Below are positions 1 through 64,000 of a stretch of DNA of 64,000 nt, piece by piece. Source of the stretch: an uncultured Ruminococcus sp. (GTDB taxonomy: Bacteria; Bacillota; Clostridia; Oscillospirales; CAG-272); contig CADBKZ010000018.1 in the NCBI GenBank assembly GCA_902795355.1, forward strand, positions 1 to 64,000, in the 5' to 3' direction. The notes under the pieces were generated by a model. That model was given only the letters and a program-made list of their open reading frames with translations. It was not told the DNA's origin and ran no database searches. A program made the position numbers and the translations under genes. Within the stretch, counting starts at the first letter, position 1, and each line of letters begins with the position of its first letter.

Positions 1-103
1 AATTTCCGAGACCTTCTCACACACATACACGTGTTCCTTTGTCTCTCTCTTGTTGTTCGGTTTTCAATGATCAAGGCCACCCCCTCTTGGGGACAGCTTG
101 ATT
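1..103 (-). other. rRNA-operon-type leader running out of the left edge
   Basis: Read on the minus strand, the transcript starting at the promoter at 104-132 has a short C/G-rich hairpin (about 78-93) followed by a BoxA-like stretch with ATTGAAAACCGAACAAC. Firmicute pre-rRNA leaders often carry such an ATTGAAAAC/TTTGAAAAC segment just before 16S. No rRNA body is visible; the gene itself would lie left of the window. The rRNA identity is inference from the leader and the perfect promoter. Confidence 0.5.
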
Positions 104-132
104 ATTATACTACAAGGATTCCCTTTTGTCAA
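104..132 (-). promoter_or_regulatory. Consensus sigma-A promoter firing leftwards
   Basis: On the minus strand TTGACA (132-127) and TATAAT (109-104) are separated by exactly 17 bp, a perfect consensus match. It points out of the window, away from the DUF421 gene, and feeds the rRNA-like leader. Confidence 0.75.
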
Positions 133-244
133 CCCCTTTTTTCAAATTTTTTCAATTTTTTTTGCATTTTTCGAAAAATCGGCTTCGGAAGCGGGTTTTC
201 GGGGTAAAATAACCGTGAAAAACCGTTTGAAAAAGGAGTTTTTT

Positions 245-922
245 ATGGTAACGATCGTATTTCGCACCCTGCTGATCTACCTGCTGTTGCTCTTGACCAT
301 GCGCATGATGGGGAAACGCCAGATCGGCGAATTGGAGCTGACCGAATTGGTGACGACCTTGTTGATCTCCGAAATCGCTTCCATTCCCATTGCCAACCAA
401 GACGTTCCGCTCCTGCATGCCGTGGTCCCGATTCTGCTCCTGCTGATTCTGGAAGTGCTTTCCTCTTGGCTCCTGCTCCGGTTTCCCCGCCTGAAACCCG
501 TTCTTTCCGCAAGCCCCACGCCCCTGATCCGCGGCGGCAAATTGCAGCAGGACGCGCTTTCTTCCAACCGCATTTCGGTGGAAGAGCTGATGTCCGAGAT
601 CCGCCAGCAGGGCTACGCCGACCTTTCCCAGATTGACGAGGCAATTCTGGAAACCAACGGCAAACTGACGGTTCTCCCGAAGCCCGCCTTCGGAACGCCG
701 AACGCTTCCCAGCTCCACCTTGCCCCGAAAGAGGAGCCGCTCTCCCATGTGGTGTTCTATGCGGGTCGGGTGAACAAAGCCGGCCTCTCCCTGATTGGGA
801 AGGACCCCGCTTGGCTCCGCGGCGAGTTGGCGCGCCGCAAGGTTACGGCGGGGTCGCTCTACTGCGTAACCGCCAACCGCTTGGGGGAAATGACTTTGAT
901 CGGAAAGGAGCCGACCAAATGA
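245..922 (+). CDS. DUF421 family membrane protein (YetF/YcaP type)
   Basis: A 225-residue protein of the DUF421 family: an N-terminal membrane part with about three hydrophobic segments in the first 85 residues, containing the family-typical RMMGKRQIGELELTEL stretch near residue 20, followed by a soluble alpha/beta domain. The ATG at 245 is chosen because AAGGAG (233-238) sits 6 nt upstream; the open frame further upstream is AT-rich non-coding sequence. Its stop overlaps the next start as ATGA, so the two genes are translationally coupled. The family is widespread in Firmicutes and linked in Bacilli to spore or envelope functions; the biochemical role here is unknown. Confidence 0.9.
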   Translation: MVTIVFRTLLIYLLLLLTMRMMGKRQIGELELTELVTTLLISEIASIPIANQDVPLLHAVVPILLLLILEVLSSWLLLRFPRLKPVLSASPTPLIRGGKLQQDALSSNRISVEELMSEIRQQGYADLSQIDEAILETNGKLTVLPKPAFGTPNASQLHLAPKEEPLSHVVFYAGRVNKAGLSLIGKDPAWLRGELARRKVTAGSLYCVTANRLGEMTLIGKEPTK

Positions 923-1287
923 AACAAGCAATTGCCGTTTTGATTCTGCTGGCGATTCTTGCCGCCCTGATCGTTTGGAACGCTCTATATATAAATAAGG
1001 TAGCGAACGATATGACCGCGCTTCTGGACGCTCTCCCCGATGTGGACGACCCCGCCTGCCCCAAAGCCGCCGCCGCGTTACGCGAAGCGTGGATGCGCCG
1101 TCTCCCCGTGGTGGACCTGACGGTCAGCTTTCTTTATACCGACCGCATTTGCGAGCAGAGCGCGCTGTTGATTTGCTGCGCCGAAACCGGCGACCGCTAC
1201 GGGTTTGCCTCGGCAAAAGCCCTGCTTGCCGACGCGTTTCACGACATGTGCCACGCGGAAACATGGAACTCCGCCGCCCTTTTTTAA
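919..1287 (+). CDS. DUF4363-like membrane-anchored protein
   Basis: A 122-residue protein with one N-terminal transmembrane helix (about residues 4-22) and a helical extracytoplasmic part containing two Cys (ICEQSALLICC). The size, single anchor and coupling to a DUF421 gene match DUF4363 proteins, which usually follow DUF421 in Clostridia. The ATG overlaps the previous stop (ATGA). No catalytic motif is visible and the function is unknown; the family name is moderately sure. Confidence 0.7.
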   Translation: MKQAIAVLILLAILAALIVWNALYINKVANDMTALLDALPDVDDPACPKAAAALREAWMRRLPVVDLTVSFLYTDRICEQSALLICCAETGDRYGFASAKALLADAFHDMCHAETWNSAALF

Positions 1288-1424
1288 AGCGCCGCCGCTC
1301 AAATTTGACGATTCGGGCACGTCGTTCAGCGGTATTTGCAAGTTGCGCGGGATCGCCTGAAACGCCCCTAAACAATTTTTGTCTGCTTTTTTGCAAAAAA
1401 GGTCTTTTCTTTTTCCCCGTCTTG

Positions 1425-1433
1425 TGATATGAT
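1425..1433 (+). promoter_or_regulatory. Extended -10 promoter candidate for the ThuA-like gene
   Basis: TGA-TATGAT (1425-1433) forms an extended -10 element, but no good -35 lies 17 bp upstream. It is the only promoter-like signal between the DUF4363 stop and the start at 1477. Confidence 0.35.
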
Positions 1434-1476
1434 ATATGTAGAAGATCCATCACCCGCGAAAAGGAGAAACAAAACC

Positions 1477-2226
1477 ATGATCCGTGTTCTGGTCTGGAAC
1501 GAGTTCAAGCACGAGCAAACCGACGAAGAAGTGAGAAAAATTTACCCCCGCGGCATTCACAACGCCATTGCCGATTTTCTCCGCAGCGACGACATTGAAG
1601 TCCGCACGGCGACCCTCTACGATGAAAACCGCGAGATCAGCGACCCCAACTGCGGCATTACCAAAGAAATCCTCGACGAGACCGACGTTCTGATCTGGTG
1701 GGGCCACATGGCGCACCACCATGTTCCGGACGCGGTCGCCAATCTCGTTCGCGACGCGGTTCTCTCGGGCATGGGCATGATCGCCCTGCACTCCGCGCAC
1801 CATTCCAAGCCTTTCCGCTATCTGCTGGGAACATCCTGCAACCTCTGCTGGCGCGAGAGCGGCGACTCCGAGCTTTTGTGGGTAATCGAGCCGTCCCACC
1901 CCATTACCCGCGGCATTGACCGTTGCTTCCGCTTGGAACACGAGGAGACCTACGGCGAACCGTTCGTGATCCCCACGCCGGACCGCCTGCTTCTGATCGG
2001 CAACTACTCGGGCGGCGAGGTGTTCCGCTCCGGCTGCCTCTATTGCCGCGGCAACGGGAAGATCTTCTATTTCCAGCCCGGGCATGAAACCTTCCCCACC
2101 TTCTATCAACCCGCCGTGCAAACCGTTATCCGCAACGCCGTCCGCTTCCTCGCGCCCACCTACCGCGAAACGACCGCCTGCCCGCACGTCCGCAGAATCG
2201 ACGATGAGGAACCTTATGTCATATAA
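1477..2226 (+). CDS. ThuA-like (trehalose utilisation family) protein
   Basis: A 249-residue protein of the ThuA family, which adopts a class I glutamine-amidotransferase-like fold. Recognisable features are the start MIRVLVWNEF, DVLIWWGHMAHH, the segment GMGMIALHSAHHSKPF near the nucleophile-elbow position, HPITRGI and the final GKIFYFQPGHETFPT. ThuA proteins are tied genetically to trehalose-like disaccharide oxidation in rhizobia, but their reaction is not settled. AAGGAGA (1461-1467) supports the ATG at 1477. It stands alone with its own terminator, so no pathway can be read from context. Confidence 0.85.
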   Translation: MIRVLVWNEFKHEQTDEEVRKIYPRGIHNAIADFLRSDDIEVRTATLYDENREISDPNCGITKEILDETDVLIWWGHMAHHHVPDAVANLVRDAVLSGMGMIALHSAHHSKPFRYLLGTSCNLCWRESGDSELLWVIEPSHPITRGIDRCFRLEHEETYGEPFVIPTPDRLLLIGNYSGGEVFRSGCLYCRGNGKIFYFQPGHETFPTFYQPAVQTVIRNAVRFLAPTYRETTACPHVRRIDDEEPYVI

Positions 2227-2238
2227 AAAACCAATCAA

Positions 2239-2275
2239 CAGCGGAACCCGCCAACGGGTTCCGCTGTTTCCTTTA
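2239..2275 (+). terminator. Intrinsic terminator after the ThuA-like gene
   Basis: A 12-bp perfect stem CAGCGGAACCCG (2239-2250) pairs with 2255-2266 across a CCAA loop and is followed by a T-rich tail. Confidence 0.85.
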
Positions 2276-2373
2276 TTCTGCAAACCGTTTTTTTGGATTT
2301 TGTCTGTTTTTGCCGCTATTTGTAGAAATATTTTTCAAGATCCCGGTCTTTTTCATTTTTTAATTTGGCAATC

Positions 2374-2402
2374 TTGACAAATGCACGCAAAAATGTTATA
2401 AT
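2374..2402 (+). promoter_or_regulatory. Sigma-A promoter of the subtilase locus
   Basis: TTGACA (2374-2379), 17-bp spacer, TATAAT (2397-2402), about 62 bp upstream of the first lipoprotein start at 2465. No separate promoter is visible before the second copy at 3034, so both copies are probably on one transcript. Confidence 0.75.
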
Positions 2403-2435
2403 AATAGTAGATATGATCTTCCGAACAGGCTTTTC

Positions 2436-3578
2436 ACCAATCAACAAACAAAAAAGGAGAAATCATGATGAAAAAAACATTGGTTATTTTTCTGGTACTT
2501 TCTTTGCTGCTCGGTATGTTTACAGGCTGCGCGGGAAATAACCCGCCGCCGGAGCAAAAGTATGCCAATGAAAAAATTTATTGGCAAGGCACAATCGACG
2601 ATGATTTTGATGATGACTTTGTTACTATTGTGATTAAATACCCCTACAATGATCGTGAATATACAATTGAAGATTTCACAGAAATCGGTTGTATTGAGGT
2701 CATTGACATGTGGAAAAAGAAAGCACCGAATCTGGCAATGATATATAAATTAATTTTGGATCAACATTCCAAGCAAAATGTTTTGGATTCTATCAAATGG
2801 TTGGAAGCACAACCATATATTCATAGCGCAGAACCGAATGTGCATGGTTGGTTATACCTTGATGAGTATCCAAACGACCCCTATTATACCGAAGATTATC
2901 AATGGGCAATTGATCAAATTGAACTTCCCGACGCATGGGATATTACCACGGGTTCAAGTATATAAGCAACTCTCTTGCAACCGATAATCAACCGTTTTTA
3001 ACCAATCAACAACAAACAAAAAAAGGAGAAATCATGATGAAAAAAACATTGGTTATTTTTCTGGTACTTTCTTTGCTGCTCGGTATGTTTACAGGCTGCG
3101 CGGGAAATAACCCGCCGACCGAGGAAGTTACGCTTTCCGAATGGGAAAAGGCACATTTGGCGATCATCACGCCGGAGCAAAAGTATGCCAACGAAAAAGT
3201 TTATTGGGAAGGTACAATCGATGATGATTTTGATGACAATGTGGTATTAATTACCATTGGTTATCCTTATAACAATCGAGAATACACCGTGGAAGATTTT
3301 GCAGAAATCGGTTGTATTGATCTCATAGATATATGGACAGAAAAAGGAACGAATATTTGGCTGATTCAAAAACTTGTCTTAAATCAAAATTCCAAGCAAA
3401 ATGTTTTGGATTCTATCAAATGGTTGGAAGCGCAACCTTTTATTCATTCTGCGGAACCAAATGGTTATTTTCAAGCCGATTTATGTGAAACCCCGAATGA
3501 CCCCTACTATTCTAACAATTACCAATGGGCAATTGATCAAATTGAACTTCCCGACGCATGGGATATTACCACGGGTTC
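2436..3578 (+). repeat. Imperfect tandem duplication of leader plus lipoprotein/propeptide region
   Basis: Unit 1 is about 2436-2955 and unit 2 about 3001-3578. They share the leader ACCAATCAAC...AAAAGGAGAAATCATGATG, the signal peptide and the whole propeptide region, ending at the same GATATTACCACGGGTTC. Unit 2 has 54 extra bases (18 codons) after the lipobox. About 45 bp (2956-3000) unrelated to either unit lie at the junction and contain the stop of unit 1. The units have diverged at many codons with few frame changes, so the duplication is not fresh. Confidence 0.85.
2465..2965 (+). CDS. Propeptide-only lipoprotein, truncated tandem copy of the following subtilase
   Basis: A 166-residue product with a type II signal peptide (MMKKTLVIFLVLSLLLGMFTGC, lipobox Cys22 shown as LLGMFTGC) and a domain beginning TIDDDF and ending LEAQPYIHSAEPN, collinear with residues of the protease at 3034-4914. 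It stops at TTGSSI just where the catalytic domain of its neighbour starts, so no Asp/His/Ser triad is present. The frame is intact over its length with a good RBS (AAGGAG). It may be a degenerate duplicate or a retained lipoprotein carrying a subtilase propeptide that could chaperone or inhibit the mature protease; the second reading is inference. Confidence 0.75.
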   Translation: MMKKTLVIFLVLSLLLGMFTGCAGNNPPPEQKYANEKIYWQGTIDDDFDDDFVTIVIKYPYNDREYTIEDFTEIGCIEVIDMWKKKAPNLAMIYKLILDQHSKQNVLDSIKWLEAQPYIHSAEPNVHGWLYLDEYPNDPYYTEDYQWAIDQIELPDAWDITTGSSI

Positions 3579-4914
3579 CTCAAACATTACCGTTGCCGTA
3601 ATGGACTCGGGAATTCGTGCAAACCATTATGATTTGCGAAACCGAGTAGATAGCAATTTGAGCAAATCCTTTGTATCTGATAATCAAACCGATAACACAG
3701 GATTAGAGGACACACTCGGACACGGAACAAATGTTGCTGGCGTGATCGGTGCAATTACGAATAACGCAACCGGTATTGCGGGAGTTTGTTGGAATGTAAC
3801 GCTGGTTTCTTTGAGAGTTACGGTAAACGGCACTGACTTTAATCCAACGGCAATCGCAAGTGCAATTAACTATGCAAAAGATAATGATATTGACATTATC
3901 AACTGCTCCATGAGCTGGACAGTTAACTATAATACAATTCGACTTGCCATTCAAAACTATTCCGGTCTGCTTGTATGCTCTGCCGGAAATGACAACGAAA
4001 GCAGCGATTCTAATTACATTTATCCCGCCAGATATAATTTTGACAACATCATTGTAGTCGGAGCCAGCGATTCGAGCGATGCAAAAGCAACTTTCTCCAA
4101 TTACGGAGCTGCGACTGTGGATTTGTTTGCACCGGGTGTAAACATTTATACCACCGCCATTGACCCGGATGCGCCGCTCAATATCAACTATTACAAATCG
4201 GTCAGCGGAACATCTTTCTCTGCGCCGCTGGTTGCAGGGGTTGCCGCCCTGATCCTTTCGGTGTACCCGAACTACCAGCCCTATGATCTCTATGTTTCCA
4301 TCTGCGATAACGTTGACGTTTGCAGCGGATTGAGCGGCTATTGCCTGACGGGAGGGCGATTGAATGCCGCCGCCGCTTTGGAAAATGCACACACGCACAC
4401 CCATGTTTATGAATATAGATATGGAAATGCCCGCACCGAAACCGACCATACGGAAACCTGCGTTCATTGCGGCGTAACGCGGGTTGTGGATCACTCTTTG
4501 AGTTATAATAATGAGGATAGCTCGGAACATCTCTGCTTTTGTACCGTATGCTATATAGAATTCGCCGAAAGCCACACTTTTTCTTCCGCATATTCCTATA
4601 ACAGCTCCCAGCACTATAAAGCCTGCGTTTGCGGGCGTCAAATTGACGCCGCAAACCACACCCTCACTTATACGAATATCGATATGTCGATCCATTCCAA
4701 ACAATGCGATATCTGCGGATATTACGCAACCGAGGACCATTCATGGTCATTGGAAACCTTTGGAGTTGATCCGGTGGAAGAGCTGGAAACAATTGTGTTC
4801 GACCCCGGAGAATTGGCCGAGCCGGAATACCGGATACGTTACAGATGCTATAAATGCAATGCGCTTTCCCCGTATAATCCAGCGCCCTTTGCGGTGGATC
4901 CCGAATCCGAATGA
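3034..4914 (+). CDS. Lipoprotein subtilisin-like serine protease (S8) with C-terminal His/Cys repeats
   Basis: A 626-residue surface subtilase. Order: type II signal peptide with lipobox Cys22; propeptide-like domain ending in SAEPN around residue 145; S8 catalytic domain with Asp191 (VAVMDSG), His230 (LGHGTNVAG), oxyanion Asn319 (CSAGNDN) and Ser394 (SGTSFSAP); then about residues 450-610 hold five related units, each with a starting His, Tyr-rich strand and a CxxC or CxC pair (CVHCG, CFCTVC, CVCG, CDICG, CYKC). Those units resemble small metal-binding ribbons. ATG 3034 has AAGGAG 6 nt upstream. It should be exported and lipid-anchored (lgt is at 39758-40843). Substrate is unknown. Confidence 0.92.
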   Translation: MMKKTLVIFLVLSLLLGMFTGCAGNNPPTEEVTLSEWEKAHLAIITPEQKYANEKVYWEGTIDDDFDDNVVLITIGYPYNNREYTVEDFAEIGCIDLIDIWTEKGTNIWLIQKLVLNQNSKQNVLDSIKWLEAQPFIHSAEPNGYFQADLCETPNDPYYSNNYQWAIDQIELPDAWDITTGSSNITVAVMDSGIRANHYDLRNRVDSNLSKSFVSDNQTDNTGLEDTLGHGTNVAGVIGAITNNATGIAGVCWNVTLVSLRVTVNGTDFNPTAIASAINYAKDNDIDIINCSMSWTVNYNTIRLAIQNYSGLLVCSAGNDNESSDSNYIYPARYNFDNIIVVGASDSSDAKATFSNYGAATVDLFAPGVNIYTTAIDPDAPLNINYYKSVSGTSFSAPLVAGVAALILSVYPNYQPYDLYVSICDNVDVCSGLSGYCLTGGRLNAAAALENAHTHTHVYEYRYGNARTETDHTETCVHCGVTRVVDHSLSYNNEDSSEHLCFCTVCYIEFAESHTFSSAYSYNSSQHYKACVCGRQIDAANHTLTYTNIDMSIHSKQCDICGYYATEDHSWSLETFGVDPVEELETIVFDPGELAEPEYRIRYRCYKCNALSPYNPAPFAVDPESE

Positions 4915-5020
4915 AAAGATGGAGATTATCTTTCATGATGAACCCAACGATACACTCTATGCGCAAAAATAGGATCCCGCACATACCGTATGTGATTCAA
5001 AAGTAAGAAAAAACCTGCGC

Positions 5021-5079
5021 AAAAAGAACAACCGCGCGGAGCGGCGGGAAACGGGTTTCCCGCGGCCTTTCCCGCGCGG
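5021..5079 (-). terminator. Nested hairpin terminator after the DUF3789 gene
   Basis: An inner stem GCGGGAAA/TTTCCCGC (5044-5063) sits inside an outer CCGCGCGG pair (5032-5039 and 5072-5079); on the minus strand a T-rich stretch TTGTTCTTTTT follows. Confidence 0.55.
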
Positions 5080-5083
5080 GCGG

Positions 5084-5179
5084 TCAGTTTGAACGGTTGA
5101 TTTGAAACAAACACATGGTAAACGCGCCCAGTGTGCCGCCGAGCATCATGCCGAGCAGAAAAAACAACGCCAATTTCAT
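5084..5179 (-). CDS. Small DUF3789-type membrane protein (31 residues)
   Basis: A 31-residue peptide starting MKLALFFLLGMMLGG and continuing TLGAFTMCLF. This is the pattern of DUF3789, a family of about 30-residue single-helix proteins found near mobile elements and in Clostridial chromosomes, with the typical LLGMMLGGT-x-G-x-FTMCL core. The ATG at 5179 has AGGAG about 10 nt upstream. Nothing mobile is visible next to it. The function of the family is unknown. Confidence 0.75.
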   Translation of the reverse strand: MKLALFFLLGMMLGGTLGAFTMCLFQINRSN

Positions 5180-5281
5180 TTGTTTGCATCTCCTGTCTTG
5201 AAAACAACGCCGCGGATTTTGCGGCTTGTGATGGTACAGTTTATTCTGCTTCGTTCGCCTCGGTGTTATGCGCGCAAACAG

Positions 5282-5323
5282 AAAAAAGCGACGATTCCGC
5301 AAAACGGAACCGTCGCTTTTTTT
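5282..5323. terminator. Bidirectional terminator
   Basis: A stem AAAAAAGCGACG-x-TTCCG (5282-5299) pairs with CGGAA-x-CGTCGCTTTTTT (5304-5321). It has A and T runs on both sides and closes the M20 peptidase gene on the minus strand. Confidence 0.85.
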
Positions 5324-5414
5324 CATTCGGACAGCGGGGGCATGTCGCGCAGGTTCGGCGTTCCAACGCTCCCCTCGTTTTTTGGCCGCGGGCGATGAAA
5401 GTTTCCACGGGGGG

Positions 5415-6560
5415 TCAAAGATACAACGCCGCGGCGGCGAGACGGCGCGCCGATTCCGCAAGCGACGGAATTTCGGCGTACTCCTCGTGTGAATGGATCC
5501 GCCCGCCCAGAACGCCGAAGCCGTCCAGACACGGAATGCCCGCCGAGGCAATGTCCGCCGCGTCCGAACCGCTGACGGCGGTTTTCGAGGAAAGCGCGGG
5601 GAGTCCCGCCTTGGCAAACGCCGCGTTCAGCCGCTCCAACAGCGCGCGGTTCCGCTCGCACGGCTCCATGGCAACGCGCTCGCTCAACAGCTCCGCTTCG
5701 CACCGCGAACCGGCAATAAAGGAGCGCGCGGCAACCTTGCGGACGGTCTCCTGCGCGCGAGCCCGCTGCTCCGCCGTTACAAAGCGAATGTCTACCACAA
5801 ACGTACAGAGCGCGGGCACCACGTTCGCTTTATCCCCCGCGGCGATTACGTTGCAGCTGCAAGTCAGACCGTCGGTATCCTTCATTTTCTCCAATTCGAG
5901 GATTTTATGCGCCGCTTCCGCAAGGGCGTTGACGCCGTTCGGGCATTCGGAGCTGTGAACCGACTTTCCATGGATCACAAGGCGATAACGCAGGATTCCC
6001 TTGCGGGCGAGAATCACCGCGTCCTCTTGCGGCTCGCAGTTGAGAAACGCGGCGCAATCCCGCGCTTTTTCCAACATGAACGCAACGGTGTGTTTCGCGC
6101 TCTGCAAGCTGCTTGTTTCCTCGTCGCTCTGCAAAATCAGTTTGAGCGGGCGAGCGGAAAATCCGCAGGCGTCCAGCGCGTCCATGGCCAGAAACGCGGC
6201 CACAACGCCGCCTTTGCAATCGGTAACGCCAGGGCCGTATAAACGGCCGTTCTCGCGGCGAACCGCAGGAGACCCGAACGAGCCGACGGGATGAACGGTG
6301 TCCATATGCCCCGAGAAGGCGACGGGAACGCCCGCGGCCTCGGGATGGGACGTGATGCAGATCGCGTTTCCGGCCGTTTTTTCCACGTCGGTTTCCACGC
6401 GCCAGCCTTTTTCCGCGGCGGCGCGGGCAAAATAGTCGCCGACCGCATCCACGCGCGCTTTGTCGTCCGTGGGGCTTTCCAGCGCGGCAACGTCTTCCCA
6501 AAAGCGCAGATATGCGTCCTTTTTCTCTTCGATACACCGAAATACCCGTTCATGTTCCAT
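5415..6560 (-). CDS. M20 family metallopeptidase (ArgE/DapE/CPG2 type)
   Basis: A 381-residue zinc-dependent M20 hydrolase. Metal and catalytic residues can be placed: His85 and Asp87 (FSGHMDTVHP), Asp114 (YGPGVTDCKGG), Glu147-Glu148 (SDEETSS); a dimerisation domain starts near KGILRYRLVIHGKSVHS and the last metal ligand is the His in GGRIHSHEEY. The layout is closest to carboxypeptidase G2-like and YgeY-like peptidases; substrate cannot be told. ATG 6560 has AAAGGA upstream and a consensus promoter at 6595-6623. Cytoplasmic, monocistronic. Confidence 0.9.
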   Translation of the reverse strand: MEHERVFRCIEEKKDAYLRFWEDVAALESPTDDKARVDAVGDYFARAAAEKGWRVETDVEKTAGNAICITSHPEAAGVPVAFSGHMDTVHPVGSFGSPAVRRENGRLYGPGVTDCKGGVVAAFLAMDALDACGFSARPLKLILQSDEETSSLQSAKHTVAFMLEKARDCAAFLNCEPQEDAVILARKGILRYRLVIHGKSVHSSECPNGVNALAEAAHKILELEKMKDTDGLTCSCNVIAAGDKANVVPALCTFVVDIRFVTAEQRARAQETVRKVAARSFIAGSRCEAELLSERVAMEPCERNRALLERLNAAFAKAGLPALSSKTAVSGSDAADIASAGIPCLDGFGVLGGRIHSHEEYAEIPSLAESARRLAAAALYL

Positions 6561-6594
6561 GGCACAGTCCTTTCCCAAAGATTTTTCCTGTTCT

Positions 6595-6623
6595 ATTATA
6601 CTGCAAATCCCGCGGATTGTCAA
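6595..6623 (-). promoter_or_regulatory. Sigma-A promoter of the M20 peptidase gene
   Basis: Minus-strand TTGACA (6623-6618), 17-bp spacer, TATAAT (6600-6595), about 35 bp upstream of the start codon. Confidence 0.8.
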
Positions 6624-6749
6624 TCCTTTTCCCCGCGTTTACTCTTTTGGGAATGGGGAAAGTTTGAAGGGAAAACGCTTTTTTGGAAAAACACGGAAAA
6701 AGTGACGGCCTGTATTTTTTATAAAATTTACAAAAAAAGCCCAAACCTC

Positions 6750-6778
6750 TTGACAAATCAATCAGTTTGTGCTATGAT
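6750..6778 (+). promoter_or_regulatory. Sigma-A promoter for a predicted antisense RNA
   Basis: TTGACA (6750-6755), 17-bp spacer, TATGAT (6773-6778) on the plus strand. It faces the toxin-like gene at 6874-6951 and no plus-strand gene follows, which fits an antitoxin RNA promoter. Confidence 0.65.
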
Positions 6779-6784
6779 AAGAAT

Positions 6785-6870
6785 ACGAGGGAACACCGAT
6801 GACGGTTTGCCCCCGACTTTAGCAGAAATAACCGCTTACTTTTCGAGGGTAGGGCGGTTATTTCTGTTTT
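6785..6870 (+). ncRNA. Predicted antisense antitoxin RNA (RatA-like arrangement)
   Basis: From the promoter at 6750-6778 transcription would begin near 6785 and end at a strong hairpin whose arms CAGAAATAACCGC (6823-6835) and GCGGTTATTTCTG (6854-6866) are followed by TTTT. The roughly 85-nt RNA would be antisense to the 3' untranslated end of the toxin mRNA, the geometry of txpA/RatA-type type I systems. Boundaries are inferred. Confidence 0.55.
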
Positions 6871-6873
6871 ATG

Positions 6874-6951
6874 TTACTTGCGACTCAAAAGCAAGCCGGC
6901 AAAAGCAATCAGAACCATTGCGAATGCAAAGAGCATTTCGTATGTTACCAT
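6874..6951 (-). CDS. Holin-like type I toxin peptide (25 residues)
   Basis: A 25-residue peptide beginning MVTYEMLFAFAMVLI and ending in LLLSRK: a short polar head with the TYE motif, one membrane helix and a basic tail. This is the signature of the Firmicute 'putative holin-like toxin'/TxpA-type peptides, which depolarise membranes when their antisense RNA is lacking. The characteristic AGAAATAACCGC hairpin lies just after the stop. No SD sits directly before the ATG; a 14-codon GTG frame (6989-6945) preceded by AAAGGAG overlaps codons 2-3 of the toxin and may supply coupled translation. It is too short for most gene callers. Confidence 0.75.
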   Translation of the reverse strand: MVTYEMLFAFAMVLIAFAGLLLSRK

Positions 6952-7102
6952 TGCGAAACATAAGGTGCGCTATGAAGATCAACGGGCACCAACTCCTTTC
7001 AATTGAATTTGAAAGGAGCAAAGAAATACATTGTTCCTTTCATTGGAATGAAAGGAGCAAACCGCCACCGTTTTGGTGTTCCCAAGGGAGCAAAACGCTC
7101 CG
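6952..7102 (-). promoter_or_regulatory. Structured 5' leader of the toxin mRNA
   Basis: The leader holds two successive inverted repeats, CTCCTTTCAA/TTGAAAGGAG (6993-7018) and TTCCTTTCATT/AATGAAAGGA (7033-7058). On the minus strand each has a GGAG in its distal arm, so ribosome access could be controlled by structure. A short GTG frame starts 3 nt after the first GGAG and ends over the toxin start. Control is inference. Confidence 0.5.
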
Positions 7103-7108
7103 AAAAAT

Positions 7109-7137
7109 ATTATATCATAAATCAACCAGATTGTCAA
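7109..7137 (-). promoter_or_regulatory. Sigma-A promoter of the toxin gene
   Basis: Minus-strand TTGACA (7137-7132), 17-bp spacer, TATAAT (7114-7109): a perfect consensus promoter about 160 bp upstream of the peptide start. Confidence 0.75.
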
Positions 7138-7176
7138 TCCTTTTCCCCGCGTTCTTTCTTTTCGGGGGAAGAGTTT

Positions 7177-7222
7177 GAGAGGGGGCGCCTTTTCTTTTCG
7201 GAAAGAAAAGGCGCCCCCTCTC
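7177..7222 (-). terminator. AAGACCTTG-tagged palindromic terminator after serA
   Basis: Two perfect 21-bp arms (7177-7197 and 7202-7222) around TCGG. In the gene sense the hairpin is preceded by AAGACCTT and followed by AAACTCTTCCCC, like several other gene ends in this window. Confidence 0.75.
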
Positions 7223-7242
7223 AAGGTCTTATCACAACTCCC

Positions 7243-8391
7243 TTAAATCACCCGAACGCGGTACATGCCCGCGATGGCGGCGATGCGCGCCACGGCGGCG
7301 TCGGACGGTTTTGCGGCGACGTCCAGAACGGTATAGGCGTTGTCTCCCTTGGATTTGTTGGTCATGTTTTCAATGTTCAGTCCCTCGTCCGAAAGTGCGG
7401 AAGTGATCCCCGTCAGAACGGCGGGAACGTTGGCGTGGAGCGCGCAGATGCGGGCCTCGCCGGTTTTGGGAGAGGAAACGTTGGGGAAATTGACGCTGTT
7501 GGTGATGTTGCCGTTGAGCAGGTAATCTTCCAGCTCGCGGGCGGCCATTACCGCGCAGTTGTTCTCGGATTCCTCGGTGGACGCGCCGAGGTGCGGGATG
7601 GCGACCGCGTGCGGCGCGTGCAGGATCTCCTCGGTGGGAAAATCGGTGACGTAGGCCGAAAGTTTTCCGCTTTCGAGCGCGGCGACCAGATCGGCCGCGT
7701 TGACCAGATCGGCGCGCGCCAGATTGATCAGCTTTGCGCCGTCCTTCATTTTGGCAATGCTTCCGGCGTTGATCATGCCTTTGGTCTGCTCGGTTGCGGG
7801 GACATGAAGCGTTACGTAATCGGCAACCGCGAAGATTTCATCGAACGTGGCGGCGCGCTCCACGCGGTGGTTCAGGTTCCACGCGCCCGCAACCGAAAGG
7901 AACGGGTCGCAGCCCACCACCTTCATGCCGAGGTGAATGGCGATGTTGGCGATCAGACCGCCGATGGCTCCGAGGCCGATTACCCCGAGCGTTTTGCCCG
8001 CAAGCTCGGTCCCCGCAAACTGCGATTTGCCTTTTTCCACCTGCTTGGCAACGTCGCCCGTCAGCGTTTTGGCCCATTCGATGCCGCCGACCACGTCGCG
8101 CGCGGCGAGCAGCAGCGCGCAAACCGCCAGCTCGCGAACGCCGTTGGCGTTGGCCCCGGGGGTGTTGAACACCACAATGCCTTCTTTGGAGCAACGGTCA
8201 ACGGGAATGTTGTTCACGCCCGCGCCCGCACGCGCAATGGCTTTCAGCTCGCTGCCGAACGCCATTTCGTGCATCACCGCGGAACGAACCATAATGCCGT
8301 CCGGATTTTCAACGTTTTCGCCGATTTCGTAATCGGCTTTCAGCTCGTCAAGTCCGACTTTTGCAATTTTATTGAGCAATTGGATCTTCAT
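7243..8391 (-). CDS. serA: D-3-phosphoglycerate dehydrogenase
   Basis: A 382-residue NAD-dependent enzyme that oxidises 3-phosphoglycerate to 3-phosphohydroxypyruvate, the first step of serine synthesis. The Rossmann motif GVIGLGAIGG is at 136-145; HVPATEQTKGMI, NLARADLVN and IPHLGASTEESE mark the dehydrogenase signature and catalytic His region; residues from about 312 to the end form an ACT domain (PAVLTGITSALSDEGLNIEN) usual for serine feedback. It is a short-form SerA without the extra ASB domain. The SD overlaps the end of serC 12 bp upstream, so the two genes are one operon. Confidence 0.95.
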   Translation of the reverse strand: MKIQLLNKIAKVGLDELKADYEIGENVENPDGIMVRSAVMHEMAFGSELKAIARAGAGVNNIPVDRCSKEGIVVFNTPGANANGVRELAVCALLLAARDVVGGIEWAKTLTGDVAKQVEKGKSQFAGTELAGKTLGVIGLGAIGGLIANIAIHLGMKVVGCDPFLSVAGAWNLNHRVERAATFDEIFAVADYVTLHVPATEQTKGMINAGSIAKMKDGAKLINLARADLVNAADLVAALESGKLSAYVTDFPTEEILHAPHAVAIPHLGASTEESENNCAVMAARELEDYLLNGNITNSVNFPNVSSPKTGEARICALHANVPAVLTGITSALSDEGLNIENMTNKSKGDNAYTVLDVAAKPSDAAVARIAAIAGMYRVRVI

Positions 8392-8403
8392 TTCGGTCTC
8401 CTT

Positions 8404-9495
8404 TTACGCTTTGGGATTTTCGGCGGCGAATTTCTTCATAAACGCCACCAACGCTTCCACGCCCTCGTAGGGCATGGCGTTGTAGATCGAGGCGCGCATG
8501 CCGCCCACGGAGCGGTGGCCTTTCAGGTTTTTCAGGCCCGCTTTGGCCGCCTCGGCGGCGAATTTCTTATCGAGGTCGGCGTCGCCCGTAACGAACGTAA
8601 CGTTCATCATGGAGCGGCTCTCTTTCTTTACGGGCGCGATGTAGTAGGTTTGCGAATCGAGATACCCGTAGAGCAGCGCGGCCTTCTTTTCGTTCATCCG
8701 CTTCATCACGTCCAGACCCCCGAGGCCGAGGATCCATTCGTAAACGAGCTTGGCCATATAAATGGTGTAGCACGGCGGCGTGTTGTACATGGAGCCGTTC
8801 TCCGCCATGGTTTTCCATTCGAGCATGGTGGGCATGTTGGGTTCGGCATAGTCGAGCAGGTCGTCGCGGACGATCACCAGCGTGACCCCCGCGGGAGCCA
8901 TGTTCTTCTGCGCGCCGGCATAGATTACGCCGAAACGGCTGACGTCCACCGGCTCGGAGATGATGCAGGACGACATATCCGCCACGAGCGGGATGTCGCC
9001 GGTATCGGGAACGGCGGGGTACTTGGTGCCGTAAATGGTGTTGTTATAGCAGATGTGGACATACGCCGCGTCGGGGCGGAAGCTCTCCTTGGTCAGCGCG
9101 GGAACATGGTCAAAGTTGTCGTCCTTGGTGGTGGCGGCGCAAACCACGTCGTAGCCGAGCTTCTGCGCTTCCTTGAACGCTTTGCCCGAAAACTGACCCG
9201 ACACCACATAGTCGGCTTTGCCCGTGCGGCGGATCAGGTTGAGCGGAACGGCGGCAAACTGCGTGGACGCGCCGCCCTGCAAAAACAGAACCTTGTAGTT
9301 TTCGGGAATGTTCATCAGCTTGCGAAGCAACGCCTCGGCGTCGCGAATGATGGGTTCATAATCCGCGGAGCGATGGGACATTTCCATAACCGACATGCCG
9401 GATTCGCCGTAGTTGACCAGCTCGGCCGCGGCTTTCTCCAATACGGGCAGCGGCAGCATGGAAGGCCCCGCCGAAAAATTATACACTCTGTTCAT
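8404..9495 (-). CDS. serC: Phosphoserine aminotransferase
   Basis: A 363-residue PLP enzyme converting 3-phosphohydroxypyruvate plus glutamate to phosphoserine. The start NFSAGPSMLP, the GGAST phosphate-binding loop (74-78) and the PLP lysine Lys198 in YAGAQKNMAPAG are all present, as is the GHRSVGGMRAS C-terminal segment. It is first in the serCA operon behind a consensus promoter. No serB phosphatase is nearby. Confidence 0.96.
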   Translation of the reverse strand: MNRVYNFSAGPSMLPLPVLEKAAAELVNYGESGMSVMEMSHRSADYEPIIRDAEALLRKLMNIPENYKVLFLQGGASTQFAAVPLNLIRRTGKADYVVSGQFSGKAFKEAQKLGYDVVCAATTKDDNFDHVPALTKESFRPDAAYVHICYNNTIYGTKYPAVPDTGDIPLVADMSSCIISEPVDVSRFGVIYAGAQKNMAPAGVTLVIVRDDLLDYAEPNMPTMLEWKTMAENGSMYNTPPCYTIYMAKLVYEWILGLGGLDVMKRMNEKKAALLYGYLDSQTYYIAPVKKESRSMMNVTFVTGDADLDKKFAAEAAKAGLKNLKGHRSVGGMRASIYNAMPYEGVEALVAFMKKFAAENPKA

Positions 9496-9565
9496 CGTTC
9501 AATACCTCCGTTGATTCCGATTCGTTTTGCCGGTTCTCGGCCGACTTTGTGGAATTATTAACATT

Positions 9566-9594
9566 ATTATATTCATTTTGCTTGCGAATGTCAA
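9566..9594 (-). promoter_or_regulatory. Sigma-A promoter of serCA
   Basis: Minus-strand TTGACA (9594-9589), 17-bp spacer, TATAAT (9571-9566), about 70 bp upstream of serC. Confidence 0.8.
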
Positions 9595-9708
9595 GTGTTT
9601 TTTCAAAATTGTCCGCCTTTTTTTCGGATTTCGCCCTTTTGCACGCCATTTATGCAATTTTTCGCGCAGAATTATTCATTTATCACATATCGGCGGGCGG
9701 AAAGGCCG

Positions 9709-9754
9709 CGAGGGGGAGAACCTTTTTCGTGCACGAAAAAGGTTCTCCCCCTCG
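9709..9754. repeat. Perfect 46-bp palindrome, hairpin of the terminator type
   Basis: Arms of 23 bp (9709-9731 and 9732-9754) are perfect complements with no loop, centred on GTGCAC. It resembles the tagged gene-end hairpins but stands alone at the border between the serC promoter region and the repeat array. Confidence 0.8.
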
Positions 9755-9759
9755 CGCTC

Positions 9760-11030
9760 CCCTTCTCCCAAAAGAACCGCCGCAAAAAGCCGCTGCAAGC
9801 CACCCCTGCGGGGGAAGTTCAAGTAAAATTCCGCTGGAAAGAGCCATTTTTTGCATTCTTCCCGCTATCCGCAAACATCATGAGCCTTCTCCCGTCGGAG
9901 AAGGTGTCAGACAGAGAGGCGGGAAAGCCTCGATTGTCTGACGGATGAGGCTTTCCAATGTGCAGTTCCTTCAAGGCTCCCCCTCGGGGAAGAGCTTATG
10001 CTGCAAGCAGCAGGAGAGGGCAGTTAAAAGCCTATGATAACCCTCTCCGTCTTGTCGCTTCGCTCCAATCCACCTCTCCCAGAGGGCGAGGCAAAGTAAC
10101 AGGCAAGCGGAAGCCTCATCCGGCCGCATCGCGGCCACCTTCTCCGATGGGAGAAGGCTCCAAGTAACTTTCCGTTGGGAATAAACCGTTTCCGCTTTCT
10201 TCCCGCTATTCGCAAACATCATGAGCCTTCTCCCATCGGAGAAGGTGGCAGACAGAGAGGCGGGAAAGCCTCGATTGCCTGACGGATGAGGCTTTCCAAC
10301 GGACAGTTCCTTCAAGGCTCCCCCTTGGGGGGAGCTCTCGCGGAGCGAGTGAGAGGGCTTTCGCGATAACCGCTGTTTTTACCCTCTTCGTCTTGCCGCT
10401 TCGCGGCAATCCACCTCTCCCCGAGGGCGAGGCAAAGTGACAGACAAATGAAAGCCTCATCCGCCTCGCGATGCTCGGCACCTTCCCCCAAGGGGAAGGC
10501 TTCAAGCAACTACCCGTTGGAAACAAGTCGTTTTCACTTTCTTCCCACCCATGAGCCTTCCCCTTGGGGGAAGGTGGCAGACAGAGAGGCGGGCAAGCCT
10601 CGATTGTCTGACGGATGAGGCTCCTGACGGAAAGCTACTTCAAGGCTCCCCCTCTGGGGGAGCTCTCGCGGAGCGAGTGAGAGGGTAAAAAATTGCAATT
10701 ATCACAAAGGCCCTCTCCGTCAGGCTCACAAGTTCGCCTGCCACCTCTCCCCGAGGGCGAGGCAAAGTGACAAACAAGCGAAAGCCTCATCCGCCTCGCG
10801 ATGCTCGGCACCTTCCCCCAAGGGGAAGGCTTCAAGCAACTACCCGTTGGAAACAAGTCGTTTTCACTTTCTTCCCACCTGTCCGCAAACACCATGAGCC
10901 TTCCCCTTAGGGGAAGGCTTCAAGAACAGCCCATTGGAAAATAACGCATTTTGCTGATCTCCCACGGTTTGTAAAGCCGTTGTTTTTTCTTTTTCTTGCG
11001 GCTGTCCTTTTGGGAGAGGACGGGCGCAAA
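9760..11030. repeat. Intergenic array of hairpin cassettes (family A), no gene
   Basis: At least seven hairpin cassettes in both orientations fill this 1.3-kb gap. Outer hairpins such as CCTTCTCCGATGGGAGAAGG or CCTTCCCCTTGGGGGAAGG are followed by CAGACAGAGAGGCGGG...AAGCCTCGATTGTCTG and GGATGAGG (9900, 10240, 10570), or by GGCCGC or CCGAGC stems; CCCTCTCAC...GAGAGC and CCACCTCTCCC blocks alternate with them. Open frames across the array simply translate the repeats and none has an RBS or a recognisable product. Confidence 0.85.
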
Positions 11031-11035
11031 AAGCA

Positions 11036-11079
11036 GGCGGGGCGCTTCTCTCTTCAAGGGAAGAAAGAAGCGCCCCGCC
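11036..11079 (-). terminator. Hairpin terminator after pcrA
   Basis: GGCGGGGCGCTTCT (11036-11049) pairs with AGAAGCGCCCCGCC (11066-11079) around a partly paired centre, 12 bp after the pcrA stop. Confidence 0.65.
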
Positions 11080-11091
11080 GGAAAGGTTCCG

Positions 11092-13596
11092 TTATATTTT
11101 TTTCAGCTTTGCGTAGGAAGCCATCAGCTTTTTGGTGCCCGCGCGGTCAAACATAATTTCATAGAGCGTGTCCGCGCCCATGGGCTTGGCCGAAATGATC
11201 TCCCCCTCGCCGAATACGGCATGGCGGACGCGCGTTCCGACCCCGTAGATCTCGGCGGCGGGCTTGGGCTTGGCTCCGTAGGCCGCCCCCGCCGACATGC
11301 CGCCGTAAGCGGGGGCGGATCTGCCCGCGCCGCCGCGGGACGGCTGCCGGTTCCCCGCCGTTCCCCCGTAGGCGGGCGGGTCGGGGATGTAGGTATCGTC
11401 GTGGTAGTAGGTGCGCGGGCGGTTGGCGGCGGGAGAAACCGTTCCCCAAGCGCGGAACCCGCCGCCCGCAGCCATCCGGTCCCTCGGCGGCTCTTCCACG
11501 TCCATCAGGCCGGACGGGATTTCGGAGACGAAACGCGAGACCGGATTGACGCAGGTGCGGCCATAGAGCAGGCGCACGGATGTATGCAGCAGGTAAAGCT
11601 CCCGCTTGGCGCGCGTGAGCGCGACATACGCGAGCCGTCGCTCTTCTTCCAGCTCGGCCGCGCCGCCTTCCGCCGTTTGCTGGCTCGGGAAAATGCCCTC
11701 TTCCATTCCCGGCAGAAACACCACGGGAAACTCCAACCCCTTCGCGCTGTGAATGGTCATCAGCACCACCGCGTCGGCGGTTTCGTCGTAGCGGTCCACG
11801 TCGGCCACGAGCGCGGTTTCTTCCAGAAACTCCTCCAAAGTGGGTTCCTCGTTTTCCTGCATGTACTCGATGATCTGCGATTTGAACTCATCCAGATTTT
11901 CGAGCCGCTCGGCCTCGGGTTCGCCTTTGGCGATCCACATTTGCCGGTAGCCCGTCAGGTCAAGAACGCGGTCGAAAAATACGTCCAAGGCGAGCGTTCC
12001 GGCGTCGGCTGTGAGCGTATGAATTACGTTTGCAAAGGTTTCCAGAGCGGTTTTCGCGCCCCCGAGCGCGGCGTATTTCTCCGCGTTTTCGATCACCTCG
12101 AACTGCGAACAGCCCACTTCCGCCGCGATCATTGCAATGGCTTCCACCGTTTTGGGGCCGATCTTGCGGGCGGGCTTGTTGAGAATGCGGCCGAGGCGCA
12201 GGTTATCGGCATGGTTGGCGATGAGCTGCAGGTAGGCCACCGCGTCGCGGATCTCCTCGCGGTCGGAAAAGCGCGTGCCGCCCAGCATGCGGTAGGGGAC
12301 CGCGCTGCGCGCAAAGGCTTTTTCGAGGTTCTGCGACTGCGCGTTCATGCGGTACAGGACGGCAAAATCGCGGTATTTCGCCTCGCCGCACGCCACCTTT
12401 TTCGTAACCGTTTCCACAATGCGGCGCGATTCGGCGTTCTGATCCTCGCAGAGAACGCAATGCAGGCGGTCGCCCGCGCCCTGCGCCGTCCAGAGCGTTT
12501 TGCCCATGCGGCTGTCGTTCTTGGCGATAACGGCGTTGGCCGCGTCGAGGATGTTCTGCGTGGAGCGGTAATTCTGCTCCAATTTGACCACCTTCGCCCT
12601 CGGGAACTCCTGATCGAACGAAAGGATGTTCTGAATGGTGGCGCCGCGGAATTTATAAATGCTCTGGTCGTCGTCGCCCACCACCATCAGGTTGCCGTAG
12701 CCGCCGGCGAGCAGGCGCGTCAGCTCGAACTGCGCGGGGTTCGTGTCCTGATATTCGTCCACGCAGACGTATTGAAACCGCTTTTGGTAAAGCTCGCGCA
12801 CGTCGTTGTGGTTGCGGAGCAGACGGACGGTTTGCGCAATAATGTCGTCGAAATCGAGCGCGTTGGCGTCGCGCAGCATGTCCTGATAGGCGGTCCAGAC
12901 CCGCGCGATCTGCTTCTGGCGGTAATCGCCGTTCCCCTCTTCGGCAAACTCCTCGGGCGTCAGCAGGCGGTCCTTCGCGCGGCTGACCGCGTTCATCACG
13001 CCTTTGACGGGCAGGAGCTTTTCATCGATATTGACCTGCCGCATGGCTTCGAGGAAGGCTTTTTTGCTGTCGTCGGTGTCGTAAATGGTAAAGTTCGGGC
13101 GGTAGCCCATCCGCTCCCCGTGGCGGCGCAGGATGCGCACGCAGACCGAATGGAAGGTGCCGGACCAAATGTCGGCGGCGACCTCGGGGCTTTCGGGGAA
13201 CATGGCTTCGAGCCGCGTTTTGATCTCGTTCGCGGCCTTGTTGGTAAAGGTGATGGCCAGCACGCGGTACGGCTCGCAGGGCGACTCGGCAAACTCCGCA
13301 AGCAAAGGGACAATCTCTTCCCGCGGCAGGCGGGCGGCGGCTTCCATGCCCGCAACGCGCTCCGGAGAGAGGCCGGCGGGGATCCGCGAGCCGTAATACG
13401 CGTTGCCGTAGCGGATCAGGAACGCGATGCGGCGGACGAGGACGGTGGTTTTGCCGCTCCCCGCGCCCGCGAGGACCAGCAGAGGGCCGCCGACGGTGTA
13501 AACCGCTTCCCTCTGCCGTTCGTTCAGGTCGCCGTAAGCGGCGTCAAAAAGCGCGCGTTTGGCGTTTTGGTATCGGGTTTCAAGTTCTTTCATCAT
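11092..13596 (-). CDS. pcrA: ATP-dependent DNA helicase PcrA/UvrD
   Basis: An 834-residue SF1A 3'-5' helicase for repair and rolling-circle processes. Seen: Q motif region NERQREAV, Walker A AGAGSGKT (43-50), Walker B VDEYQDTNPAQ, motif III VGDDDQSIYKFRGA, motif IV QNYRST, motif V MTIHSAKGLEFPVVF and motif VI YVALTRAKRELYLLH. A Gly/Ala/Pro-rich linker of about 80 residues precedes a C-terminal RVRHAVFGEGEI...YAKLKKI module typical of PcrA (RNA polymerase-binding Tudor fold). It is somewhat longer than B. subtilis PcrA because of the linker. Its first ATG overlaps the preceding stop (ATGA). Confidence 0.95.
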   Translation of the reverse strand: MMKELETRYQNAKRALFDAAYGDLNERQREAVYTVGGPLLVLAGAGSGKTTVLVRRIAFLIRYGNAYYGSRIPAGLSPERVAGMEAAARLPREEIVPLLAEFAESPCEPYRVLAITFTNKAANEIKTRLEAMFPESPEVAADIWSGTFHSVCVRILRRHGERMGYRPNFTIYDTDDSKKAFLEAMRQVNIDEKLLPVKGVMNAVSRAKDRLLTPEEFAEEGNGDYRQKQIARVWTAYQDMLRDANALDFDDIIAQTVRLLRNHNDVRELYQKRFQYVCVDEYQDTNPAQFELTRLLAGGYGNLMVVGDDDQSIYKFRGATIQNILSFDQEFPRAKVVKLEQNYRSTQNILDAANAVIAKNDSRMGKTLWTAQGAGDRLHCVLCEDQNAESRRIVETVTKKVACGEAKYRDFAVLYRMNAQSQNLEKAFARSAVPYRMLGGTRFSDREEIRDAVAYLQLIANHADNLRLGRILNKPARKIGPKTVEAIAMIAAEVGCSQFEVIENAEKYAALGGAKTALETFANVIHTLTADAGTLALDVFFDRVLDLTGYRQMWIAKGEPEAERLENLDEFKSQIIEYMQENEEPTLEEFLEETALVADVDRYDETADAVVLMTIHSAKGLEFPVVFLPGMEEGIFPSQQTAEGGAAELEEERRLAYVALTRAKRELYLLHTSVRLLYGRTCVNPVSRFVSEIPSGLMDVEEPPRDRMAAGGGFRAWGTVSPAANRPRTYYHDDTYIPDPPAYGGTAGNRQPSRGGAGRSAPAYGGMSAGAAYGAKPKPAAEIYGVGTRVRHAVFGEGEIISAKPMGADTLYEIMFDRAGTKKLMASYAKLKKI

Positions 13597-14465
13597 GTAC
13601 CTTGTTTTTCGGATTCCCCGCGCGCGGCGAGGTAGGTTTGTTTCATAAAGAGCGCGTCCTCGGCCTGCGTTCCCGCCGATTCGCAGATGATGCGCGGCGC
13701 GACGTTCTCGCGCACGATGGCCTCGGCCAGCGGCTCGAATTGCGGACCGTAGGTTTCGTCGGCAAACGTCAAGTGCTTTTTCTCGCCCGCCGCGGTGTAT
13801 TCGATCTTGGAAAAATGGCAGTGCAGATGCACGGCAAATTCATCGCCGAGCGCGGTTGCAATCGTATCGAACACGCGGCGGTAGCTGTCCGCGTCGGGGA
13901 ACGCGCCGCCGAGCGCGCGGGCGTTCAGATGCCCGAAATCGACCACGGGCGCGTAAATGGGCGCGACCTTGCACTGCTCCAACACTTCATGGAGCGTTCC
14001 GAGCTGGTTGACCTTTCCCATGGTCTCAATGCCGAGCTTGGCGCAGGGGTGATCCCCCACCGCCGCGGCGACTTTTTCCAGCGTATCGCAGGAGAGCCGC
14101 ATGGCTTCCTCGCGCGTGATCTTGGCCGCGCTCCCGCTGTGGATCACAATGGTGTCCGCCCCGAGCAGATCGGCCGCCCAAAGCGATTTTTGAATATAAT
14201 CGACGCTTTTGAGCCGTTTTTCCTCTTCCACGCCCGAAAGCGAGATGAAATAGGGCGTGTGAAACGACATCCGGACGCCGTTTTCCCTCGCCTTTTCCCC
14301 AATGGCGCGCAGGGTCGCCTCGCCGCCCGTAATGCCGTTTCCGGCCTCGTATTCAAACGCGTCCAGCCCCTTTGCCGCAACCCATTCGGGCGCTTGGAGC
14401 GTGGACTTCATTCCCTCGCGATAGAACCAATCCCCGTTTCCCCCGGGGCCGAACAATGCCTGCAT
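13593..14465 (-). CDS. Nfo-like TIM-barrel protein (AP endonuclease 2 family)
   Basis: A 290-residue TIM barrel resembling endonuclease IV/xylose isomerase-like enzymes: SFHTPYFISL, TIVIHSGSA, GIETMGK, VVDFGHLNAR, VHLHCHFSKIEY and ICESAGTQAED place His, Glu and Asp residues where Nfo binds its zinc cluster. It is shorter at the N-terminus than classical Nfo and lacks the GSHVS start, so it could be a divergent Nfo or a sugar-phosphate isomerase. Coupling to pcrA by a 4-bp overlap favours a DNA repair role (inference). RBS AAAAGGAG precedes ATG 14465. Confidence 0.75.
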   Translation of the reverse strand: MQALFGPGGNGDWFYREGMKSTLQAPEWVAAKGLDAFEYEAGNGITGGEATLRAIGEKARENGVRMSFHTPYFISLSGVEEEKRLKSVDYIQKSLWAADLLGADTIVIHSGSAAKITREEAMRLSCDTLEKVAAAVGDHPCAKLGIETMGKVNQLGTLHEVLEQCKVAPIYAPVVDFGHLNARALGGAFPDADSYRRVFDTIATALGDEFAVHLHCHFSKIEYTAAGEKKHLTFADETYGPQFEPLAEAIVRENVAPRIICESAGTQAEDALFMKQTYLAARGESEKQGT

Positions 14466-14559
14466 ATCGGAACTCCTTTTGTTTTTTCATGGGAGAGCGT
14501 TTTCCGCTCTTGTTTATCTTTTTCTACATTCTTTCAGACCGCGAATGCCGCAAAACCAA

Positions 14560-15112
14560 ATTGCAAAACTCCTTCCACCGCTCGCTCTCGCTCACGGTCC
14601 CCCTCCCCCGCAGGTGGAGGTTTTAAGTTTGTTCCCATTGGAAGAAATATACATTCCTTATTCTTTCCGATTGTCAACTACTTTTACCTCCACCTTTGGG
14701 GAGGTGGCCGCGAAGCGGCCGGATGAGGCTTCCGCATGTTTGTCTCCTCGCCTCGCCCGCGGGGAGAGGTGGATTGTCGCGAAGCGGCAAGACGGAGAGG
14801 GTCTTTGTGATAATCGCAATTTTTACCCTCTCACTCGCTTCGCGAGAGCTCCCCCCGAGGGGGAGCCTTGAAGTAGCTTTCCGTCAGGAGCCTCATCCGT
14901 CAGACAATCGAGGCTTGCCCGCCTCTCTGTCTGCCACCTTCTCCAACAGGAGAAGGCTTATGATGTTCGCGGACAGTGGGAAGAAAGCGGAAACGATTTA
15001 TTTCCAATCGGCAGTTTCTTGAAGCCTTCCCCTTGGGGGAAGGTGGCCGCGAAGCGGCCGGATGAGGCTTCCGCATGTTTGTCTCCTCGCCTTGCCCAAA
15101 AGGGAAAGCGGC
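14560..15112. repeat. Intergenic hairpin-cassette array (families A and C)
   Basis: Contains a CCTCCACC/GGGGAGGTGG cassette with the CCGCGAAGCGGCCGG inner stem (14690-14730), a CCTCTCCCC block with a TTGTCGCGAAGCGGCAA stem, a CTCACTCGCTTCGCGAGAG stem (14829-14850), the CAGACAATCGAGGC...CCTCTCTGTCTG stem (14902-14932) and another CCTTCCCCTTGGGGGAAGG (15025-15045). No gene is seen. Confidence 0.85.
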
Positions 15113-15115
15113 CGA

Positions 15116-15724
15116 CTACCGTTCCGCCGACAGAGATTGCGCGGCGGCTTTGTATTCTTCATAGGTGCAAACCAACCGGACCGCCGCGAGCAGGGCGTTC
15201 GGCGTCAGGTCGGGCGGCAGCCCCAAACGGCGCGCAAGCTCGTTGCGCCGCGCGCGGCTGTCGGCTTGTCCCGTCAGCCCGTCCAAGTAGAAATCGGTTT
15301 TGGAAACGGGATTTTCCGCGCGCGGAGCCTGCCCCGCGGCATAGGGCGCGAACAGGTCGCGGAGCAGGTCGCGCTCCATACCTTCCACGCCGAGCGTTCC
15401 CTCGGCGGACGGCGTTTTTTTGCGTTTTTCCGTACCCGCCACGCGCGGAATGTAAAGCTGGATCAGCCGCTCGGGCGGGATCATGCCCGCAATGCGCGAC
15501 CGGATTACTTTGCCCGCGCCGTCGCTGTCGGTCAAAACGATGATGGGCGTTTTCTCCGCCAACCGGCGGAACAGCCGCTGTTTTTCGGCCTGTTTGAAAA
15601 TGCCGAAGCCGTCGGTGGTCAGAATTTCGGCGTCGATCACCGAATCGAGCCGCAAACGGTCGTATTTCCCTTCCACAATAACGGGGTACGCCACCCGCAA
15701 TCGCTCGTTTTTCGCGCACATCAT
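15116..15724 (-). CDS. Toprim domain protein, RNase M5-like (DUF4093)
   Basis: A 202-residue protein with an N-terminal Toprim fold: catalytic Glu18 in PVIVEGKYDR and the Asp66-x-Asp68 pair in VLTDSDGAG, followed by IPPERLIQLYIPRV and a helical C-terminal DUF4093-type domain. Toprim proteins of this size in Clostridia are annotated as RNase M5 (5S rRNA maturase) relatives, but the sequence departs from canonical RnmV, so the substrate is uncertain. The ATG at 15724 overlaps the uppP stop; upstream frame extension would lie inside uppP. Confidence 0.8.
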   Translation of the reverse strand: MMCAKNERLRVAYPVIVEGKYDRLRLDSVIDAEILTTDGFGIFKQAEKQRLFRRLAEKTPIIVLTDSDGAGKVIRSRIAGMIPPERLIQLYIPRVAGTEKRKKTPSAEGTLGVEGMERDLLRDLFAPYAAGQAPRAENPVSKTDFYLDGLTGQADSRARRNELARRLGLPPDLTPNALLAAVRLVCTYEEYKAAAQSLSAER

Positions 15725-16605
15725 CGCACGAAATACCAAATCAGCACCGCCGCGCCGAGGATGATGCGGTACACGCCGAACGGCGCGAAGCTGTGCTTTT
15801 TCACAAAGTCGGTCAGAAACCGGATGGCGACCAGCGAAATAAAAAACGAGACCGCGCAGCCCACGCCGAGGATGATCCACGCGTTTGCGGGCATGGAGAT
15901 CTGCTCCGCGCGCAGGTATCTGGCGAAGCCGAGCGATTTGACGCCGCTTGCGCCGACCATAACGGGAACGGCCATGAAGAACGAGAACTCCGCGGCCGCG
16001 GTGCGCGAAACGCCGAGCAGGATCGACCCCAGAATGGTGGAGCCGGAGCGCGAGGTCCCCGGGATCAGCGAAAGCGCCTGAAACAGGCCGATGAACAACG
16101 CCGTGAGCGGCGAAATATCGTACACCGAATCCACGCGCGGGAGCCTGCCTTTGCGCATGCGCTCCACCACGATGAACGCCACGCCGTAAACGATTAACGC
16201 AACGGCGACGACGAGGCCGTTATAAAGCCAGCCGTCAATGTCCTTCCCCGTCAGTTTTTCAAGCAGTTTGTCCCCGAGCAGACCCACGACCGCCGCGGGG
16301 ACGGACGCGACCAGAACCTTGCCCCAAAGCCGCCACGTATCGCGTTTTTCGGCGGACGTTTTGCGCTTTCCGAACGGAAACAGCCGCCGCCGGAAAAGGA
16401 CCAGAACCGCGAGAATCGCGCCGAGCTGGATTACCACCTCGAACATCTCCCAAAACTCGCCGAGAAAGGCTTCGTCCTCGGAAAAAGCGAACGGAAACCA
16501 CTCGGAAAGCAGGATCAGATGCCCCGTGGACGAAACGGGGAGCCACTCGGTAATTCCCTCTACAATGCCGTACAGCGCGGCTTTGAGCCATTCGATGATT
16601 TGCAT
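15721..16605 (-). CDS. uppP: Undecaprenyl-diphosphatase
   Basis: A 294-residue polytopic membrane enzyme of the BacA/UppP family that dephosphorylates undecaprenyl pyrophosphate to recycle the cell-wall lipid carrier and gives bacitracin resistance. Both signatures are present: GIVEGITEWLPVSSTGHLIL near the N-terminus and LIPGTSRSGSTILG in the second half. ATG 16605 has GAGGTT upstream; longer frames lack an SD. Cotranscribed with the toprim gene by a 4-bp overlap. Confidence 0.96.
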   Translation of the reverse strand: MQIIEWLKAALYGIVEGITEWLPVSSTGHLILLSEWFPFAFSEDEAFLGEFWEMFEVVIQLGAILAVLVLFRRRLFPFGKRKTSAEKRDTWRLWGKVLVASVPAAVVGLLGDKLLEKLTGKDIDGWLYNGLVVAVALIVYGVAFIVVERMRKGRLPRVDSVYDISPLTALFIGLFQALSLIPGTSRSGSTILGSILLGVSRTAAAEFSFFMAVPVMVGASGVKSLGFARYLRAEQISMPANAWIILGVGCAVSFFISLVAIRFLTDFVKKHSFAPFGVYRIILGAAVLIWYFVR

Positions 16606-16644
16606 AGTAACCTCTTGATTTGTTCGGTTTGTATCTTTTGGACA

Positions 16645-17215
16645 GACAAACTCCTTCCACCGCTCGCTTTCGCTCACGGTCCGGCTGCTTGCAGCCTTTC
16701 CCATCGAGAGGGAGGTTTCAAGGAATCAACACTTTGAGCAGGATAAAAGGCGTTCGCTCTTCCGCTTGCCTGTTTCTTTGCCTCCACCTCTGGGGGAGGT
16801 GGCAGGCGAGCTTGCGAGCCTGACGAAGAGGGCTATTTACCACCCTCTCACTCGCTTCGCGAGAGCTCATAATCGGCTTTGCCGATTTTCCCGAGGGGGA
16901 GCCTTGAAGCTACTGCCCGTTGGAAAGCCTCATCCATAAGTCGCTTGCGACTTTGACACCATTCCCCCAAGGGGAAGGCTACAAGTAACAACCCGTTGGA
17001 AAATAACGCATTTCGCTGATTTCCCGCTGTCCGCAAACATCATGAGCCTTGCGATTTTGCAACGCAAAAGCGCGGCTGCTTGCAGCCTTTCCTATGGGGG
17101 AAGGTGGCCGCGAAGCGGACGGATGAGGCTTCCATTTGCCTGTTTCTTTACCTCCTCCTTGGGGGAGATGGCGCGCACGCTTGCGGGCGTGACGGAAGGA
17201 GTTTCCCGCCGTTTA
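16645..17215. repeat. Intergenic hairpin-cassette array
   Basis: Holds GCTTTCGCTCACGG, CTCACTCGCTTCGCGAGAG plus a nested AATCGGCTTTGCCGATT stem (16849-16890), AAGTCGCTTGCGACTT (16937-16952), CCTTCCCCTTGGGGGAA, GGCCGCGAAGCGGACGG and GCGCGCACGCTTGCGGGCGTGACGG (17170) cassettes. No coding sequence is supported. Confidence 0.85.
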
Positions 17216-17230
17216 TCGCGCAAGAAACCT

Positions 17231-18538
17231 TTAATCCCGCGCTTTGTCGGGCGGGCGAATATCCAGCCCTCGCGCGGCGCCTGCGCGCAGAATGTCGCCC
17301 TCGCGCACCTCGAACGGCACGCGGCACCAATAAACCATGGACGGGTGCGGCGTGGATTCCAGCGCGTTGCCCTCGGAGTCGTACAACTCCGTAACCGTGA
17401 ACGGTCTGCCCACCCGCCGCGGAGAGACTACCTCGGCCGCGTCCCCGACCGACGTCTTGTTGCGCTGGATAAAGCGGTACAGCCGACCGTTTTCGGTCTC
17501 CTCGGCAACGCCCCGCGCGCGCAGGGCGGCCGCCTCTTCCCCAATATATTCGGTGGCGGTGGAAAAATATGCCTTTTCGCGCAGGTAGCCGCAGGTGTTC
17601 ACCAACTGCGGGTTCCGCATGGGCTTGGCAAAAAAGAAGCCCGTTCCGTAGGTGCGGTGCGAAACGCTTTCCAGCTCGGTCAGCCAAGCGGGGTCAAACC
17701 GATAGCCGGCGGGGTCGCGCAAATACGCGTCGATCGCCATGCGGTAGGCGTTGGTGACGACCGCCGCATAGTACGCGCTCTTCATGCGCCCCTCGATTTT
17801 GAGCGACGTAACGCCGCTTTCCACCAATTCGGGAATGTGTTCGATCATGCATAAGTCCTTCGACGACATGATGAACGTTCCGAGGTCGGTCTCCTCAATT
17901 CCGATCCGCTCGTTGGGGCGTTTTTCTTCCACCAGATGGTAATTCCAGCGGCAGGGCTGCGTGCAGGTGCCGCGGTTGCCGTCGCGCCCGCCCATCGCGT
18001 TGGCGAGCAGACACCGCCCGCTGTAAGACACGCACATGGAACCGTGGATGAACACTTCCAGCTCGACCGCGGGATCCAGCCCCGCGCGAACGGCTTTGAC
18101 CTCTTCGAGCGTCAGTTCCCGCGCCAGCACCAACCGGCGCGCGCCCAAAGCCGCGTATGCCCGCGCCGCCGCCGAAGAGACCACCGACGCCTGCGTGGAA
18201 ACATGGATTTCCATTTTGGGGATGATCTCCCGAACCGTTGCGAGCGCGCCGAGGTCGGCCACGATCATGGCGTCAATCCCCGCGCCCGCCACCGCCGCGA
18301 GAAACGCGCGCAAGGCGGGGTATTCGTCCTCGTGCGGCATGGTGTTCACGGTCAGATAGAGCTTTTTTCCTTGCGCATGGGTGAATTTCACCGCCTCGTG
18401 AATTTCTTCCACGGTGAAATTGTCCGCCGCAGACCGCATCCCGAACGACTTACCCGCGCAATAGACCGCGTCCGCGCCGAACCGCACCGCCGCTTTCAGT
18501 TTTTCAAAATTCCCCGCAGGGGAGAGCAATTCCAACAT
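17231..18538 (-). CDS. U32 peptidase family protein (TrhP/YrrO type)
   Basis: A 435-residue member of family U32. Residues 159-176 carry the family signature ELEVFIHGSMCVSYSGRC with Cys169 and Cys176; further Cys in GNRGTCTQPCRW complete the set thought to bind iron-sulfur. E. coli TrhP and B. subtilis TrhP1/2 of this type make 5-hydroxyuridine in tRNA wobble positions from prephenate, so a tRNA-modification role is more likely than proteolysis. The AAGG of the AAGGTCTTAACC segment just upstream acts as SD, and it belongs to the hairpin repeat at 18549-18594. Confidence 0.92.
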   Translation of the reverse strand: MLELLSPAGNFEKLKAAVRFGADAVYCAGKSFGMRSAADNFTVEEIHEAVKFTHAQGKKLYLTVNTMPHEDEYPALRAFLAAVAGAGIDAMIVADLGALATVREIIPKMEIHVSTQASVVSSAAARAYAALGARRLVLARELTLEEVKAVRAGLDPAVELEVFIHGSMCVSYSGRCLLANAMGGRDGNRGTCTQPCRWNYHLVEEKRPNERIGIEETDLGTFIMSSKDLCMIEHIPELVESGVTSLKIEGRMKSAYYAAVVTNAYRMAIDAYLRDPAGYRFDPAWLTELESVSHRTYGTGFFFAKPMRNPQLVNTCGYLREKAYFSTATEYIGEEAAALRARGVAEETENGRLYRFIQRNKTSVGDAAEVVSPRRVGRPFTVTELYDSEGNALESTPHPSMVYWCRVPFEVREGDILRAGAARGLDIRPPDKARD

Positions 18539-18548
18539 GGTTAAGACC

Positions 18549-18594
18549 TTGGGGGAAGGAAACCCTTCTTGGAAGAAGGGTTTCCTTCCCCCAA
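18549..18594. terminator. Tagged perfect palindrome between the small membrane protein gene and the U32 gene
   Basis: Two perfect 22-bp arms (18549-18570 and 18573-18594) with a 2-nt centre. The AAGACCTT tag (plus strand 18543-18550) is on the U32 side and its complement serves as the U32 SD, so the element sits in the 5' leader of U32. Confidence 0.75.
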
Positions 18595-18625
18595 GCCCCT
18601 ATCCTTTTCAAGAACTTTTGGAAAA

Positions 18626-19102
18626 TTATCGGGCAATGGACGGGAACAGATCGACGATCTTTTTCGCTTCCGTCTCATCGAAATTCCGAGTTTTCAGCTC
18701 CGCAAACATCTGGTAGTTCGCGTCGTTCATCATCAGCACGGAGGGATCGCCCGCCGCTTCACCGAGCTTTTCGATCAACCGCTTCAAATTGGGCGATTCT
18801 TCTCCCTTATCATAGGAGGTATCCGGAAACGTTCTTTGCAGGATCGCGTTGCTTTCGGTGCGGACCTTCGCCCCCTCCGCCGTTGGGGTGTGCAATTCCT
18901 CGATCAGCGCGGAATAGGACTCCGCAAACGAAACGTCGATCTTGTTTTGCACGGCGACGATCTCCGCCTCTTTTCCGGCAATGATTTCGTCCTTTTCCTT
19001 CACAACCGCTTTCTTATTCTGATACAATTTCCAGCACCCGAATCCAAGTCCGGCGATAATTGCCAGAACAATAATCTTGCGCAACAGTTTTTTCAAAAAC
19101 AT
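18626..19102 (-). CDS. Hypothetical membrane-anchored protein
   Basis: 158 residues: an N-terminal basic stretch (MFLKKLLRK), one transmembrane helix (about 10-26), then a Lys/Glu-rich predicted coiled-coil (AVVKEKDEIIAGKEAEIVAVQNK) and a helical extracytoplasmic region. I do not recognise the family. AAAGGAAG precedes the ATG and the gene has a hairpin on each side, so it is probably monocistronic. No enzyme motif is seen. Confidence 0.75.
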   Translation of the reverse strand: MFLKKLLRKIIVLAIIAGLGFGCWKLYQNKKAVVKEKDEIIAGKEAEIVAVQNKIDVSFAESYSALIEELHTPTAEGAKVRTESNAILQRTFPDTSYDKGEESPNLKRLIEKLGEAAGDPSVLMMNDANYQMFAELKTRNFDETEAKKIVDLFPSIAR

Positions 19103-19183
19103 GGGTTCACTTCCTTTCGTTCGGTTCTGTGTCCGCTTTCTTTTCCCTTCCCCTTTTTAAGAGTTTTCGGGAAAGGGAGGGGT

Positions 19184-19230
19184 GCGGGGAGGGAGAACCC
19201 CTTTTGCAAAGAGGGGTTCTCCCTCCCCGC
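19184..19230 (-). terminator. Hairpin terminator after aspS
   Basis: Arms GCGGGGAGGGAGAACCCCT (19184-19202) and its complement (19212-19230) pair perfectly; the hairpin starts 12 bp after the aspS stop. Confidence 0.75.
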
Positions 19231-19242
19231 GACCTTCTCCCC

Positions 19243-20532
19243 TTACGGTGTCAGTCTGTTCGGACCGCGGAAGAGGAATTCGGCTTCCTTAATGGAGAGG
19301 CCGAGGAAGAGCATGGTCAGGCGGTCGATGCCGAGGCCAAAGCCGCCGTGGGGCGGGCAGCCGTAGCGGAAGAATTGGAGATAGAACTCCACGTCCTTGC
19401 CAAGTCCCTTTTCGTCGGCCTGCGCTTTGAGAACGTCGTAACGGTGTTCGCGAACCGCGCCCGTGGTGATCTCGCAGCCGCGCCAGATCAAGTCGTAGCC
19501 CATGGGAACGCCGCGCGCGTCGCGCATGTGGTAAAACGCGCGCTCTTTCGCGGAGTAGTCGGTGACAAACAGGAATTCGCTGCCGTACTTCTCCATGGAG
19601 AATTTGGCGCAAAGATGTTCCGCATCGGTCGTCAGGTCGCCTTTCGCGTCGTCCGAGACGGTGTAGCCGTAGCGGGACTCCAACTCGGCGTAGAGGTCGG
19701 CAAGGCGGATGCGCGGGAACGGGACCGACGGAACGACCACGGGTTTGCCGAACTGCTCTTCAATTTCTTTGCCGTACCGTTCGGCCACTTTGCCGAACGC
19801 GTAGGCGAGCAGTTCTTCTTCCATGTGCATCACCTCTTCGGCGGAATGAACATAGCTGAATTCGAGGTCAAAGCCCGTAAACTCGGTGGCGTGCTTGTTG
19901 GTGTAGGATTTTTCCGCGCGGAACACGGGTCCCGTTTCAAAAATGCGGTCCAAACCCGCCGCCATGGCCATTTGCTTATAGAACTGCGGGGACTGCGCAA
20001 GGTAGGCTTTCGTATCGAAATACTTGACCTCGAACACATCCGACCCCGATTCGCTCGCCGCGCCGATCAGCTTTGGCGTGTGGATTTCGATGAACCCGCG
20101 GTCGATCAGAAATTCGCGCATGGAAGCTGTCAGCAGCGTTTGCAATTTGAGCATCAGGTGGTTCTTATCGCGGCGCAGATCAATCCAACGGAAGTCCATT
20201 TTGGAATCGATTTCGGAATCGTCCTTGATGGGGAGCGCGTCGGCGATCGACTCGACCGAAATCGCCTCGGGCAGAATTTCGATGCCGCCGAGCTTGACAT
20301 ACTCGTTCGCGACCGCCTCGCCCTCGACCGTTACCACCGAATGGATGGTGAGCGTATCGACCTGCGCGGCCAATTCGGGGTATTTCTCCTTTTCGAGCGT
20401 GACCTGCATTTTGCCCGTGATGTCCTTGATTACAAGGAACGCCATGGTGCGTTTGTTGCGCAGGTTTTCCACAAAGCCGGCAATTTTTACCCGCTCGCCC
20501 GCTTTGACGTTTGCAATGTAAGTTCTTTCCAT
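19243..20532 (-). CDS. aspS: Aspartyl-tRNA synthetase, archaeal type (probably non-discriminating)
   Basis: A 429-residue class II synthetase. An OB-fold anticodon-binding domain (VKIAGFVENLRNKRTMAFLV) occupies residues 1-100; motif 2 is FETGPVFRAEKSYTNKHATEF, motif 3 is GGFGLGIDRLTMLFLGL, and LAQSPQFYKQM is the archaeal/eukaryal-type signature. It lacks the GAD insertion of bacterial AspRS. Archaeal-type AspRS in Clostridia often charges both tRNA-Asp and tRNA-Asn, working with GatCAB; whether this one does so cannot be read here. ATG 20532 has AGGAG 8 nt upstream. Last gene of the DUF2007-thiI-PRT-aspS group (41-bp gap). Confidence 0.94.
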   Translation of the reverse strand: MERTYIANVKAGERVKIAGFVENLRNKRTMAFLVIKDITGKMQVTLEKEKYPELAAQVDTLTIHSVVTVEGEAVANEYVKLGGIEILPEAISVESIADALPIKDDSEIDSKMDFRWIDLRRDKNHLMLKLQTLLTASMREFLIDRGFIEIHTPKLIGAASESGSDVFEVKYFDTKAYLAQSPQFYKQMAMAAGLDRIFETGPVFRAEKSYTNKHATEFTGFDLEFSYVHSAEEVMHMEEELLAYAFGKVAERYGKEIEEQFGKPVVVPSVPFPRIRLADLYAELESRYGYTVSDDAKGDLTTDAEHLCAKFSMEKYGSEFLFVTDYSAKERAFYHMRDARGVPMGYDLIWRGCEITTGAVREHRYDVLKAQADEKGLGKDVEFYLQFFRYGCPPHGGFGLGIDRLTMLFLGLSIKEAEFLFRGPNRLTP

Positions 20533-20572
20533 GATGTTGTTCTCCTGTTTGAACAAATATTTCGTTTCAGTT

Positions 20573-21133
20573 TCAAATCGCTTCGCCGGCCGCGTTGAAA
20601 AGCGGGAGCTTTTCCAGATAAATCAGGTCGGGGCGTTCCTGCGCGTCGCCTTCGGCAAGAATGGCCATGCGGCCGCAGACAATGCCGCCCGCTTCTTCCA
20701 CCAGCTGTTCCAGCGCGCGGAGCGATTCGCCCGTGGAAATTACGTCGTCCACCACCAGAATCCGCTTGCCCTTCATCAAAGCCGCGTCGGCAACGTCCAG
20801 ATACAGGTGCTGTTCCTTCGCGGTGGTAATGGAACGGACTTTCACGTCCATCACGCCCGTCATGTAGAGCTTGGGGGCTTTGCGGGCGAGAAAATACTTT
20901 TGGTTGCCCGCGAGCCGCGCCATTTCATGCGCGAGCGGAATGCCTTTGGCCTCGGCGGTGATCAGGTAGTCGTATGCGGGGGCTTTTTCGAGCAGCGCTT
21001 TCGCGCAGGCGGTGGTCAGCTCGGGGTCGCCGAAAATGACAAACCCCGCGATCTGCAAATTCTCGTTCAGGGGGCAAATGGGCAGGTCGCGCTCGCACCC
21101 CGCAATGGTCATGTGGTAATACTGTTGTGCCAT
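20573..21133 (-). CDS. Adenine-type phosphoribosyltransferase
   Basis: A 186-residue type I PRTase with the PRPP-binding motif ILVVDDVISTGES (residues 125-137) and an upstream YLITAEAKGIPLAHEMARL segment of the APRT type. It most likely salvages adenine with PRPP to AMP, although the N-terminus (QYYHMTIAGCERDLPICPL) is unlike standard Apt and a regulatory PRTase is possible. ATG 21133 follows AGGAAAA. It lies 45 bp after thiI in the same operon. Confidence 0.8.
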   Translation of the reverse strand: MAQQYYHMTIAGCERDLPICPLNENLQIAGFVIFGDPELTTACAKALLEKAPAYDYLITAEAKGIPLAHEMARLAGNQKYFLARKAPKLYMTGVMDVKVRSITTAKEQHLYLDVADAALMKGKRILVVDDVISTGESLRALEQLVEEAGGIVCGRMAILAEGDAQERPDLIYLEKLPLFNAAGEAI

Positions 21134-21177
21134 GATGTGTTTTCCTCTTTTCCTATCTCTCAAAATGAAATGAACCT

Positions 21178-22356
21178 TCAAAATTCGGTGCGGACGCGCT
21201 CCACCGTTTTGCCGGCGATCGCTTCTTCCACCAACGCCTCGAACGGCAGGCGGTTCTGCTGTTCCAGAACGCCCTCGACGGTGGGTTTGGTTTTGGGATG
21301 CCGCGGGGTAAAAACCGTGCAGCAATCCTCGTAAGGTTGGATGGACGTTTCAAACGTTCCGATTCTGCGCGCGATCTGAATGATCTCTTCCTTATCCAGC
21401 CCGATGCAGGGGCGGAACACGGGAACGCTCGCCAAAGGATCCACCACGCCGATGGCCGGCATGGTTTGCGAGGCGACCTGACCGAGGCTTTCGCCCGTAA
21501 TCAGCGCGCCGCAGCCGCTCTCGGCGGCAATGCGGTCGGCAATGGCCATCATATAGCGGCGAAGAATCAGCGTAAAATAGTCCTCTTCGCAGTTTTTCAC
21601 AAGTTCTTCCTGAATATGCGTGAGCGACACGACATGCAAATTGACGCTCCCCGCGTACTGCGCCACCTGCCCCGCCAGCTCGAACACCTTTTCCCTTGCT
21701 CGCTCGCTCGTGTAGGGGAACGACTCGAAATGCACCGCCTCGAGCTGCACGCCGCGCTTTGCCATCATATAGCCCGCAACCGGCGAATCGATGCCGCCCG
21801 AAAGCAGCAGCAACGCTTTTCCGCTCGTTCCGACCGGAATGCCGCCCGCTCCCTTGAACTGCCCCGCGTGGAGATACGCTCCGAACTCCCGGATTTCCAC
21901 GTTGACCGTGACTTCCGGCTCCCGCACGTCCACTTTCAGCCGCGGCACGACCGACAGCACCTCTCCGCCGATCTCCCTCGCGATCTCGGGCGACGTCAGC
22001 GGGAACCGTTTATCCGACCGTTTCGCCTCGACCTTGAACGTTCGTTTTCCCCCGAGGAACGGCGGCAAATACTCCCTCGCCGTCCGCCGGATGGCGTCCA
22101 TGTCCTTCTCGCAAACGGCGCACCGGCTCACGCCCACGATGCCGAAAATTTTCAGCGTTGTTTCAAACATTCCGTCCATGTCGGCCGCGTCGTCCCTCGG
22201 CTCGATCACAATGGTGCTCTGCGATCTTGTCACCGTGAATTTCCCGAAATGCTTCCCCCGAAAACGAATGGTTTTGCACAGCATGTCCTCGAAATACCGC
22301 CGGTTCGCGCCTTTTAGGATGATCTCCCCGTACTTACAAAGCAAAATTTCTTTCAT
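21178..22356 (-). CDS. thiI: tRNA 4-thiouridine sulfurtransferase
   Basis: A 392-residue ThiI: N-terminal ferredoxin-like and THUMP domains (about 1-165) and a PP-loop ATPase with SGGIDSP at 186-192. Late motifs TGESLGQVASQT and YEDCCTVFTPRHP are those of the short, rhodanese-free ThiI of Firmicutes. It adenylates and thiolates U8 of tRNA and can feed thiazole synthesis; a partner cysteine desulfurase is not in the window. Its ATG overlaps the upstream small gene by 4 bp. Confidence 0.96.
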   Translation of the reverse strand: MKEILLCKYGEIILKGANRRYFEDMLCKTIRFRGKHFGKFTVTRSQSTIVIEPRDDAADMDGMFETTLKIFGIVGVSRCAVCEKDMDAIRRTAREYLPPFLGGKRTFKVEAKRSDKRFPLTSPEIAREIGGEVLSVVPRLKVDVREPEVTVNVEIREFGAYLHAGQFKGAGGIPVGTSGKALLLLSGGIDSPVAGYMMAKRGVQLEAVHFESFPYTSERAREKVFELAGQVAQYAGSVNLHVVSLTHIQEELVKNCEEDYFTLILRRYMMAIADRIAAESGCGALITGESLGQVASQTMPAIGVVDPLASVPVFRPCIGLDKEEIIQIARRIGTFETSIQPYEDCCTVFTPRHPKTKPTVEGVLEQQNRLPFEALVEEAIAGKTVERVRTEF

Positions 22357-22691
22357 GGCTCGTCCTCTGGCGAAAGCGAATCAATGTCGTCGGTCCCGTC
22401 CTGTTCGTCGGCCGGCGGCGCGTTCCGGTAGGCTTCGAGGATCTCCTTTGCCCGTTCCAGCGCGGCCTTGGGAACAAACACGTCCGAAGCCGCCACGTTT
22501 ACGGTGTACCCCGCGATCAGCCGCACCGCGCTCCCGCTTCCCCGCTCCCGAATCCGGTACGGGATTTTTTCTCCCTCGAGAATGCTCCGCAAAACCAGCA
22601 GTTCCGCGTTCTCGCTTACGCTGATCAGCAACTCCTCGCATTCGTCGTGCGGGCTGACTTGATCCAACCCGAATAATGAATCTTTTTTCAT
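22353..22691 (-). CDS. DUF2007-like signal-transducing domain protein
   Basis: A 112-residue protein whose middle (ELLISVSENAELLVLRSIL through DVFVPKAALERAKEIL) has the pattern of the small DUF2007 domain: a ferredoxin-like alpha/beta unit with a final VPxxxxxxAxEIL helix. The C-terminus is acidic (DEQDGTDDIDSLSPEDEP). Role unknown; in the operon it may regulate or scaffold. RBS AGGAGAGG precedes the ATG, right after a tandem 20-bp repeat. Confidence 0.75.
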   Translation of the reverse strand: MKKDSLFGLDQVSPHDECEELLISVSENAELLVLRSILEGEKIPYRIRERGSGSAVRLIAGYTVNVAASDVFVPKAALERAKEILEAYRNAPPADEQDGTDDIDSLSPEDEP

Positions 22692-22708
22692 CGTTCCTCT
22701 CCTTTTTT

Positions 22709-22786
22709 AAGGTCAAGAGACTGTTTTGAAGGTCAAGAGACTGTTTTGAAGGTCAAGAGACTGTTTTGAAGGTCAAGAGACTGTTT
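22709..22786. repeat. Four tandem copies of a 20-bp repeat
   Basis: AAGGTCAAGAGACTGTTTTG repeats head to tail from 22709; the fourth copy ends in CTGTTT at 22786 and runs into an AAGGTC element. One similar unit occurs at 40883-40900. The array lies 18 bp upstream of the DUF2007 gene start and reads TTGACC repeatedly on the gene strand. Confidence 0.9.
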
Positions 22787-22950
22787 AAGGTCGCGCTTTT
22801 TCGAGAAAAAGCGCCCAAAAAGCTTGCGCGCATTAAAGGTTTCGCGCATAGGGGGTGTTTGCAAAAATCGTTTGCAAAGGCTTTTTTCACAAAAACGCCA
22901 AAAAGCTTTTGCGCATAACGCATAAGAGGGTTCCGCACATAGATTCTATA
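22787..22950. repeat. Family D upstream element
   Basis: AAGGTC, then the hairpin GCGCTTTTTCGAGAAAAAGCGC, then CCAAAAAGCTT and two CGCGCAT...AGGGGGTGTTTGC-like segments. In the gene sense it ends just before the SD of the DUF2007 gene. Confidence 0.75.
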
Positions 22951-22964
22951 ATGATTTATTCTTC

Positions 22965-23186
22965 CCGTAGGGCGGGCGGCCAAAGGCCGCTTGGCTCTGT
23001 TCCCATAACAATTGACCCACAAAAGATGAAAATCACTGTTTCCGTAGGGAACAACCTGCGGTTGTATGGGGCTTGCTCCCGCCGCAAAAACAAACGGGAA
23101 AAGATAATAACAAACATGCGGATATTTACTACCGTTTATTTGCAAAGGTCTTTCACTTTCGGCGGGAGCAAGCCCCCGCCCTACGG
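22965..23186. repeat. Family B inverted-end element
   Basis: Begins CCGTAGGGCGGGCGGCC and ends GGGAGCAAGCCCCCGCCCTACGG (split over 23161-23186). Inside is a CCGTAGGGAACAACC segment and the conserved core CGGATATTTACTACCGTTTA (near 23118). MITE-like, with no coding capacity. Confidence 0.8.
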
Positions 23187-23375
23187 AAGGAATATACGAT
23201 AGAGCAGAATATGTCTGTGTGCAAGCCCAATACAACCGCAGGTTTTCCCTACGGCAATAATGGGCAATGTTACTTGAAGCCTTCCCCTTGGGGGAAGGTG
23301 GCCGCGAAGCGGCCGGATGAGGCCTTGGCTTCCGTTTGCTTGTCTTTTCGCCTCGCCCTTGGAGAAAGGGGTTAG
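23187..23375. repeat. Half-B element and family A cassette
   Basis: A CAACCGCAGG...CCCTACGG half element (23228-23256) is followed by CCTTCCCCTTGGGGGAAGG plus the GGCCGCGAAGCGGCCGG inner stem (23281-23318). No gene is seen. Confidence 0.8.
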
Positions 23376-23380
23376 GGTTT

Positions 23381-23430
23381 GGGAAAGGGGGAAACGGCTT
23401 TTTCGCGAAAAGGAGTTTCCCCCTTTCCCA
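23381..23430 (-). terminator. Tagged hairpin terminator after the exonuclease gene
   Basis: GGGAAAGGGGGAAAC (23381-23395) pairs with 23415-23429. In the gene sense it is preceded by three copies of an AAGRCCTTGGG tag. Confidence 0.7.
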
Positions 23431-23468
23431 AGGTCTTTTCCCAAGGTCTTTCCCCAAGGCCTTTCTTT

Positions 23469-24539
23469 TCAATCGTCGTAATAATTCGGGAAGAGGGCTT
23501 CCCAGACTTTGGCGCAGGCGATGGTATCGGCGACGGATGTATGGGCGGTGCCGTCCCACGAAAGCCCCAGCGTTTCCATGGCGTCCGAGAGGGAGAGATG
23601 GGTCAATTCGGGGTGATGTTCCTGCACATAGCGGCCGTACTCCACCGCGGCGCACTTGGTTTTGCGGCGCAACGCCTGCCGCTCGGCCTCGGTATCGTAG
23701 ATGTGCTTGATATGGCTGTAATCGGTGACGATGCCGTAGGCGATGATGGCGTCGGCGGCGGCAAACAGACGCTTGATTTCGGGCACCAGCTCCGCGAGCT
23801 TGGGCGCGTCTTTCACCATTTCGGGCGTAATGCCGTGGATTTTTTCGGTCTCTTTCCATTTCCGGCGGCGGACGGGACAAACCAGCGTGTCCATCAGCAT
23901 GTTCCCCGCGCCGTCCATAATGGAAACGGAAAGGATCTCGTCGTAGTCGTAAACGCCGGTCAGTTCCAGATCGAAAAAGAGCGTGCGGGCACGGCTGGCG
24001 TGGTAATGCTCGGCGCGGTGGGCGTCGCCCTCGGCGCGGCGGGTCGCCATTTCCGCCTCGTAGCAGGATTGGCAGAGCTTGTGGCGGTAGCGGACGTTCT
24101 TTCCGCAGCGAACGCAGGGGAGCGGCTGACGAACGGCTTCGGCTTTGTCGTAGAACCAGATGATCGACCGATCGAACCGCATGGCGTAGGCCGCGGGGTC
24201 GGCAACCACATCGTAGTGCATTTGCGCGAGGCGTTCTTTGGTGTAGTAGTTCATTAGCGCGGCACGCTTGGTGCTCATGCGGCCGACGACTTTTCCGCTT
24301 TCAAGGGTAATCGGGTCGAGGAGCGGCTCTTCGGGCTTTTTGTACCATTGCTCGGGCGGCGCTTCCCGCACGCGCTGCGGGTCGTAGTAGTAGCAGACCG
24401 ACCCGTCCGCGCCCACCGTCCGCGCGGACGGGTCGCCTTTGGGTTCGAGGTGCATGCGGCGGAGCAGGTCGCCGGAGAGATAATGGCGGGCTTCCGCCTG
24501 CTCGGCGGTCATTTGCGGGATTTGCGTGGGGTCGATCAA
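23469..24539 (-). CDS. DEDDh 3'-5' exonuclease with a zinc ribbon, TTG start
   Basis: A 356-residue protein. The N-terminal about 140 residues are unrecognised; Cys142, 145, 156 and 159 (CVRCG...CQSC) form a zinc ribbon; from 185 on there is an RNase T/DnaQ-type exonuclease with Asp190-x-Glu192 (LFFDLELTG), an AYGIVTDYSHIKHIY ExoII segment and the HTSVADT ExoIII motif. The TTG at 24539 is chosen because AAAGGAGG (24543-24550) sits 6 nt upstream and no ATG lies close; the next ATG would lose the first 10 residues and the SD. Substrate (RNA or DNA ends) is unknown. Confidence 0.82.
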   Translation of the reverse strand: MIDPTQIPQMTAEQAEARHYLSGDLLRRMHLEPKGDPSARTVGADGSVCYYYDPQRVREAPPEQWYKKPEEPLLDPITLESGKVVGRMSTKRAALMNYYTKERLAQMHYDVVADPAAYAMRFDRSIIWFYDKAEAVRQPLPCVRCGKNVRYRHKLCQSCYEAEMATRRAEGDAHRAEHYHASRARTLFFDLELTGVYDYDEILSVSIMDGAGNMLMDTLVCPVRRRKWKETEKIHGITPEMVKDAPKLAELVPEIKRLFAAADAIIAYGIVTDYSHIKHIYDTEAERQALRRKTKCAAVEYGRYVQEHHPELTHLSLSDAMETLGLSWDGTAHTSVADTIACAKVWEALFPNYYDD

Positions 24540-24728
24540 AATTAGCCTCCTTTGCCGCCGAAGCCGTCCGCGATTCCGTCGGCGCCGCGCCGACGGGGTC
24601 GGGCGGGCAACGGTCGCCGGTTTTTTCAGGCGGTTTTCCCGATATTGGGGATTCGATTTCGGTTCGCGCGGGGTTTCTGTCCGTCCGTTCCGGCCGCGCA
24701 CGCGCGAGCGCATTAGACATACATAAAT

Positions 24729-24757
24729 ATTATAACATATTTTCCCCCGCGTTGCAA
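24729..24757 (-). promoter_or_regulatory. Promoter of the exonuclease gene
   Basis: Minus-strand TTGCAA (24757-24752), 17-bp spacer, TATAAT (24734-24729). It leaves a leader of about 180 nt and is divergent from the acyl-CoA synthetase promoter. Confidence 0.6.
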
Positions 24758-24820
24758 GACCTATTGGCAAGTTTGTGCGAAAACTTGCGAAAGAAACGGC
24801 TTTTTGGGCTTTTGCGCGCA

Positions 24821-24880
24821 ACTCTACTGCCGGTAGAGTGGCAAAAACCAACGGTAGAGCCGCAGTAGAGTGGTGTAGAT
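24821..24880. promoter_or_regulatory. Candidate operator: clustered GTAGAG repeats
   Basis: ACTCTAC (24821-24827) and GTAGAGT (24833-24839) form a perfect 7-bp inverted repeat; further GTAGAG boxes follow at 24854 and 24865 and a GTAGAT at 24875, ending on the -35 of the promoter at 24880. The spacing (10-21 bp) and position suggest a repressor or activator site for the acyl-CoA synthetase gene; the factor is unknown. Confidence 0.5.
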
Positions 24881-24908
24881 TGACATTTTTCCGCGCGCGT
24901 TTTATAAT
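24880..24908 (+). promoter_or_regulatory. Sigma-A promoter of the acyl-CoA synthetase gene
   Basis: TTGACA (24880-24885), 17-bp spacer, TATAAT (24903-24908). Confidence 0.8.
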
Positions 24909-25206
24909 AGAACCACGGAAAGGCGCCGACGGCATGCGTTGCGGCGTTCCCGCCGCGAGAAAACGCGCATGGCCGTGCGCTTTCCCCGCCGCGGGTGCGG
25001 CCGACCGCTCGCGGTCGAATGTCGGGCGGGGGTGCGCGAATGCGATCCCGCGCGGCATGAACGGTCTTTCGGGTTGTGCGCGAACGCGATTCCCGAAAGA
25101 GCGCGACGCGGGCGCGGGAACCGGACGGTTCCCGAGACGCGCGAGGGGGCGACCGCTCCGAATATCCGCCGCCCGAAGCGGCATTCCCGAAAGGAGACCC
25201 GTTCTG
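24909..25206 (+). other. Long GC-rich 5' leader of unknown function
   Basis: About 290 nt separate the promoter from the start codon. The stretch is much richer in GC than other leaders and holds several short hairpins (GCGGCGTTCCCGCCGC, GACCGCTCGCGGTC, GAACCGGACGGTTC). Short frames cross it but none has an SD. It matches no riboswitch that I recognise. Confidence 0.5.
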
Positions 25207-26838
25207 ATGCAAAAGCACAATCCACCCATCCGTTCCATCCGCGAAATGATGAACATCGCGGTGGCCGACAAGCCCGAACATATTTCCTATATGTTCAAAA
25301 AAGACGAGGAAATTGTCAGCGTTACCACGCGCGAATTTTACGACAGCGTGGAGAACCTCGGCGCAAAGCTCACCGAAATGGGCTTTGGAAAATCCCACAT
25401 CGCCTGCGTTGGCGAAAACAGCTACCCTTGGATTCAGACATTTCTGACCGTTCTGATGACCGAAGGCGTGTTCGTTCCGCTCGATAAGGAGCTCCCCGCC
25501 GACCAATTGATCTTTCTGCTCAACGACAGCGACAGCGAAATGGTGTTCTGTTCCGAAAAATACGAAAAAATGTTTGCCGAACACCGCGCCGAACTGCCGA
25601 ATATTCAAAAATTCGTCTGCTTCGACCGCGCCGAGGACGACGGCGACTTCCTTTCCTTTGAAAAACTGATCGAGGCGGGGTCCCATTTGGACCGCGCCGC
25701 CTACGACGCGCTGTTGAGCGACGAAAACGAGCTGAAATACTTGGTTTACACCTCGGGCACCACCGGCGTTGCCAAAGGCGTTATGCTCTCGGAACACAAC
25801 ATTGTGAACGGCATTTTCTACGGTCTGACCGTTTCGCATATCTACGAGCGCGGCCTTTCGGTCCTGCCCTATAACCACACCTACGAGGCGGTTTGCGAAC
25901 TGCTCGTCTCCATTCAGGCGCAGGCGACCGTCTGCATCAACGATTCGCTGCGGCATGTGCTGAAAAACATTCAACTGTATCAGCCCGCCCACATCTATCT
26001 CGTCCCCGCGTTTTCCGACCTGTTCTACGATAAAATCCATGCGTCCATCCGCAAGCAGGGCAAGGAAAAGAAATTCAATTTTGCCGTCAAGCTCTCGGGC
26101 GCGCTCCGCAAGGTGGGCATTGACCTGCGCCGCCTGCTCTTCAAGGACATTCACAAGCAATTCGGCGGCAAACTGCGCCGCATCATTTGCGGCGGCGCGC
26201 CGATCCGCCCCGAGGTTGGCAAGTTCTTCGATGAAATCGGCATTATCCTGACGGGCGGCTACGGCATTACCGAGTGTTCCCCGCTCGTTTCGGTCAACGA
26301 CGACGACAAATCCAACAACTTCTCCTCGGCCGGCCACCGCTTGGCCTGCCTCGAATGGCGCATCGACAACCCCACCGAAGAGGGCGTCGGCGAGATCTGC
26401 GTCAAGGGCGACGTGGTGATGCTCGGCTACTACAAACGCCCCGACCTGACCGCCGAGGCGATCAAGGACGGCTGGTTCTACACCGGCGACTACGGCTACA
26501 TTAACAAAAACGACGAAATCGTAATCACGGGCCGCAAAAAGAACATCATCATCATGAGCAACGGCAAAAACATTTACCCCGAGGAATTGGAGCTGAAAAT
26601 TGCGGAGCTTCCCTATGTTACCGAGGTTGTGGTTTCGGGCATCCGGAACGAACACGGCGAGGACACGGGACTTGCCGCCGAAATCTACATGGCGGACGAA
26701 ACGATCCCGCACGACGACGTTCCCGCGGACATTGACCGCGTGCTTGCCGATCTGCCGTCCTACAAGCGCATTTCCCGAATCACCTACCGCACCGAGCCGT
26801 TCGCGAAAACCACCACAAACAAAATCAAGCGCGGCTGA
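25207..26838 (+). CDS. AMP-forming acyl-CoA synthetase (long-chain fatty acid type)
   Basis: A 544-residue ANL-family adenylating enzyme. The AMP-binding P-loop YTSGTTGVAKG is at 181-191; GGYGITECSPL (A5), GWFYTGDYGYI (A7) and ITGRKKNIIIMSNGKNIYPEELE (A8, up to the hinge) follow, and the catalytic Lys is in TTTNKIKRG at the very end. It likely activates fatty acids with ATP and CoA. ATG 25207 is chosen for AAGGAG at 25191-25196. It is monocistronic with a strong terminator. Confidence 0.92.
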   Translation: MQKHNPPIRSIREMMNIAVADKPEHISYMFKKDEEIVSVTTREFYDSVENLGAKLTEMGFGKSHIACVGENSYPWIQTFLTVLMTEGVFVPLDKELPADQLIFLLNDSDSEMVFCSEKYEKMFAEHRAELPNIQKFVCFDRAEDDGDFLSFEKLIEAGSHLDRAAYDALLSDENELKYLVYTSGTTGVAKGVMLSEHNIVNGIFYGLTVSHIYERGLSVLPYNHTYEAVCELLVSIQAQATVCINDSLRHVLKNIQLYQPAHIYLVPAFSDLFYDKIHASIRKQGKEKKFNFAVKLSGALRKVGIDLRRLLFKDIHKQFGGKLRRIICGGAPIRPEVGKFFDEIGIILTGGYGITECSPLVSVNDDDKSNNFSSAGHRLACLEWRIDNPTEEGVGEICVKGDVVMLGYYKRPDLTAEAIKDGWFYTGDYGYINKNDEIVITGRKKNIIIMSNGKNIYPEELELKIAELPYVTEVVVSGIRNEHGEDTGLAAEIYMADETIPHDDVPADIDRVLADLPSYKRISRITYRTEPFAKTTTNKIKRG

Positions 26839-26868
26839 TTGCGCCGCGGCGAAACAAACCGAAAAGAG

Positions 26869-26912
26869 CCAAGGGCGGATCCCGAAAAGGATCCGCCCTT
26901 GGGGGTTTTATC
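26869..26912 (+). terminator. Intrinsic terminator
   Basis: CCAAGGGCGGATCC (26869-26882) pairs with 26889-26902 over CGAAAA, followed by GGGTTTT. Confidence 0.88.
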
Positions 26913-26924
26913 CTTTGCCTTGTG

Positions 26925-27780
26925 GGGGTCGCCTTCCTATTGGCGGCGCAGCCTTCCCCTTGGGGAATGGTGTCAAAGTCGCAAGCATCTTATGGATGAG
27001 TCTTGCCGATTGCCTGTTACTTTGCCTCGCCCTTTGGAAAATCGACAAGCTGATTGCGAGGTTAGGCTGCAAGCAGCCGGAGAGGGTTATATATTGCAGA
27101 AACCTTTAACAACCCTCTCCGTCAGGCTCACAAGTTCGCCTGCCACCTCTCCCCGCGGGCGAGGCGAAAGTAGTAGACAATCAGAAGCCTCTCTCGGTTG
27201 CTTGCAGCCTAACCTCGTAATCGTCTTGCCGATTTTCCCGTGGGGGAGCCTTGAAACAACTGCCACACGGAAAGCCTCATCCGCCTCGCAAGCTCGGCAC
27301 CTTCCCCCAAGGGGAAGGCTCAAAGCTACAACCGATAACTCCTCTGAATAATACATAGCTTTTATTTCCCTGTTTTTCTCATAGGTCAGGCGGCCAAAGG
27401 CCGCGTTGGTTCCCGCTGCCATCGAAAACAAACGAAACCGTAGGGAACAACCTGCGGTTGTTCCCTACGGAAATAATGGGAATAAAAGCTGTATACAGTT
27501 CTTGGTGGAGCAAGCACCATACTGCAAGTTAATTTCCCTGCTGTCCGCAAACGCCGTGAGCCTTCCCCTGCGGGGAAGGTGCCGAGCAACGCGAGGCGGA
27601 TGAGGAGAGCAAGTTTAAGCAGATAAAGGTTATGGTTTGTAAATCATAGAGTAACAAGAACAAATAAATAGCAGAAATAGAGAAGAAAAACGAAATGTTT
27701 CTCTCCTCATCCATAAGTCGCTTGCGACTTTGATACCATTCCCCGCAGGGGGGTTGGCTCAAAGTAGCACCCCCCCAGAA
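26925..27780. repeat. Intergenic array: family A cassettes and B half-elements
   Basis: Includes GGCTGCAAGCAGCCGG, CAGGCTCACAAGTTCGCCTG, GATTTTCC blocks, a CCGAGCTTGCGAGGCGG-type stem in reverse (27282-27300) and a perfect B-end hairpin CCGTAGGGAACAACC/GGTTGTTCCCTACGG (27438-27470, 3-nt loop). No gene is supported in this 0.86-kb gap. Confidence 0.85.
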
Positions 27781-27784
27781 AACA

Positions 27785-27818
27785 GAAAAAACGGAGACTT
27801 TTGTCTCCGTTTTTTTCG
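27785..27818. terminator. Bidirectional terminator after the DUF1015 gene
   Basis: AAAAAACGGAGAC and GTCTCCGTTTTTTT face each other across a TTTT centre; A and T runs allow use on both strands. Confidence 0.85.
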
Positions 27819-27839
27819 GTCGGGCGGGGCGGCGGCCGA

Positions 27840-29114
27840 TTATTCCCCGATTTTCCGACATTCCAGATAAAAGCGTTTGTCGTGCGCGTGTCCCATGGAA
27901 AAGGTCTTGCGCGGGAGCGCGCCGTCGTAAATCACCGTGCGGAACAGGTCGGATTTTTGCATCCCCTCGAAGAGGAAGCCCACGTTCTCCGGCGCGGCGG
28001 CGACCAGCGCGCGAACCGCGTCCTCTCCGTGGATGTAATCGACCTTTGCCTCGGGATGTTCGGCAAGGTACGCGTCGAGAAACGCTTGCAGGGTCCCCAC
28101 CGCCAACTGCTTTTCGGGGTATGGAATGTTCACCGTCTCGGTCGCGCCGCCCGCCAGCACGTCAATTGTCTGCACGGCGGCGTTCCCTTTCAATTTTCCG
28201 CAATACGTGCGGAACGCGGCAAGCAGTCCGGCGGGGTCCGCTCCGAACACCACGCGGTAAATCGGCTCGAAATCGAGCGCGGGATCATGAACGTTGACCA
28301 CCTCGCAAAGCGCGTACCTCGCGGGGTGGGATTGCGCCGCCTCGCCGAGCGACGCCTTCAACTCCTCGTAATAAGCCTTTGCCGACGCCAGCGAATGGTT
28401 TCCGTCGCCAACGGCGAACAGAAGCGGCGCCGGATCCCCGCTCCCGTATTTTGCCGCCATGGCCTCGGGCGTTGCAAGCGCGCCGAGCGCGCGCATCACC
28501 TCTTCCTGCGCGGCCGTCGGAATCGCATACCCGCGCACATGTCCGCCGTTCTGCATCAGGTCAAAGTCGTAAACCGGTTTGCCACCGCCCGTTCCGAGCG
28601 TTCCCGCCAACGGTTCGATTACCGTTCGGTCGGGGTCGTCGATCAAAAGCATTACGTGCGGCAGTTCGAGCGCCGCTCCCCTGCGAACGGCAACGCGCGG
28701 CGGAATGCGCTCCAAAACGGTTCCCTCGGTGGCTCGCACGGGCGACGTTGACCCCTTTCGGTAGTCGTATTCTTCCAGATCGACCGCCCCGATCACGCCC
28801 CGCCGCACGCGCCCGTCGGCCTGCGTTCGTTCCAGATACACCATGGCGTTCGGGTGCGCCGTCAGCGTCTCTCGGATGGCCCTTTCCATCTCCGCGTGAA
28901 TCTTCGGGATCCTCTCCCCGCTCTCGCCCAGAAATATCTCCGGCAGCATCAGGCGCAGGGTGGACGGCGCGTCTCCGACGATCTCCTCGGTTTTCTTCCA
29001 ATAGCTCGGATCGCTTGTGTATTGGTCGCAAGCTACGACCGACCATCTGGTTCCGTCCGTCTTGGAAAAATCGGGCATTAAAATTTCCGTCGGGCAAAAA
29101 ATTCTCGGGTTCAT
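27840..29114 (-). CDS. DUF1015 family protein
   Basis: A 424-residue DUF1015 protein. Recognisable are the N-terminal VVACDQYTSDPSYW, YLERTQADGRVRRGVIGAVDLEEYDY, and the AVGDGNHSLASAKAYYE motif typical of the family. DUF1015 genes are often next to serA/serC in Clostridia and the GDGNHS motif recalls ParB-like serine kinases, so a link to serine metabolism is possible; that is inference. ATG 29114 has AAGGAAAA upstream; longer frames run through repeat D and are rejected. Confidence 0.88.
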   Translation of the reverse strand: MNPRIFCPTEILMPDFSKTDGTRWSVVACDQYTSDPSYWKKTEEIVGDAPSTLRLMLPEIFLGESGERIPKIHAEMERAIRETLTAHPNAMVYLERTQADGRVRRGVIGAVDLEEYDYRKGSTSPVRATEGTVLERIPPRVAVRRGAALELPHVMLLIDDPDRTVIEPLAGTLGTGGGKPVYDFDLMQNGGHVRGYAIPTAAQEEVMRALGALATPEAMAAKYGSGDPAPLLFAVGDGNHSLASAKAYYEELKASLGEAAQSHPARYALCEVVNVHDPALDFEPIYRVVFGADPAGLLAAFRTYCGKLKGNAAVQTIDVLAGGATETVNIPYPEKQLAVGTLQAFLDAYLAEHPEAKVDYIHGEDAVRALVAAAPENVGFLFEGMQKSDLFRTVIYDGALPRKTFSMGHAHDKRFYLECRKIGE

Positions 29115-29144
29115 CAATCGGTTTTCCTTTCCGTTCAAGTTTTT

Positions 29145-29290
29145 AAGGTCGTCCTTTTCTTGAAAGTAAAACAGCATTTCCTGCGGAAATGCGCAAAAGA
29201 GCTTTCGCGCCCCTACTTTTCTTGAAAGAAAAGTAGGCAAAAGAACTTTCGCGCAGATATGGTTTCGCGCATAGGGGATGTTTGCGGTAA
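29145..29290. repeat. Family D upstream element (double)
   Basis: AAGGTC-GTCCTTTTCTTGAAAG, a GCATTTCCTGCGGAAATGC stem, CAAAAGAGCTTTCGCGC, then a second hairpin CTACTTTTCTTGAAAGAAAAGTAG with CAAAAGAACTTTCGCGCA and GGGGATGTTTGCGGTAA. It lies 31 bp upstream of the DUF1015 start. Confidence 0.75.
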
Positions 29291-29299
29291 CTTTTAACA

Positions 29300-30012
29300 A
29301 GAACTCCTACCGTCAGGCTCACAGGTTCGCCTGCCACCTCCCCCAAAGGTGGAGGTCAAAGTAACTTCCCGTTGGAAAAAGTTTATTGTAAGAAACTGTT
29401 AAAAGAAATCTGTTAAAATTATATTGTTAAAAATCCGATTTTGCTTTCCGCTTGTCAACTACTCTTACCTCCACCCACGGGGGAGGTGGCAGGCGACGCA
29501 GGAGCCTGACGGAAGGAGTTTCCTGCGAAAAGACCCCAAGCCTCACTTTCGGCGGGAGCAAGCACCATACAACCGCAGGTTGTTCCCTACGGAAATAATG
29601 GGCAATGTTACTTGAAGCCTTCCCCTTGGGGGAAGGTGCCGAGCTTACGAGGCGGATGAGGCCTTTATTGTCTTCCGTTGGAAGCCTCATCCGTCTTGCC
29701 GCTTTGCGGCAATCCACCTTGTAATCGGCTTGCCGATTTTCCCAAGGGGAAGGCTCAAAATTACAACACCGTAGGGCGGGGGCTTGCTCCCGCCGTAAAA
29801 CAAACGGGAAAGGGAAATAACAAATATGCGGATATTCACTACCGTATTATTTGCAAAAATTCATCGCTTCCGGCGGGAGAAAGCCCCCGCCCTACGGTGA
29901 TAAGAATAATAAAGGCTATGTAATGTTCTTCGGGGAGCAAGCCCCCTACAACCGCAGGTTATTTCCCCTCTGTCCGCAAACATCATGAGCCAACCCCCTG
30001 CGGGGAAGGCTC
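29300..30012. repeat. Intergenic array: families C, A and B
   Basis: Two CCTCC...GGAGG cassettes with a CAGGCGACGCAGGAGCCTG-like inner stem (29306-29366, 29468-29521), half-B (29548-29600), a family A cassette with CCGAGCTTACGAGGCGG (29618-29660), and a full family B element at 29769-29897 with 27-bp inverted ends. No gene is seen. Confidence 0.85.
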
Positions 30013-30112
30013 AAAATTACAACCGATAGATGGCAGGCATAGGGGAAGAAAATCAAAAATTGGTTCTTTCGGGCGGACAGTTACTTTCCCCGATTTTCGC
30101 ATCCTTCCCTCT

Positions 30113-30181
30113 TCTCAATCTGCAATCTGCAATTTGCAATCTGCAAAAGCAAACCCCTGCCGTTGTTCCGCGGCAGGGGTC
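30113..30181 (-). terminator. Terminator hairpin next to a short tandem CAATCTG repeat
   Basis: ACCCCTGCCG (30153-30162) pairs with CGGCAGGGGT (30171-30180), 11 bp after the stop of the 30192 gene. Beside it are four imperfect CAATCTG/CAATTTG units (30116-30145). Confidence 0.65.
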
Positions 30182-30191
30182 GTTCGTCGGC

Positions 30192-30938
30192 TCAACCGAG
30201 CCACTGATAAAATTGCTGACGGTTGCGCGCTTTCTCTTTTTCGTGTTTTTTCTTCTTCCGCTTTTTCGCCACCTTGGCAACCACAATGCAGGCCACGGCG
30301 ACCGGAACAATAATCTTCGCCGCTTTCTTTGCGGCTTCCATCTTCTTTTTCAGCTCTTCGCGCTTTTCGGGCGGAAACGCCTTTCCAACGGTCTTTTCCA
30401 CCGTTGCCTTGACTTTCGAGGTTTTCTCGTCACGTTTCGCTCTTTTTTCGGCCTTTTTCGCTTCCTTTGCGGGGTTGGACGGCACGCGGACTTCAAACGA
30501 CGCGATCACCTTATCTTTTGCGGGTTCGGGCGCAGGCTCCGAAACGGCAACCGCTTCCTCGGCGGGCGCGGCAAGCGCGGCGGGTTCTTCGGCGGGGGCA
30601 ATGGGTTCCAGAGGCTCTTCGCGGTAAACGCCGTCGTCCTCGTCCTCGTCGTCCAATCCGTCGGTCAGCTCCTCGTCCCGCGAAAGGTGCGCGTAGTGTG
30701 CGGCGCGGACGCGAACGACGATTGCGATTGCGATCAGAACCACGGCAACGCCCGCGATCAGCCACAAATCGCGCGGCAGGGTTTTGACCCCCGCAATTTC
30801 AAGCCCCTCGAATTTCTCCTCGTTGACGAGGATATGGACGATGTACCAAACGGCCGCGGCGATGGCGCACGCGATCACGCCGCCGTAGCCGATCCATCTC
30901 GACGCCGCGCGGCGTCGGGACGCTTTCTGTTGATTCAT
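30192..30938 (-). CDS. Hypothetical membrane protein with Ala/Glu/Lys-rich middle
   Basis: 248 residues: two N-terminal membrane helices (about 16-37 and 58-77), an acidic stretch (LTDGLDDEDEDDGVYREE), an Ala/Pro/Glu-rich linker, a Lys-rich helical region and a third hydrophobic helix (IIVPVAVACIVVAKVA) before a very basic tail. The composition looks like a low-complexity membrane organiser. I do not recognise a family. It has its own consensus promoter (30974-31002). Confidence 0.75.
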   Translation of the reverse strand: MNQQKASRRRAASRWIGYGGVIACAIAAAVWYIVHILVNEEKFEGLEIAGVKTLPRDLWLIAGVAVVLIAIAIVVRVRAAHYAHLSRDEELTDGLDDEDEDDGVYREEPLEPIAPAEEPAALAAPAEEAVAVSEPAPEPAKDKVIASFEVRVPSNPAKEAKKAEKRAKRDEKTSKVKATVEKTVGKAFPPEKREELKKKMEAAKKAAKIIVPVAVACIVVAKVAKKRKKKKHEKEKARNRQQFYQWLG

Positions 30939-30973
30939 ACACAGTTCCCCCTTGGCGATACTACACTAATAAT

Positions 30974-31002
30974 ATCATACCACGAAACGGCCGTGCTGTC
31001 AA
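30974..31002 (-). promoter_or_regulatory. Sigma-A promoter of the hypothetical membrane protein gene
   Basis: Minus-strand TTGACA (31002-30997), 17-bp spacer, TATGAT (30979-30974). Confidence 0.7.
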
Positions 31003-31086
31003 CAGGAAACCCGAATTTTTTTGCGGTTTTTTTCGCCCGTTGGCCTCTTTTCCCGCGTTTTGCCGGAAGAAAAACGCCCGAATCGG

Positions 31087-31115
31087 TTGACATTGCGTTT
31101 TTCGTGTGGTAAAAT
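31087..31115 (+). promoter_or_regulatory. Sigma-A promoter of the MIF-like gene
   Basis: TTGACA (31087-31092), 17-bp spacer, TAAAAT (31110-31115), 43 bp before the start codon. Confidence 0.75.
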
Positions 31116-31158
31116 AGAACGTAAGGGCAAAAAACCACATGGAAAGGAGACAAAACCC

Positions 31159-31503
31159 ATGCCGTTCATCAACACCAAAGTCAGCGTTCCGCTTTCCCGC
31201 GAGAAAGAGGAGCAACTCAAAACCCGCCTTGGCGAGGCCATTTCAATTTTCCCCGGGAAAACCGAACGTTGGCTGATGCTCGATTTTTCCGACGACCGCC
31301 GCCTGTGGTTTGCGGGGAGCAACGACCGCCCCGCCGCCATGGTGGAAGTGGAGCTGCTCGGCTCCGCCGACCGCGAGACCTGCGCCCGCATGACCGCCCG
31401 CGTTTGCGAAATTTTCTCGGACGTTCTCGGCATTCCCGCCGACCGCGTGTACGTCAATTACACGTTCAGCACCGAATGGGGCTGGAACAACGCGAATTTC
31501 TGA
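31159..31503 (+). CDS. MIF/tautomerase superfamily protein
   Basis: A 114-residue protein starting MPFINTKVSVPLS; after Met removal Pro1 would be the catalytic base of the tautomerase superfamily. The double beta-alpha-beta pattern, MLDFSDDRRLWFAG and the late VYVNYTFSTEWGWNNANF are like bacterial macrophage migration inhibitory factor homologues (phenylpyruvate tautomerase activity in the family). AAGGAGA at 31144-31150 sets the start. Monocistronic. Physiological substrate is unknown. Confidence 0.9.
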   Translation: MPFINTKVSVPLSREKEEQLKTRLGEAISIFPGKTERWLMLDFSDDRRLWFAGSNDRPAAMVEVELLGSADRETCARMTARVCEIFSDVLGIPADRVYVNYTFSTEWGWNNANF

Positions 31504-31599
31504 ACCTGTTCCGCGTGTCTCGGAAGCTATGTTTGGTTTTTTGCTTTTTTCGATTGCCCGCGATTGCAATTTTGCCGCGGGTGACGGAAAGGTCTCTGA

Positions 31600-32160
31600 C
31601 GGGCTGTGGAACTTGAAGCCTCACTCGGCTACTTGTAGTCTGATCTTACTCCAACGGGAGAGGGCTTCAAGAAACAACCCGCTGTGGAAATAACTCTTTT
31701 TTGCTTTTCCCCGCTGTTCGCAAACACCATGAGCCTTCTCCCATCGGAGAAGGTGTCAGACAGAGAGGCGGGCAAGCCTCGATTGTCTGACGGATGAGGC
31801 TCCTGACGGAAAGCTACTTCAAGGCTCCCCCTTTGGGGGAGCTCTCGCGAAGCGAGTGAGAGGGTGGTTGAATGAATGTTTTTGCAATATAAACCCTCTC
31901 CGGCTGCTTGCAGCCTGACCTCGTTATCGGCTTGGCTTGCCGATTTTCCCGAGGGCGAGGCTTGGAGTAACTTTCCGTTAGAGACTCCTTCCGTCTTGTC
32001 GCTCCGCTCCAAGCCACCTCCCCCAAGGAGGAGGTAAGGTAACAGGCATGCAAAAAGGCGAAAGATGTTTGTTTTATCCAAATGGCAGTAACTTTAACCT
32101 CCACCTGCGGGGGAGGGGGACCGCGAGCGAAAGCGAACGGTGGAAGGAGTAAAAGCTCTT
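31600..32160. repeat. Intergenic hairpin-cassette array
   Basis: CCTTCTCCCATCGGAGAAGG with the CAGACAGAGAGGCGGG inner stem (31736-31800), CTCTCGCGAAGCGAGTGAGAG (31842-31862), CGGCTGCTTGCAGCC, TTGTCGCTCCGCTCCAA and a CCTCCACC/GGGGGAGG cassette with GCGAGCGAAAGCGAACGG (32098-32142). No gene is supported. Confidence 0.85.
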
Positions 32161-32186
32161 ACCGTCTTGCCGCTCCGCTCCAAAGC

Positions 32187-32227
32187 GAAAAACGCGCCCG
32201 ATCCGAAGATCGGGCGCGTGCTGTTTT
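32187..32227. terminator. Bidirectional terminator after rny
   Basis: CGCGCCCGATC (32194-32204) pairs with GATCGGGCGCG around CGAA, with AAAAA before and TTTTT after. Confidence 0.85.
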
Positions 32228-32264
32228 TCGGTCGTTTTTTCGGTTGATCCGGTTGGGAGCGGAC

Positions 32265-33818
32265 TTACTTTGCGTAGTCCACCGCGCGCGTTTCGCGGAT
32301 CAGGTTGATCTTGATCTGCCCGGGGTAGCGCATTTCCTCTTCGATCTTCTTTGCCATGTCGCGGGCGATCATCTTCATGTCCGCGTCCGAAACCTGCTCG
32401 GGCTTCACCATAACGCGCACTTCGCGCCCCGCCTGAATGGCGAACGCTTTCTCCACGCCTTCAAACCCGACGGCGATCTCTTCGAGCTTTTCAAGCCGCT
32501 TGATGTAGTTTTCCATATCCTCGCGGCGTGCGCCCGGGCGCGCGGCCGAAACCGCGTCCGCGGCCTGCACCAGAACGGCGATTACGGTCTGCGCTTCCAC
32601 GTCCCCGTGGTGCGCCTCGATCGCGTGTACAACCTCGCGGCTTTCCTTGTACTTTTTCGCGGCGTTTACGCCAAGTTCAACATGCGACCCTTCCACATCC
32701 TGCGGGAACGCCTTGCCAATGTCGTGGAGCAGACCCGCGCGGCGCGCGGTAACGCCGTCCACACCGAGCTCGTCCGCCATAATGCCGGCAAGCCACGCCA
32801 CCTCAATGGAGTGTTGCAGAACGTTCTGCCCGTAGCTGGTGCGGTAGCGCAGCCGGCCGAGCAGACGAACCAGATCGGGATGGATCCCGTGAACGTTGAC
32901 TTCAAACGTCGCGCGTTCGCCCGCCTGTTTGATTACGGCGTCCACCTCGCGTTTCGCTTTCTCCACCATTTCTTCAATGCGGGCGGGGTGAATGCGGCCG
33001 TCCGAAATCAGTTTTTCCAGCGCAAGTCTCGCCACCTCGCGGCGAACGGGATCAAACCCCGAAACGGTGATGGCCTCGGGCGTGTCGTCAATAATCAGCT
33101 CCACGCCGGTCAGGGTTTCGAGCTTCTGGATGTTGCGGCCCTCGCGGCCGATGATGCGCCCTTTCATCTCCTCGCTCGGCAGATTGACCACCGAGATTGT
33201 GGATTCGGCAACATGGTCGGCGGCGCACCGCTGAATGGCCAGCGAAAGAATGTTTTTCGCCTTGGCGTCGGCTTCCTCCTTGAACTGCTCTTCCAGCTCC
33301 ACGAGCTTTTGCGCCATTTCATGGCGGGTTTCGGACTCCACGCGGGCAAGCAGTTCCTCTTTCGCTTCTTCCACGGTGTAATTCGAAATCTGCTCCAACC
33401 GCGCAAGGTGTTGGTTCAACACCTCGTTGACCTGCTCTTTCACCGCGTCGGCTTCCTTGATCCGCGCGTCGAGCTGTTCGTTCTTGCGTTCCAGCGCCTC
33501 GGTCTTGCGATCGAGGGTTTCCTCCTTTTGGTTGAGACGGCGTTCCGTGCGGGAGACCTCGCCGCGCCGTTCTTTGAGTTCGCGCTCGGTATCGTTGCGG
33601 ATGCGGAGCGCTTCCTCTTTGGCTTCCAAAAGAAGGTCTTTCTTTTTTGCTTCGGCATCTTTGCGGGATTCTTCCAGAATGCGCTTTGCTTCGGCCTCGG
33701 CGGAAGCGACTTTCGCTTTGCCGGCCTTGCGGCGCGCCTTGATCCAGACGAACATGCCGACCACACCGACGATTGCGCCAATGGCGACGCCGATGAGGAT
33801 GGCTACGGGTGTAGACAT
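32265..33818 (-). CDS. rny: Ribonuclease Y
   Basis: A 517-residue RNase Y, the membrane-anchored endoribonuclease that starts bulk mRNA decay in Firmicutes. An N-terminal helix (about 5-27) anchors it; residues 30-200 are a long Glu/Lys/Arg coiled coil; a KH domain contains [15 protein letters not shown]; the HD domain has [11 protein letters not shown] with the metal-binding HD pair; the C-terminus ends with [20 protein letters not shown]. Length and order match B. subtilis Rny. AAAGGAGG precedes the ATG, with a consensus promoter at 33909-33937. Confidence 0.97.
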
Positions 33819-33862
33819 CGTTTTTCAAACCTCCTTTGATAAAATTTAGATGATAAAAACAG

Positions 33863-33885
33863 CCTACGCGCGCCCGAGAGCGCGC
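33863..33885 (-). promoter_or_regulatory. Leader hairpin of rny
   Basis: CGCGCG...CGCGCG arms around a GAGAGC/CTC centre lie between the promoter and the SD of rny, about 45-65 nt before the start codon. It may tune the mRNA; this is inference. Confidence 0.4.
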
Positions 33886-33908
33886 GGAGAGCATATCATG
33901 CTTATTTT

Positions 33909-33937
33909 ATTATACAACATTTTTGATTCTTTGTCAA
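33909..33937 (-). promoter_or_regulatory. Sigma-A promoter of rny
   Basis: Minus-strand TTGACA (33937-33932), 17-bp spacer, TATAAT (33914-33909). Confidence 0.8.
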
Positions 33938-34024
33938 CCCTTTCGCGGGTTTTCACAAAAAATTCAAAATCCGCGCCGAAAAAATCTTCTCCAATCGTTC
34001 CGGTTTTCCGGCGTCTTTGCCCCC

Positions 34025-34545
34025 TCCGCGGGCGGCGCGGGCGAGGCGAGGTAACCAGCAAACGGAAGCCTCATCCGGCCGCTCCGCGGCCACCTTCTCC
34101 GATGGGAGAAGGCTCCAAGTAACTTTCCGTTGGGAATGTTCGCAAACATCATGAGCCTTCTCCCGTTGGAGAAGGTGGCAGACAGAGAGGCGGTCAAGCC
34201 TCGATTGTCTGACGGATGAGGCTTTCCAATGGGCAGTTTCTTCAAGGCTCCCCCTCGGGGAAGAGCTTATGCTGCAAGTAGCAGGAGAGGGCGGTTGAAT
34301 ACTTTCGCTTATATAACCCTCTCCGTCTTGTCGCTTCGCTCCAATCCACCTCTCCCAGAGGGCGAGGCGAGGTAACCAGCAAACGGAAGCCTCATCCGGC
34401 CGCTCCGCGGCCACCTTCTCCGATGGGAGAAGGCTCCAAGTAACTTTCCGTTGGGAATTCCGCTTTCTCCCCACTATCCGCGAACATCATGAGCCTTCTC
34501 CAAGGGGAAGGCTTTGAATAACTACCCGCAGGAGCCGGACGGAAG
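34025..34545. repeat. Intergenic family A array with an internal direct repeat
   Basis: The block GGCGAGGCGAGGTAACCAGC plus a GGCCGC inner stem and CCTTCTCCGATGGGAGAAGG occurs twice (34041-34125 and 34361-34456) almost identically, separated by a CAGACAGAGAGGCGG cassette and a GCTGCAAGTAGCAGG cassette. No gene is seen. Confidence 0.85.
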
Positions 34546-34577
34546 GCGTTCTTGCCGAAAGTCTTCCGCAAATAATC

Positions 34578-35453
34578 CTATTTCCCGAAATCGGGGGTGT
34601 ACTGCGCCGTGGCGGCGGAGCGCGCTTGCAAAAAGCCCGAAAACCCGAGTTTTTGCGCAACGTCCAACACCGAATCGTATTCAAACGAGGTCAGGCGGCG
34701 GCGCAGGGCAGGGTCGGGCGCGTCGGCGGCGAAATCGGGCGTGTATTGGTTCATCAGCGAGAGCAGGAACGCCGACGTTCCGAAGCGGGCGGCAAGCGCG
34801 CGCAGAACGGCAATGGAATCGGCGCGGTGGCCCGGCAGCACCAGATGCCGGACGATTACCCCCCGCGCAAGCGTTCCGTCCGCGGCATAGCGGGGGGAGC
34901 CGACCTGCCGCAGCATTTCGGCAAGCGCGGCCGAGAACACCGCGAAATAATCGGGCGCGGAAGAGAGCGTTCGCGCCAACGCGTCGTCGAAATACTTGCA
35001 ATCGGGGAGATAGACATCGATCAGCCCGTCGAGCGCGCGGAGCGTTTCCGCGCTTTCGTATCCCCCGCAATTGTACACAACGGGAATCCGCAGCCGCGGG
35101 CGGACAGCGCGCAGAACCGGCTCCAACTGCCGCGCGTAGTGCGTGGGGGTAACAAGATCGATGCAGGCCGCGCCCTGCTCCTGCAGGCCGAGAATGGCCG
35201 CGGCGAGTGCGTCGGCGGTCATGCGGTCGCCCGCGCCGCCGCGGCTGATGGCGCGGTTCTGGCAATACGCGCACCGCAGGTTGCACCCCGCAAAAAACAC
35301 GGCTCCCGCGCCTTTCGCCCCCGAAAGAACCGGCTCTTCCCACGCGTGCAGACCCACGCGGGCAACCGAAAACGCTTCGGGGGAATTGCAAAAGCCCTGC
35401 CGGTTTTCGCGGTTGACCCCGCAATTTCGGGGACATTGACAACAGATCGACAT
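34578..35453 (-). CDS. Radical SAM protein of the PflX type
   Basis: A 291-residue COG1313-like protein: Cys-rich N-terminus (CCQCPRNCGVNR, GFC), then the radical SAM cluster motif FFAGCNLRCAYCQN (CxxxCxxC), and later PVVYNCGGYES and LPDCKYFDD. PflX-type proteins resemble glycyl-radical activases but their target is not established. No glycyl-radical enzyme is nearby. ATG 35453 has AAGGAGCGA upstream. The transcript diverges from mscS. Confidence 0.88.
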   Translation of the reverse strand: MSICCQCPRNCGVNRENRQGFCNSPEAFSVARVGLHAWEEPVLSGAKGAGAVFFAGCNLRCAYCQNRAISRGGAGDRMTADALAAAILGLQEQGAACIDLVTPTHYARQLEPVLRAVRPRLRIPVVYNCGGYESAETLRALDGLIDVYLPDCKYFDDALARTLSSAPDYFAVFSAALAEMLRQVGSPRYAADGTLARGVIVRHLVLPGHRADSIAVLRALAARFGTSAFLLSLMNQYTPDFAADAPDPALRRRLTSFEYDSVLDVAQKLGFSGFLQARSAATAQYTPDFGK

Positions 35454-35511
35454 GGTTCGCTCCTTTTTGGATTTTCCGCCGGAAAAAAGTGTAAACAATT
35501 TATGTAAACCC

Positions 35512-35540
35512 TTTACAAAGCGGGCAAAACGTGGTAAAAT
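35512..35540 (+). promoter_or_regulatory. Sigma-A promoter of mscS-cinA
   Basis: TTTACA (35512-35517), 17-bp spacer, TAAAAT (35535-35540). Confidence 0.7.
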
Positions 35541-35574
35541 GGAACCATCCGTTCACGGGAGGTTTTGTGTTACC

Positions 35575-36483
35575 ATGTTTTCATCCGGTTTTATGATTTT
35601 GAGAGAGGGCGAGGAAGCCGCCGCGGAAACCGTTGCCGAAGAAACGGCGCAAACCGCGGTCGGGCTCAATTGGGAAACGGTTTGGCTGAAACTGACCGAA
35701 TTTGCCGTCAGCATTGCGGGCAAGCTGATCGTCGCTCTGGTGGTTCTGTTCGTGGGCAAGCTGTTCATCCGCTTGGTTCTGCGCATGATGCGCCGCAGCC
35801 GCGCGCTCAAAAAAGCCGACGTGGCGGTTTCCCGTTTTCTGACGAGCTTTATCAAAATGATGCTGAACATCATTCTGGTCGTTATCATCATCGGCGTTCT
35901 CGGCGTTCCCATGTCCTCGGTGGTGGCCATTCTGACGGCGGCGGCCGCCGCCATCGGTCTGGCTCTGCAAGGCGCGCTGGGCAACCTTGCCGGCGGAATT
36001 ATGATTTTGATCTTCCACCCGTTCCATCTTGACGATTTCATCGACGCGGGCGGCTATTCCGGAACCGTGACCGACATCGGCGTTTTCTACACCGTTCTCA
36101 AAACGCCGGACAACAAGGAGATCACCATTCCGAACGGAACGATTATGGCCCAGCCCGTTACCAACTTTTCCGCGTTCGATACGCGCCGCCTCGACATCAA
36201 CTTTACCGTGGCCTACGGCACCGACCTTGAAAAAGTTCGCGCCGCCCTGCTCGAAACCGCCGCGGCGCACCCGCTGGTTTTGCAGGAACCGGCTCCCTTT
36301 GCCCGCCTGACCGCCCACGAGGACAGCGCGCTGAAATTTACCCTGCGCGTTTGGGTGAAGCGCGCCGACTATTGGACCGCGAATTTCGACCTGATCGAGC
36401 AGGTGAACCAACGCTTTGCCGCCGACGGCATCCAGATTCCGTTCAACCAGCTGGATGTTCACGTAATTGCGAAAGAAAAATGA
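35575..36483 (+). CDS. mscS: Small-conductance mechanosensitive channel
   Basis: A 302-residue MscS: three membrane helices (about 40-65, 95-118, 120-150), the pore helix with ALQGALGNLAGGIMILIFHPF, then the beta domain (DDFIDAGGYSGTVTDIGVFYTVLKT) and a C-terminal alpha/beta domain. It opens on membrane tension during hypo-osmotic shock. ATG 35575 follows GGGAGG at 12 nt, a rather long spacing; Met7 is the alternative. It overlaps cinA by ATGA. Confidence 0.93.
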   Translation: MFSSGFMILREGEEAAAETVAEETAQTAVGLNWETVWLKLTEFAVSIAGKLIVALVVLFVGKLFIRLVLRMMRRSRALKKADVAVSRFLTSFIKMMLNIILVVIIIGVLGVPMSSVVAILTAAAAAIGLALQGALGNLAGGIMILIFHPFHLDDFIDAGGYSGTVTDIGVFYTVLKTPDNKEITIPNGTIMAQPVTNFSAFDTRRLDINFTVAYGTDLEKVRAALLETAAAHPLVLQEPAPFARLTAHEDSALKFTLRVWVKRADYWTANFDLIEQVNQRFAADGIQIPFNQLDVHVIAKEK

Positions 36484-37004
36484 TTGCCGCAAAGAAAAGC
36501 CCCGCCGCGCCGCGGGAAGAAGAGCTTGCTCGGCGCGTCGTCCGCTCCCTTTCGGAACGGAGATGGACGGTATCCGCCGCCGAATCCTGCACGGGCGGCC
36601 TGATTGCAAAACTGATTACCGACATTCCGGGCAGTTCGGCCGTTTTCGCGGGCGGCTGCGTGTCGTATACCAACGACGTAAAAATGCGCGTGCTCGGCGT
36701 TCCCCGCGCCATTATCGAGCGCGATACCGAGGTCAGCCCGTCCTGCGCCATGGCCATGGCCGACGGCGCGCGCCGCCTCTTCAAAACCGACCTCGCGGTT
36801 TCCGCCACGGGCTTTGCCGGCCCTGCGGGCGGAACGCCCCGCGACCCCGTAGGCACCGTTTATATCGGCCTTTCCACCCCGCACGGCACGACCTGCGTCC
36901 GCCTTTCGGCCGACCCGTCGCTCTCCCGCGGCGCCATCCGCACCGCCGCCGCCGCCCGCGCGCTGGAAGAACTGTTGAAACAGGGCTTTGGGAAGAGCGA
37001 TTGA
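36480..37004 (+). CDS. CinA-like nicotinamide-nucleotide amidohydrolase
   Basis: A 174-residue stand-alone CinA C-terminal domain (PncC type): VSAAESCTGGLIAKLITDIPGSS, CVSYTNDVKMRVLGVP and SATGFAGPAGGTPRDPVGTVYIGL carry the family residues, including the Ser and Lys/Tyr active-site area. It deamidates NMN to NaMN in the pyridine nucleotide cycle. The ATG overlaps the mscS stop. No molybdopterin-like N-terminal domain is present. Confidence 0.9.
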   Translation: MIAAKKSPAAPREEELARRVVRSLSERRWTVSAAESCTGGLIAKLITDIPGSSAVFAGGCVSYTNDVKMRVLGVPRAIIERDTEVSPSCAMAMADGARRLFKTDLAVSATGFAGPAGGTPRDPVGTVYIGLSTPHGTTCVRLSADPSLSRGAIRTAAAARALEELLKQGFGKSD

Positions 37005-37042
37005 TGCAAGACCTTGGAAAGAAAAATGGAAGCAAGACCTTT

Positions 37043-37076
37043 GGAAGGGGCGTTTCTTTCGAAAAACGCCCCTTCC
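37043..37076 (+). terminator. Tagged hairpin terminator after cinA
   Basis: GGAAGGGGCGTTT (37043-37055) pairs with 37064-37076; AAGACCTT tags precede it at 37013 and 37034. Confidence 0.75.
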
Positions 37077-37084
37077 GCAATTCT

Positions 37085-37300
37085 CTTTTCCGAAAAGAAC
37101 TTTATTGAATGGAAAAACCCGCTTTTTGCATACACGGTGCGCAAATTTGCGCGCTTTTTCTTTTGGAAAGCTTCTTGAAGCCTTCCCCTTGGGGGAAGGT
37201 GCCGAGCTTGCGAGGCGGATGAGGCCTTTCATATTTCCCGCCGGAAAGCCTCATCCATAAGTCGCTTGCAACTTTGATCCCCTTTTCCCGCGGTTGCTCT
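37085..37300. repeat. Short intergenic repeats
   Basis: Contains ACACGGTGCGCAAATTTGCG (37132-37151), also present at 47248-47267, then a CCTTCCCCTTGGGGGAAGG cassette with the CCGAGCTTGCGAGGCGG inner stem and AAGTCGCTTGCAACTT. No gene. Confidence 0.8.
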
Positions 37301-37318
37301 TTTCGGGGCGGGGTGTTT

Positions 37319-37362
37319 GCGGGGCGGGGCGCTTTTCTCGCGAGAAAAGCGCCCCGCCCCGC
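37319..37362 (-). terminator. Tagged perfect palindrome after glyQS
   Basis: Two perfect 22-bp arms (37319-37340, 37341-37362) without loop; AAGACCTT precedes it in the gene sense, 9 bp after the stop. Confidence 0.78.
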
Positions 37363-37370
37363 AAGGTCTT

Positions 37371-38789
37371 TCAAAACTCGATTTTCTTTTCGATATAGCC
37401 CTTCAACTCGGCAATGGGAATGCGGACCTGCTCCATGGTGTCGCGGTCGCGGACGGTAACGCACCCGTCGGCGGGTCTGGTTTCGTCGCCAACGGTTTCA
37501 AAGTCCACGGTAATGCAGAGGGGGGTTCCGATCTCGTCCTCGCGGCGGTAGCGTTTGCCGATGGAGCCGGTTTCGTCGTAGTCCGCCATGAAATATTTGG
37601 AAAGGTCGTCGTAAATCTGCTGCGCGGGTTCGGCAAGCTTTTTGGAAAGGGGCAGAACGGCCGCTTTATAGGGCGCGAGCGCGGGGTGCAGGCGCAGAAC
37701 GGTGCGAGCGTCGTTTTTCTCCGCGTCGATCACTTCTTCGTCGTAGGCGTCAATCAGGAACGCGAGCGCAACGCGATCCGCGCCGAGCGACGGCTCGATT
37801 ACATACGGCACATAGTGTTCGTTTTTCTCTTGGTCGAAGTAGGTCAGGTCCTTGCCGCTGAATTTCTGGTGCTGACCGAGGTCGTAATCGGTGCGGTCGG
37901 CAATGCCCCAAAGCTCGCCCCACCCGAACGGGAAGAGGAACTCGAAATCGGTGGTGGCTTTGGAATAGAACGCCAGCTCTTCGGGGTCGTGGTCGCGCGT
38001 GCGGAGATTTTCGGCGGTCAGGCCGAGGTCCAGCAGGAATTTGCGGCAATAGTCCTTCCAATAGGCGAACCATTCCAGATCGGTGCCCGGCTTGCAGAAA
38101 AATTCCAGCTCCATCTGCTCGAACTCGCGGGTGCGGAAGGTGAAGTTCCCGGGCGTAATCTCGTTGCGGAAGGATTTGCCGATCTGCGCGATGCCGAACG
38201 GGAGCTTGCGGCGCGACGCGCGCTGAACCGACGGGAAATTGACGAAAATGCCCTGCGCGGTCTCGGGGCGCAGATAAACGGTTGCGGACGCGTCCTCGGT
38301 GACGCCGATGAAGGTTTTGAACATCAGGTTGAATTTTTTAATGTCGGTGAAATCGCACTTGCCGCAATCGGGGCAGGCGACATGGTGTTCTTTGATGAAG
38401 TCGGCCATTTGCGCGAAGCTCCATGCCTCGGGCTTGACGTCGGTCAGGCCGTTTTGGGCGGCGTAATCTTCAATCAGTTTATCGGCGCGGTGGCGGGTAT
38501 GGCAGGATTTGCAATCCATCAACGGGTCGGAAAAACCGCCCACATGCCCCGAGGCGACCCACGTTTGCGGGTTCATGATGATGGCGCTGTCGAGGCCGAC
38601 GTTGTAGCGGCTCTCCTGCACGAATTTTTTCCACCAAGCGCGCTTGACGTTGTTCTTGAATTCCACGCCCAAGGGGCCGTAGTCCCAAGAGTTGGCAAGT
38701 CCGCCGTAAATTTCGGAGCCGGCGAAGATAAAGCCCCTGCCCTTGCAGAGCGCGACGATTTTTTCCATTGTCTTTTCGGAGTTGTTCAT
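37371..38789 (-). CDS. glyQS: Glycyl-tRNA synthetase, single-subunit class II
   Basis: A 472-residue homodimeric-type GlyRS. Seen: [14 protein letters not shown], zinc-binding Cys pairs ([15 protein letters not shown]), class II motif 2 [25 protein letters not shown] (spans about 235-260), [11 protein letters not shown] and motif 3 [15 protein letters not shown], then an anticodon-binding domain. Bacilli and Clostridia use this form in place of the alpha2beta2 enzyme. No T-box is visible: only about 40 nt separate promoter and start. ATG 38789 has AAAGGAAC upstream. Confidence 0.96.
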
Positions 38790-38825
38790 GGTAGTTCCTT
38801 TCATGGGAAAGTTTTATCGGAGATT

Positions 38826-38854
38826 ATTTTAACACATTTTCGGCGGATTGTCAA
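38826..38854 (-). promoter_or_regulatory. Sigma-A promoter of glyQS
   Basis: Minus-strand TTGACA (38854-38849), 17-bp spacer, TAAAAT (38831-38826). Confidence 0.75.
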
Positions 38855-38928
38855 GGCCGACGCGCCGAAACGGCGAAATACTTTGCAAAAGCTCCGCGAA
38901 AAGGTTCCGCGTTCTTCGCCGCGTTTCC

Positions 38929-39768
38929 TTAAAGCTGCTCGGCCGCGGTCAGCGTGTTGCGCAACAGCATGGTAATGGTCATGGGCCCCACGCCCCCGGG
39001 AACCGGCGTAATGGCCGCGGCAACCGGCTCCACGGCGGCAAAATCCACATCGCCGCAGAGTTTGCCGTTTTCGTCGCGATTCATGCCCACGTCAATCACC
39101 ACCGCGCCGCGCTTGACCATGTCGGCCTTGATGAACTTGGCCCGACCCACGGCAACCACCAGAATGTCGGCGGTGCGGGTCACGGCGGCGAGGTCGCGCG
39201 TCCGGCTATGGCAGATCGTGACCGTTCCGTTGGCGGCGAGCAGCAGGAGCGCCATGGGCTTGCCCACAATGTTGCTCCGCCCCACCACCACGCAATGCCG
39301 CCCCGCGGGGTCCACGCCCGTGCGGCGGATCAGCTCCATCACGCCCGCGGGCGTGCAGGGCAGGAACGTCGGGTTTCCAACGGTCAGCTTTCCAACGTTA
39401 TAGGGGTGGAACGCGTCCACGTCCTTGCGCGGGTCAATGGCAAGCAGGAGCGCGGTTTCGTCGAGGTGCTTCGGCAAAGGAAGCTGCACCAGAATGCCAT
39501 GCACGGTCGGGTCGGCGTTGAGCTTGCCGATCAGCCCGAGCAGTTCGGCCTGCGTGGTTTCGGCGGGGAGCGCGTAAACCCGCGACCCGAACCCGACTTC
39601 CTCGCACGCGCGCGCTTTGTTGCGCACATACACCTGCGACGCGGGATCGTCCCCCACGATCACCACCGAAAGCGCGGGCGCAAACCCTCGCTCGGCAACG
39701 AACGCCCGACATTCCTCTTTCAGCTCCGCGCGGATCTGCGCGGAAATCGCTTTTCCGTCAATGATCAT
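38929..39768 (-). CDS. folD: Methylenetetrahydrofolate dehydrogenase/cyclohydrolase
   Basis: A 279-residue FolD converting 5,10-methylene-THF to 10-formyl-THF. Signatures [17 protein letters not shown] (with the catalytic Lys), [41 protein letters not shown] and the final [16 protein letters not shown] are intact. It overlaps the lgt stop by 11 bp, with AGGAAG as SD inside lgt, so the two are one operon. Confidence 0.97.
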
Positions 39769-40843
39769 CTTCCTGTTTCTCCTTGTTCGGGGTTTCTCCC
39801 TCGGGTTGTTCGGTCGGTTCTTCGGTCTCTTCGATTTCTTCGGTCTCTTCGGTCTCTTCGTTCTGTTCGGCGGGTTCCGCGGCGATTCCTTCCGCGCCTT
39901 CGGCCGGCTCCGGTTTGCGGTACGCCGCAAATTCGGGATGCTTCCGGCGGACGAGCGGAATGGCCACGAGCGCGGCGGCTCCGAGCAGGAAGCAGAGCAG
40001 GCCCACCAACTGCGAAATGCGGATGCCGTCGGTCCCGAAAATGCCCTTGAAGATATAAAGGCTGTCGGTGCGCAGGCCTTCCACAAACATTCTGCCGAAC
40101 CCATACCACGTAAAGTACGCCAGCGCGATTTGCCCGTGGTACTGTTTTCTTTCATACAGCAGGTTGATCAGCGCAAACCCGATCAGGTTCCACACGCTTT
40201 CATACAGGAACGTGGGGTGGAAAAACGCCATTCCCGCGGTAAAATCGTTGGGGTACAGCCCCATGCGGAGCCACCGGAACAGGGTTCCCTTGCCCGCGGG
40301 GAGCGTGAACTCCTTCAAAAAGAAGAAAAATTTTGTGGTTCCCGCCTCGGTGATCTGGTATCCGTAAGCCTCGCCGTTGCAAAAGTTGCCCCACCGCCCG
40401 AGAACCTGCGCCAGCATTACGCCGAGGATCACCGTATCCAGCAGTTGGACGGGGTTGAGCTTTTTAACGCGGCACATAATGGCAATGGCAACCACGCCGC
40501 CGATCAGTCCGCCGTAAATGGCGAGTCCGCCTTCCCAAACGGCAATCACATCATAAAAACTATGGTAATGGTCCAACGACGTAAGCACGTAGTACAACCT
40601 TGCCCCGATGATGGACAGGACGACGCACAAAATGCCGACGTCCATAATGTCGTCGGAAACGATGCCCTCGCTCCGCTTCCCCCGCCACGTGGCATACAGG
40701 AACGCCAGCACGATGCCGAGCGTAATCAACAGCCCGTACCACCGCACCTCGAATCTGCCGAACAGCGTGAACGCGACCTTTCGGATCGTTACCGCCTCGT
40801 CAAACCCCAGCCCCGGGAACCATACGTTTACCGTTTCATTCAT
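39758..40843 (-). CDS. lgt: Prolipoprotein diacylglyceryl transferase with an acidic tail
   Basis: A 361-residue polytopic membrane enzyme that moves diacylglycerol from phosphatidylglycerol to the lipobox Cys of prolipoproteins. The Lgt signature [13 protein letters not shown] is present, as are [30 protein letters not shown] and the terminal catalytic-domain motif [10 protein letters not shown]. After residue about 310 comes a cytoplasmic tail made largely of Glu and Thr ([18 protein letters not shown]), absent from typical Lgt. It would modify the lipoproteins at 2465, 3034 and 62083. AAAGGAGAAAG precedes the ATG, next to a family D repeat. Confidence 0.95.
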
Positions 40844-40860
40844 ATTCTTTCTCCTTTACA

Positions 40861-41065
40861 AAGGTCAAGTTAAGGTCGTCTTGAAGGTCAAGAGACTGTT
40901 AAGGTCGCGCTTTTTCGTGAAAAAGCGCCCAAAAAGCTTTCGCGCAGATGTGGTTTCCCGCACAGGGGGTGTTTGCGGTAGCCTTTTGTAAAAACGTTTT
41001 AGAAAAGGACCAAAAGAACTTTCGCGCAGATGTGGTTTTGCCCATAGGGGATGTTTGCGGTAATT
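40861..41065. repeat. Family D upstream element (double) with a tandem-repeat unit
   Basis: Repeated AAGGTC boxes (40861, 40872, 40884, 40901), hairpin GCGCTTTTTCGTGAAAAAGCGC, CCAAAAAGCTTTCGCGCA and a second CAAAAGAACTTTCGCGCA unit ending in GGGGATGTTTGCGGTAA. It lies 18 bp upstream of lgt. Confidence 0.78.
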
Positions 41066-41074
41066 TTTGACAAG

Positions 41075-42330
41075 AACTCCTTCCGTCACGCCCGCAAGCG
41101 TGCGCGCCACCTCCCCCAAAGGTGGAGGTTAAAGTAACTTCCCATTGGAAAAGAATCCATTGAAAAGGAATCTGTAAAAAATTCGGTAGGAAGAAGTTTG
41201 TTGAAAAAACCGTGTTTTTGCTTTTCCGATTGTAAACTATTCTTACCTCCACCTTGGGTAGCGAAGCGGCGGCGCGGTAGTGAATGGTAGCCCAGTGGGC
41301 TACCAGAGCCGCGCCGTGACCGAGCCGCAGCGAGACGGTGGCAGGCGACGCAGGAGCCTGACGGAAGGAGTTTTACATCCCTATTTTCACTTTCTCCCCA
41401 CTGTCCGTGAACGCCGTGAGCCAACCCCCAGCGGGGAATGGTGGCAAAGTCGCAAGCGACTTATGGATGAGGCTTTCCGGCGGGAAATATGAAAGGCCTC
41501 ATCCGCCTCGCAAGCTCGGCGCCTTCCCCCATAGGAAAGCTTTTGCGTTGCAAAATCACAAGGCTCAAAGTTACAACACCGTAGGGCTGGCGGCCAAAAG
41601 CCGCGTTGGCTTCCACCACCGTCAAAAAAGCAAACGAAACCGTAGGGCGGGGGCTTGCTCCCGCCGCAAAAACAAACGGAAAAACGAAACAACAAATATG
41701 CGGATATTCACTACCGTTTATTTGCAAAGGTCTTTCGCTTCCGGCGGGAGCAAGCCCCCGCCCTACGGTAAGGTTTTTTGTGCCGTTTGCGAATTTGCAA
41801 CCGCGGGTTGTTCTCTTTTTTTGATCTTCTCCCCGCTGGGGGTTGGCTCGCGACGTTTGCGGGCAGAGGGAAGAAAGTGAAATGCGTTATTTTTCAACAG
41901 GCATTTACTTGAAGCCTTCCCCTTGGGGGAATGGTGGCAAAGTCGCAAGCGACTTATGGATGAGGCCTCCGCTTGTTTGTCTCTTTGCCTCGCCCGCGGG
42001 AAAATCGGCAAGCCGATTACGAGGTCAGGCTGCAAGCAGCCGGAGAGGGCATGTAAAGCATAGGCGCGCAACAACCCTCTCACCCTCGCTTTGCTCGGGA
42101 GCTCCCCCGTTGGAAAGCCTCATCCGTCAGACAATCGAGGCTTGCCCGCCTCTCTGTCTGACACCTTCTCCGATGGGAGAAGGCTCATAATGTTTGCGAA
42201 CAGCGGGAAGAAAGCGGAAACGGTTTATTCCCAACGGAAAGTTGCTTGAAGCCTTCCCCTTGGGGGAATGGTGGCAAAGTCGCAAGCGACTTATGGATGA
42301 GGCCTCCGCTTGTTTGTCTCTTTGCCTCGC
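41075..42330. repeat. 1.25-kb intergenic array: families C, A and B
   Basis: Family C cassettes (41078-41130, 41245-41372), a family A cassette with AAAGTCGCAAGCGACTTATGG (three times: 41445, 41939, 42270), a full family B element at 41640-41768, GGCTGCAAGCAGCCGG (42028-42043) and CAGACAATCGAGGC. No gene with RBS or family is seen. Confidence 0.85.
41251..41345. repeat. Triple nested inverted repeat inserted in a family C cassette
   Basis: Between CCTCCACC and GGTGGCAGGCG lie three nested stems: GCGGC/GCCGC (41266-41270, 41324-41328), GGCGCGG/CCGCGCC (41271-41277, 41309-41315) and GGTAGCCCAGTGGGCTACC (41286-41304). Other family C copies have only 3-5 bases there. Confidence 0.75.
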
Positions 42331-42334
42331 CCGC

Positions 42335-42538
42335 TCAATCCGCGAGCGATTTATAATACAGCATGCAATGGCAGAACCCTTCGTAGTTCGGGTCCTTGAT
42401 CTGCTCCCGAAACTCGCGGCACATACATTTCGTGTCGGGCGTCCGCTCGCGCCGGCAGGGGCAGTACCCGCCCGTTCGCTCCAATCCCTCTTTCACGATT
42501 TTTACCACTTCTTCATCCGGATTGTACGTAATTTTCAT
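42335..42538 (-). CDS. Ferredoxin-thioredoxin reductase catalytic-type protein
   Basis: A 67-residue protein with Cys26-Pro-Cys28, Cys38-x-Cys40 and Cys56-His-Cys58, the six-Cys pattern of the FTR catalytic subunit, where four Cys bind a [4Fe-4S] cluster and two form the redox disulfide. In anaerobes, stand-alone FTR-like proteins reduce thioredoxins or other disulfides with ferredoxin; no variable subunit is present. ATG 42538 has AAGGAG upstream; it follows rqcH by 58 bp and is probably cotranscribed. Confidence 0.85.
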   Translation of the reverse strand: MKITYNPDEEVVKIVKEGLERTGGYCPCRRERTPDTKCMCREFREQIKDPNYEGFCHCMLYYKSLAD

Positions 42539-42596
42539 TTTTCGTTTCTCCTTTTCGGCCGCGGGAACTTTTTGCAAGAATTCTTCCCGTTTTTTC

Positions 42597-44360
42597 CTAT
42601 TTCACTCTCAACTGTGCAATTTTTTCGGCGTTTGGCGTAACGACGCACGACCAATTGGTATGGTAGATCACAAACCCGAGCTTGGCGCCCGCGGGCTTCT
42701 TGACGTTGCGCACCAACGTATAATCCACTTCCACGTTCTGCCCGTCCGCGCCTTTGGAGAAGCACGCGGCAATTTCGGCGGCCTCGGTGAAATCGCGCTC
42801 TGGCGGCTCTTCCCCGCCCGCGAACAGGACGGTATGCGACCCCGCCATGTTTTTTACATGGAACCAATAGTCGTTCTTCCCCGCGAGGCGATGCGTGATA
42901 TAATCGTTCTGAACGTTGTTTTTCCCGCAGAGGACGCGGTACCCGCCCGACGTTCGGAACTCCGCCACCGCTGGCGCGGAATGCTTTTTGGGCGCGACAT
43001 AATGCTTCATGCGCGACGCGTACCCCGACCGGAACAGCTCCTCGCGCACCTCGGCAAGGTCGGCGGAAGTTTCCGCGTGCGTCAGCGAATCGAACACGCT
43101 GTCAAGGTAGGCAAGCTCGGCCTCTCCCAATTCAATCTGTCGCGTCAGTTCTACGCGCGCGTTCTTGCTCTTGTTGTATTTTTTATAAAGCCTCTGCGCA
43201 TTTGCGGCGGGGGAAAGTCTGGTATCGAGCGCGACCGCGACAACGCCGAACGTCCCGTCGGGGCGGTAGTCCTCGTAGTCGGTCAGCTCCGCCCGCGATT
43301 GTCCGCGCGCGATCAGGTGCAAATTCGCCGTAATCAGGTCGGCCTGTTTTTTGTAGTCCGCTCCCTTCTCGCAATCGGCGAGTTCGGCGCGTTGCAAGGT
43401 CAGTTTTTTGCGGATGCGCGCGTCCGCGGACGTCAGGATGTGCAGGATGTCGGCGGCGCGCTGTTTCATGGCCTGTTCTCGGTCCCTCGTTCCGAAAAAC
43501 GCGTCGAGGAGCGCGCCCGCGGACGAAAACGGACGGATCTCGTACCCCCGATACTGCGTCAGCGGCAGGAACGCGTACTCTACGGGCTTTGCCCCGTCCA
43601 TCACAAGGCAGGGCTCGAACCGCTCGGACCGGATGGCCTCGACCAGCTCAAAGAACCGCTCCGCAAGCGCGTCTCGGTCGCATGTCCGGATCGGCGCGTC
43701 GGTCTGCCCCGTCGCCCGAAAGACGACCTCTCTTGCCACGGCCGCCGAAACACCGAGAAAGCTCGAAAGAATCCACCGGTCGGCAGTCGTCTCGGGCGGC
43801 GCGGCGTCAAGCAGACTCCGGAAGCGGGCTTCGGTAACGGTCGTCGGGTCGTCCTTGTTCTGCGCTGGGGGCAATTCGTAAGCCATTCCCGCCAGCACCT
43901 GCCGTTTGGACGACGTGGAAAAGTCGATCGGCGTCAGGACGGCCAGAATTTTGTTGTTCTCGTCTGTAAAAATCAGATTGCTGTATTTCCCCATCATTTC
44001 GCAAACAAGTTTGCGCGCGGTGGGAAACCCCATTTCGTCTCGCGTCTCGAAAACGAGCGTTGCCACCCGCTCGAACCCCTCTTGCCGCACCTCTGCGAGC
44101 TTCGCCCCCTGCAAATGCTTGCGCAGGAGCATGCAGAGCATGGGCGGCGTTGCGGGGTTCTCCCTCGGGGTTCCGGTAAATCCGATCCTCGGGTTATTCG
44201 CCCCCGCGTTGATCAGCAATCTCTTCCCGCCCTCGACCGACCGCATTTGCAGCACGACCTCGTCCCTGCTCGGCTGGAACACCTTTTCAACCCGCGCGCC
44301 AAGCGCGGTATTCCGGATTTCCGTCAGCGTACACGCCAGCATCCCCGCGTCAAAAGCCAT
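42597..44360 (-). CDS. rqcH: RqcH/Rqc2 NFACT-family protein
   Basis: A 587-residue NFACT protein: NFACT-N at the start (MAFDAGMLACTLTEI), a helix-hairpin-helix region, a long coiled coil (about 290-430) and a C-terminal NFACT-R domain with NDYWFHVKNMAGSHTVL. RqcH binds split 60S/50S subunits with stalled nascent chains and adds C-terminal alanine tails for degradation. Older annotations call it fibronectin-binding. The start follows a GGGGGTGAT SD and a family D element. Confidence 0.94.
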   Translation of the reverse strand: MAFDAGMLACTLTEIRNTALGARVEKVFQPSRDEVVLQMRSVEGGKRLLINAGANNPRIGFTGTPRENPATPPMLCMLLRKHLQGAKLAEVRQEGFERVATLVFETRDEMGFPTARKLVCEMMGKYSNLIFTDENNKILAVLTPIDFSTSSKRQVLAGMAYELPPAQNKDDPTTVTEARFRSLLDAAPPETTADRWILSSFLGVSAAVAREVVFRATGQTDAPIRTCDRDALAERFFELVEAIRSERFEPCLVMDGAKPVEYAFLPLTQYRGYEIRPFSSAGALLDAFFGTRDREQAMKQRAADILHILTSADARIRKKLTLQRAELADCEKGADYKKQADLITANLHLIARGQSRAELTDYEDYRPDGTFGVVAVALDTRLSPAANAQRLYKKYNKSKNARVELTRQIELGEAELAYLDSVFDSLTHAETSADLAEVREELFRSGYASRMKHYVAPKKHSAPAVAEFRTSGGYRVLCGKNNVQNDYITHRLAGKNDYWFHVKNMAGSHTVLFAGGEEPPERDFTEAAEIAACFSKGADGQNVEVDYTLVRNVKKPAGAKLGFVIYHTNWSCVVTPNAEKIAQLRVK

Positions 44361-44381
44361 CGCGGATCACCCCCTTTTTTT

Positions 44382-45298
44382 ACGGTCGTCCTTTTCTTGA
44401 AAGAAAAGGACCAAAAGAACTTTCACGCATAAGAGGTTTTGTGTAAAGATATGTTACTCTATGAACGTATGTTTCCATTGCCGTGTGCGGGCGGCCAAAG
44501 GCCGCGTTGGCTTCCGCTCCTGCCGCGATTGACCCACAAAAATCATTATTTGCCGTAGGGCGGGGGCTTGCTCCCGCCGCAAAAACAAACGGAAAAAGAT
44601 AATAACAAATATGCAAATATTCACTGCCGTTTATTTGCAAAAACCTTTCGCTTCCGGCGGGAGCAAGCACCATACAACCGCAGGTTATTTCCCCCGCAGG
44701 GGGTTGGCTCGCGGCGTTTGCGGACAGTGGGAATAAATCGTTTCCGCTTTCTTTCCAACGGGCAGTTTCTTGAAGCCTTCCCCTTGGGGGAATGGTGGCA
44801 AAGTCGCAAGCGACTTATGGATGAGGCTTCCGCTTGTTTGTCACTTCGCCTCGTCCGCGGGAAAATCGGCAAGCCGATTACGAGGTCAGGCTGCTTGCAG
44901 CATAAGCTCTCCCCCATAGGGGAGCCACGAAGTAACTTTCCGCCAAAAACTCCTTCCACCGTTCGCTTTCGCTCACGGTCCCCCTCCCCCAAGGAGGAGG
45001 TTAAAGTAACTTTCCATCGGAAAAACTTTATTGAAAAAACCTGTTGAAAATCTGTTGTTAAAAATCCGATTTTGCTTTTCTAATTGTCAACAACTTTTAC
45101 CTCCACCATCGGGGGAGGTGGCAGGCGACGCAGGAGCCTGACGGAAGGAGTTTTACATGCCCGTTTCCGTTTTCTCCCCGCTGTCCGCAAGCGCCGCGAG
45201 CCTTCTCCCATTGGAGAAGGTGGCCGCGAAGCGGCCGGATGAGGCTTCCGCTTGTTTGTCACTTCTCCCCGTCCGCGAAAAAAACGGAAAGCCGATAA
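44382..45298. repeat. Intergenic array: families D, B, A and C
   Basis: A single D unit (44382-44440: CGGTC, GTCCTTTTCTTGAAAGAAAAGGAC, CAAAAGAACTTTCACGCA) lies 22 bp upstream of rqcH. Then B (44553-44691, second end of the CCATACAACCGCAGG type), A with AAAGTCGCAAGCGACTTATGG (44790), GGCTGCTTGCAGC, C (45098-45153) and A with GGCCGCGAAGCGGCCGG (45208-45245). No gene. Confidence 0.85.
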
Positions 45299-45316
45299 AA
45301 ATATTATATCATAATC

Positions 45317-45345
45317 TTGCAATTTTTGCAAGGAAATGTTATAAT
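45317..45345 (+). promoter_or_regulatory. Promoter of coaW
   Basis: TTGCAA (45317-45322), 17-bp spacer, TATAAT (45340-45345). Confidence 0.65.
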
Positions 45346-45410
45346 AAAATATCAACAGATTTCAAAGAGGCAGCGGCGGGCGTTTTTTCGCCCCCGAAAA
45401 GGAGAATCCC

Positions 45411-46265
45411 ATGAAAAAGACTGTAATCGGCATTGACGTGGGCGGCACCACCACCAAAATTGTCGGCTTCCGCAAATCCGGCGGCGGCAAACCCACCTTA
45501 ATCGCTCCGCAATTCGTTCGCGCCACCGACCCCATGACCTCGGTTTACGGCGCGTTCGGCAAGTTCACCGCGCAGAACAACCTTGAACTTTCCGACATTG
45601 ACCGCATTCTGACCACCGGTGCCGGCTCCACCTTCATCACCAAGCCCATCTACAATCTGGATTGCCGACATGTTCCCGAGTTCAACTGCATCGGCCTCGG
45701 CGGGCTTTGGCTTTCGGGGCTTTCGGACGCGATTGTGGTCAGCATGGGCACCGGAACCGCGCTGATCCACGCGCGTTTCGACGGCGGCAAACCCGCCACC
45801 GAGTACCTCGGCGGAACGGGCATGGGCGGCGGCACGCTGGTGGGCCTCTGCCGCAAGCTCCTCGGCGTGGACAACGTGGAACACATCGAGCAGCTTGCCG
45901 CCGAGGGCGACCTTGCCAACATTGACCTGCGGATCAAGGACATTTCCCGCAACCACCTTTACGACGGCATTAACGAGAACCTGACCGCCGCCAACTTCGG
46001 CAACGTCTCCGACCTCGCAACCCCCTCGGACATGGCCCTCGGCATTGCCAACATGATTGCCGAAACGGTTGCCATGCTCTCCATTTTCGCCGCGCGCTCC
46101 TACGGCATCCGCGACATTGTTTTAACGGGCAACCTGACCGCCATTGAACCGATCCGCCGCGTGTTCGAGGGGCTTTCGGACAGCTTCGGCGTCAACTTCC
46201 ACATTCCGGAGCTGGCGCAGTTCGGAACGGTGATCGGAGCCGCGCTCTCCGAGTTTGACGAATAA
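45411..46265 (+). CDS. coaW: Type II pantothenate kinase
   Basis: A 284-residue ASKHA-fold kinase with phosphate-1 motif GIDVGGTTTKIVG, TTGAGSTFI, VSMGTGTALI and a TGTGMGGGTLVG-like loop (GGTGMGGGTLVGLC). Type II pantothenate kinases phosphorylate pantothenate in CoA synthesis and are feedback-insensitive in staphylococci. A related benzoyl-CoA reductase activator-like role is less likely given the lack of Cys ligands. AAAAGGAGA supports the ATG. Its terminator is at 46355. Confidence 0.9.
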   Translation: MKKTVIGIDVGGTTTKIVGFRKSGGGKPTLIAPQFVRATDPMTSVYGAFGKFTAQNNLELSDIDRILTTGAGSTFITKPIYNLDCRHVPEFNCIGLGGLWLSGLSDAIVVSMGTGTALIHARFDGGKPATEYLGGTGMGGGTLVGLCRKLLGVDNVEHIEQLAAEGDLANIDLRIKDISRNHLYDGINENLTAANFGNVSDLATPSDMALGIANMIAETVAMLSIFAARSYGIRDIVLTGNLTAIEPIRRVFEGLSDSFGVNFHIPELAQFGTVIGAALSEFDE

Positions 46266-46354
46266 AAACCCCCGAAATTTTCGCACCGTATATGCAAAAA
46301 TCGGCATTTTCTGTTGCAGATTGCGCATATGCGCGGCGAAAGACAACGAACAAG

Positions 46355-46387
46355 AAAGCCTTCCCGAGGGGAAGGCTTTTGTTTTTG
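46355..46387 (+). terminator. Intrinsic terminator after coaW
   Basis: AAAGCCTTCCC (46356-46364 area) pairs with GGGAAGGCTTTT across GAG, followed by TTTTGTTTTT. Confidence 0.85.
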
Positions 46388-46575
46388 TTGTCCGTGAAAA
46401 AATTTCCATTTGCGGGGACGGATATTTTTCGAGAAAGGCACCAATAATAGGATTAACCCGAATCAATTTCCAAAGGCGGTTCCGAAGCGGAAAGGCGGGG
46501 GCGGCGCGGCTTTTCGCCGCGCGCCCCGCCCAAACCCGAGACCGCCGAACCAACACGAGAATTTTGGAGGCCTTT

Positions 46576-47130
46576 ATGAAAGCAACAGGAATCGTTCGAC
46601 GGATCGACGACCTCGGGCGCGTGGTAATCCCGAAAGAAATTCGCCGCACCATGCGCATCCGCGAGGGCGACCCGCTTGAAATCTATACCGATCGCGAGGG
46701 AGAGGTGATCTTCAAAAAATATTCTCCCATCGGCGAGCTGTCTTTGTTCGCCGGACAGTATGCCGAAACGCTCCACCGCGTGGGCGACCTTTCCATTGTG
46801 ATCTGCGACCGCGACGCCGTAATCGCCTGCGCCGGCGTTCCCCGCCGCGATTACGCCGAAAAGCAGATTTCCCCCGAGCTGGAAGCCATTGCCGAATCCC
46901 GCAATTTCTATGAATCGTCCGGCGACGGAAATCCCGTTCCCGTCACCCGCGAGGGCGGCGTCTTTACGGTCAGCTGCGCCATGCCCATCATCAGTGGCGG
47001 CGACCTCGTTGGCTGCGTGGCCTCGGTGGTCGATCCGTCCGCCGACAACCGGAACCGTACCCCCCGCGAGGTCGAGTCCAAACTGATCCTCACCGCCGCC
47101 GGCTTCCTCGGCCGCCAGATGGAAGGATGA
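46576..47130 (+). CDS. spoVT: Stage V sporulation protein T (AbrB-like regulator)
   Basis: A 184-residue regulator: residues 1-50 are an AbrB-type swapped-hairpin DNA-binding domain (MKATGIVRRIDDLGRVVIPK, EIRRTMRIREGDPLEIYTD), the rest a GAF-like domain (LSIVICDRDAVIACAGV, VSCAMPIISGGDLVGCVASV). SpoVT tunes sigma-G forespore genes, so the organism belongs to a spore-forming lineage even if sporulation itself is not shown here. GGAGG lies 5 nt before the ATG. No sigma-A promoter is clear upstream, in keeping with forespore control. Confidence 0.95.
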   Translation: MKATGIVRRIDDLGRVVIPKEIRRTMRIREGDPLEIYTDREGEVIFKKYSPIGELSLFAGQYAETLHRVGDLSIVICDRDAVIACAGVPRRDYAEKQISPELEAIAESRNFYESSGDGNPVPVTREGGVFTVSCAMPIISGGDLVGCVASVVDPSADNRNRTPREVESKLILTAAGFLGRQMEG

Positions 47131-47150
47131 TTTTTGGGGGTTAAGACCTT

Positions 47151-47192
47151 GAGAGAACCCGCTTTTTCTTGGAAGAAAAAGCGGGTTCTCTC
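47151..47192 (+). terminator. Tagged perfect palindrome after spoVT
   Basis: 20-bp arms (47151-47170, 47173-47192) around GG, directly preceded by TTAAGACCTT and followed by AAACTCTTTCCC, the same flanks as the serA hairpin. Confidence 0.78.
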
Positions 47193-47300
47193 AAACTCTT
47201 TCCCGAAAAAGAACATTTCCGCAAAAGAAAAACGGCGATTTTTGACCACACGGTGCGCAAATTTGCGGGAAATGCGTTCAAAGTTTTTGAAAAGGGTTCG

Positions 47301-47329
47301 GGGAAAACTTTTTTCAAAAAGGTTTTCCC
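47301..47329 (-). terminator. Terminator after the DUF1294 gene
   Basis: GGGAAAAC and GTTTTCCC arms with an A/T-rich partly paired centre, 9 bp after the stop on the minus strand. Confidence 0.6.
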
Positions 47330-47337
47330 GAAATCTT

Positions 47338-47616
47338 CTATATCCCCTTGTACCCCAGAAACACCGCGAGGGCGACCTGCCAAGCGAGTCCCAGCAGGGC
47401 GACTGCCCAAAAATACCAATGCTTGGTTTTGTGGCGGAACAGATTCATACCGAGGAGCGCGCCCACCGCTCCGCCGAGGAACGCGACCCCCAGCAAAACC
47501 GACTCGCGAATGCGCCATTGTCGTTTTTGCGCCCTGCGTTTATCAACGCCGTATAGGATCAGCGCGACAAGGCTCGCCGCGCCGCAAAACGCCGCAAACA
47601 AAAGAAAAGGGTTCAT
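47338..47616 (-). CDS. DUF1294 membrane protein
   Basis: A 92-residue protein with three hydrophobic helices and the DUF1294 pattern: YGVDKRRAQKRQWRIRESVLL, then FLGGAVGALLGMNLFRHKTKHWYF. In other bacteria this domain can be fused to a cold-shock domain; alone its function is unknown. AGGAGACG precedes the ATG. Confidence 0.88.
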   Translation of the reverse strand: MNPFLLFAAFCGAASLVALILYGVDKRRAQKRQWRIRESVLLGVAFLGGAVGALLGMNLFRHKTKHWYFWAVALLGLAWQVALAVFLGYKGI

Positions 47617-47798
47617 TTCGTCGTCTCCTGATGTAAAAGGTTCTCTTTGGCGCGAGCTTTTTTGGGGTCTGACTCAAAGAGAGAAATTTGCGGGGAATCG
47701 CCCCCGTTCCAAACTATCATATCACGTTCCCGCGGATTTGTCAATCCCTTTTTTTGCCTTTTTTCGGGTCGGCAATTCCTCTGCTCGGGCAAAAACAG

Positions 47799-47830
47799 GG
47801 CGAGGCGCGCGGTTTCCCGCGCGCCTCGCC
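47799..47830 (-). terminator. Terminator of the DUF2325-DUF3793-flavodoxin operon
   Basis: GGCGAGGCGCGCGG (47799-47812) pairs perfectly with 47817-47830 across TTTC; on the minus strand CTGTTTTTG follows. Confidence 0.8.
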
Positions 47831-47863
47831 GAAAGGAGCGGGACGTTTTCCCCGCCCGCTTTT

Positions 47864-48286
47864 TTACGCCAACGCTTTGCCGAGCGCGGCGCAAGCGTCG
47901 ATCGCCGCGTCGTCGGGGGCGTCGTTGCAGGTTACGGGGTCGGCCGCAAGGTCGGCTCCCGCCGCCCGAACGTCCTCTTCCCAATTCCGCATCCATTCGC
48001 CGTCGCCCCAGCCGTAGGACCCGAACAGACCCACTTTCTTTCCCGCAAGCGCGGGCTTTGCGGCCTCGTAGGCGGGGGCAAACTCGTCCTCTTCGAGCGT
48101 CTCGGCTCCCATGGCGGGGCAACCGAACGCCACGGCGCGGTACGACGCGACCGACGAGGGGTCAAACTCCGCCACCGGAAGAAGCTCGGCCTCGGCTCCG
48201 GCCCCGCGCGCGCCGTCGGCAACGGCGTTCGCCATTGCCTCGGTGTTTCCCGTTCCGCTCCAATAAACCACTGCAATCCGTTCCAT
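47864..48286 (-). CDS. Flavodoxin
   Basis: A 140-residue short-chain flavodoxin: FMN phosphate loop WSGTGNTEAMA (residues 9-19), FGCPAMGAETLEEDEF and FGSYGWGDGEWM in the two flavin-stacking loops. It carries electrons in place of ferredoxin when iron is scarce. It follows DUF3793 by 16 bp in an operon headed by a GTTAGC palindrome. The SD is weak (AAAGGTTGG). Confidence 0.93.
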   Translation of the reverse strand: MERIAVVYWSGTGNTEAMANAVADGARGAGAEAELLPVAEFDPSSVASYRAVAFGCPAMGAETLEEDEFAPAYEAAKPALAGKKVGLFGSYGWGDGEWMRNWEEDVRAAGADLAADPVTCNDAPDDAAIDACAALGKALA

Positions 48287-48302
48287 CTTTTCTACCAACC
48301 TT

Positions 48303-48875
48303 TCAAATTGATTTTGTATGGATTCCGTCCGCAACCGCAAGTTGCTCAACGGTGTTTCCCTGTGCGTACCGGCGGCAATAAATCGCCGTGCATTTTTTGT
48401 ACCGCGTGAAAAGAGACTTTGCGCGCGTTTCGTCGCCGTACACTTTCCAACAGCCGACGCATTTGCAATCGCCCGCGTTGTGGTCGATGAACCCGCGAAC
48501 GTCCTCGGGCGGGTAGCCGAGGAACAGTCCGATTTCATGCGGAAATTCGGCCGACTCCCGCAGTTTGCGCGCCAAGACGCCGAGGCACCGCGCGGGCGAC
48601 GCGCAAGGGTAGCCGCGCTCGGCCAGAAGCTCCCGCGCCGCTCCCTGCCCGAGGTCGGCGCAGAGCTTTGACGGGCGATAAACATAAATCAGCGCGCGGC
48701 CGTTCCGGTAGCGCAGCGGGACCACCCGCAATCCCTTGCCCGCAAGGCGGCGGTTCCATGCGCGGAGCGCGTCGCGCATTTCGGCGCGGTCACGGTAACC
48801 GCAGGGGAACAGGTTCCCCGTTTTCAGCCCCGCGAGCGTTGGCGAACATTGACGAACCAACAAATTTTCCGACAT
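48303..48875 (-). CDS. DUF3793 family protein
   Basis: A 190-residue DUF3793 protein: CSPTLAGLKTGNLF at the start, VYRPSKLCADL, HEIGLFLGYPPEDVRGFI and GCWKVYGDETRAKSLFTRYKKCT are the conserved blocks. The family occurs in Clostridia beside flavodoxin and iron transport genes, and probably helps in iron or heme handling; its chemistry is not established. Several Cys (CKCVGCW) could bind metal. RBS AAAGGAGAGG. Confidence 0.88.
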   Translation of the reverse strand: MSENLLVRQCSPTLAGLKTGNLFPCGYRDRAEMRDALRAWNRRLAGKGLRVVPLRYRNGRALIYVYRPSKLCADLGQGAARELLAERGYPCASPARCLGVLARKLRESAEFPHEIGLFLGYPPEDVRGFIDHNAGDCKCVGCWKVYGDETRAKSLFTRYKKCTAIYCRRYAQGNTVEQLAVADGIHTKSI

Positions 48876-48909
48876 TTTTCCTCTCCTTTCGGGAAAATCC
48901 GGCGGGGGA

Positions 48910-49191
48910 TCAGCCGCCGAAATGCTCCCCCATAATGGCGCGGAGCGCCGAAAGCGACGCGCTATGCGACCGCGCGACGCGCGTGCGGTTTTCGTCAATT
49001 TTGCTCAACGCGCACCGCACCAATTTATGCGAACAAGTCCCCGTAAATAGGATGAGCAGATCGGGCGTTCCGAAATTCTGCATATTTCGTTCCATTTTCG
49101 GGAAAATTTTGGCCTTGCACCGGAATTGCCTGCAAACGTCCAGATAATTCCGCTGCATACATTCGTTTCCGCCCACAATTACAACGCTCAT
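48910..49191 (-). CDS. DUF2325 protein
   Basis: A 93-residue protein of the DUF2325 fold: SVVIVGGNECMQRNYLDVC is the usual VIVGG start, followed by CKAKIFPKM, DLLILFTGTCSHKL and RVARSHSASLSALRAIM. It is the first gene of the operon with DUF3793 and flavodoxin. DUF2325 proteins often sit in metal-regulated clusters; the function is unknown. AAAGGAGAG precedes ATG 49191. Confidence 0.85.
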   Translation of the reverse strand: MSVVIVGGNECMQRNYLDVCRQFRCKAKIFPKMERNMQNFGTPDLLILFTGTCSHKLVRCALSKIDENRTRVARSHSASLSALRAIMGEHFGG

Positions 49192-49220
49192 GTTGCTCTC
49201 TCCTTTTGATTTCAACTTTT

Positions 49221-49238
49221 GGTTAGCAATTGCTAACC
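49221..49238. promoter_or_regulatory. GTTAGC-N4-GCTAAC palindrome, probable metal-regulated operator
   Basis: GGTTAGCAATTGCTAACC is a perfect 18-bp palindrome 30 bp upstream of the DUF2325 start. A TAAAAT -10-like box lies about 20 bp further upstream (49257-49262), so a repressor bound here would block the operon. The half sites recall DtxR/IdeR-family boxes. Confidence 0.65.
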
Positions 49239-49309
49239 GTCGCGGACATGCCGCCGATTTTACCGTTTGGGAACCTTGAAGATTGTTCCTTGAAGCATTT
49301 CCCCCCATC

Positions 49310-49850
49310 GGGCGGTTGCTTGAAGCCTTCCCCTTGGGGGAATGGGGGAAACGGCCAAGGCCTTGTGGATGAGGCTTCCAACTGCCTGTTACCCTGCCTC
49401 GCCCGCGGGAAAATCGGCAAGCCGATTACGAGGTGGATTGGAGCGAAGCGACAAGACGGAGAGGGTTATATAAGCGAAATATTCAACAGCCCTCTTCTGC
49501 TGCTTGCAGCATAAGCTCTTCCCCGAGGGGGAGCCTTGAAGAAACTGCACATTGGAATGCCTCATCCGCCAGACAATCGAGGCTTCCCCGCCTCTCTGTC
49601 TGCCACCTTCCCCCAAGGGGGAAGGCTCATGATGTTTGCGGATAGTGGGGCGAAAGCAGAAACGGTTTATTCCCAACGGAAAGTTACTTGGAGCCTTCCC
49701 CTTGGGGGAATGGGGGAAACGGCCAAGGCCTTGTGGATGAGGCTTCCGCTTGCCTGTTACCTTGCCTCGCCCGCGGGGAGAGGCTTACAGTCACTTTCCG
49801 TCAGTAACTCCTTCTGTCGCGCCCGCAAGCGTGCGCGACGGAAGGAATTT
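49310..49850. repeat. Intergenic family A array with duplicated cassette
   Basis: CCTTCCCCTTGGGGGAA plus the AAACGGCCAAGGCCTTGTGG inner stem occurs twice (49327-49372, 49692-49742). Between them are TTGGAGCGAAGCGACAA, GCTGCTTGCAGC and CAGACAATCGAGGC units; a GCGCCCGCAAGCGTGCGCG unit (49818) closes it. No gene. Confidence 0.85.
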
Positions 49851-49884
49851 TCCCGTTTGTTTCCGCTCGCTTCCGTCGGGTTGT

Positions 49885-50145
49885 TCACTTTTTGAACAGC
49901 GACGCGAAAAACCCTTTCTTTTCGTAGGGGGCGACGGCGACCGACGTGACCGTATATCCCGTATCCGCAATCGCCTGTTTCAGCGTCGCCTCGTCCAAAG
50001 GTCCTTCGGAAACGACGACCGTTTCCCCTTTTTTATGCGACGACGCAACTTTGCGCACCTTGAATTTCGCGCGGATTACGTCATTGATATGCGCTTCGCA
50101 CATCCCGCACATCATCCCTTCAATCTTCAATGTGGTTTGCAGCAT
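49885..50145 (-). CDS. Heavy-metal-associated (HMA) domain protein
   Basis: An 86-residue ferredoxin-like HMA domain with the metal motif GMMCGMCEAH (Cys13, Cys16) and the usual late DTGYTVTS. Such proteins chaperone Cu(I) or similar ions, but here the gene follows an FtsX-type ABC permease by 24 bp rather than a copper ATPase, so its partner is open. The C-terminus ends in a basic KKGFFASLFKK tail. AAAGGAGAG precedes the ATG. Confidence 0.88.
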   Translation of the reverse strand: MLQTTLKIEGMMCGMCEAHINDVIRAKFKVRKVASSHKKGETVVVSEGPLDEATLKQAIADTGYTVTSVAVAPYEKKGFFASLFKK

Positions 50146-50169
50146 GTTCTTCTCTCTCCTTTCGGCAAA

Positions 50170-52449
50170 TCATTCCGCGCCTTTGAGCGCTTCCACCATG
50201 TTGATCTTCCGGTTTTTGCGCGCCACCATCAGCCCCACGGCCGTGGAAACGCCGAACGTCAGCCCGACGCTGACCAGATACGTCAGCGGCCCCAGAACCA
50301 GCTTCAATTCGTATTCGCTCGCAAGCGCGACGAGAAGCCATTGCAGAACGCCCACGCCCGCGGGCAGGCCGATCAGCACACCCACCAACGTCAGCCAGAT
50401 GTTCTGACTGATCAGCAGCCGCCCGATCTGCCGGTCGCGGAAGCCCAGAACTTTCAGCGTTGCCAGCTCGCGGTACCGCTCCACATAGCTCATAACCCCG
50501 AGGTTATAAAGCACCACAATGCCCAGCACCACCGCCGCAACCACCAGAACCGCAATCATCAGGTTCATAATTTCCATAAACCCCTCGTAGGTATCGAGGA
50601 TCTTTGCCTTGGCTTGGGGCGCGCCCGCAAACAGCGGCGATTCGCCGATTTCCCCCGCGGGGGTATCGGTAAACACCGAGCCGATGTGGTACGGAACGCC
50701 GATTTCCTCGGCATATGCCGCGGTCATGGAGATGCACTCGGTCATCACCGACCGCGTGTACCCCGCCACGCGAACGCGGTAAGTCTCCTCGCTCCCATAG
50801 GGCGAAAACTCGATGATGTCGCCCACCTTTGCGGTGTCTTTGAGCCGCAGGCAGAGGTAAACGCCGTCGTCCGTCAGGTTCATCAGCTTGTTGTTCCGGT
50901 CCACAAACCGGATCTTTCCGTGCGACGCGTCGTAAATATTCAGCATTACCGTGTCGCCGCGGTAGCTGACGCCCGCCGTTGCCTGCCAATCGCCGTTCAG
51001 CTCCTCGGCCAGCGCAAGGGTTTCGGCGTTCGGCGCGCTATCCGCAATGGTAACGCGGGTTTCGTAGTTGGAAATGTCGTCGCCGAGGATGCGCATAAAG
51101 GAATCCATCGTGTCCTTCATGCCAATGCCGCCCACCAGCAGCACCATGCACCCGAGAACGCCCACCAACGTCATGGCCGAGCGCGCCTTATGCCGCATAA
51201 CGTCCCGCAGGTTCCATTTGGTCCCGAACGAGCGTTTTTCCATGATGGGCATGCGCTCGATCAGGCTTTTTTTGACGGTTTTGGGCTGATACGGCCGCAG
51301 CGTTTCCGCCGCGGTTCCCCGCAGCATCTTTTTGACCGACAAAAACCCGATGAACACCAGAAACGCGTTGGTCAGGAGGATAACGGGGACGCAGAACGCG
51401 GGCATGACCAACGCCCATCTGTCCATATCGAAATAGGTCCCCATCATGCCGTTCGGGTTCATGATGAACCACGCGATGAAATACCCCAACCCAACGCCGA
51501 CCGCCGACCCGACCAACCCGATTACCAGCCCATAGGACGTATAATGCGCGAGGATGCGCCGATCCTTGAACCCGAGGGCTTTGAGCGTTCCGATTTGCAC
51601 CTTTTCGTTGGCGGCTATGCGGTGCATGGTGGTGGTCATGGTCAGAACGGCGATGGCAAGGAACAGCACGGGCAGGATGGACCCCATGGTTTTGCCCTCT
51701 TCGCTCTCGCCCATGGCCTCGGAATACACCATGTCCTCGGTTTTCGCCACCACCATGGTGGTTCTGCCGAGCGCGGTTTTCACCGCCTCTTCAAGGTCGG
51801 CCTTCTTCATGCCGGAGAGCGCGTTGACCTGCGGGTAAACGGCCATGGGACCGAGCAGAGCGGCGTATTTCGCGGGCGCGATGTACGCGAACCCGTGGGT
51901 TTTGTAGTCGGGCATCAGTTGGTTCTCGCCGGCAACGCAGATCATCTCCTCGCCCGCCTTTGCAAGCCCCAGCACCTCTCCCGAAATTTCAAGGTTCATG
52001 TAAGTCAGCGTCAGCGTATCCCCAACCCGAACGCCGTTTGCCTCGGCGTACCGATCAGAAAGCCAGAAGCCGTCGGCCTCGGGGTCGTATTCCCTGCCCG
52101 CCGTAATCAGCATGGTGGAAACGGTGTAATCCTCGGAAACGTGAAGCGTCAGCGTTTTCCGGTCGTCGTTCTTCACGCTCACCACAACCGAAAGGAACCT
52201 TGTCGCCTCGTCCACGCCGTCGATCTCCCGGATCTTCCGGACGTCCTCTTCCGAAAATCCGGTTTCGGAGTACAGCCGGAAATCGGCGTAGTTGGTTTTC
52301 CCGAAAAACCCGAGAACGTCGCTCTCGATGCTCTTCCATTCAATATTGAACCCGAGGAACACGCCGATGCCCACGGCCACCATGATTACCATGGAAAGAA
52401 ACTGCGCCCGATACTGCCACGCGGTGCGGAACAATTTGCGGATCAGCAT
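50170..52449 (-). CDS. FtsX/MacB-like ABC transporter permease
   Basis: A 759-residue permease with one N-terminal helix (FLSMVIMVAVGIGVFLGF), an extracytoplasmic MacB-like domain, then two sets of about three to four helices each followed by an FtsX fold (around 260-400 and 630-750), separated by a second periplasm-like domain. This is the type VII exporter layout used for lipids, lipoproteins or peptides. It starts 1 nt after the ATPase stop. Substrate unknown. Confidence 0.9.
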   Translation of the reverse strand: MLIRKLFRTAWQYRAQFLSMVIMVAVGIGVFLGFNIEWKSIESDVLGFFGKTNYADFRLYSETGFSEEDVRKIREIDGVDEATRFLSVVVSVKNDDRKTLTLHVSEDYTVSTMLITAGREYDPEADGFWLSDRYAEANGVRVGDTLTLTYMNLEISGEVLGLAKAGEEMICVAGENQLMPDYKTHGFAYIAPAKYAALLGPMAVYPQVNALSGMKKADLEEAVKTALGRTTMVVAKTEDMVYSEAMGESEEGKTMGSILPVLFLAIAVLTMTTTMHRIAANEKVQIGTLKALGFKDRRILAHYTSYGLVIGLVGSAVGVGLGYFIAWFIMNPNGMMGTYFDMDRWALVMPAFCVPVILLTNAFLVFIGFLSVKKMLRGTAAETLRPYQPKTVKKSLIERMPIMEKRSFGTKWNLRDVMRHKARSAMTLVGVLGCMVLLVGGIGMKDTMDSFMRILGDDISNYETRVTIADSAPNAETLALAEELNGDWQATAGVSYRGDTVMLNIYDASHGKIRFVDRNNKLMNLTDDGVYLCLRLKDTAKVGDIIEFSPYGSEETYRVRVAGYTRSVMTECISMTAAYAEEIGVPYHIGSVFTDTPAGEIGESPLFAGAPQAKAKILDTYEGFMEIMNLMIAVLVVAAVVLGIVVLYNLGVMSYVERYRELATLKVLGFRDRQIGRLLISQNIWLTLVGVLIGLPAGVGVLQWLLVALASEYELKLVLGPLTYLVSVGLTFGVSTAVGLMVARKNRKINMVEALKGAE

Positions 52450-52450
52450 G

Positions 52451-53152
52451 TTACCACTCCACTTCCTCGGCCGCGAGCGGATGCTCCTGCGCCTCGCAGG
52501 ACCGGATCTTCCCGTTCTTGACGCGAACAACCGTGTCCGCCATTTTGGCGATGTTCTGGTTATGCGTTACGATTACGATGGTTTTCCCGTAATTCTTCGC
52601 CATGGAAAGCAGCAGTTTCAGCACCAGAACACCGGTTTCGGAATCGAGCGCGCCCGTGGGTTCGTCGCAAAGCAGAATCTTCGGGTTCTTGCATAGCGCC
52701 CTCGCAATGGAGACCCTTTGCTGCTCTCCGCCCGAAAGCTGCGCCGGAAATTGGTTCAAATGGTCGGAAAGTCCCACTTCCGCCAGCATCCGCTCGGGGT
52801 CGAGCGCGTCCCTTGCGATCTCCTTTACCAACGCCACGTTTTCCTTTACCGTCAGCGTTGGAATCAAATTATAAAATTGGAACACGAACCCGACCGACGA
52901 CGCCCGATATTCCGCCAGCGCGTCCCCTGTCAGCCCCGCAATGTCCCGTCCTTCCACAAAAATCTGTCCGTCCGTCGGGCTGTCCAGCCCGCCCAGCAGG
53001 TTCAGCAGCGTGCTTTTCCCCGCTCCGCTCGGCCCGAGGATCACGATGAACTTGCCCTCTTCCAGCGTTAAATTCACGCTGTCGAGCGCCTTTACCTCGT
53101 ATTCCCCGTTTCCGTACACCCGACTGACATTCCGAAATTCCACAATGGCCAT
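52451..53152 (-). CDS. ABC transporter ATP-binding protein (LolD/MacB type)
   Basis: A 233-residue ATPase: Walker [10 protein letters not shown] (40-48), signature [15 protein letters not shown], Walker [17 protein letters not shown] and the switch His in [15 protein letters not shown]. It powers the adjacent permease. AGGAGAA is 12 nt from the ATG; a family D element lies 26 bp upstream. Confidence 0.95.
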
Positions 53153-53177
53153 TTCTCAAAAGTTCTCCTTTTTCTTT

Positions 53178-54215
53178 AAGGTCGTCCTTTTCTCGTGAGT
53201 AAAACAGCATTTCCTGCGGAAATGCCCAAAAAAGCTTTCGCGCGTAAGAGGTTCTGCATATAAATACACATTCCTCTATGATCGTACATTATTTCTGTAG
53301 GGCGGGCGGCCAAAGGCCGTGTTAGCTCCGTCCCCATAACAATTGACCTACAAAAGATGAAAATCGCTGTTTCCCGTAGGGAACAACCTGCGGTTGTATG
53401 GGGCTTGCTCCCGCCGAGAACAAACAGGAAAAGAAAATAACAAATAGGCGGATATTCACTACCGTTTATTTGCAAAAGTTTTTCGCTTTCGGCGGGAGCA
53501 AGCCCCCGCCCTACGGAAATAATGGTTATGTATATGTAGAGCAAGCACCATACAACCGCAGGTTTTCCCTACGGCAATAATGGAAATAAAGACTATGTAA
53601 TGTTCTTTGTGGAGCAATCCCCCTACAACCGCGGGTTGTTCCCTACGGCAATAATGGGCAATGTTCCTTGAAGCCTTCCCCTTGGGGGAAGGTGCCGAGC
53701 TTGCGAGGCGGATGAGGCCTTTATTGTCTCCTGTTGGGAAGCCCCATCCATAAGTCGCTTGCGACTTTGCCACCATTCCCCAAAGGGGAAGGCTTAAAGT
53801 TACAACACCGTAGGGCGGGGGCTTGCTCCCGCCGAGAACAAACAGGAAAAGAAAATAACAAATAGGCGGATTTCACTACCGTTTATTTGCAAAAGTTTTT
53901 CGCTTTCGGCGGGAGCAAGCACCATACAACCGCAGGTTGTTCCCTACGGCAATAATGGAAATAAAGACCATGTAATGTTCTTTGTGGAGCAAGCCCCATA
54001 CAATCGCAGGTTGTTCCCTACGGAAATAATGGGCAATGTTCCTTGAAGCCTTCCCCTTGGGGGAGGGCTCAAAGTTACAACCGACAAATAGCAAACATAG
54101 GGAAAATTTTCTTCTCAACCACAAGTCCCTTGCGGCTTTGGCACCATTCCCCATAGGAAAGCTTTTGCGTTGCAAAATCACAAGGCTCAAAGTTACACCC
54201 AACGGATAACCCCTC
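53178..54215. repeat. Intergenic array: families D, B (two copies) and A
   Basis: D (53178-53255) heads the ABC operon. Two B elements follow (53295-53516; 53808-53949) with CGGATATTCACTACCGTTTA-type cores, B half-ends (53533-53580, 53610-53650, 53985-54025), and A cassettes with CCGAGCTTGCGAGGCGG (53680-53716) and AAGTCGCTTGCGACTT (53752-53767). No gene is supported. Confidence 0.85.
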
Positions 54216-54265
54216 TGAAAATATTCCGTAGTCTTTATTTCCATAGGAAACACCCGCGCGGCGTT

Positions 54266-54283
54266 GGTTAGCTTATGCTAACT
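54266..54283. promoter_or_regulatory. GTTAGC-N4-GCTAAC palindrome at the 3' end of the feo operon
   Basis: GTTAGCTTATGCTAAC (54267-54282) has the same half sites and 4-bp centre as the other three copies. It lies downstream of the last feo-operon gene, between its terminator hairpin and the repeat array. It may be an orphaned operator or part of a terminator; no promoter is clear. Confidence 0.5.
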
Positions 54284-54297
54284 TGTTGGAAACCACA

Positions 54298-54324
54298 GGG
54301 GGAGACGCGGAACGCATCTCCCCC
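54298..54324 (-). terminator. Hairpin at the end of the feo operon
   Basis: GGGGGAGA and TCTCCCCC arms with an imperfect CGCG centre, 14 bp after the last stop. Confidence 0.6.
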
Positions 54325-54337
54325 GCAAGGTTGCTTT

Positions 54338-54571
54338 TCATTGCTCCGCGGAGCGGTGTTTTCCGGCATGCGCCTCCGCGGGTCCCTGTCCTTGCGCCGA
54401 GGGGCATTTTGCCGCGTAGCAGCAGCCCGCGCACCCCGCGCAATTCCCGCCGCAGGAAGATTTTCCCGCGCGCCGGTCCTTTATCATCCGCACCACGATC
54501 AGCGTTACAATTCCCACCAGCGCGGCGAGAACCAACAGCCAACCGAAGTTGGCGGCAAGCCATGCAAACAT
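54338..54571 (-). CDS. FeoB-associated Cys-rich membrane protein
   Basis: A 77-residue protein: one membrane helix (about 8-29), then Cys40-GGNC-AGC-AGCC (Cys at 40, 44, 47, 50, 51) and a polar tail. It matches the FeoB-associated Cys-rich family, found behind feoB in many anaerobes and proposed to assist ferrous iron transfer at the membrane. It follows feoB by 38 bp. Confidence 0.92.
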   Translation of the reverse strand: MFAWLAANFGWLLVLAALVGIVTLIVVRMIKDRRAGKSSCGGNCAGCAGCCYAAKCPSAQGQGPAEAHAGKHRSAEQ

Positions 54572-54609
54572 CGGTAAAATCCCCCTTTCGGCGTTTTTTT
54601 GAGATCCGT

Positions 54610-57060
54610 TTATTTCGTCTTGACGTCCAGCGTCAAGCGGTTGGATTCGTGGTATTTCTTAATGAAGAGCATGTAGATCAATCCGGCAAGAACGGCGAGA
54701 GCCGCGATCAGGCCCGGGATGAACTTTGCGGAATAGGAGCCAGAGAAGATCATTCCGAACTGATAGATCATCAGCGAAACGGCATACGCCAGCGCGCACT
54801 GATAGCCGATGGCAAACCAAGTCCACTTGCGGCTGTTCATTTCGCGCTTGATCGCGCCGATGGCGGCAAAGCAAGGCGCGCAGAGCAGGTTGAACACGAG
54901 GAACGAGAAGCCCGCGAGGCGGCCGATGTCCACAAAATCGAGAACGCCGAACACGCCGACCACTTCCTCTTTCGCAACCAGACCCATAACCGTTGCAATG
55001 GTGGCCGCAATGCCCTCTTCGCCAACGCCGAAGCCGAGCGGACGGAAGATCCACTTTACGCCGTTGCCGATGTGGCCGAGGATGCTGTTTGCCAGCTCCA
55101 TATCTCCGCTCCAAAGGAACTTGCCCTCTTCCCAGCCGAGCGTGGAGCCGATCCAGATGATGATGGACGAAAGCAGGATGATGGTTCCGGCCTTCTTAAT
55201 GAACGACCAGCCGCGCTCCCACATGGAGCGGAGCAGGTTGCCAACCGTTGGCCAGTGGTAGGCGGGAAGCTCCATAACGAACGGAGCGGGGTCGCCCGCG
55301 AACATCTTGGTCTTTTTGAGCATAATGCCCGAAACGATTACGGCCGCAATGCCGATGAAGTAGGCCACGGGAGCCACCCACCATGCGCCGTGGAACAGCG
55401 CGGCGGCGATCAGCGCAATAATGGGAAGCTTCGCGCCGCAGGGGATGAACGTGGTGGTCATAATGGTCATGCGGCGGTCGCGCTCGTTTTCAATGGTTCT
55501 CGAAGCCATTACCCCGGGAACGCCGCAGCCGGAGCCGATGAGCATTGGAATGAAGGATTTGCCCGAGAGGCCGAACCGGCGGAAAATGCGGTCCAGAACG
55601 AACGCCACGCGCGCCATGTAGCCGCAGGCTTCGAGGAACGCGAGGAGCAGGAACAGCACGAGCATTTGCGGAACGAACCCGAGCACCGCGCCCACGCCGC
55701 CGATGATGCCGTCCAGAATCAGACTTGCGAGCCATTCGGGGGTGTTGACGGTATCGAGGAACCAGCCCACAAGCACCGGAACCCCGGGGACCCAAACACC
55801 GTAGTCGGCGGGGTCGGGAACATCCTCGGCGTCGTCGCCGAAGTAGGTATCATAGAATGCGGAAATGTCAAAGCCCGCGTCGGCGAGCGCGTCGCCGTAG
55901 GAGCCGTAGGCCTCGTCAAAATCCCCGAAGGATTTGTCCTCGAGCGCGGCTACAATGTCGCCCGCGCCGATTACGTCGTCGGCTTCCGCGGCTTTCGCGG
56001 TGGCAACCGCCAGAACGCCTTCCGGCGTTGCGAGCTTTTCTTCCAGATATTCGTCCATCGCGTCGCTGTACTTGCCGTCGCCGATGCCGAAGAGGTGCCA
56101 GCCGTCGCCGAACAGGCCGTCGTTCGCCCAATCGGTCGCGAACGTACCAACGGTCGTTACCGAAATGAAGTACACCAAGAACATGATTACCGCGAAGATC
56201 GGGAGCGCGGCCCAGCGGTTGGTTACCACGCGGTCGATCTTATCCGAAACGGTCAGTTTTCTCGCGTCTTTCTTCTTGTAGCACCCTTTGATGATGCTTC
56301 CGATGTAAATATACCGCTCGTTGGTGATGATGGATTCCGCGTCGTCGTCCAGCTCGGTTTCCACGCGCTTGATGTCCTGCTCGATGTGGTCGACGGTCTC
56401 TTTGGAAAGGTTGAGAGCCGCCAGCACCTTTTCGTCGCGCTCGAACAGCTTAATGGAATACCACCGCTGCTGTTCCTCGGGCAGGTGATGCACCGTGACC
56501 TCTTCGATGTGCGCCAGCGCATGCTCCACCGCGCCGCTGAACGAATGCTGCGGAACGGTTTTGGTGTGCTTGGCGGCGTCAATGGCGAACTCGGCGGCTT
56601 CCATAATTCCGGTGCCTTTCAGCGCCGAAATTTCCACCACCTTGCAGCCGAGTGCGCGGGAAAGCTCCTGCGTGTTGATTACGTCGCCGTTCTTCTTCAC
56701 CACGTCCATCATGTTCACGGCAACCACAACGGGAATGCCGATTTCGGTGAGCTGCGTGGTCAGGTACAGGTTGCGTTCGAGGTTGGTGCCGTCCACAATG
56801 TTGAGGATGGCGTCGGGACGCTCGGAGATCAGATACTCGCGGGCGACGACTTCTTCGAGCGTGTAGGGGGAGAGCGAATAGATGCCGGGCAGGTCGGTAA
56901 TGATCACGCCCTCGTGCTTTTTCAGCTTTCCTTCTTTCTTTTCCACCGTAACCCCCGGCCAGTTTCCAACAAATTGGTTGGAGCCGGTCAGCGCGTTGAA
57001 CAGGGTGGTTTTACCGCAGTTGGGGTTGCCCGCCAACGCGATGCGAATGTTCTGTTCCAT
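54610..57060 (-). CDS. feoB: Ferrous iron transporter B
   Basis: An 816-residue Fe(II) transporter. The N-terminal G domain has G1 GNPNCGKT (11-18), G3 DLPGIYSL and G4 VNMMD; a helical GDI-like region follows; the membrane part contains two Gate-type domains with conserved Cys (GSGCGVPG, IPCGAKLP, NLLCAPCFAAIG). A soluble insertion of about 130 residues (around 310-440) lies in the first membrane half. Main gene of the feoA-feoA-feoB operon. Confidence 0.97.
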   Translation of the reverse strand: MEQNIRIALAGNPNCGKTTLFNALTGSNQFVGNWPGVTVEKKEGKLKKHEGVIITDLPGIYSLSPYTLEEVVAREYLISERPDAILNIVDGTNLERNLYLTTQLTEIGIPVVVAVNMMDVVKKNGDVINTQELSRALGCKVVEISALKGTGIMEAAEFAIDAAKHTKTVPQHSFSGAVEHALAHIEEVTVHHLPEEQQRWYSIKLFERDEKVLAALNLSKETVDHIEQDIKRVETELDDDAESIITNERYIYIGSIIKGCYKKKDARKLTVSDKIDRVVTNRWAALPIFAVIMFLVYFISVTTVGTFATDWANDGLFGDGWHLFGIGDGKYSDAMDEYLEEKLATPEGVLAVATAKAAEADDVIGAGDIVAALEDKSFGDFDEAYGSYGDALADAGFDISAFYDTYFGDDAEDVPDPADYGVWVPGVPVLVGWFLDTVNTPEWLASLILDGIIGGVGAVLGFVPQMLVLFLLLAFLEACGYMARVAFVLDRIFRRFGLSGKSFIPMLIGSGCGVPGVMASRTIENERDRRMTIMTTTFIPCGAKLPIIALIAAALFHGAWWVAPVAYFIGIAAVIVSGIMLKKTKMFAGDPAPFVMELPAYHWPTVGNLLRSMWERGWSFIKKAGTIILLSSIIIWIGSTLGWEEGKFLWSGDMELANSILGHIGNGVKWIFRPLGFGVGEEGIAATIATVMGLVAKEEVVGVFGVLDFVDIGRLAGFSFLVFNLLCAPCFAAIGAIKREMNSRKWTWFAIGYQCALAYAVSLMIYQFGMIFSGSYSAKFIPGLIAALAVLAGLIYMLFIKKYHESNRLTLDVKTK

Positions 57061-57112
57061 AGAACTTTTTTCTCTCCTATTCTTCTGTCAATTTTGCGTA
57101 CTGCTGCAAAAA

Positions 57113-57334
57113 TCAGGCCAATTCGATCATTTCGGCGTCCGCCTTCCGCAGGGAAAGCTCGTAGCCGCGAACGGTTACTTCCACGGGGTCGCCGAGCGGC
57201 GCCACTTTGCGGACGTAAACGGAAACCCCTTTGGTAATTCCCATGTCCATAATGCGGCGTTTGACCGCGCCCTCGCCGTTCAGTTTTGCAACCGTAACGG
57301 TTTCGCCGATCTTTGCATCCCGAAGCGTTTTCAT
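57113..57334 (-). CDS. feoA: FeoA (second copy in the operon)
   Basis: A 73-residue SH3-like FeoA with RRIMDMGITKGVSVYVRKVAPLGDP, the family core, and a final YELSLRKADAEMIEL. It modulates FeoB at the cytoplasmic side. It lies 52 bp before feoB and 22 bp after the first feoA. Confidence 0.95.
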   Translation of the reverse strand: MKTLRDAKIGETVTVAKLNGEGAVKRRIMDMGITKGVSVYVRKVAPLGDPVEVTVRGYELSLRKADAEMIELA

Positions 57335-57356
57335 CCCTTTACCTCCTTTTGGCCGG

Positions 57357-57569
57357 TCAGACCATAATTCGCTGTGCCATTTCGCGGCTGATCGCGATTC
57401 TGGCTTCCTTTACCTTTACGATTACATTCCCCGACATGGTGGTGATCACCGTTACCGTGCTGCCGACGTTGAACCCGATGTCCGCCAGATGCTGGCGCAC
57501 GTCGGGACTCCCGCCGATTTTTTTGATCACCTGTTCTTCCCCTTCCGGAGCGAAAACCAACGGCATCAT
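57357..57569 (-). CDS. feoA: FeoA (first copy in the operon)
   Basis: A 70-residue FeoA: QHLADIGFNVGSTVTVITTMSGNVIVKVKEARIAISREMAQRI covers the SH3-like fold (quoted in parts: ADIGFNVGSTVTV, VIVKVKEARIAISREMA). The start is placed at ATG 57569 after AAAGGGGG rather than further upstream. It differs strongly from the second FeoA, so they are old paralogs that probably have distinct contacts. Confidence 0.93.
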   Translation of the reverse strand: MMPLVFAPEGEEQVIKKIGGSPDVRQHLADIGFNVGSTVTVITTMSGNVIVKVKEARIAISREMAQRIMV

Positions 57570-57638
57570 AGAAGCCCCCTTTGGATCCGGCCGCGATACG
57601 CGCGGGGACGTCACCCGCGCAAAAGCGACAAATTTCTC

Positions 57639-57656
57639 GGTTAGCTCTCGCTAACC
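57639..57656. promoter_or_regulatory. GTTAGC-N4-GCTAAC operator over the feo start point
   Basis: GGTTAGCTCTCGCTAACC begins 7 bp downstream of the -10 box of the feo promoter, so it covers the expected transcription start. This is the classic position for a repressor of the iron-responsive DtxR/IdeR type (family inferred). Confidence 0.72.
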
Positions 57657-57662
57657 ATGATT

Positions 57663-57691
57663 ATTATACCGCGCCGTTTGCAGTTTGTCAA
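57663..57691 (-). promoter_or_regulatory. Sigma-A promoter of the feo operon
   Basis: Minus-strand TTGACA (57691-57686), 17-bp spacer, TATAAT (57668-57663), with palindromes on both sides. Confidence 0.85.
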
Positions 57692-57723
57692 CCGTTTTTT
57701 CAAAGTTTGTTCAAATGCACAAC

Positions 57724-57743
57724 GAGTTAGCTTTTGCTAACTC
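57724..57743. promoter_or_regulatory. Second GTTAGC-N4-GCTAAC palindrome upstream of the feo promoter
   Basis: GAGTTAGCTTTTGCTAACTC lies 33 bp upstream of the -35 box. Together with 57639-57656 it brackets the promoter, about 85 bp apart centre to centre. A T-rich stretch after it also allows a terminator reading on the plus strand. Confidence 0.55.
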
Positions 57744-57779
57744 GTATTTTGTGGAATGTGCCAACCCCCGCCGAAGGGC

Positions 57780-58500
57780 AAAGTTCCCCCGCAACCAACC
57801 GCCGGAAACTCCTACCGTCTTGTCGCTCCGCTCCAAGCCACCTCCCCCGATGGTGGAGGTAAAAGTAGTTGACAATCGGAAAGGATAAACGAATTATTTA
57901 CAACCGATTCCTTTCTGACAGATTCCTTTCCAACGGGAAGTTCTTTTGACCTCCACCCGTGGGGGAGGTGGCAGGCGACGCAGGAGCCTGACGGAAGGAG
58001 TTTTCAATGGAAAGTTACTTTGACCTCCTCCATCGGGGGAGGTGGCGCGCGAGCCTGCGAGCGTGACGGAAGGAGTTTTAATCCCCGCTTCCGCTTTCTT
58101 CCCGCTATCCGCAAACACCATGAGCCTTCTCCCATCGGAGAAGGTGGCAGACAGAGAGGCGGGCAAGCCTCGATTGTCTGACGAATGAGGCTTGCCGACG
58201 GGAAGTTACAAAAAGGCTCCCCCTTTGGGGGAGCTCTCGCGAAGCGAGTGAGAGGGCTATTGCGATAACATCTGTTTTTACCCTCTTCGTCTTGCCGCTT
58301 CGCGGCAATCCACCTCTCCCCAAGGACGAGGCAAGGTAACAAGCAAGCGGAAGCCTCATCCACAAGGCCTTGGCCGTTTCCCCCATTCCCCCAAGGGGAA
58401 GGCTTTAAGTTGCTGTCCATTAAAGGCCTCATCCGCCTCGCAGGCTCGGCACCTTCCCCCAAGGGGAAGGCTTCAAGAAACTGCCCGCCTTCAAGTAACT
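57780..58500. repeat. Intergenic array: families C and A
   Basis: TTGTCGCTCCGCTCCAA with CCTCCCCCGATGGTGGAGG (57817-57858), two C cassettes in tandem (57952-58007 with CAGGCGACGCAGGAGCCTG; 58021-58078 with GCGCGCGAGCCTGCGAGCGTG), A with CAGACAGAGAGGCGGG (58130-58190), CTCTCGCGAAGCGAGTGAGAG, AAGGCCTTGGCCGTTT (58362) and CCGAGCCTGCGAGGCGG. No gene. Confidence 0.85.
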
Positions 58501-58550
58501 TCCCGCCGGAAATAACCCGTGAATATACTAAGTGGATATATGATAATTAA

Positions 58551-58694
58551 CAGCAGGGCGGGGGCTTGCTCCCGCCGCAAAAACAAACGGAAAAGGAAAT
58601 AACCTATTTACGGATATTCACTGCCGTTTATTCGTAAAAATTCATCGCTTCCGGCGGGAGCAAGCCCCATACAACCGCAGGTTGTTCCCTACGG
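58551..58694. repeat. Family B inverted-end element
   Basis: Starts CAGGGCGGGGGCTTGCTCC, has the core CGGATATTCACTGCCGTTTA (near 58613) and ends CCGCAGGTTGTTCCCTACGG; the two ends are of different subtype. Confidence 0.78.
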
Positions 58695-58802
58695 GAATCA
58701 GAAAAATATAGGCAATGCAGTGTTCTTTGGGGAATAAGCCCATACAACCGCCGGCTGCTCCCCGCGACAAGCAGAAACGGGAAAGAAAAAAGCGCGCGCC
58801 GC

Positions 58803-58831
58803 TTGACTTTCCGCGCGTTCTATGGTAAAAT
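58803..58831 (+). promoter_or_regulatory. Sigma-A promoter of the 58886 operon
   Basis: TTGACT (58803-58808), 17-bp spacer, TAAAAT (58826-58831). Confidence 0.72.
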
Positions 58832-58885
58832 AGATACAAACAGACGCAAAACCCGAAAAACCGGAACAGAAAGGCGGAAAGCCAA

Positions 58886-59089
58886 ATGAGAAACCCGTCG
58901 GTTTCCGACGACGTGTGGCAGTCTCTTTCCCCCGCGGAAAAGAAAAAGCAACTCTACCGGAACCAAAAGCAACTGCTCGGAACTTTTCTCGAACGCGGGG
59001 CCATTACCCGCGCGCAATACGAAAAAAGCCTCGGAGACCTGACCCGGAAAATGGGCGTCGCCCCCGAAGAAAGCGAGAAAGCCATATGA
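58886..59089 (+). CDS. Small hypothetical protein (67 residues)
   Basis: A 67-residue charged helical protein (MRNPSVSDDVWQSLSPAEKK through LTRKMGVAPEESEKAI). It has a good promoter and GGCGGAAAG before the ATG, and its stop overlaps the next start as ATGA, which supports it as a real gene. The LLGTFLERGAITRAQYEKSL segment looks like a helical short-oligomerisation motif. Unknown function, probably tied to the membrane protein it is coupled to. Confidence 0.75.
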   Translation: MRNPSVSDDVWQSLSPAEKKKQLYRNQKQLLGTFLERGAITRAQYEKSLGDLTRKMGVAPEESEKAI

Positions 59090-60552
59090 ATTACGATCCC
59101 TTTACGGGCGGGCCGCCCGACGGACAGACAACCGCCCCGAAACATTCCGGAGATCCGGCGCGTCGCCCGCGGTTTTATGTTCCGAACGACGAGATCGGAA
59201 CCGTTCTCGGCAATGTGTGGAGACCGGTTTTTCTCCGGCTGTTTCTGGTCTGCGGCCTGTGCCTGCTTGCCTGCGGCGTCCTTTTCATAATTGCCGCGGC
59301 GGCAAATGCTCCGGACGGACTTCTGGCAATTCTGCTGCTCCTGATTCCCGCGGCGGACCTGACCGTTTGGATCGTGCTTCTCGTTCGCTGTTCCGCGGCA
59401 AAGCGGCAAGCCCGCCGATCGCTGGAAACGCAGGAATATTCCGTTGAAAAACAAGCGTATGCGTTCGTTTTTACAACATGGGAGAACGGGGTCCCCGTTT
59501 CTTCCGAGCAGATCGCCTTCTCGCAAATCACAAAACAGAAGGACACAAAAAACTACCGCCTGATCTGGGTGAAAAAGCGGGTTTACCCGATTCCGTTTGA
59601 GCGGATTGCCGCGCCGAGCGAAACACAGCCCGCGGCAAATGCGAAAGAGCCGACAGCGGAAAAACCGCGGGAACCCGCCGCGGGCGCGCCGCAGACGTAT
59701 GCCTATGTTCCGTCGCAACCCGCGCCCGCGCGGCCTGCCGAACAATACAGCTCCTTTACAAGCGGACAAAACGGCGATTCCCCGTTGCAGGAGCCGTCCG
59801 CGGGCGGGAAACCGTCCAAGCTCCCCAATTTGCTGACCGTCCTTTTGGTCGTCGCTTTCATGGTCGCGTCGGTCGTCGGCTATTTTCTGGCCATGATCGG
59901 CACGGTCTGGTGCTTCGTCCCGCAGCTTCCGGCCATTGCGGTCGCCGTCGTCTGCGTCGTCGTCGGCGCAAAGCGCAAAAAGGCCGACCGCCATTATCGC
60001 GGAACCGTCGTCGGCGGGATCATCGCGCTGATCCTGCTGGCCCTTTCCCTGTCGGTCAATCTGCTGATCGCCCGCTCCGTCGCGTCCGTCGAAACCAAAA
60101 CCACGCGGTCAACCGCGCAGTTGGAGCAAACCGAACAGCTCCTCGGGGTGGACTTCCCCGCCGCCGAAAAGCCGTACCGCGTCAGCCTGACGGTTTACGA
60201 CCCGACCGACAGCCCGACCGGCGACTCGTCGCTTTCTCTCGTGCTGCGGGATACGTCCGTGACCTACTTCAAAGCCGACGACCTCGCGCGCCTGCGGGAA
60301 CTGACCGCGGGCGACGATCGCTGGCTGGAAACCGTTCCCAACTCGCTTTACGGCCTGTTTCCCGACGGCTACCGCGCGCCGTACCGCGAAAGCAACCGGA
60401 TTTTCGACCTGCTTTACAACGCGGACACCGGCGAATACAACCGCGCGCCAGCCGCCGAGGGGACCTATCGGTATATTCATGTCCGCGTGGAATTGGGCAA
60501 ACGGGCCGCCTATCTGACCGTTACCGAATACGACCTGAACTACATCGGCTGA
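59086..60552 (+). CDS. Hypothetical multi-domain membrane protein
   Basis: 488 residues: two N-terminal helices (about 48-70 and 77-100), a soluble YcxB-like stretch (YSVEKQAYAFVFTTWENGVP, IAFSQITKQKDTKNYRLIWV), a Pro/Ala-rich linker (about 185-240), then three further hydrophobic helices (about 248-340) and a C-terminal extracytoplasmic domain (YRVSLTVYDPTDSPTGDSSL to the end). The order soluble-linker-membrane resembles membrane sensors, but no catalytic motif is seen. I do not recognise the family. Coupled to the 67-residue gene by a 4-bp overlap. Confidence 0.78.
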   Translation: MNYDPFTGGPPDGQTTAPKHSGDPARRPRFYVPNDEIGTVLGNVWRPVFLRLFLVCGLCLLACGVLFIIAAAANAPDGLLAILLLLIPAADLTVWIVLLVRCSAAKRQARRSLETQEYSVEKQAYAFVFTTWENGVPVSSEQIAFSQITKQKDTKNYRLIWVKKRVYPIPFERIAAPSETQPAANAKEPTAEKPREPAAGAPQTYAYVPSQPAPARPAEQYSSFTSGQNGDSPLQEPSAGGKPSKLPNLLTVLLVVAFMVASVVGYFLAMIGTVWCFVPQLPAIAVAVVCVVVGAKRKKADRHYRGTVVGGIIALILLALSLSVNLLIARSVASVETKTTRSTAQLEQTEQLLGVDFPAAEKPYRVSLTVYDPTDSPTGDSSLSLVLRDTSVTYFKADDLARLRELTAGDDRWLETVPNSLYGLFPDGYRAPYRESNRIFDLLYNADTGEYNRAPAAEGTYRYIHVRVELGKRAAYLTVTEYDLNYIG

Positions 60553-60609
60553 CGCCCGAACATTTTTTGACTTTACGGTGAAATTTCCGACCGGATTGGG
60601 GGAAAAACC

Positions 60610-61974
<1,365 letters not shown>

Positions 61975-62002
61975 AGAAAGGCCTTTCCCGAAAAGCAGCC
62001 GC

Positions 62003-63013
62003 AAAAACCGCCGTTTTCTTACCACGTATCGCAATTTTCCAAAACCCATATTCCTTTTTTGTTTTTTGAAAGGAGAATGCCCATGAAAGCCCTGCTCCGC
62101 TTTCTTTCCGCCGTCCTGCTGCTTGCCTGCCTTTCGGGCTGCGCGTGGTCGCCGCCCGCCGACGACGAGGACGATTGGGATCCCAATGTGGAATCGCGCT
62201 ACCAAAAGAAGCAGTGCGCCGCCACGATTGACGAGGATTTCAGCGGCAGGCATGTCTTGTTGATCCTTTACCCGCGGTTCAACAAAACCGCATATGCCCC
62301 GCTGGATTTTTCCGAGGTCAGTTGTGTTCAGGCGTTGGATCTTTCCACAGATCTTTCGCCCAACGCCCCGCAAAGAATGCTCTGTTTGGTTTTGCCCGAA
62401 AATTCCAAGCAAGGAGTTTTGGATGCGATTGCCGTTCTGGAACAGCGCGACGATGTTTACCGCGCGGAGCCGAACCGCTACTTTGATATTGACGCCATGT
62501 TCGCCGCGCACAAAGGGCTGCTCCTCGGCGACGCGCAGGCCCTTTCTTCCAAACTGCAAGCCGAAATGAAAGACGTGTATGTGCAAACGGCCTGCAAACC
62601 ACACAACGATTACGTGCTGGAAAGACATCTTTACGACGAGGTGATTACCGCCGATCAGATCCGCTTTGTGTTTATCGGGCAGTTCCACGGCGCGTGCGCG
62701 GTGTTCTCCATAGGCGGGCCTTTCGGCTATACGCAGGCCTTGCGGACGGACACGGTGGACGGCGTTCCGTTTTACTATTCGAGCGGCCACGGCATGGATG
62801 TTTACTGCAACGGCGCATTCTACACCGTTTCCGAAGCGTTTGAAGCGAACATTCTGACGCACGCCGACCTTGTCAAACTCCTGCATAACTACACCATAAA
62901 ATCCCGATTGATCGGTTCGCCCGCCTCGCAGGGTTGGTAAAACCGCCGTTTTCTTGCCACATATCGCAATTTCCCAAAACCCATATTCCCTTTTTCTGTT
63001 TTTTGAAAGGAGA
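62003..63013 (+). repeat. Direct repeat of a ~73-bp leader flanking the propeptide-only lipoprotein gene
   Basis: 62003-62076 and 62938-63013 share AAAACCGCCGTTTTCTT, CGCAATTT, CCAAAACCCATATTCC and TTGTTTTTTGAAAGGAGA-like segments with only a few differences. The second copy begins inside the stop codon of the lipoprotein gene and supplies the SD of malic enzyme. Confidence 0.85.
62083..62940 (+). CDS. Lipoprotein with a subtilase-propeptide-like domain, no protease
   Basis: 285 residues: signal peptide with lipobox Cys20 (LLACLSGC), a domain (about 40-130: ATIDEDF, YPRFNKTAYAPLDFSEVSC, LVLPENSKQGVLDAIAVLE, DVYRAEPN) collinear with the propeptide of the subtilase at 3034, then an unrecognised 150-residue domain (HNDYVLERHLYDEVITADQI, FFYYSSGHGMDVYCNGAFYT-like in parts YYSSGHGMDVYCNG). 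No Ser/His/Asp triad is seen. ATG 62083 is preferred over 62077 because AGGAG is only 1-2 nt from the latter. A surface inhibitor or chaperone of subtilases is a possible role (inference). Confidence 0.82.
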   Translation: MKALLRFLSAVLLLACLSGCAWSPPADDEDDWDPNVESRYQKKQCAATIDEDFSGRHVLLILYPRFNKTAYAPLDFSEVSCVQALDLSTDLSPNAPQRMLCLVLPENSKQGVLDAIAVLEQRDDVYRAEPNRYFDIDAMFAAHKGLLLGDAQALSSKLQAEMKDVYVQTACKPHNDYVLERHLYDEVITADQIRFVFIGQFHGACAVFSIGGPFGYTQALRTDTVDGVPFYYSSGHGMDVYCNGAFYTVSEAFEANILTHADLVKLLHNYTIKSRLIGSPASQGW

Positions 63014-63025
63014 CGGACAACCGCC

Positions 63026-64000
63026 ATGAACTACGCAGAAGAATCGCTGAAAAAGCACTACGAATGGCGCGGAAAGCTCGAAACCGTGCCGAAAATGAAA
63101 ATTGAAACGAAGGACGACCTCTCCCTCGCCTACACGCCCGGGGTGGCGCAAGCCTGCCTTGAAATTCAGAAAGACCCTTCTCTTTCCTATGCACTCACGG
63201 GGCGCGGCAATCTGGTTGCGGTCGTAACCGACGGCACCGCCGTTCTGGGGCTTGGCGACATCGGCCCCGAAGCCGGCATGCCGGTAATGGAAGGCAAATG
63301 CGTCCTGTTCAAAGCGTTCGGCGGGGTGGACGCCGTCCCGCTCTGCGTCCGCTCCAAGGATGTGGACGAAATTGTGAACACGGTCGCCCTGCTCGCGGGC
63401 AGCTTCGGTGGCATCAATCTGGAAGACATTGCCGCGCCGCGCTGCTTTGAAATCGAGCGCAAGCTGAAAGAACGCTGCGACATTCCCGTGTTCCACGACG
63501 ACCAGCACGGCACCGCCGTGGTCGTCCTCGCGGCGGTTCTGAATGCGCTGCGCGTGGTCGGCAAGGAGATCGGGACGATCAAAGCGGTTATCAACGGCGC
63601 GGGGTCGGCGGGCATCGCCATTGCCAAGCTCCTGCTCTCCTGCGGGCTTCAAAACCTGACCATGTGCGATAAAAACGGCGTGATTTGCGAGGGTTTGGAT
63701 TGGCTCAACCCTGCGCAGGCCGAAATGGCAAAAGTGACCAACCGCGCCCACGCGACCGGCAGCCTTGCCGACGTGTTGGCGGGGGCCGACCTCTTCATCG
63801 GCGTTTCGGCGGGCAACCTTGTCTCCCCCGCAATGGTCAGGTCGATGGCGGACGGCGCAATTCTCTTCCCCATGGCCAACCCCACGCCCGAAATTATGCC
63901 CGACCTTGCCTTGTCCGCCGGCGCGGCCGTGGTGGGTACGGGACGGAGCGATTTTCCCAACCAGATCAACAACGTTCTGGCGTTCCCGGGGATTTTCCGC
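63026..64000 (+). CDS. NAD(P)-dependent malic enzyme, 5' part (runs off the window)
   Basis: The first 325 residues of a malic enzyme of the short bacterial form: Tyr36 in LAYTPGVAQACLEI, VTDGTAVLGLGDIGPEAGMPVMEGK with the catalytic Lys region, FGGINLEDIAAPRCFEIE, PVFHDDQHGTAVVVLAAVLNA (in part HDDQHGTAV) and the Rossmann motif VINGAGSAGIAIAKLLL. It decarboxylates malate to pyruvate. ATG 63026 is 13 nt after AAGGAGA, a long spacing. The frame is open to the last base, so the C-terminus lies beyond the window. Confidence 0.95.
   Translation, partial: MNYAEESLKKHYEWRGKLETVPKMKIETKDDLSLAYTPGVAQACLEIQKDPSLSYALTGRGNLVAVVTDGTAVLGLGDIGPEAGMPVMEGKCVLFKAFGGVDAVPLCVRSKDVDEIVNTVALLAGSFGGINLEDIAAPRCFEIERKLKERCDIPVFHDDQHGTAVVVLAAVLNALRVVGKEIGTIKAVINGAGSAGIAIAKLLLSCGLQNLTMCDKNGVICEGLDWLNPAQAEMAKVTNRAHATGSLADVLAGADLFIGVSAGNLVSPAMVRSMADGAILFPMANPTPEIMPDLALSAGAAVVGTGRSDFPNQINNVLAFPGIFR

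Follow-up and report, generated by a model that had tools for sequence, protein, structure and literature searches.

A predicted surface lipoprotein with a subtilase propeptide domain and no protease domain in an uncultured Ruminococcus sp.

The window analysed here is a 64,000-nucleotide stretch of contig CADBKZ010000018.1 from an uncultured Ruminococcus sp., and the window parts given with coordinates below lie on its forward strand. The gene at 62083-62940 encodes a lipoprotein of 285 amino acids when read from the ATG at 62083, which is the likely start, as an alternative ATG at 62077 is too near the GGAG. The product is composed of a signal peptide with the lipobox LSGC, an acidic linker, a propeptide-like domain (62200-62493) whose end reads AEPN-RYFDID, and a C-terminal domain (CTD) with a leading helix (62539-62937; conserved core 62671-62880). 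The CTD was delimited with a profile from relatives and an AlphaFold2 model. The gene is found 58 kb from the protease gene discussed below, between the genes for fumarase and malic enzyme. A 73-bp direct repeat flanks the gene: one copy is its own leader and ribosome-binding site (62006-62080), and the second is the leader of the malic enzyme gene (62941-63013). The two copies share 91.8% identity and are the only ones in the whole genome. The fumarase and malic enzyme genes adjoin each other in G014 and G017, two close relatives, with no 62083-like gene between them. The flanking repeat and the absence of the gene from these relatives indicate that 62083 was inserted or gained at this locus with duplication of the leader.

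One S8 gene was detected in the source genome, which is 97.4% complete. It lies at 3034-4914 and encodes a thermitase-like lipoprotein subtilase (PF00082, E 6e-51) with the lipobox FTGC, the same type of propeptide domain (3196-3480, placed by alignment with the other window copies and with thermitase) and Cys/His-rich CxxC repeats in its C-terminal part. The motifs around the catalytic Asp (VMDSG), His (GHGTNVAG) and Ser (SGTSFSAP) are intact. Alignment of the mature domain with thermitase begins at thermitase residue 2 (TPNDPYY vs TPNDPYF), and the propeptide domain fills the gap from the lipobox to the mature domain, stopping just before the thermitase-like residues. Against the NCBIfam equivalog model for PrtP, 3034 scored 82.4 bits, below the cut-off of 300. 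The protease locus (2465-4914) has a G+C content of 0.38-0.44, compared with 0.57 for the window, which suggests a recent acquisition. The propeptide family is absent from 34 other genomes of the same genus, where matches were limited to the signal peptide; therefore 62083 and 3034 are lineage-specific accessories. Searches of plasmid and phage collections returned no match.

At 2465-2965 the subtilase gene is present a second time, as a truncated tandem copy. It encodes a signal peptide, again with the lipobox FTGC, a propeptide and, before its stop, 31 final residues (PNDPYY...QWAIDQIELPDAWDITTGSSI) that correspond to the beginning of the mature protease. The DNA of 2465 and 3034 is identical over 84 bases at the start of the signal-peptide coding region and at 77 of 87 bases in the tail. 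At the 3' end 55 identical bases run up to 2954, where identity is lost abruptly, and the stop codon of 2465 falls within the next ten bases. The propeptide regions have diverged (dS about 1.0, dN 0.20), and their dN/dS of 0.19 is not proof of selection on 2465, since the divergence may mostly predate the truncation and the ends look converted. Judged from these comparisons, 2465 is a truncated tandem duplicate of the protease gene, and its candidacy as an independent regulator is rejected.

A preliminary description of the window had given the coordinates, lipoboxes and shared motifs of the three proteins correctly, as we found on re-reading the sequence, from which each lipobox and its cysteine can be read directly. 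It had further proposed that two of the three carry the propeptide without a catalytic domain and act as membrane-tethered regulators. This holds for the architecture of 62083, a separate gene product with a predicted propeptide fold and no protease domain, but not for 2465, which is a truncated protease copy. Only 62083 among the three has a separate architecture of its own, and its lipobox predicts a genuine surface lipoprotein. That 62083 is itself a decayed, functionless protease remnant is highly improbable. The truncated copy in the same genome would fit such an origin, as would the genes, common in relatives, that are split or truncated close to where the propeptide ends; however, the frame of 62083 is intact, with lipobox, propeptide and complete CTD, its propeptide domain has a high-confidence predicted fold, and propeptide-CTD proteins recur in G050, G039 and other genomes.

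The shared domain aligns over its whole length across the three products. A profile built from 28 relatives and zero window sequences scored 73 bits for 2465, 63 bits for 3034 and 62 bits for 62083, whereas 2,000 shuffled versions of the 62083 domain scored no more than 8 bits in the same profile. The likeness is thus far beyond chance, and the common domain that had been read from the motifs was recovered by the profile search. Its assignment as a subtilase propeptide, also made in the preliminary description, is supported by position, by Pfam matches of relatives and by predicted fold. In 3034 and in 35 further protease rows, some of them split or truncated, the domain is placed between the signal peptide and the mature catalytic start. 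PF22148 (Fervidolysin_NPro-like) was matched by 9 of 31 family members at E up to 0.1, and the relatives L108 (29.9 bits) and L090 (21.7 bits) exceed its cut-off of 21 bits; the matches of relatives are mostly partial and cover mainly the C-terminal part. The window copies had no Pfam match and are tied to the family via the relatives' profile. The Pfam family Inhibitor_I9 was matched by a single relative only, at 14.5 bits vs a cut-off of 21.2, and by none of the window copies.

An AlphaFold2 model of the 62083 domain, built with 31 natural rows, has a pLDDT of 90.6 and the order strand-helix-strand-strand-helix-strand, which is the topology described for subtilase propeptides (PMC6993865). 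The predicted fold is thus not unrelated to that of protease propeptides. Foldseek with this model returned generic ferredoxin-like folds and no propeptide among the 50 matches listed, so the fold alone cannot single out propeptides. A profile search of PDB sequences with the propeptide domain gave nothing meaningful. By hhalign, AEPN falls on the VEED segment of the subtilisin E propeptide, which caps the helices of the catalytic domain; the match is weak (E 0.0028, probability 11%). In the propeptide mimic SUB1-ProM, Glu146 and Asn148 occupy helix-capping places (PMC6993865). In our A6 alignment, 7 of 14 stand-alone copies and 7 of 16 copies from proteases have the capping Glu; the capping Asp/Asn is present in 10 and 14 of them, respectively. 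The cap motif therefore does not separate the two groups. Both cap residues are retained in 62083.

The CTD of 62083 had no match in Pfam, in a profile search of PDB sequences or in Foldseek. Its AlphaFold2 model has a pLDDT of 79, with a core above 90. By profile the CTD was found in 49 of 295 family genomes, mostly away from proteases, with 84 of 90 CTD loci away from any S8 gene. In genomes with CTD hits, a CTD shares the gene with, or lies no more than 1 kb from, 6 of 64 S8 loci, where uniform placement predicts 0.48 (P about 1e-5); four of the six genomes concerned (G038, G482, G527 and G582) had supplied rows of the profile, and G391 and G401 had not. Outside that test, CTD genes lie directly beside subtilases at L099, L101, L103 and L041, and in L130 a CTD, a propeptide and an S8 domain are fused in one protein. 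CTD and propeptide are not homologous, so the linkage of the CTD to subtilases cannot be accounted for by tandem duplication. The locus L119 ranks first among the matches of the propeptide half of 62083 (36%, 4e-21) and second among those of its CTD (26%, 1.5e-8). The CTD-propeptide ORF at this locus is closed by a stop codon of its own; directly downstream come a ribosome-binding site, another start and an incomplete S8 gene. The module order of this ORF is the reverse of the propeptide-CTD order in 62083.

The source genome encodes a second CTD protein (G000:C4:155325-155522, L004), which has 288 amino acids and no propeptide domain. The CTD also occurs as tandem repeats in larger proteins of G457, G527, G516, G555 and G050, with up to 20 matches per genome, and is a candidate new domain family.

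Stand-alone propeptides were surveyed in 118 relatives, 295 genomes of the order, 395 of the family and a named genome collection, with signal peptides removed from the profile. A scan of genome contigs with full-length 62083 as the query found no relatives. We classified 67 propeptide domains, 36 in proteases and 31 outside them, a split that counts L119 as a protease, although its own DNA places it in the non-protease group. Stand-alone copies in relatives are not all frameshifted, and intact propeptide-only lipoproteins recur among gut Clostridia. In L102 three of them stand in tandem directly upstream of a subtilase gene that is frameshifted in the assembly; their dN/dS of 0.16-0.25 at dS near 1 is consistent with selection. 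Elsewhere a 185-residue propeptide protein lies upstream of a protease (L093), a 231-residue propeptide lipoprotein before one (L120) and a propeptide protein after one (L096), while in L092 a propeptide-SLH-propeptide protein and in L097 another protease-free, propeptide-carrying protein are each found beside a subtilase. Several intact propeptide-only lipoproteins of relatives apparently share operons with a subtilase.

The L097 gene (L097:2444-4339) encodes a BlaR1-type M56 membrane protein with the propeptide at its extracellular end, and the next gene downstream is that of a subtilase whose propeptide is closely related. This protein is a possible sensor of free protease. At L105:1465-3832 an intact subtilase gene is preceded by genes for CTD lipoproteins in alternation with propeptide ORFs of half length. 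Three other loci, L118 (TAG at 1435-1437), L129 (TAG at 1885-1887) and L134 (TAA at 1801-1803), are subtilase genes with one in-frame stop near the junction of propeptide and catalytic domain, and were dropped as stand-alone copies.

The propeptide tree is poorly resolved, and its well-supported branches force at least seven changes between the stand-alone and protease states. The tree carried L119 as a protease, and this conclusion is independent of L119. Stand-alone copies are sister to the propeptide of the neighbouring protease in 2465/3034 and in pairs from L093, L097 and L067 of G110. The state changes and sister pairs indicate repeated origins of stand-alone propeptides, frequently through duplication in place. 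Intermediates are seen in the truncated copies 2465 and L105 and in the proteases L118, L129 and L134 with their single in-frame stops. The adjacency of propeptide-only genes to proteases may be a mere trace of such tandem duplication. As duplication gives adjacency for free, we set it aside as weak functional evidence and relied on the adjacency of the CTD instead. Propeptide-only and propeptide-protease genes co-occur in genomes of the family draw beyond expectation (5/11 vs 16/395, P 2e-5), also when only non-adjacent propeptide-only genes are counted (3/9, P 0.004), on P values that ignore kinship and hand-made lists in which L119 is still a protease.

Seven genomes (G035, G039, G050, G281, G304, G466 and G588), of completeness 68-97% and two of them over 90%, encode propeptide-only proteins with no detected S8 gene. 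The least complete, G304 at 68%, has four tandem lipoproteins with one propeptide each on contig C132 (L070, L083, L088 and L089). Unless a gene was missed, these bacteria have no subtilase of their own to regulate, so control of an own protease cannot hold throughout the family. The propeptide fold might instead be reused as a general surface building block, joined to the CTD, SLH, dockerin or sensor domains and acting on no protease. Propeptide-only proteins are indeed fused to SLH, dockerin and BlaR1-type M56 modules, and only half of the stand-alone copies keep the capping Glu, though the proportion in protease copies is no higher. The repeated closeness of propeptide-only genes to subtilases and the CTD linkage beyond what duplication explains speak against this reuse, as do, for 62083, its retained AEPN and the presence of exactly one detected subtilase with the same propeptide type. 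On this balance we hold it to be rather doubtful. Genomes with no detected S8 gene would also be accounted for if the lipoprotein were a protective inhibitor, guarding the cell against subtilases that neighbours or the host animal produce. Some subtilase propeptides do inhibit heterologous subtilases, but SUB1-ProM leaves subtilisin Carlsberg and PfSUB2 uninhibited, so cognate selectivity can be high (PMC6993865). Relatives, moreover, frequently pair these proteins with a subtilase of their own, and we regard a shielding role as unlikely.

Our tentative proposal, which we put a little short of an even chance, is that the 62083 lipoprotein binds the mature catalytic domain of 3034 in the manner of a propeptide, restraining the protease and holding it at the surface. 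It starts from the homology, the predicted fold, the lipobox, the single detected subtilase and the fact that both modules are linked to subtilases in relatives; from these we infer that the protein binds, inhibits and tethers a protease and that this partner is 3034. As a rule, subtilase propeptides inhibit their own enzyme potently and guide its folding (PMC6993865). The lipid of 3034 is carried on the propeptide side, so the catalytic part would lose its anchor on maturation and be cut loose from the membrane unless held. The 62083 protein would be a lipid-anchored combination of the two accessory modules of the subtilase system, propeptide and CTD. Its propeptide domain would bind the matured 3034 protease, aided by the CTD, with the propeptide sheet packing onto two surface helices of the catalytic domain, the AEPN residues serving as the cap and the following strand (RYFDID) extending toward the active site. 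The protease would thereby be restrained and kept at the cell surface. As the sole subtilase detected in the genome, 3034 would be the natural partner. Points that weigh against the proposal are the seven genomes with no detected S8 gene, the 58 kb that separate 62083, placed among unrelated metabolic genes, from the protease gene, the possible origin of propeptide-only adjacency in duplication, the generic Foldseek matches and the large majority of CTD genes that are not close to an S8 gene.

A role as a chaperone in trans, by which 62083 would aid the folding of the subtilase or the stability of a complex without inhibition, much as PrtP requires PrcB, seems quite unlikely. The acylated subtilase of dentilisin requires an operon-encoded lipoprotein partner (PMC8167434), and NCBIfam ties 3034 to PrtP, albeit below the cut-off of the model. 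However, 3034 has its own propeptide, making a second chaperone unnecessary in principle, and its resemblance to dentilisin is one of arrangement only.

Beyond the proposed pairing of 62083 with 3034, a modular system might operate at the surface of gut Clostridia: propeptides released from their proteases by repeated duplication and truncation, together with the unrelated CTD, would be borne by lipoproteins that capture subtilases after maturation, restrain them and anchor them anew. Propeptides would then be reusable trans-acting parts, even in a BlaR1-type sensor fusion that possibly reads the state of a protease. This generalisation is rather doubtful. If true, a bacterial family would show surface control of secreted subtilases in gut bacteria, and local duplication and truncation of a protease would be a route for the birth of such inhibitors. 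The analysis also defines two domains that annotation currently leaves hypothetical. Stand-alone propeptide inhibitors have so far been a handful of eukaryotic cases; here the propeptides form a recurrent bacterial family with an undescribed subtilase-linked domain.

No description of a bacterial lipid-anchored stand-alone propeptide inhibitor was found in the literature searched, a negative that says little about true absence. Toxoplasma MIC5 and Plasmodium SUB1-ProM have been described as propeptide mimics. These two and the stand-alone inhibitors of MEROPS family I9 (Pleurotus POIA1, the yeast proteinase B inhibitor and Arabidopsis SPI-1) share with 62083 a propeptide fold without a protease. 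The gene for SUB1-ProM adjoins subtilase genes, and its product keeps a Glu-x-Asn/Asp cap comparable to the AEPN of 62083 (PMC6993865). The I9-type inhibitors and mimics are eukaryotic, whereas 62083 is bacterial, lipid-anchored and multi-domain, and its inhibitor role is putative. The fervidolysin-type prodomain (PF22148) belongs to the same sequence family as the propeptides of relatives, with matches above cut-off; the present family differs in its window copies without a Pfam match, in the mostly partial matches of relatives and in its many copies without a protease. Among S8 enzymes, thermitase aligns with 3034 from the predicted mature start, but 3034 is a lipoprotein with added C-terminal repeats. 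In dentilisin of Treponema denticola (PrcB-PrcA-PrtP), lipoprotein partners are proposed to anchor the complex and the acylated subtilase depends on them; PrcB is a lipoprotein required for PrtP, with no homologues described outside oral treponemes (PMC8167434). An acylated subtilase with lipoprotein partners at the cell surface would be common to both systems; the likeness put forward here concerns arrangement, not sequence kinship of the propeptide-only proteins or the CTD to PrcB or PrcA. Stand-alone propeptide inhibitors are thus already known from fungi, yeast, plants and parasites, and 62083, as a putative inhibitor, would represent a new, bacterial and lipid-anchored form.
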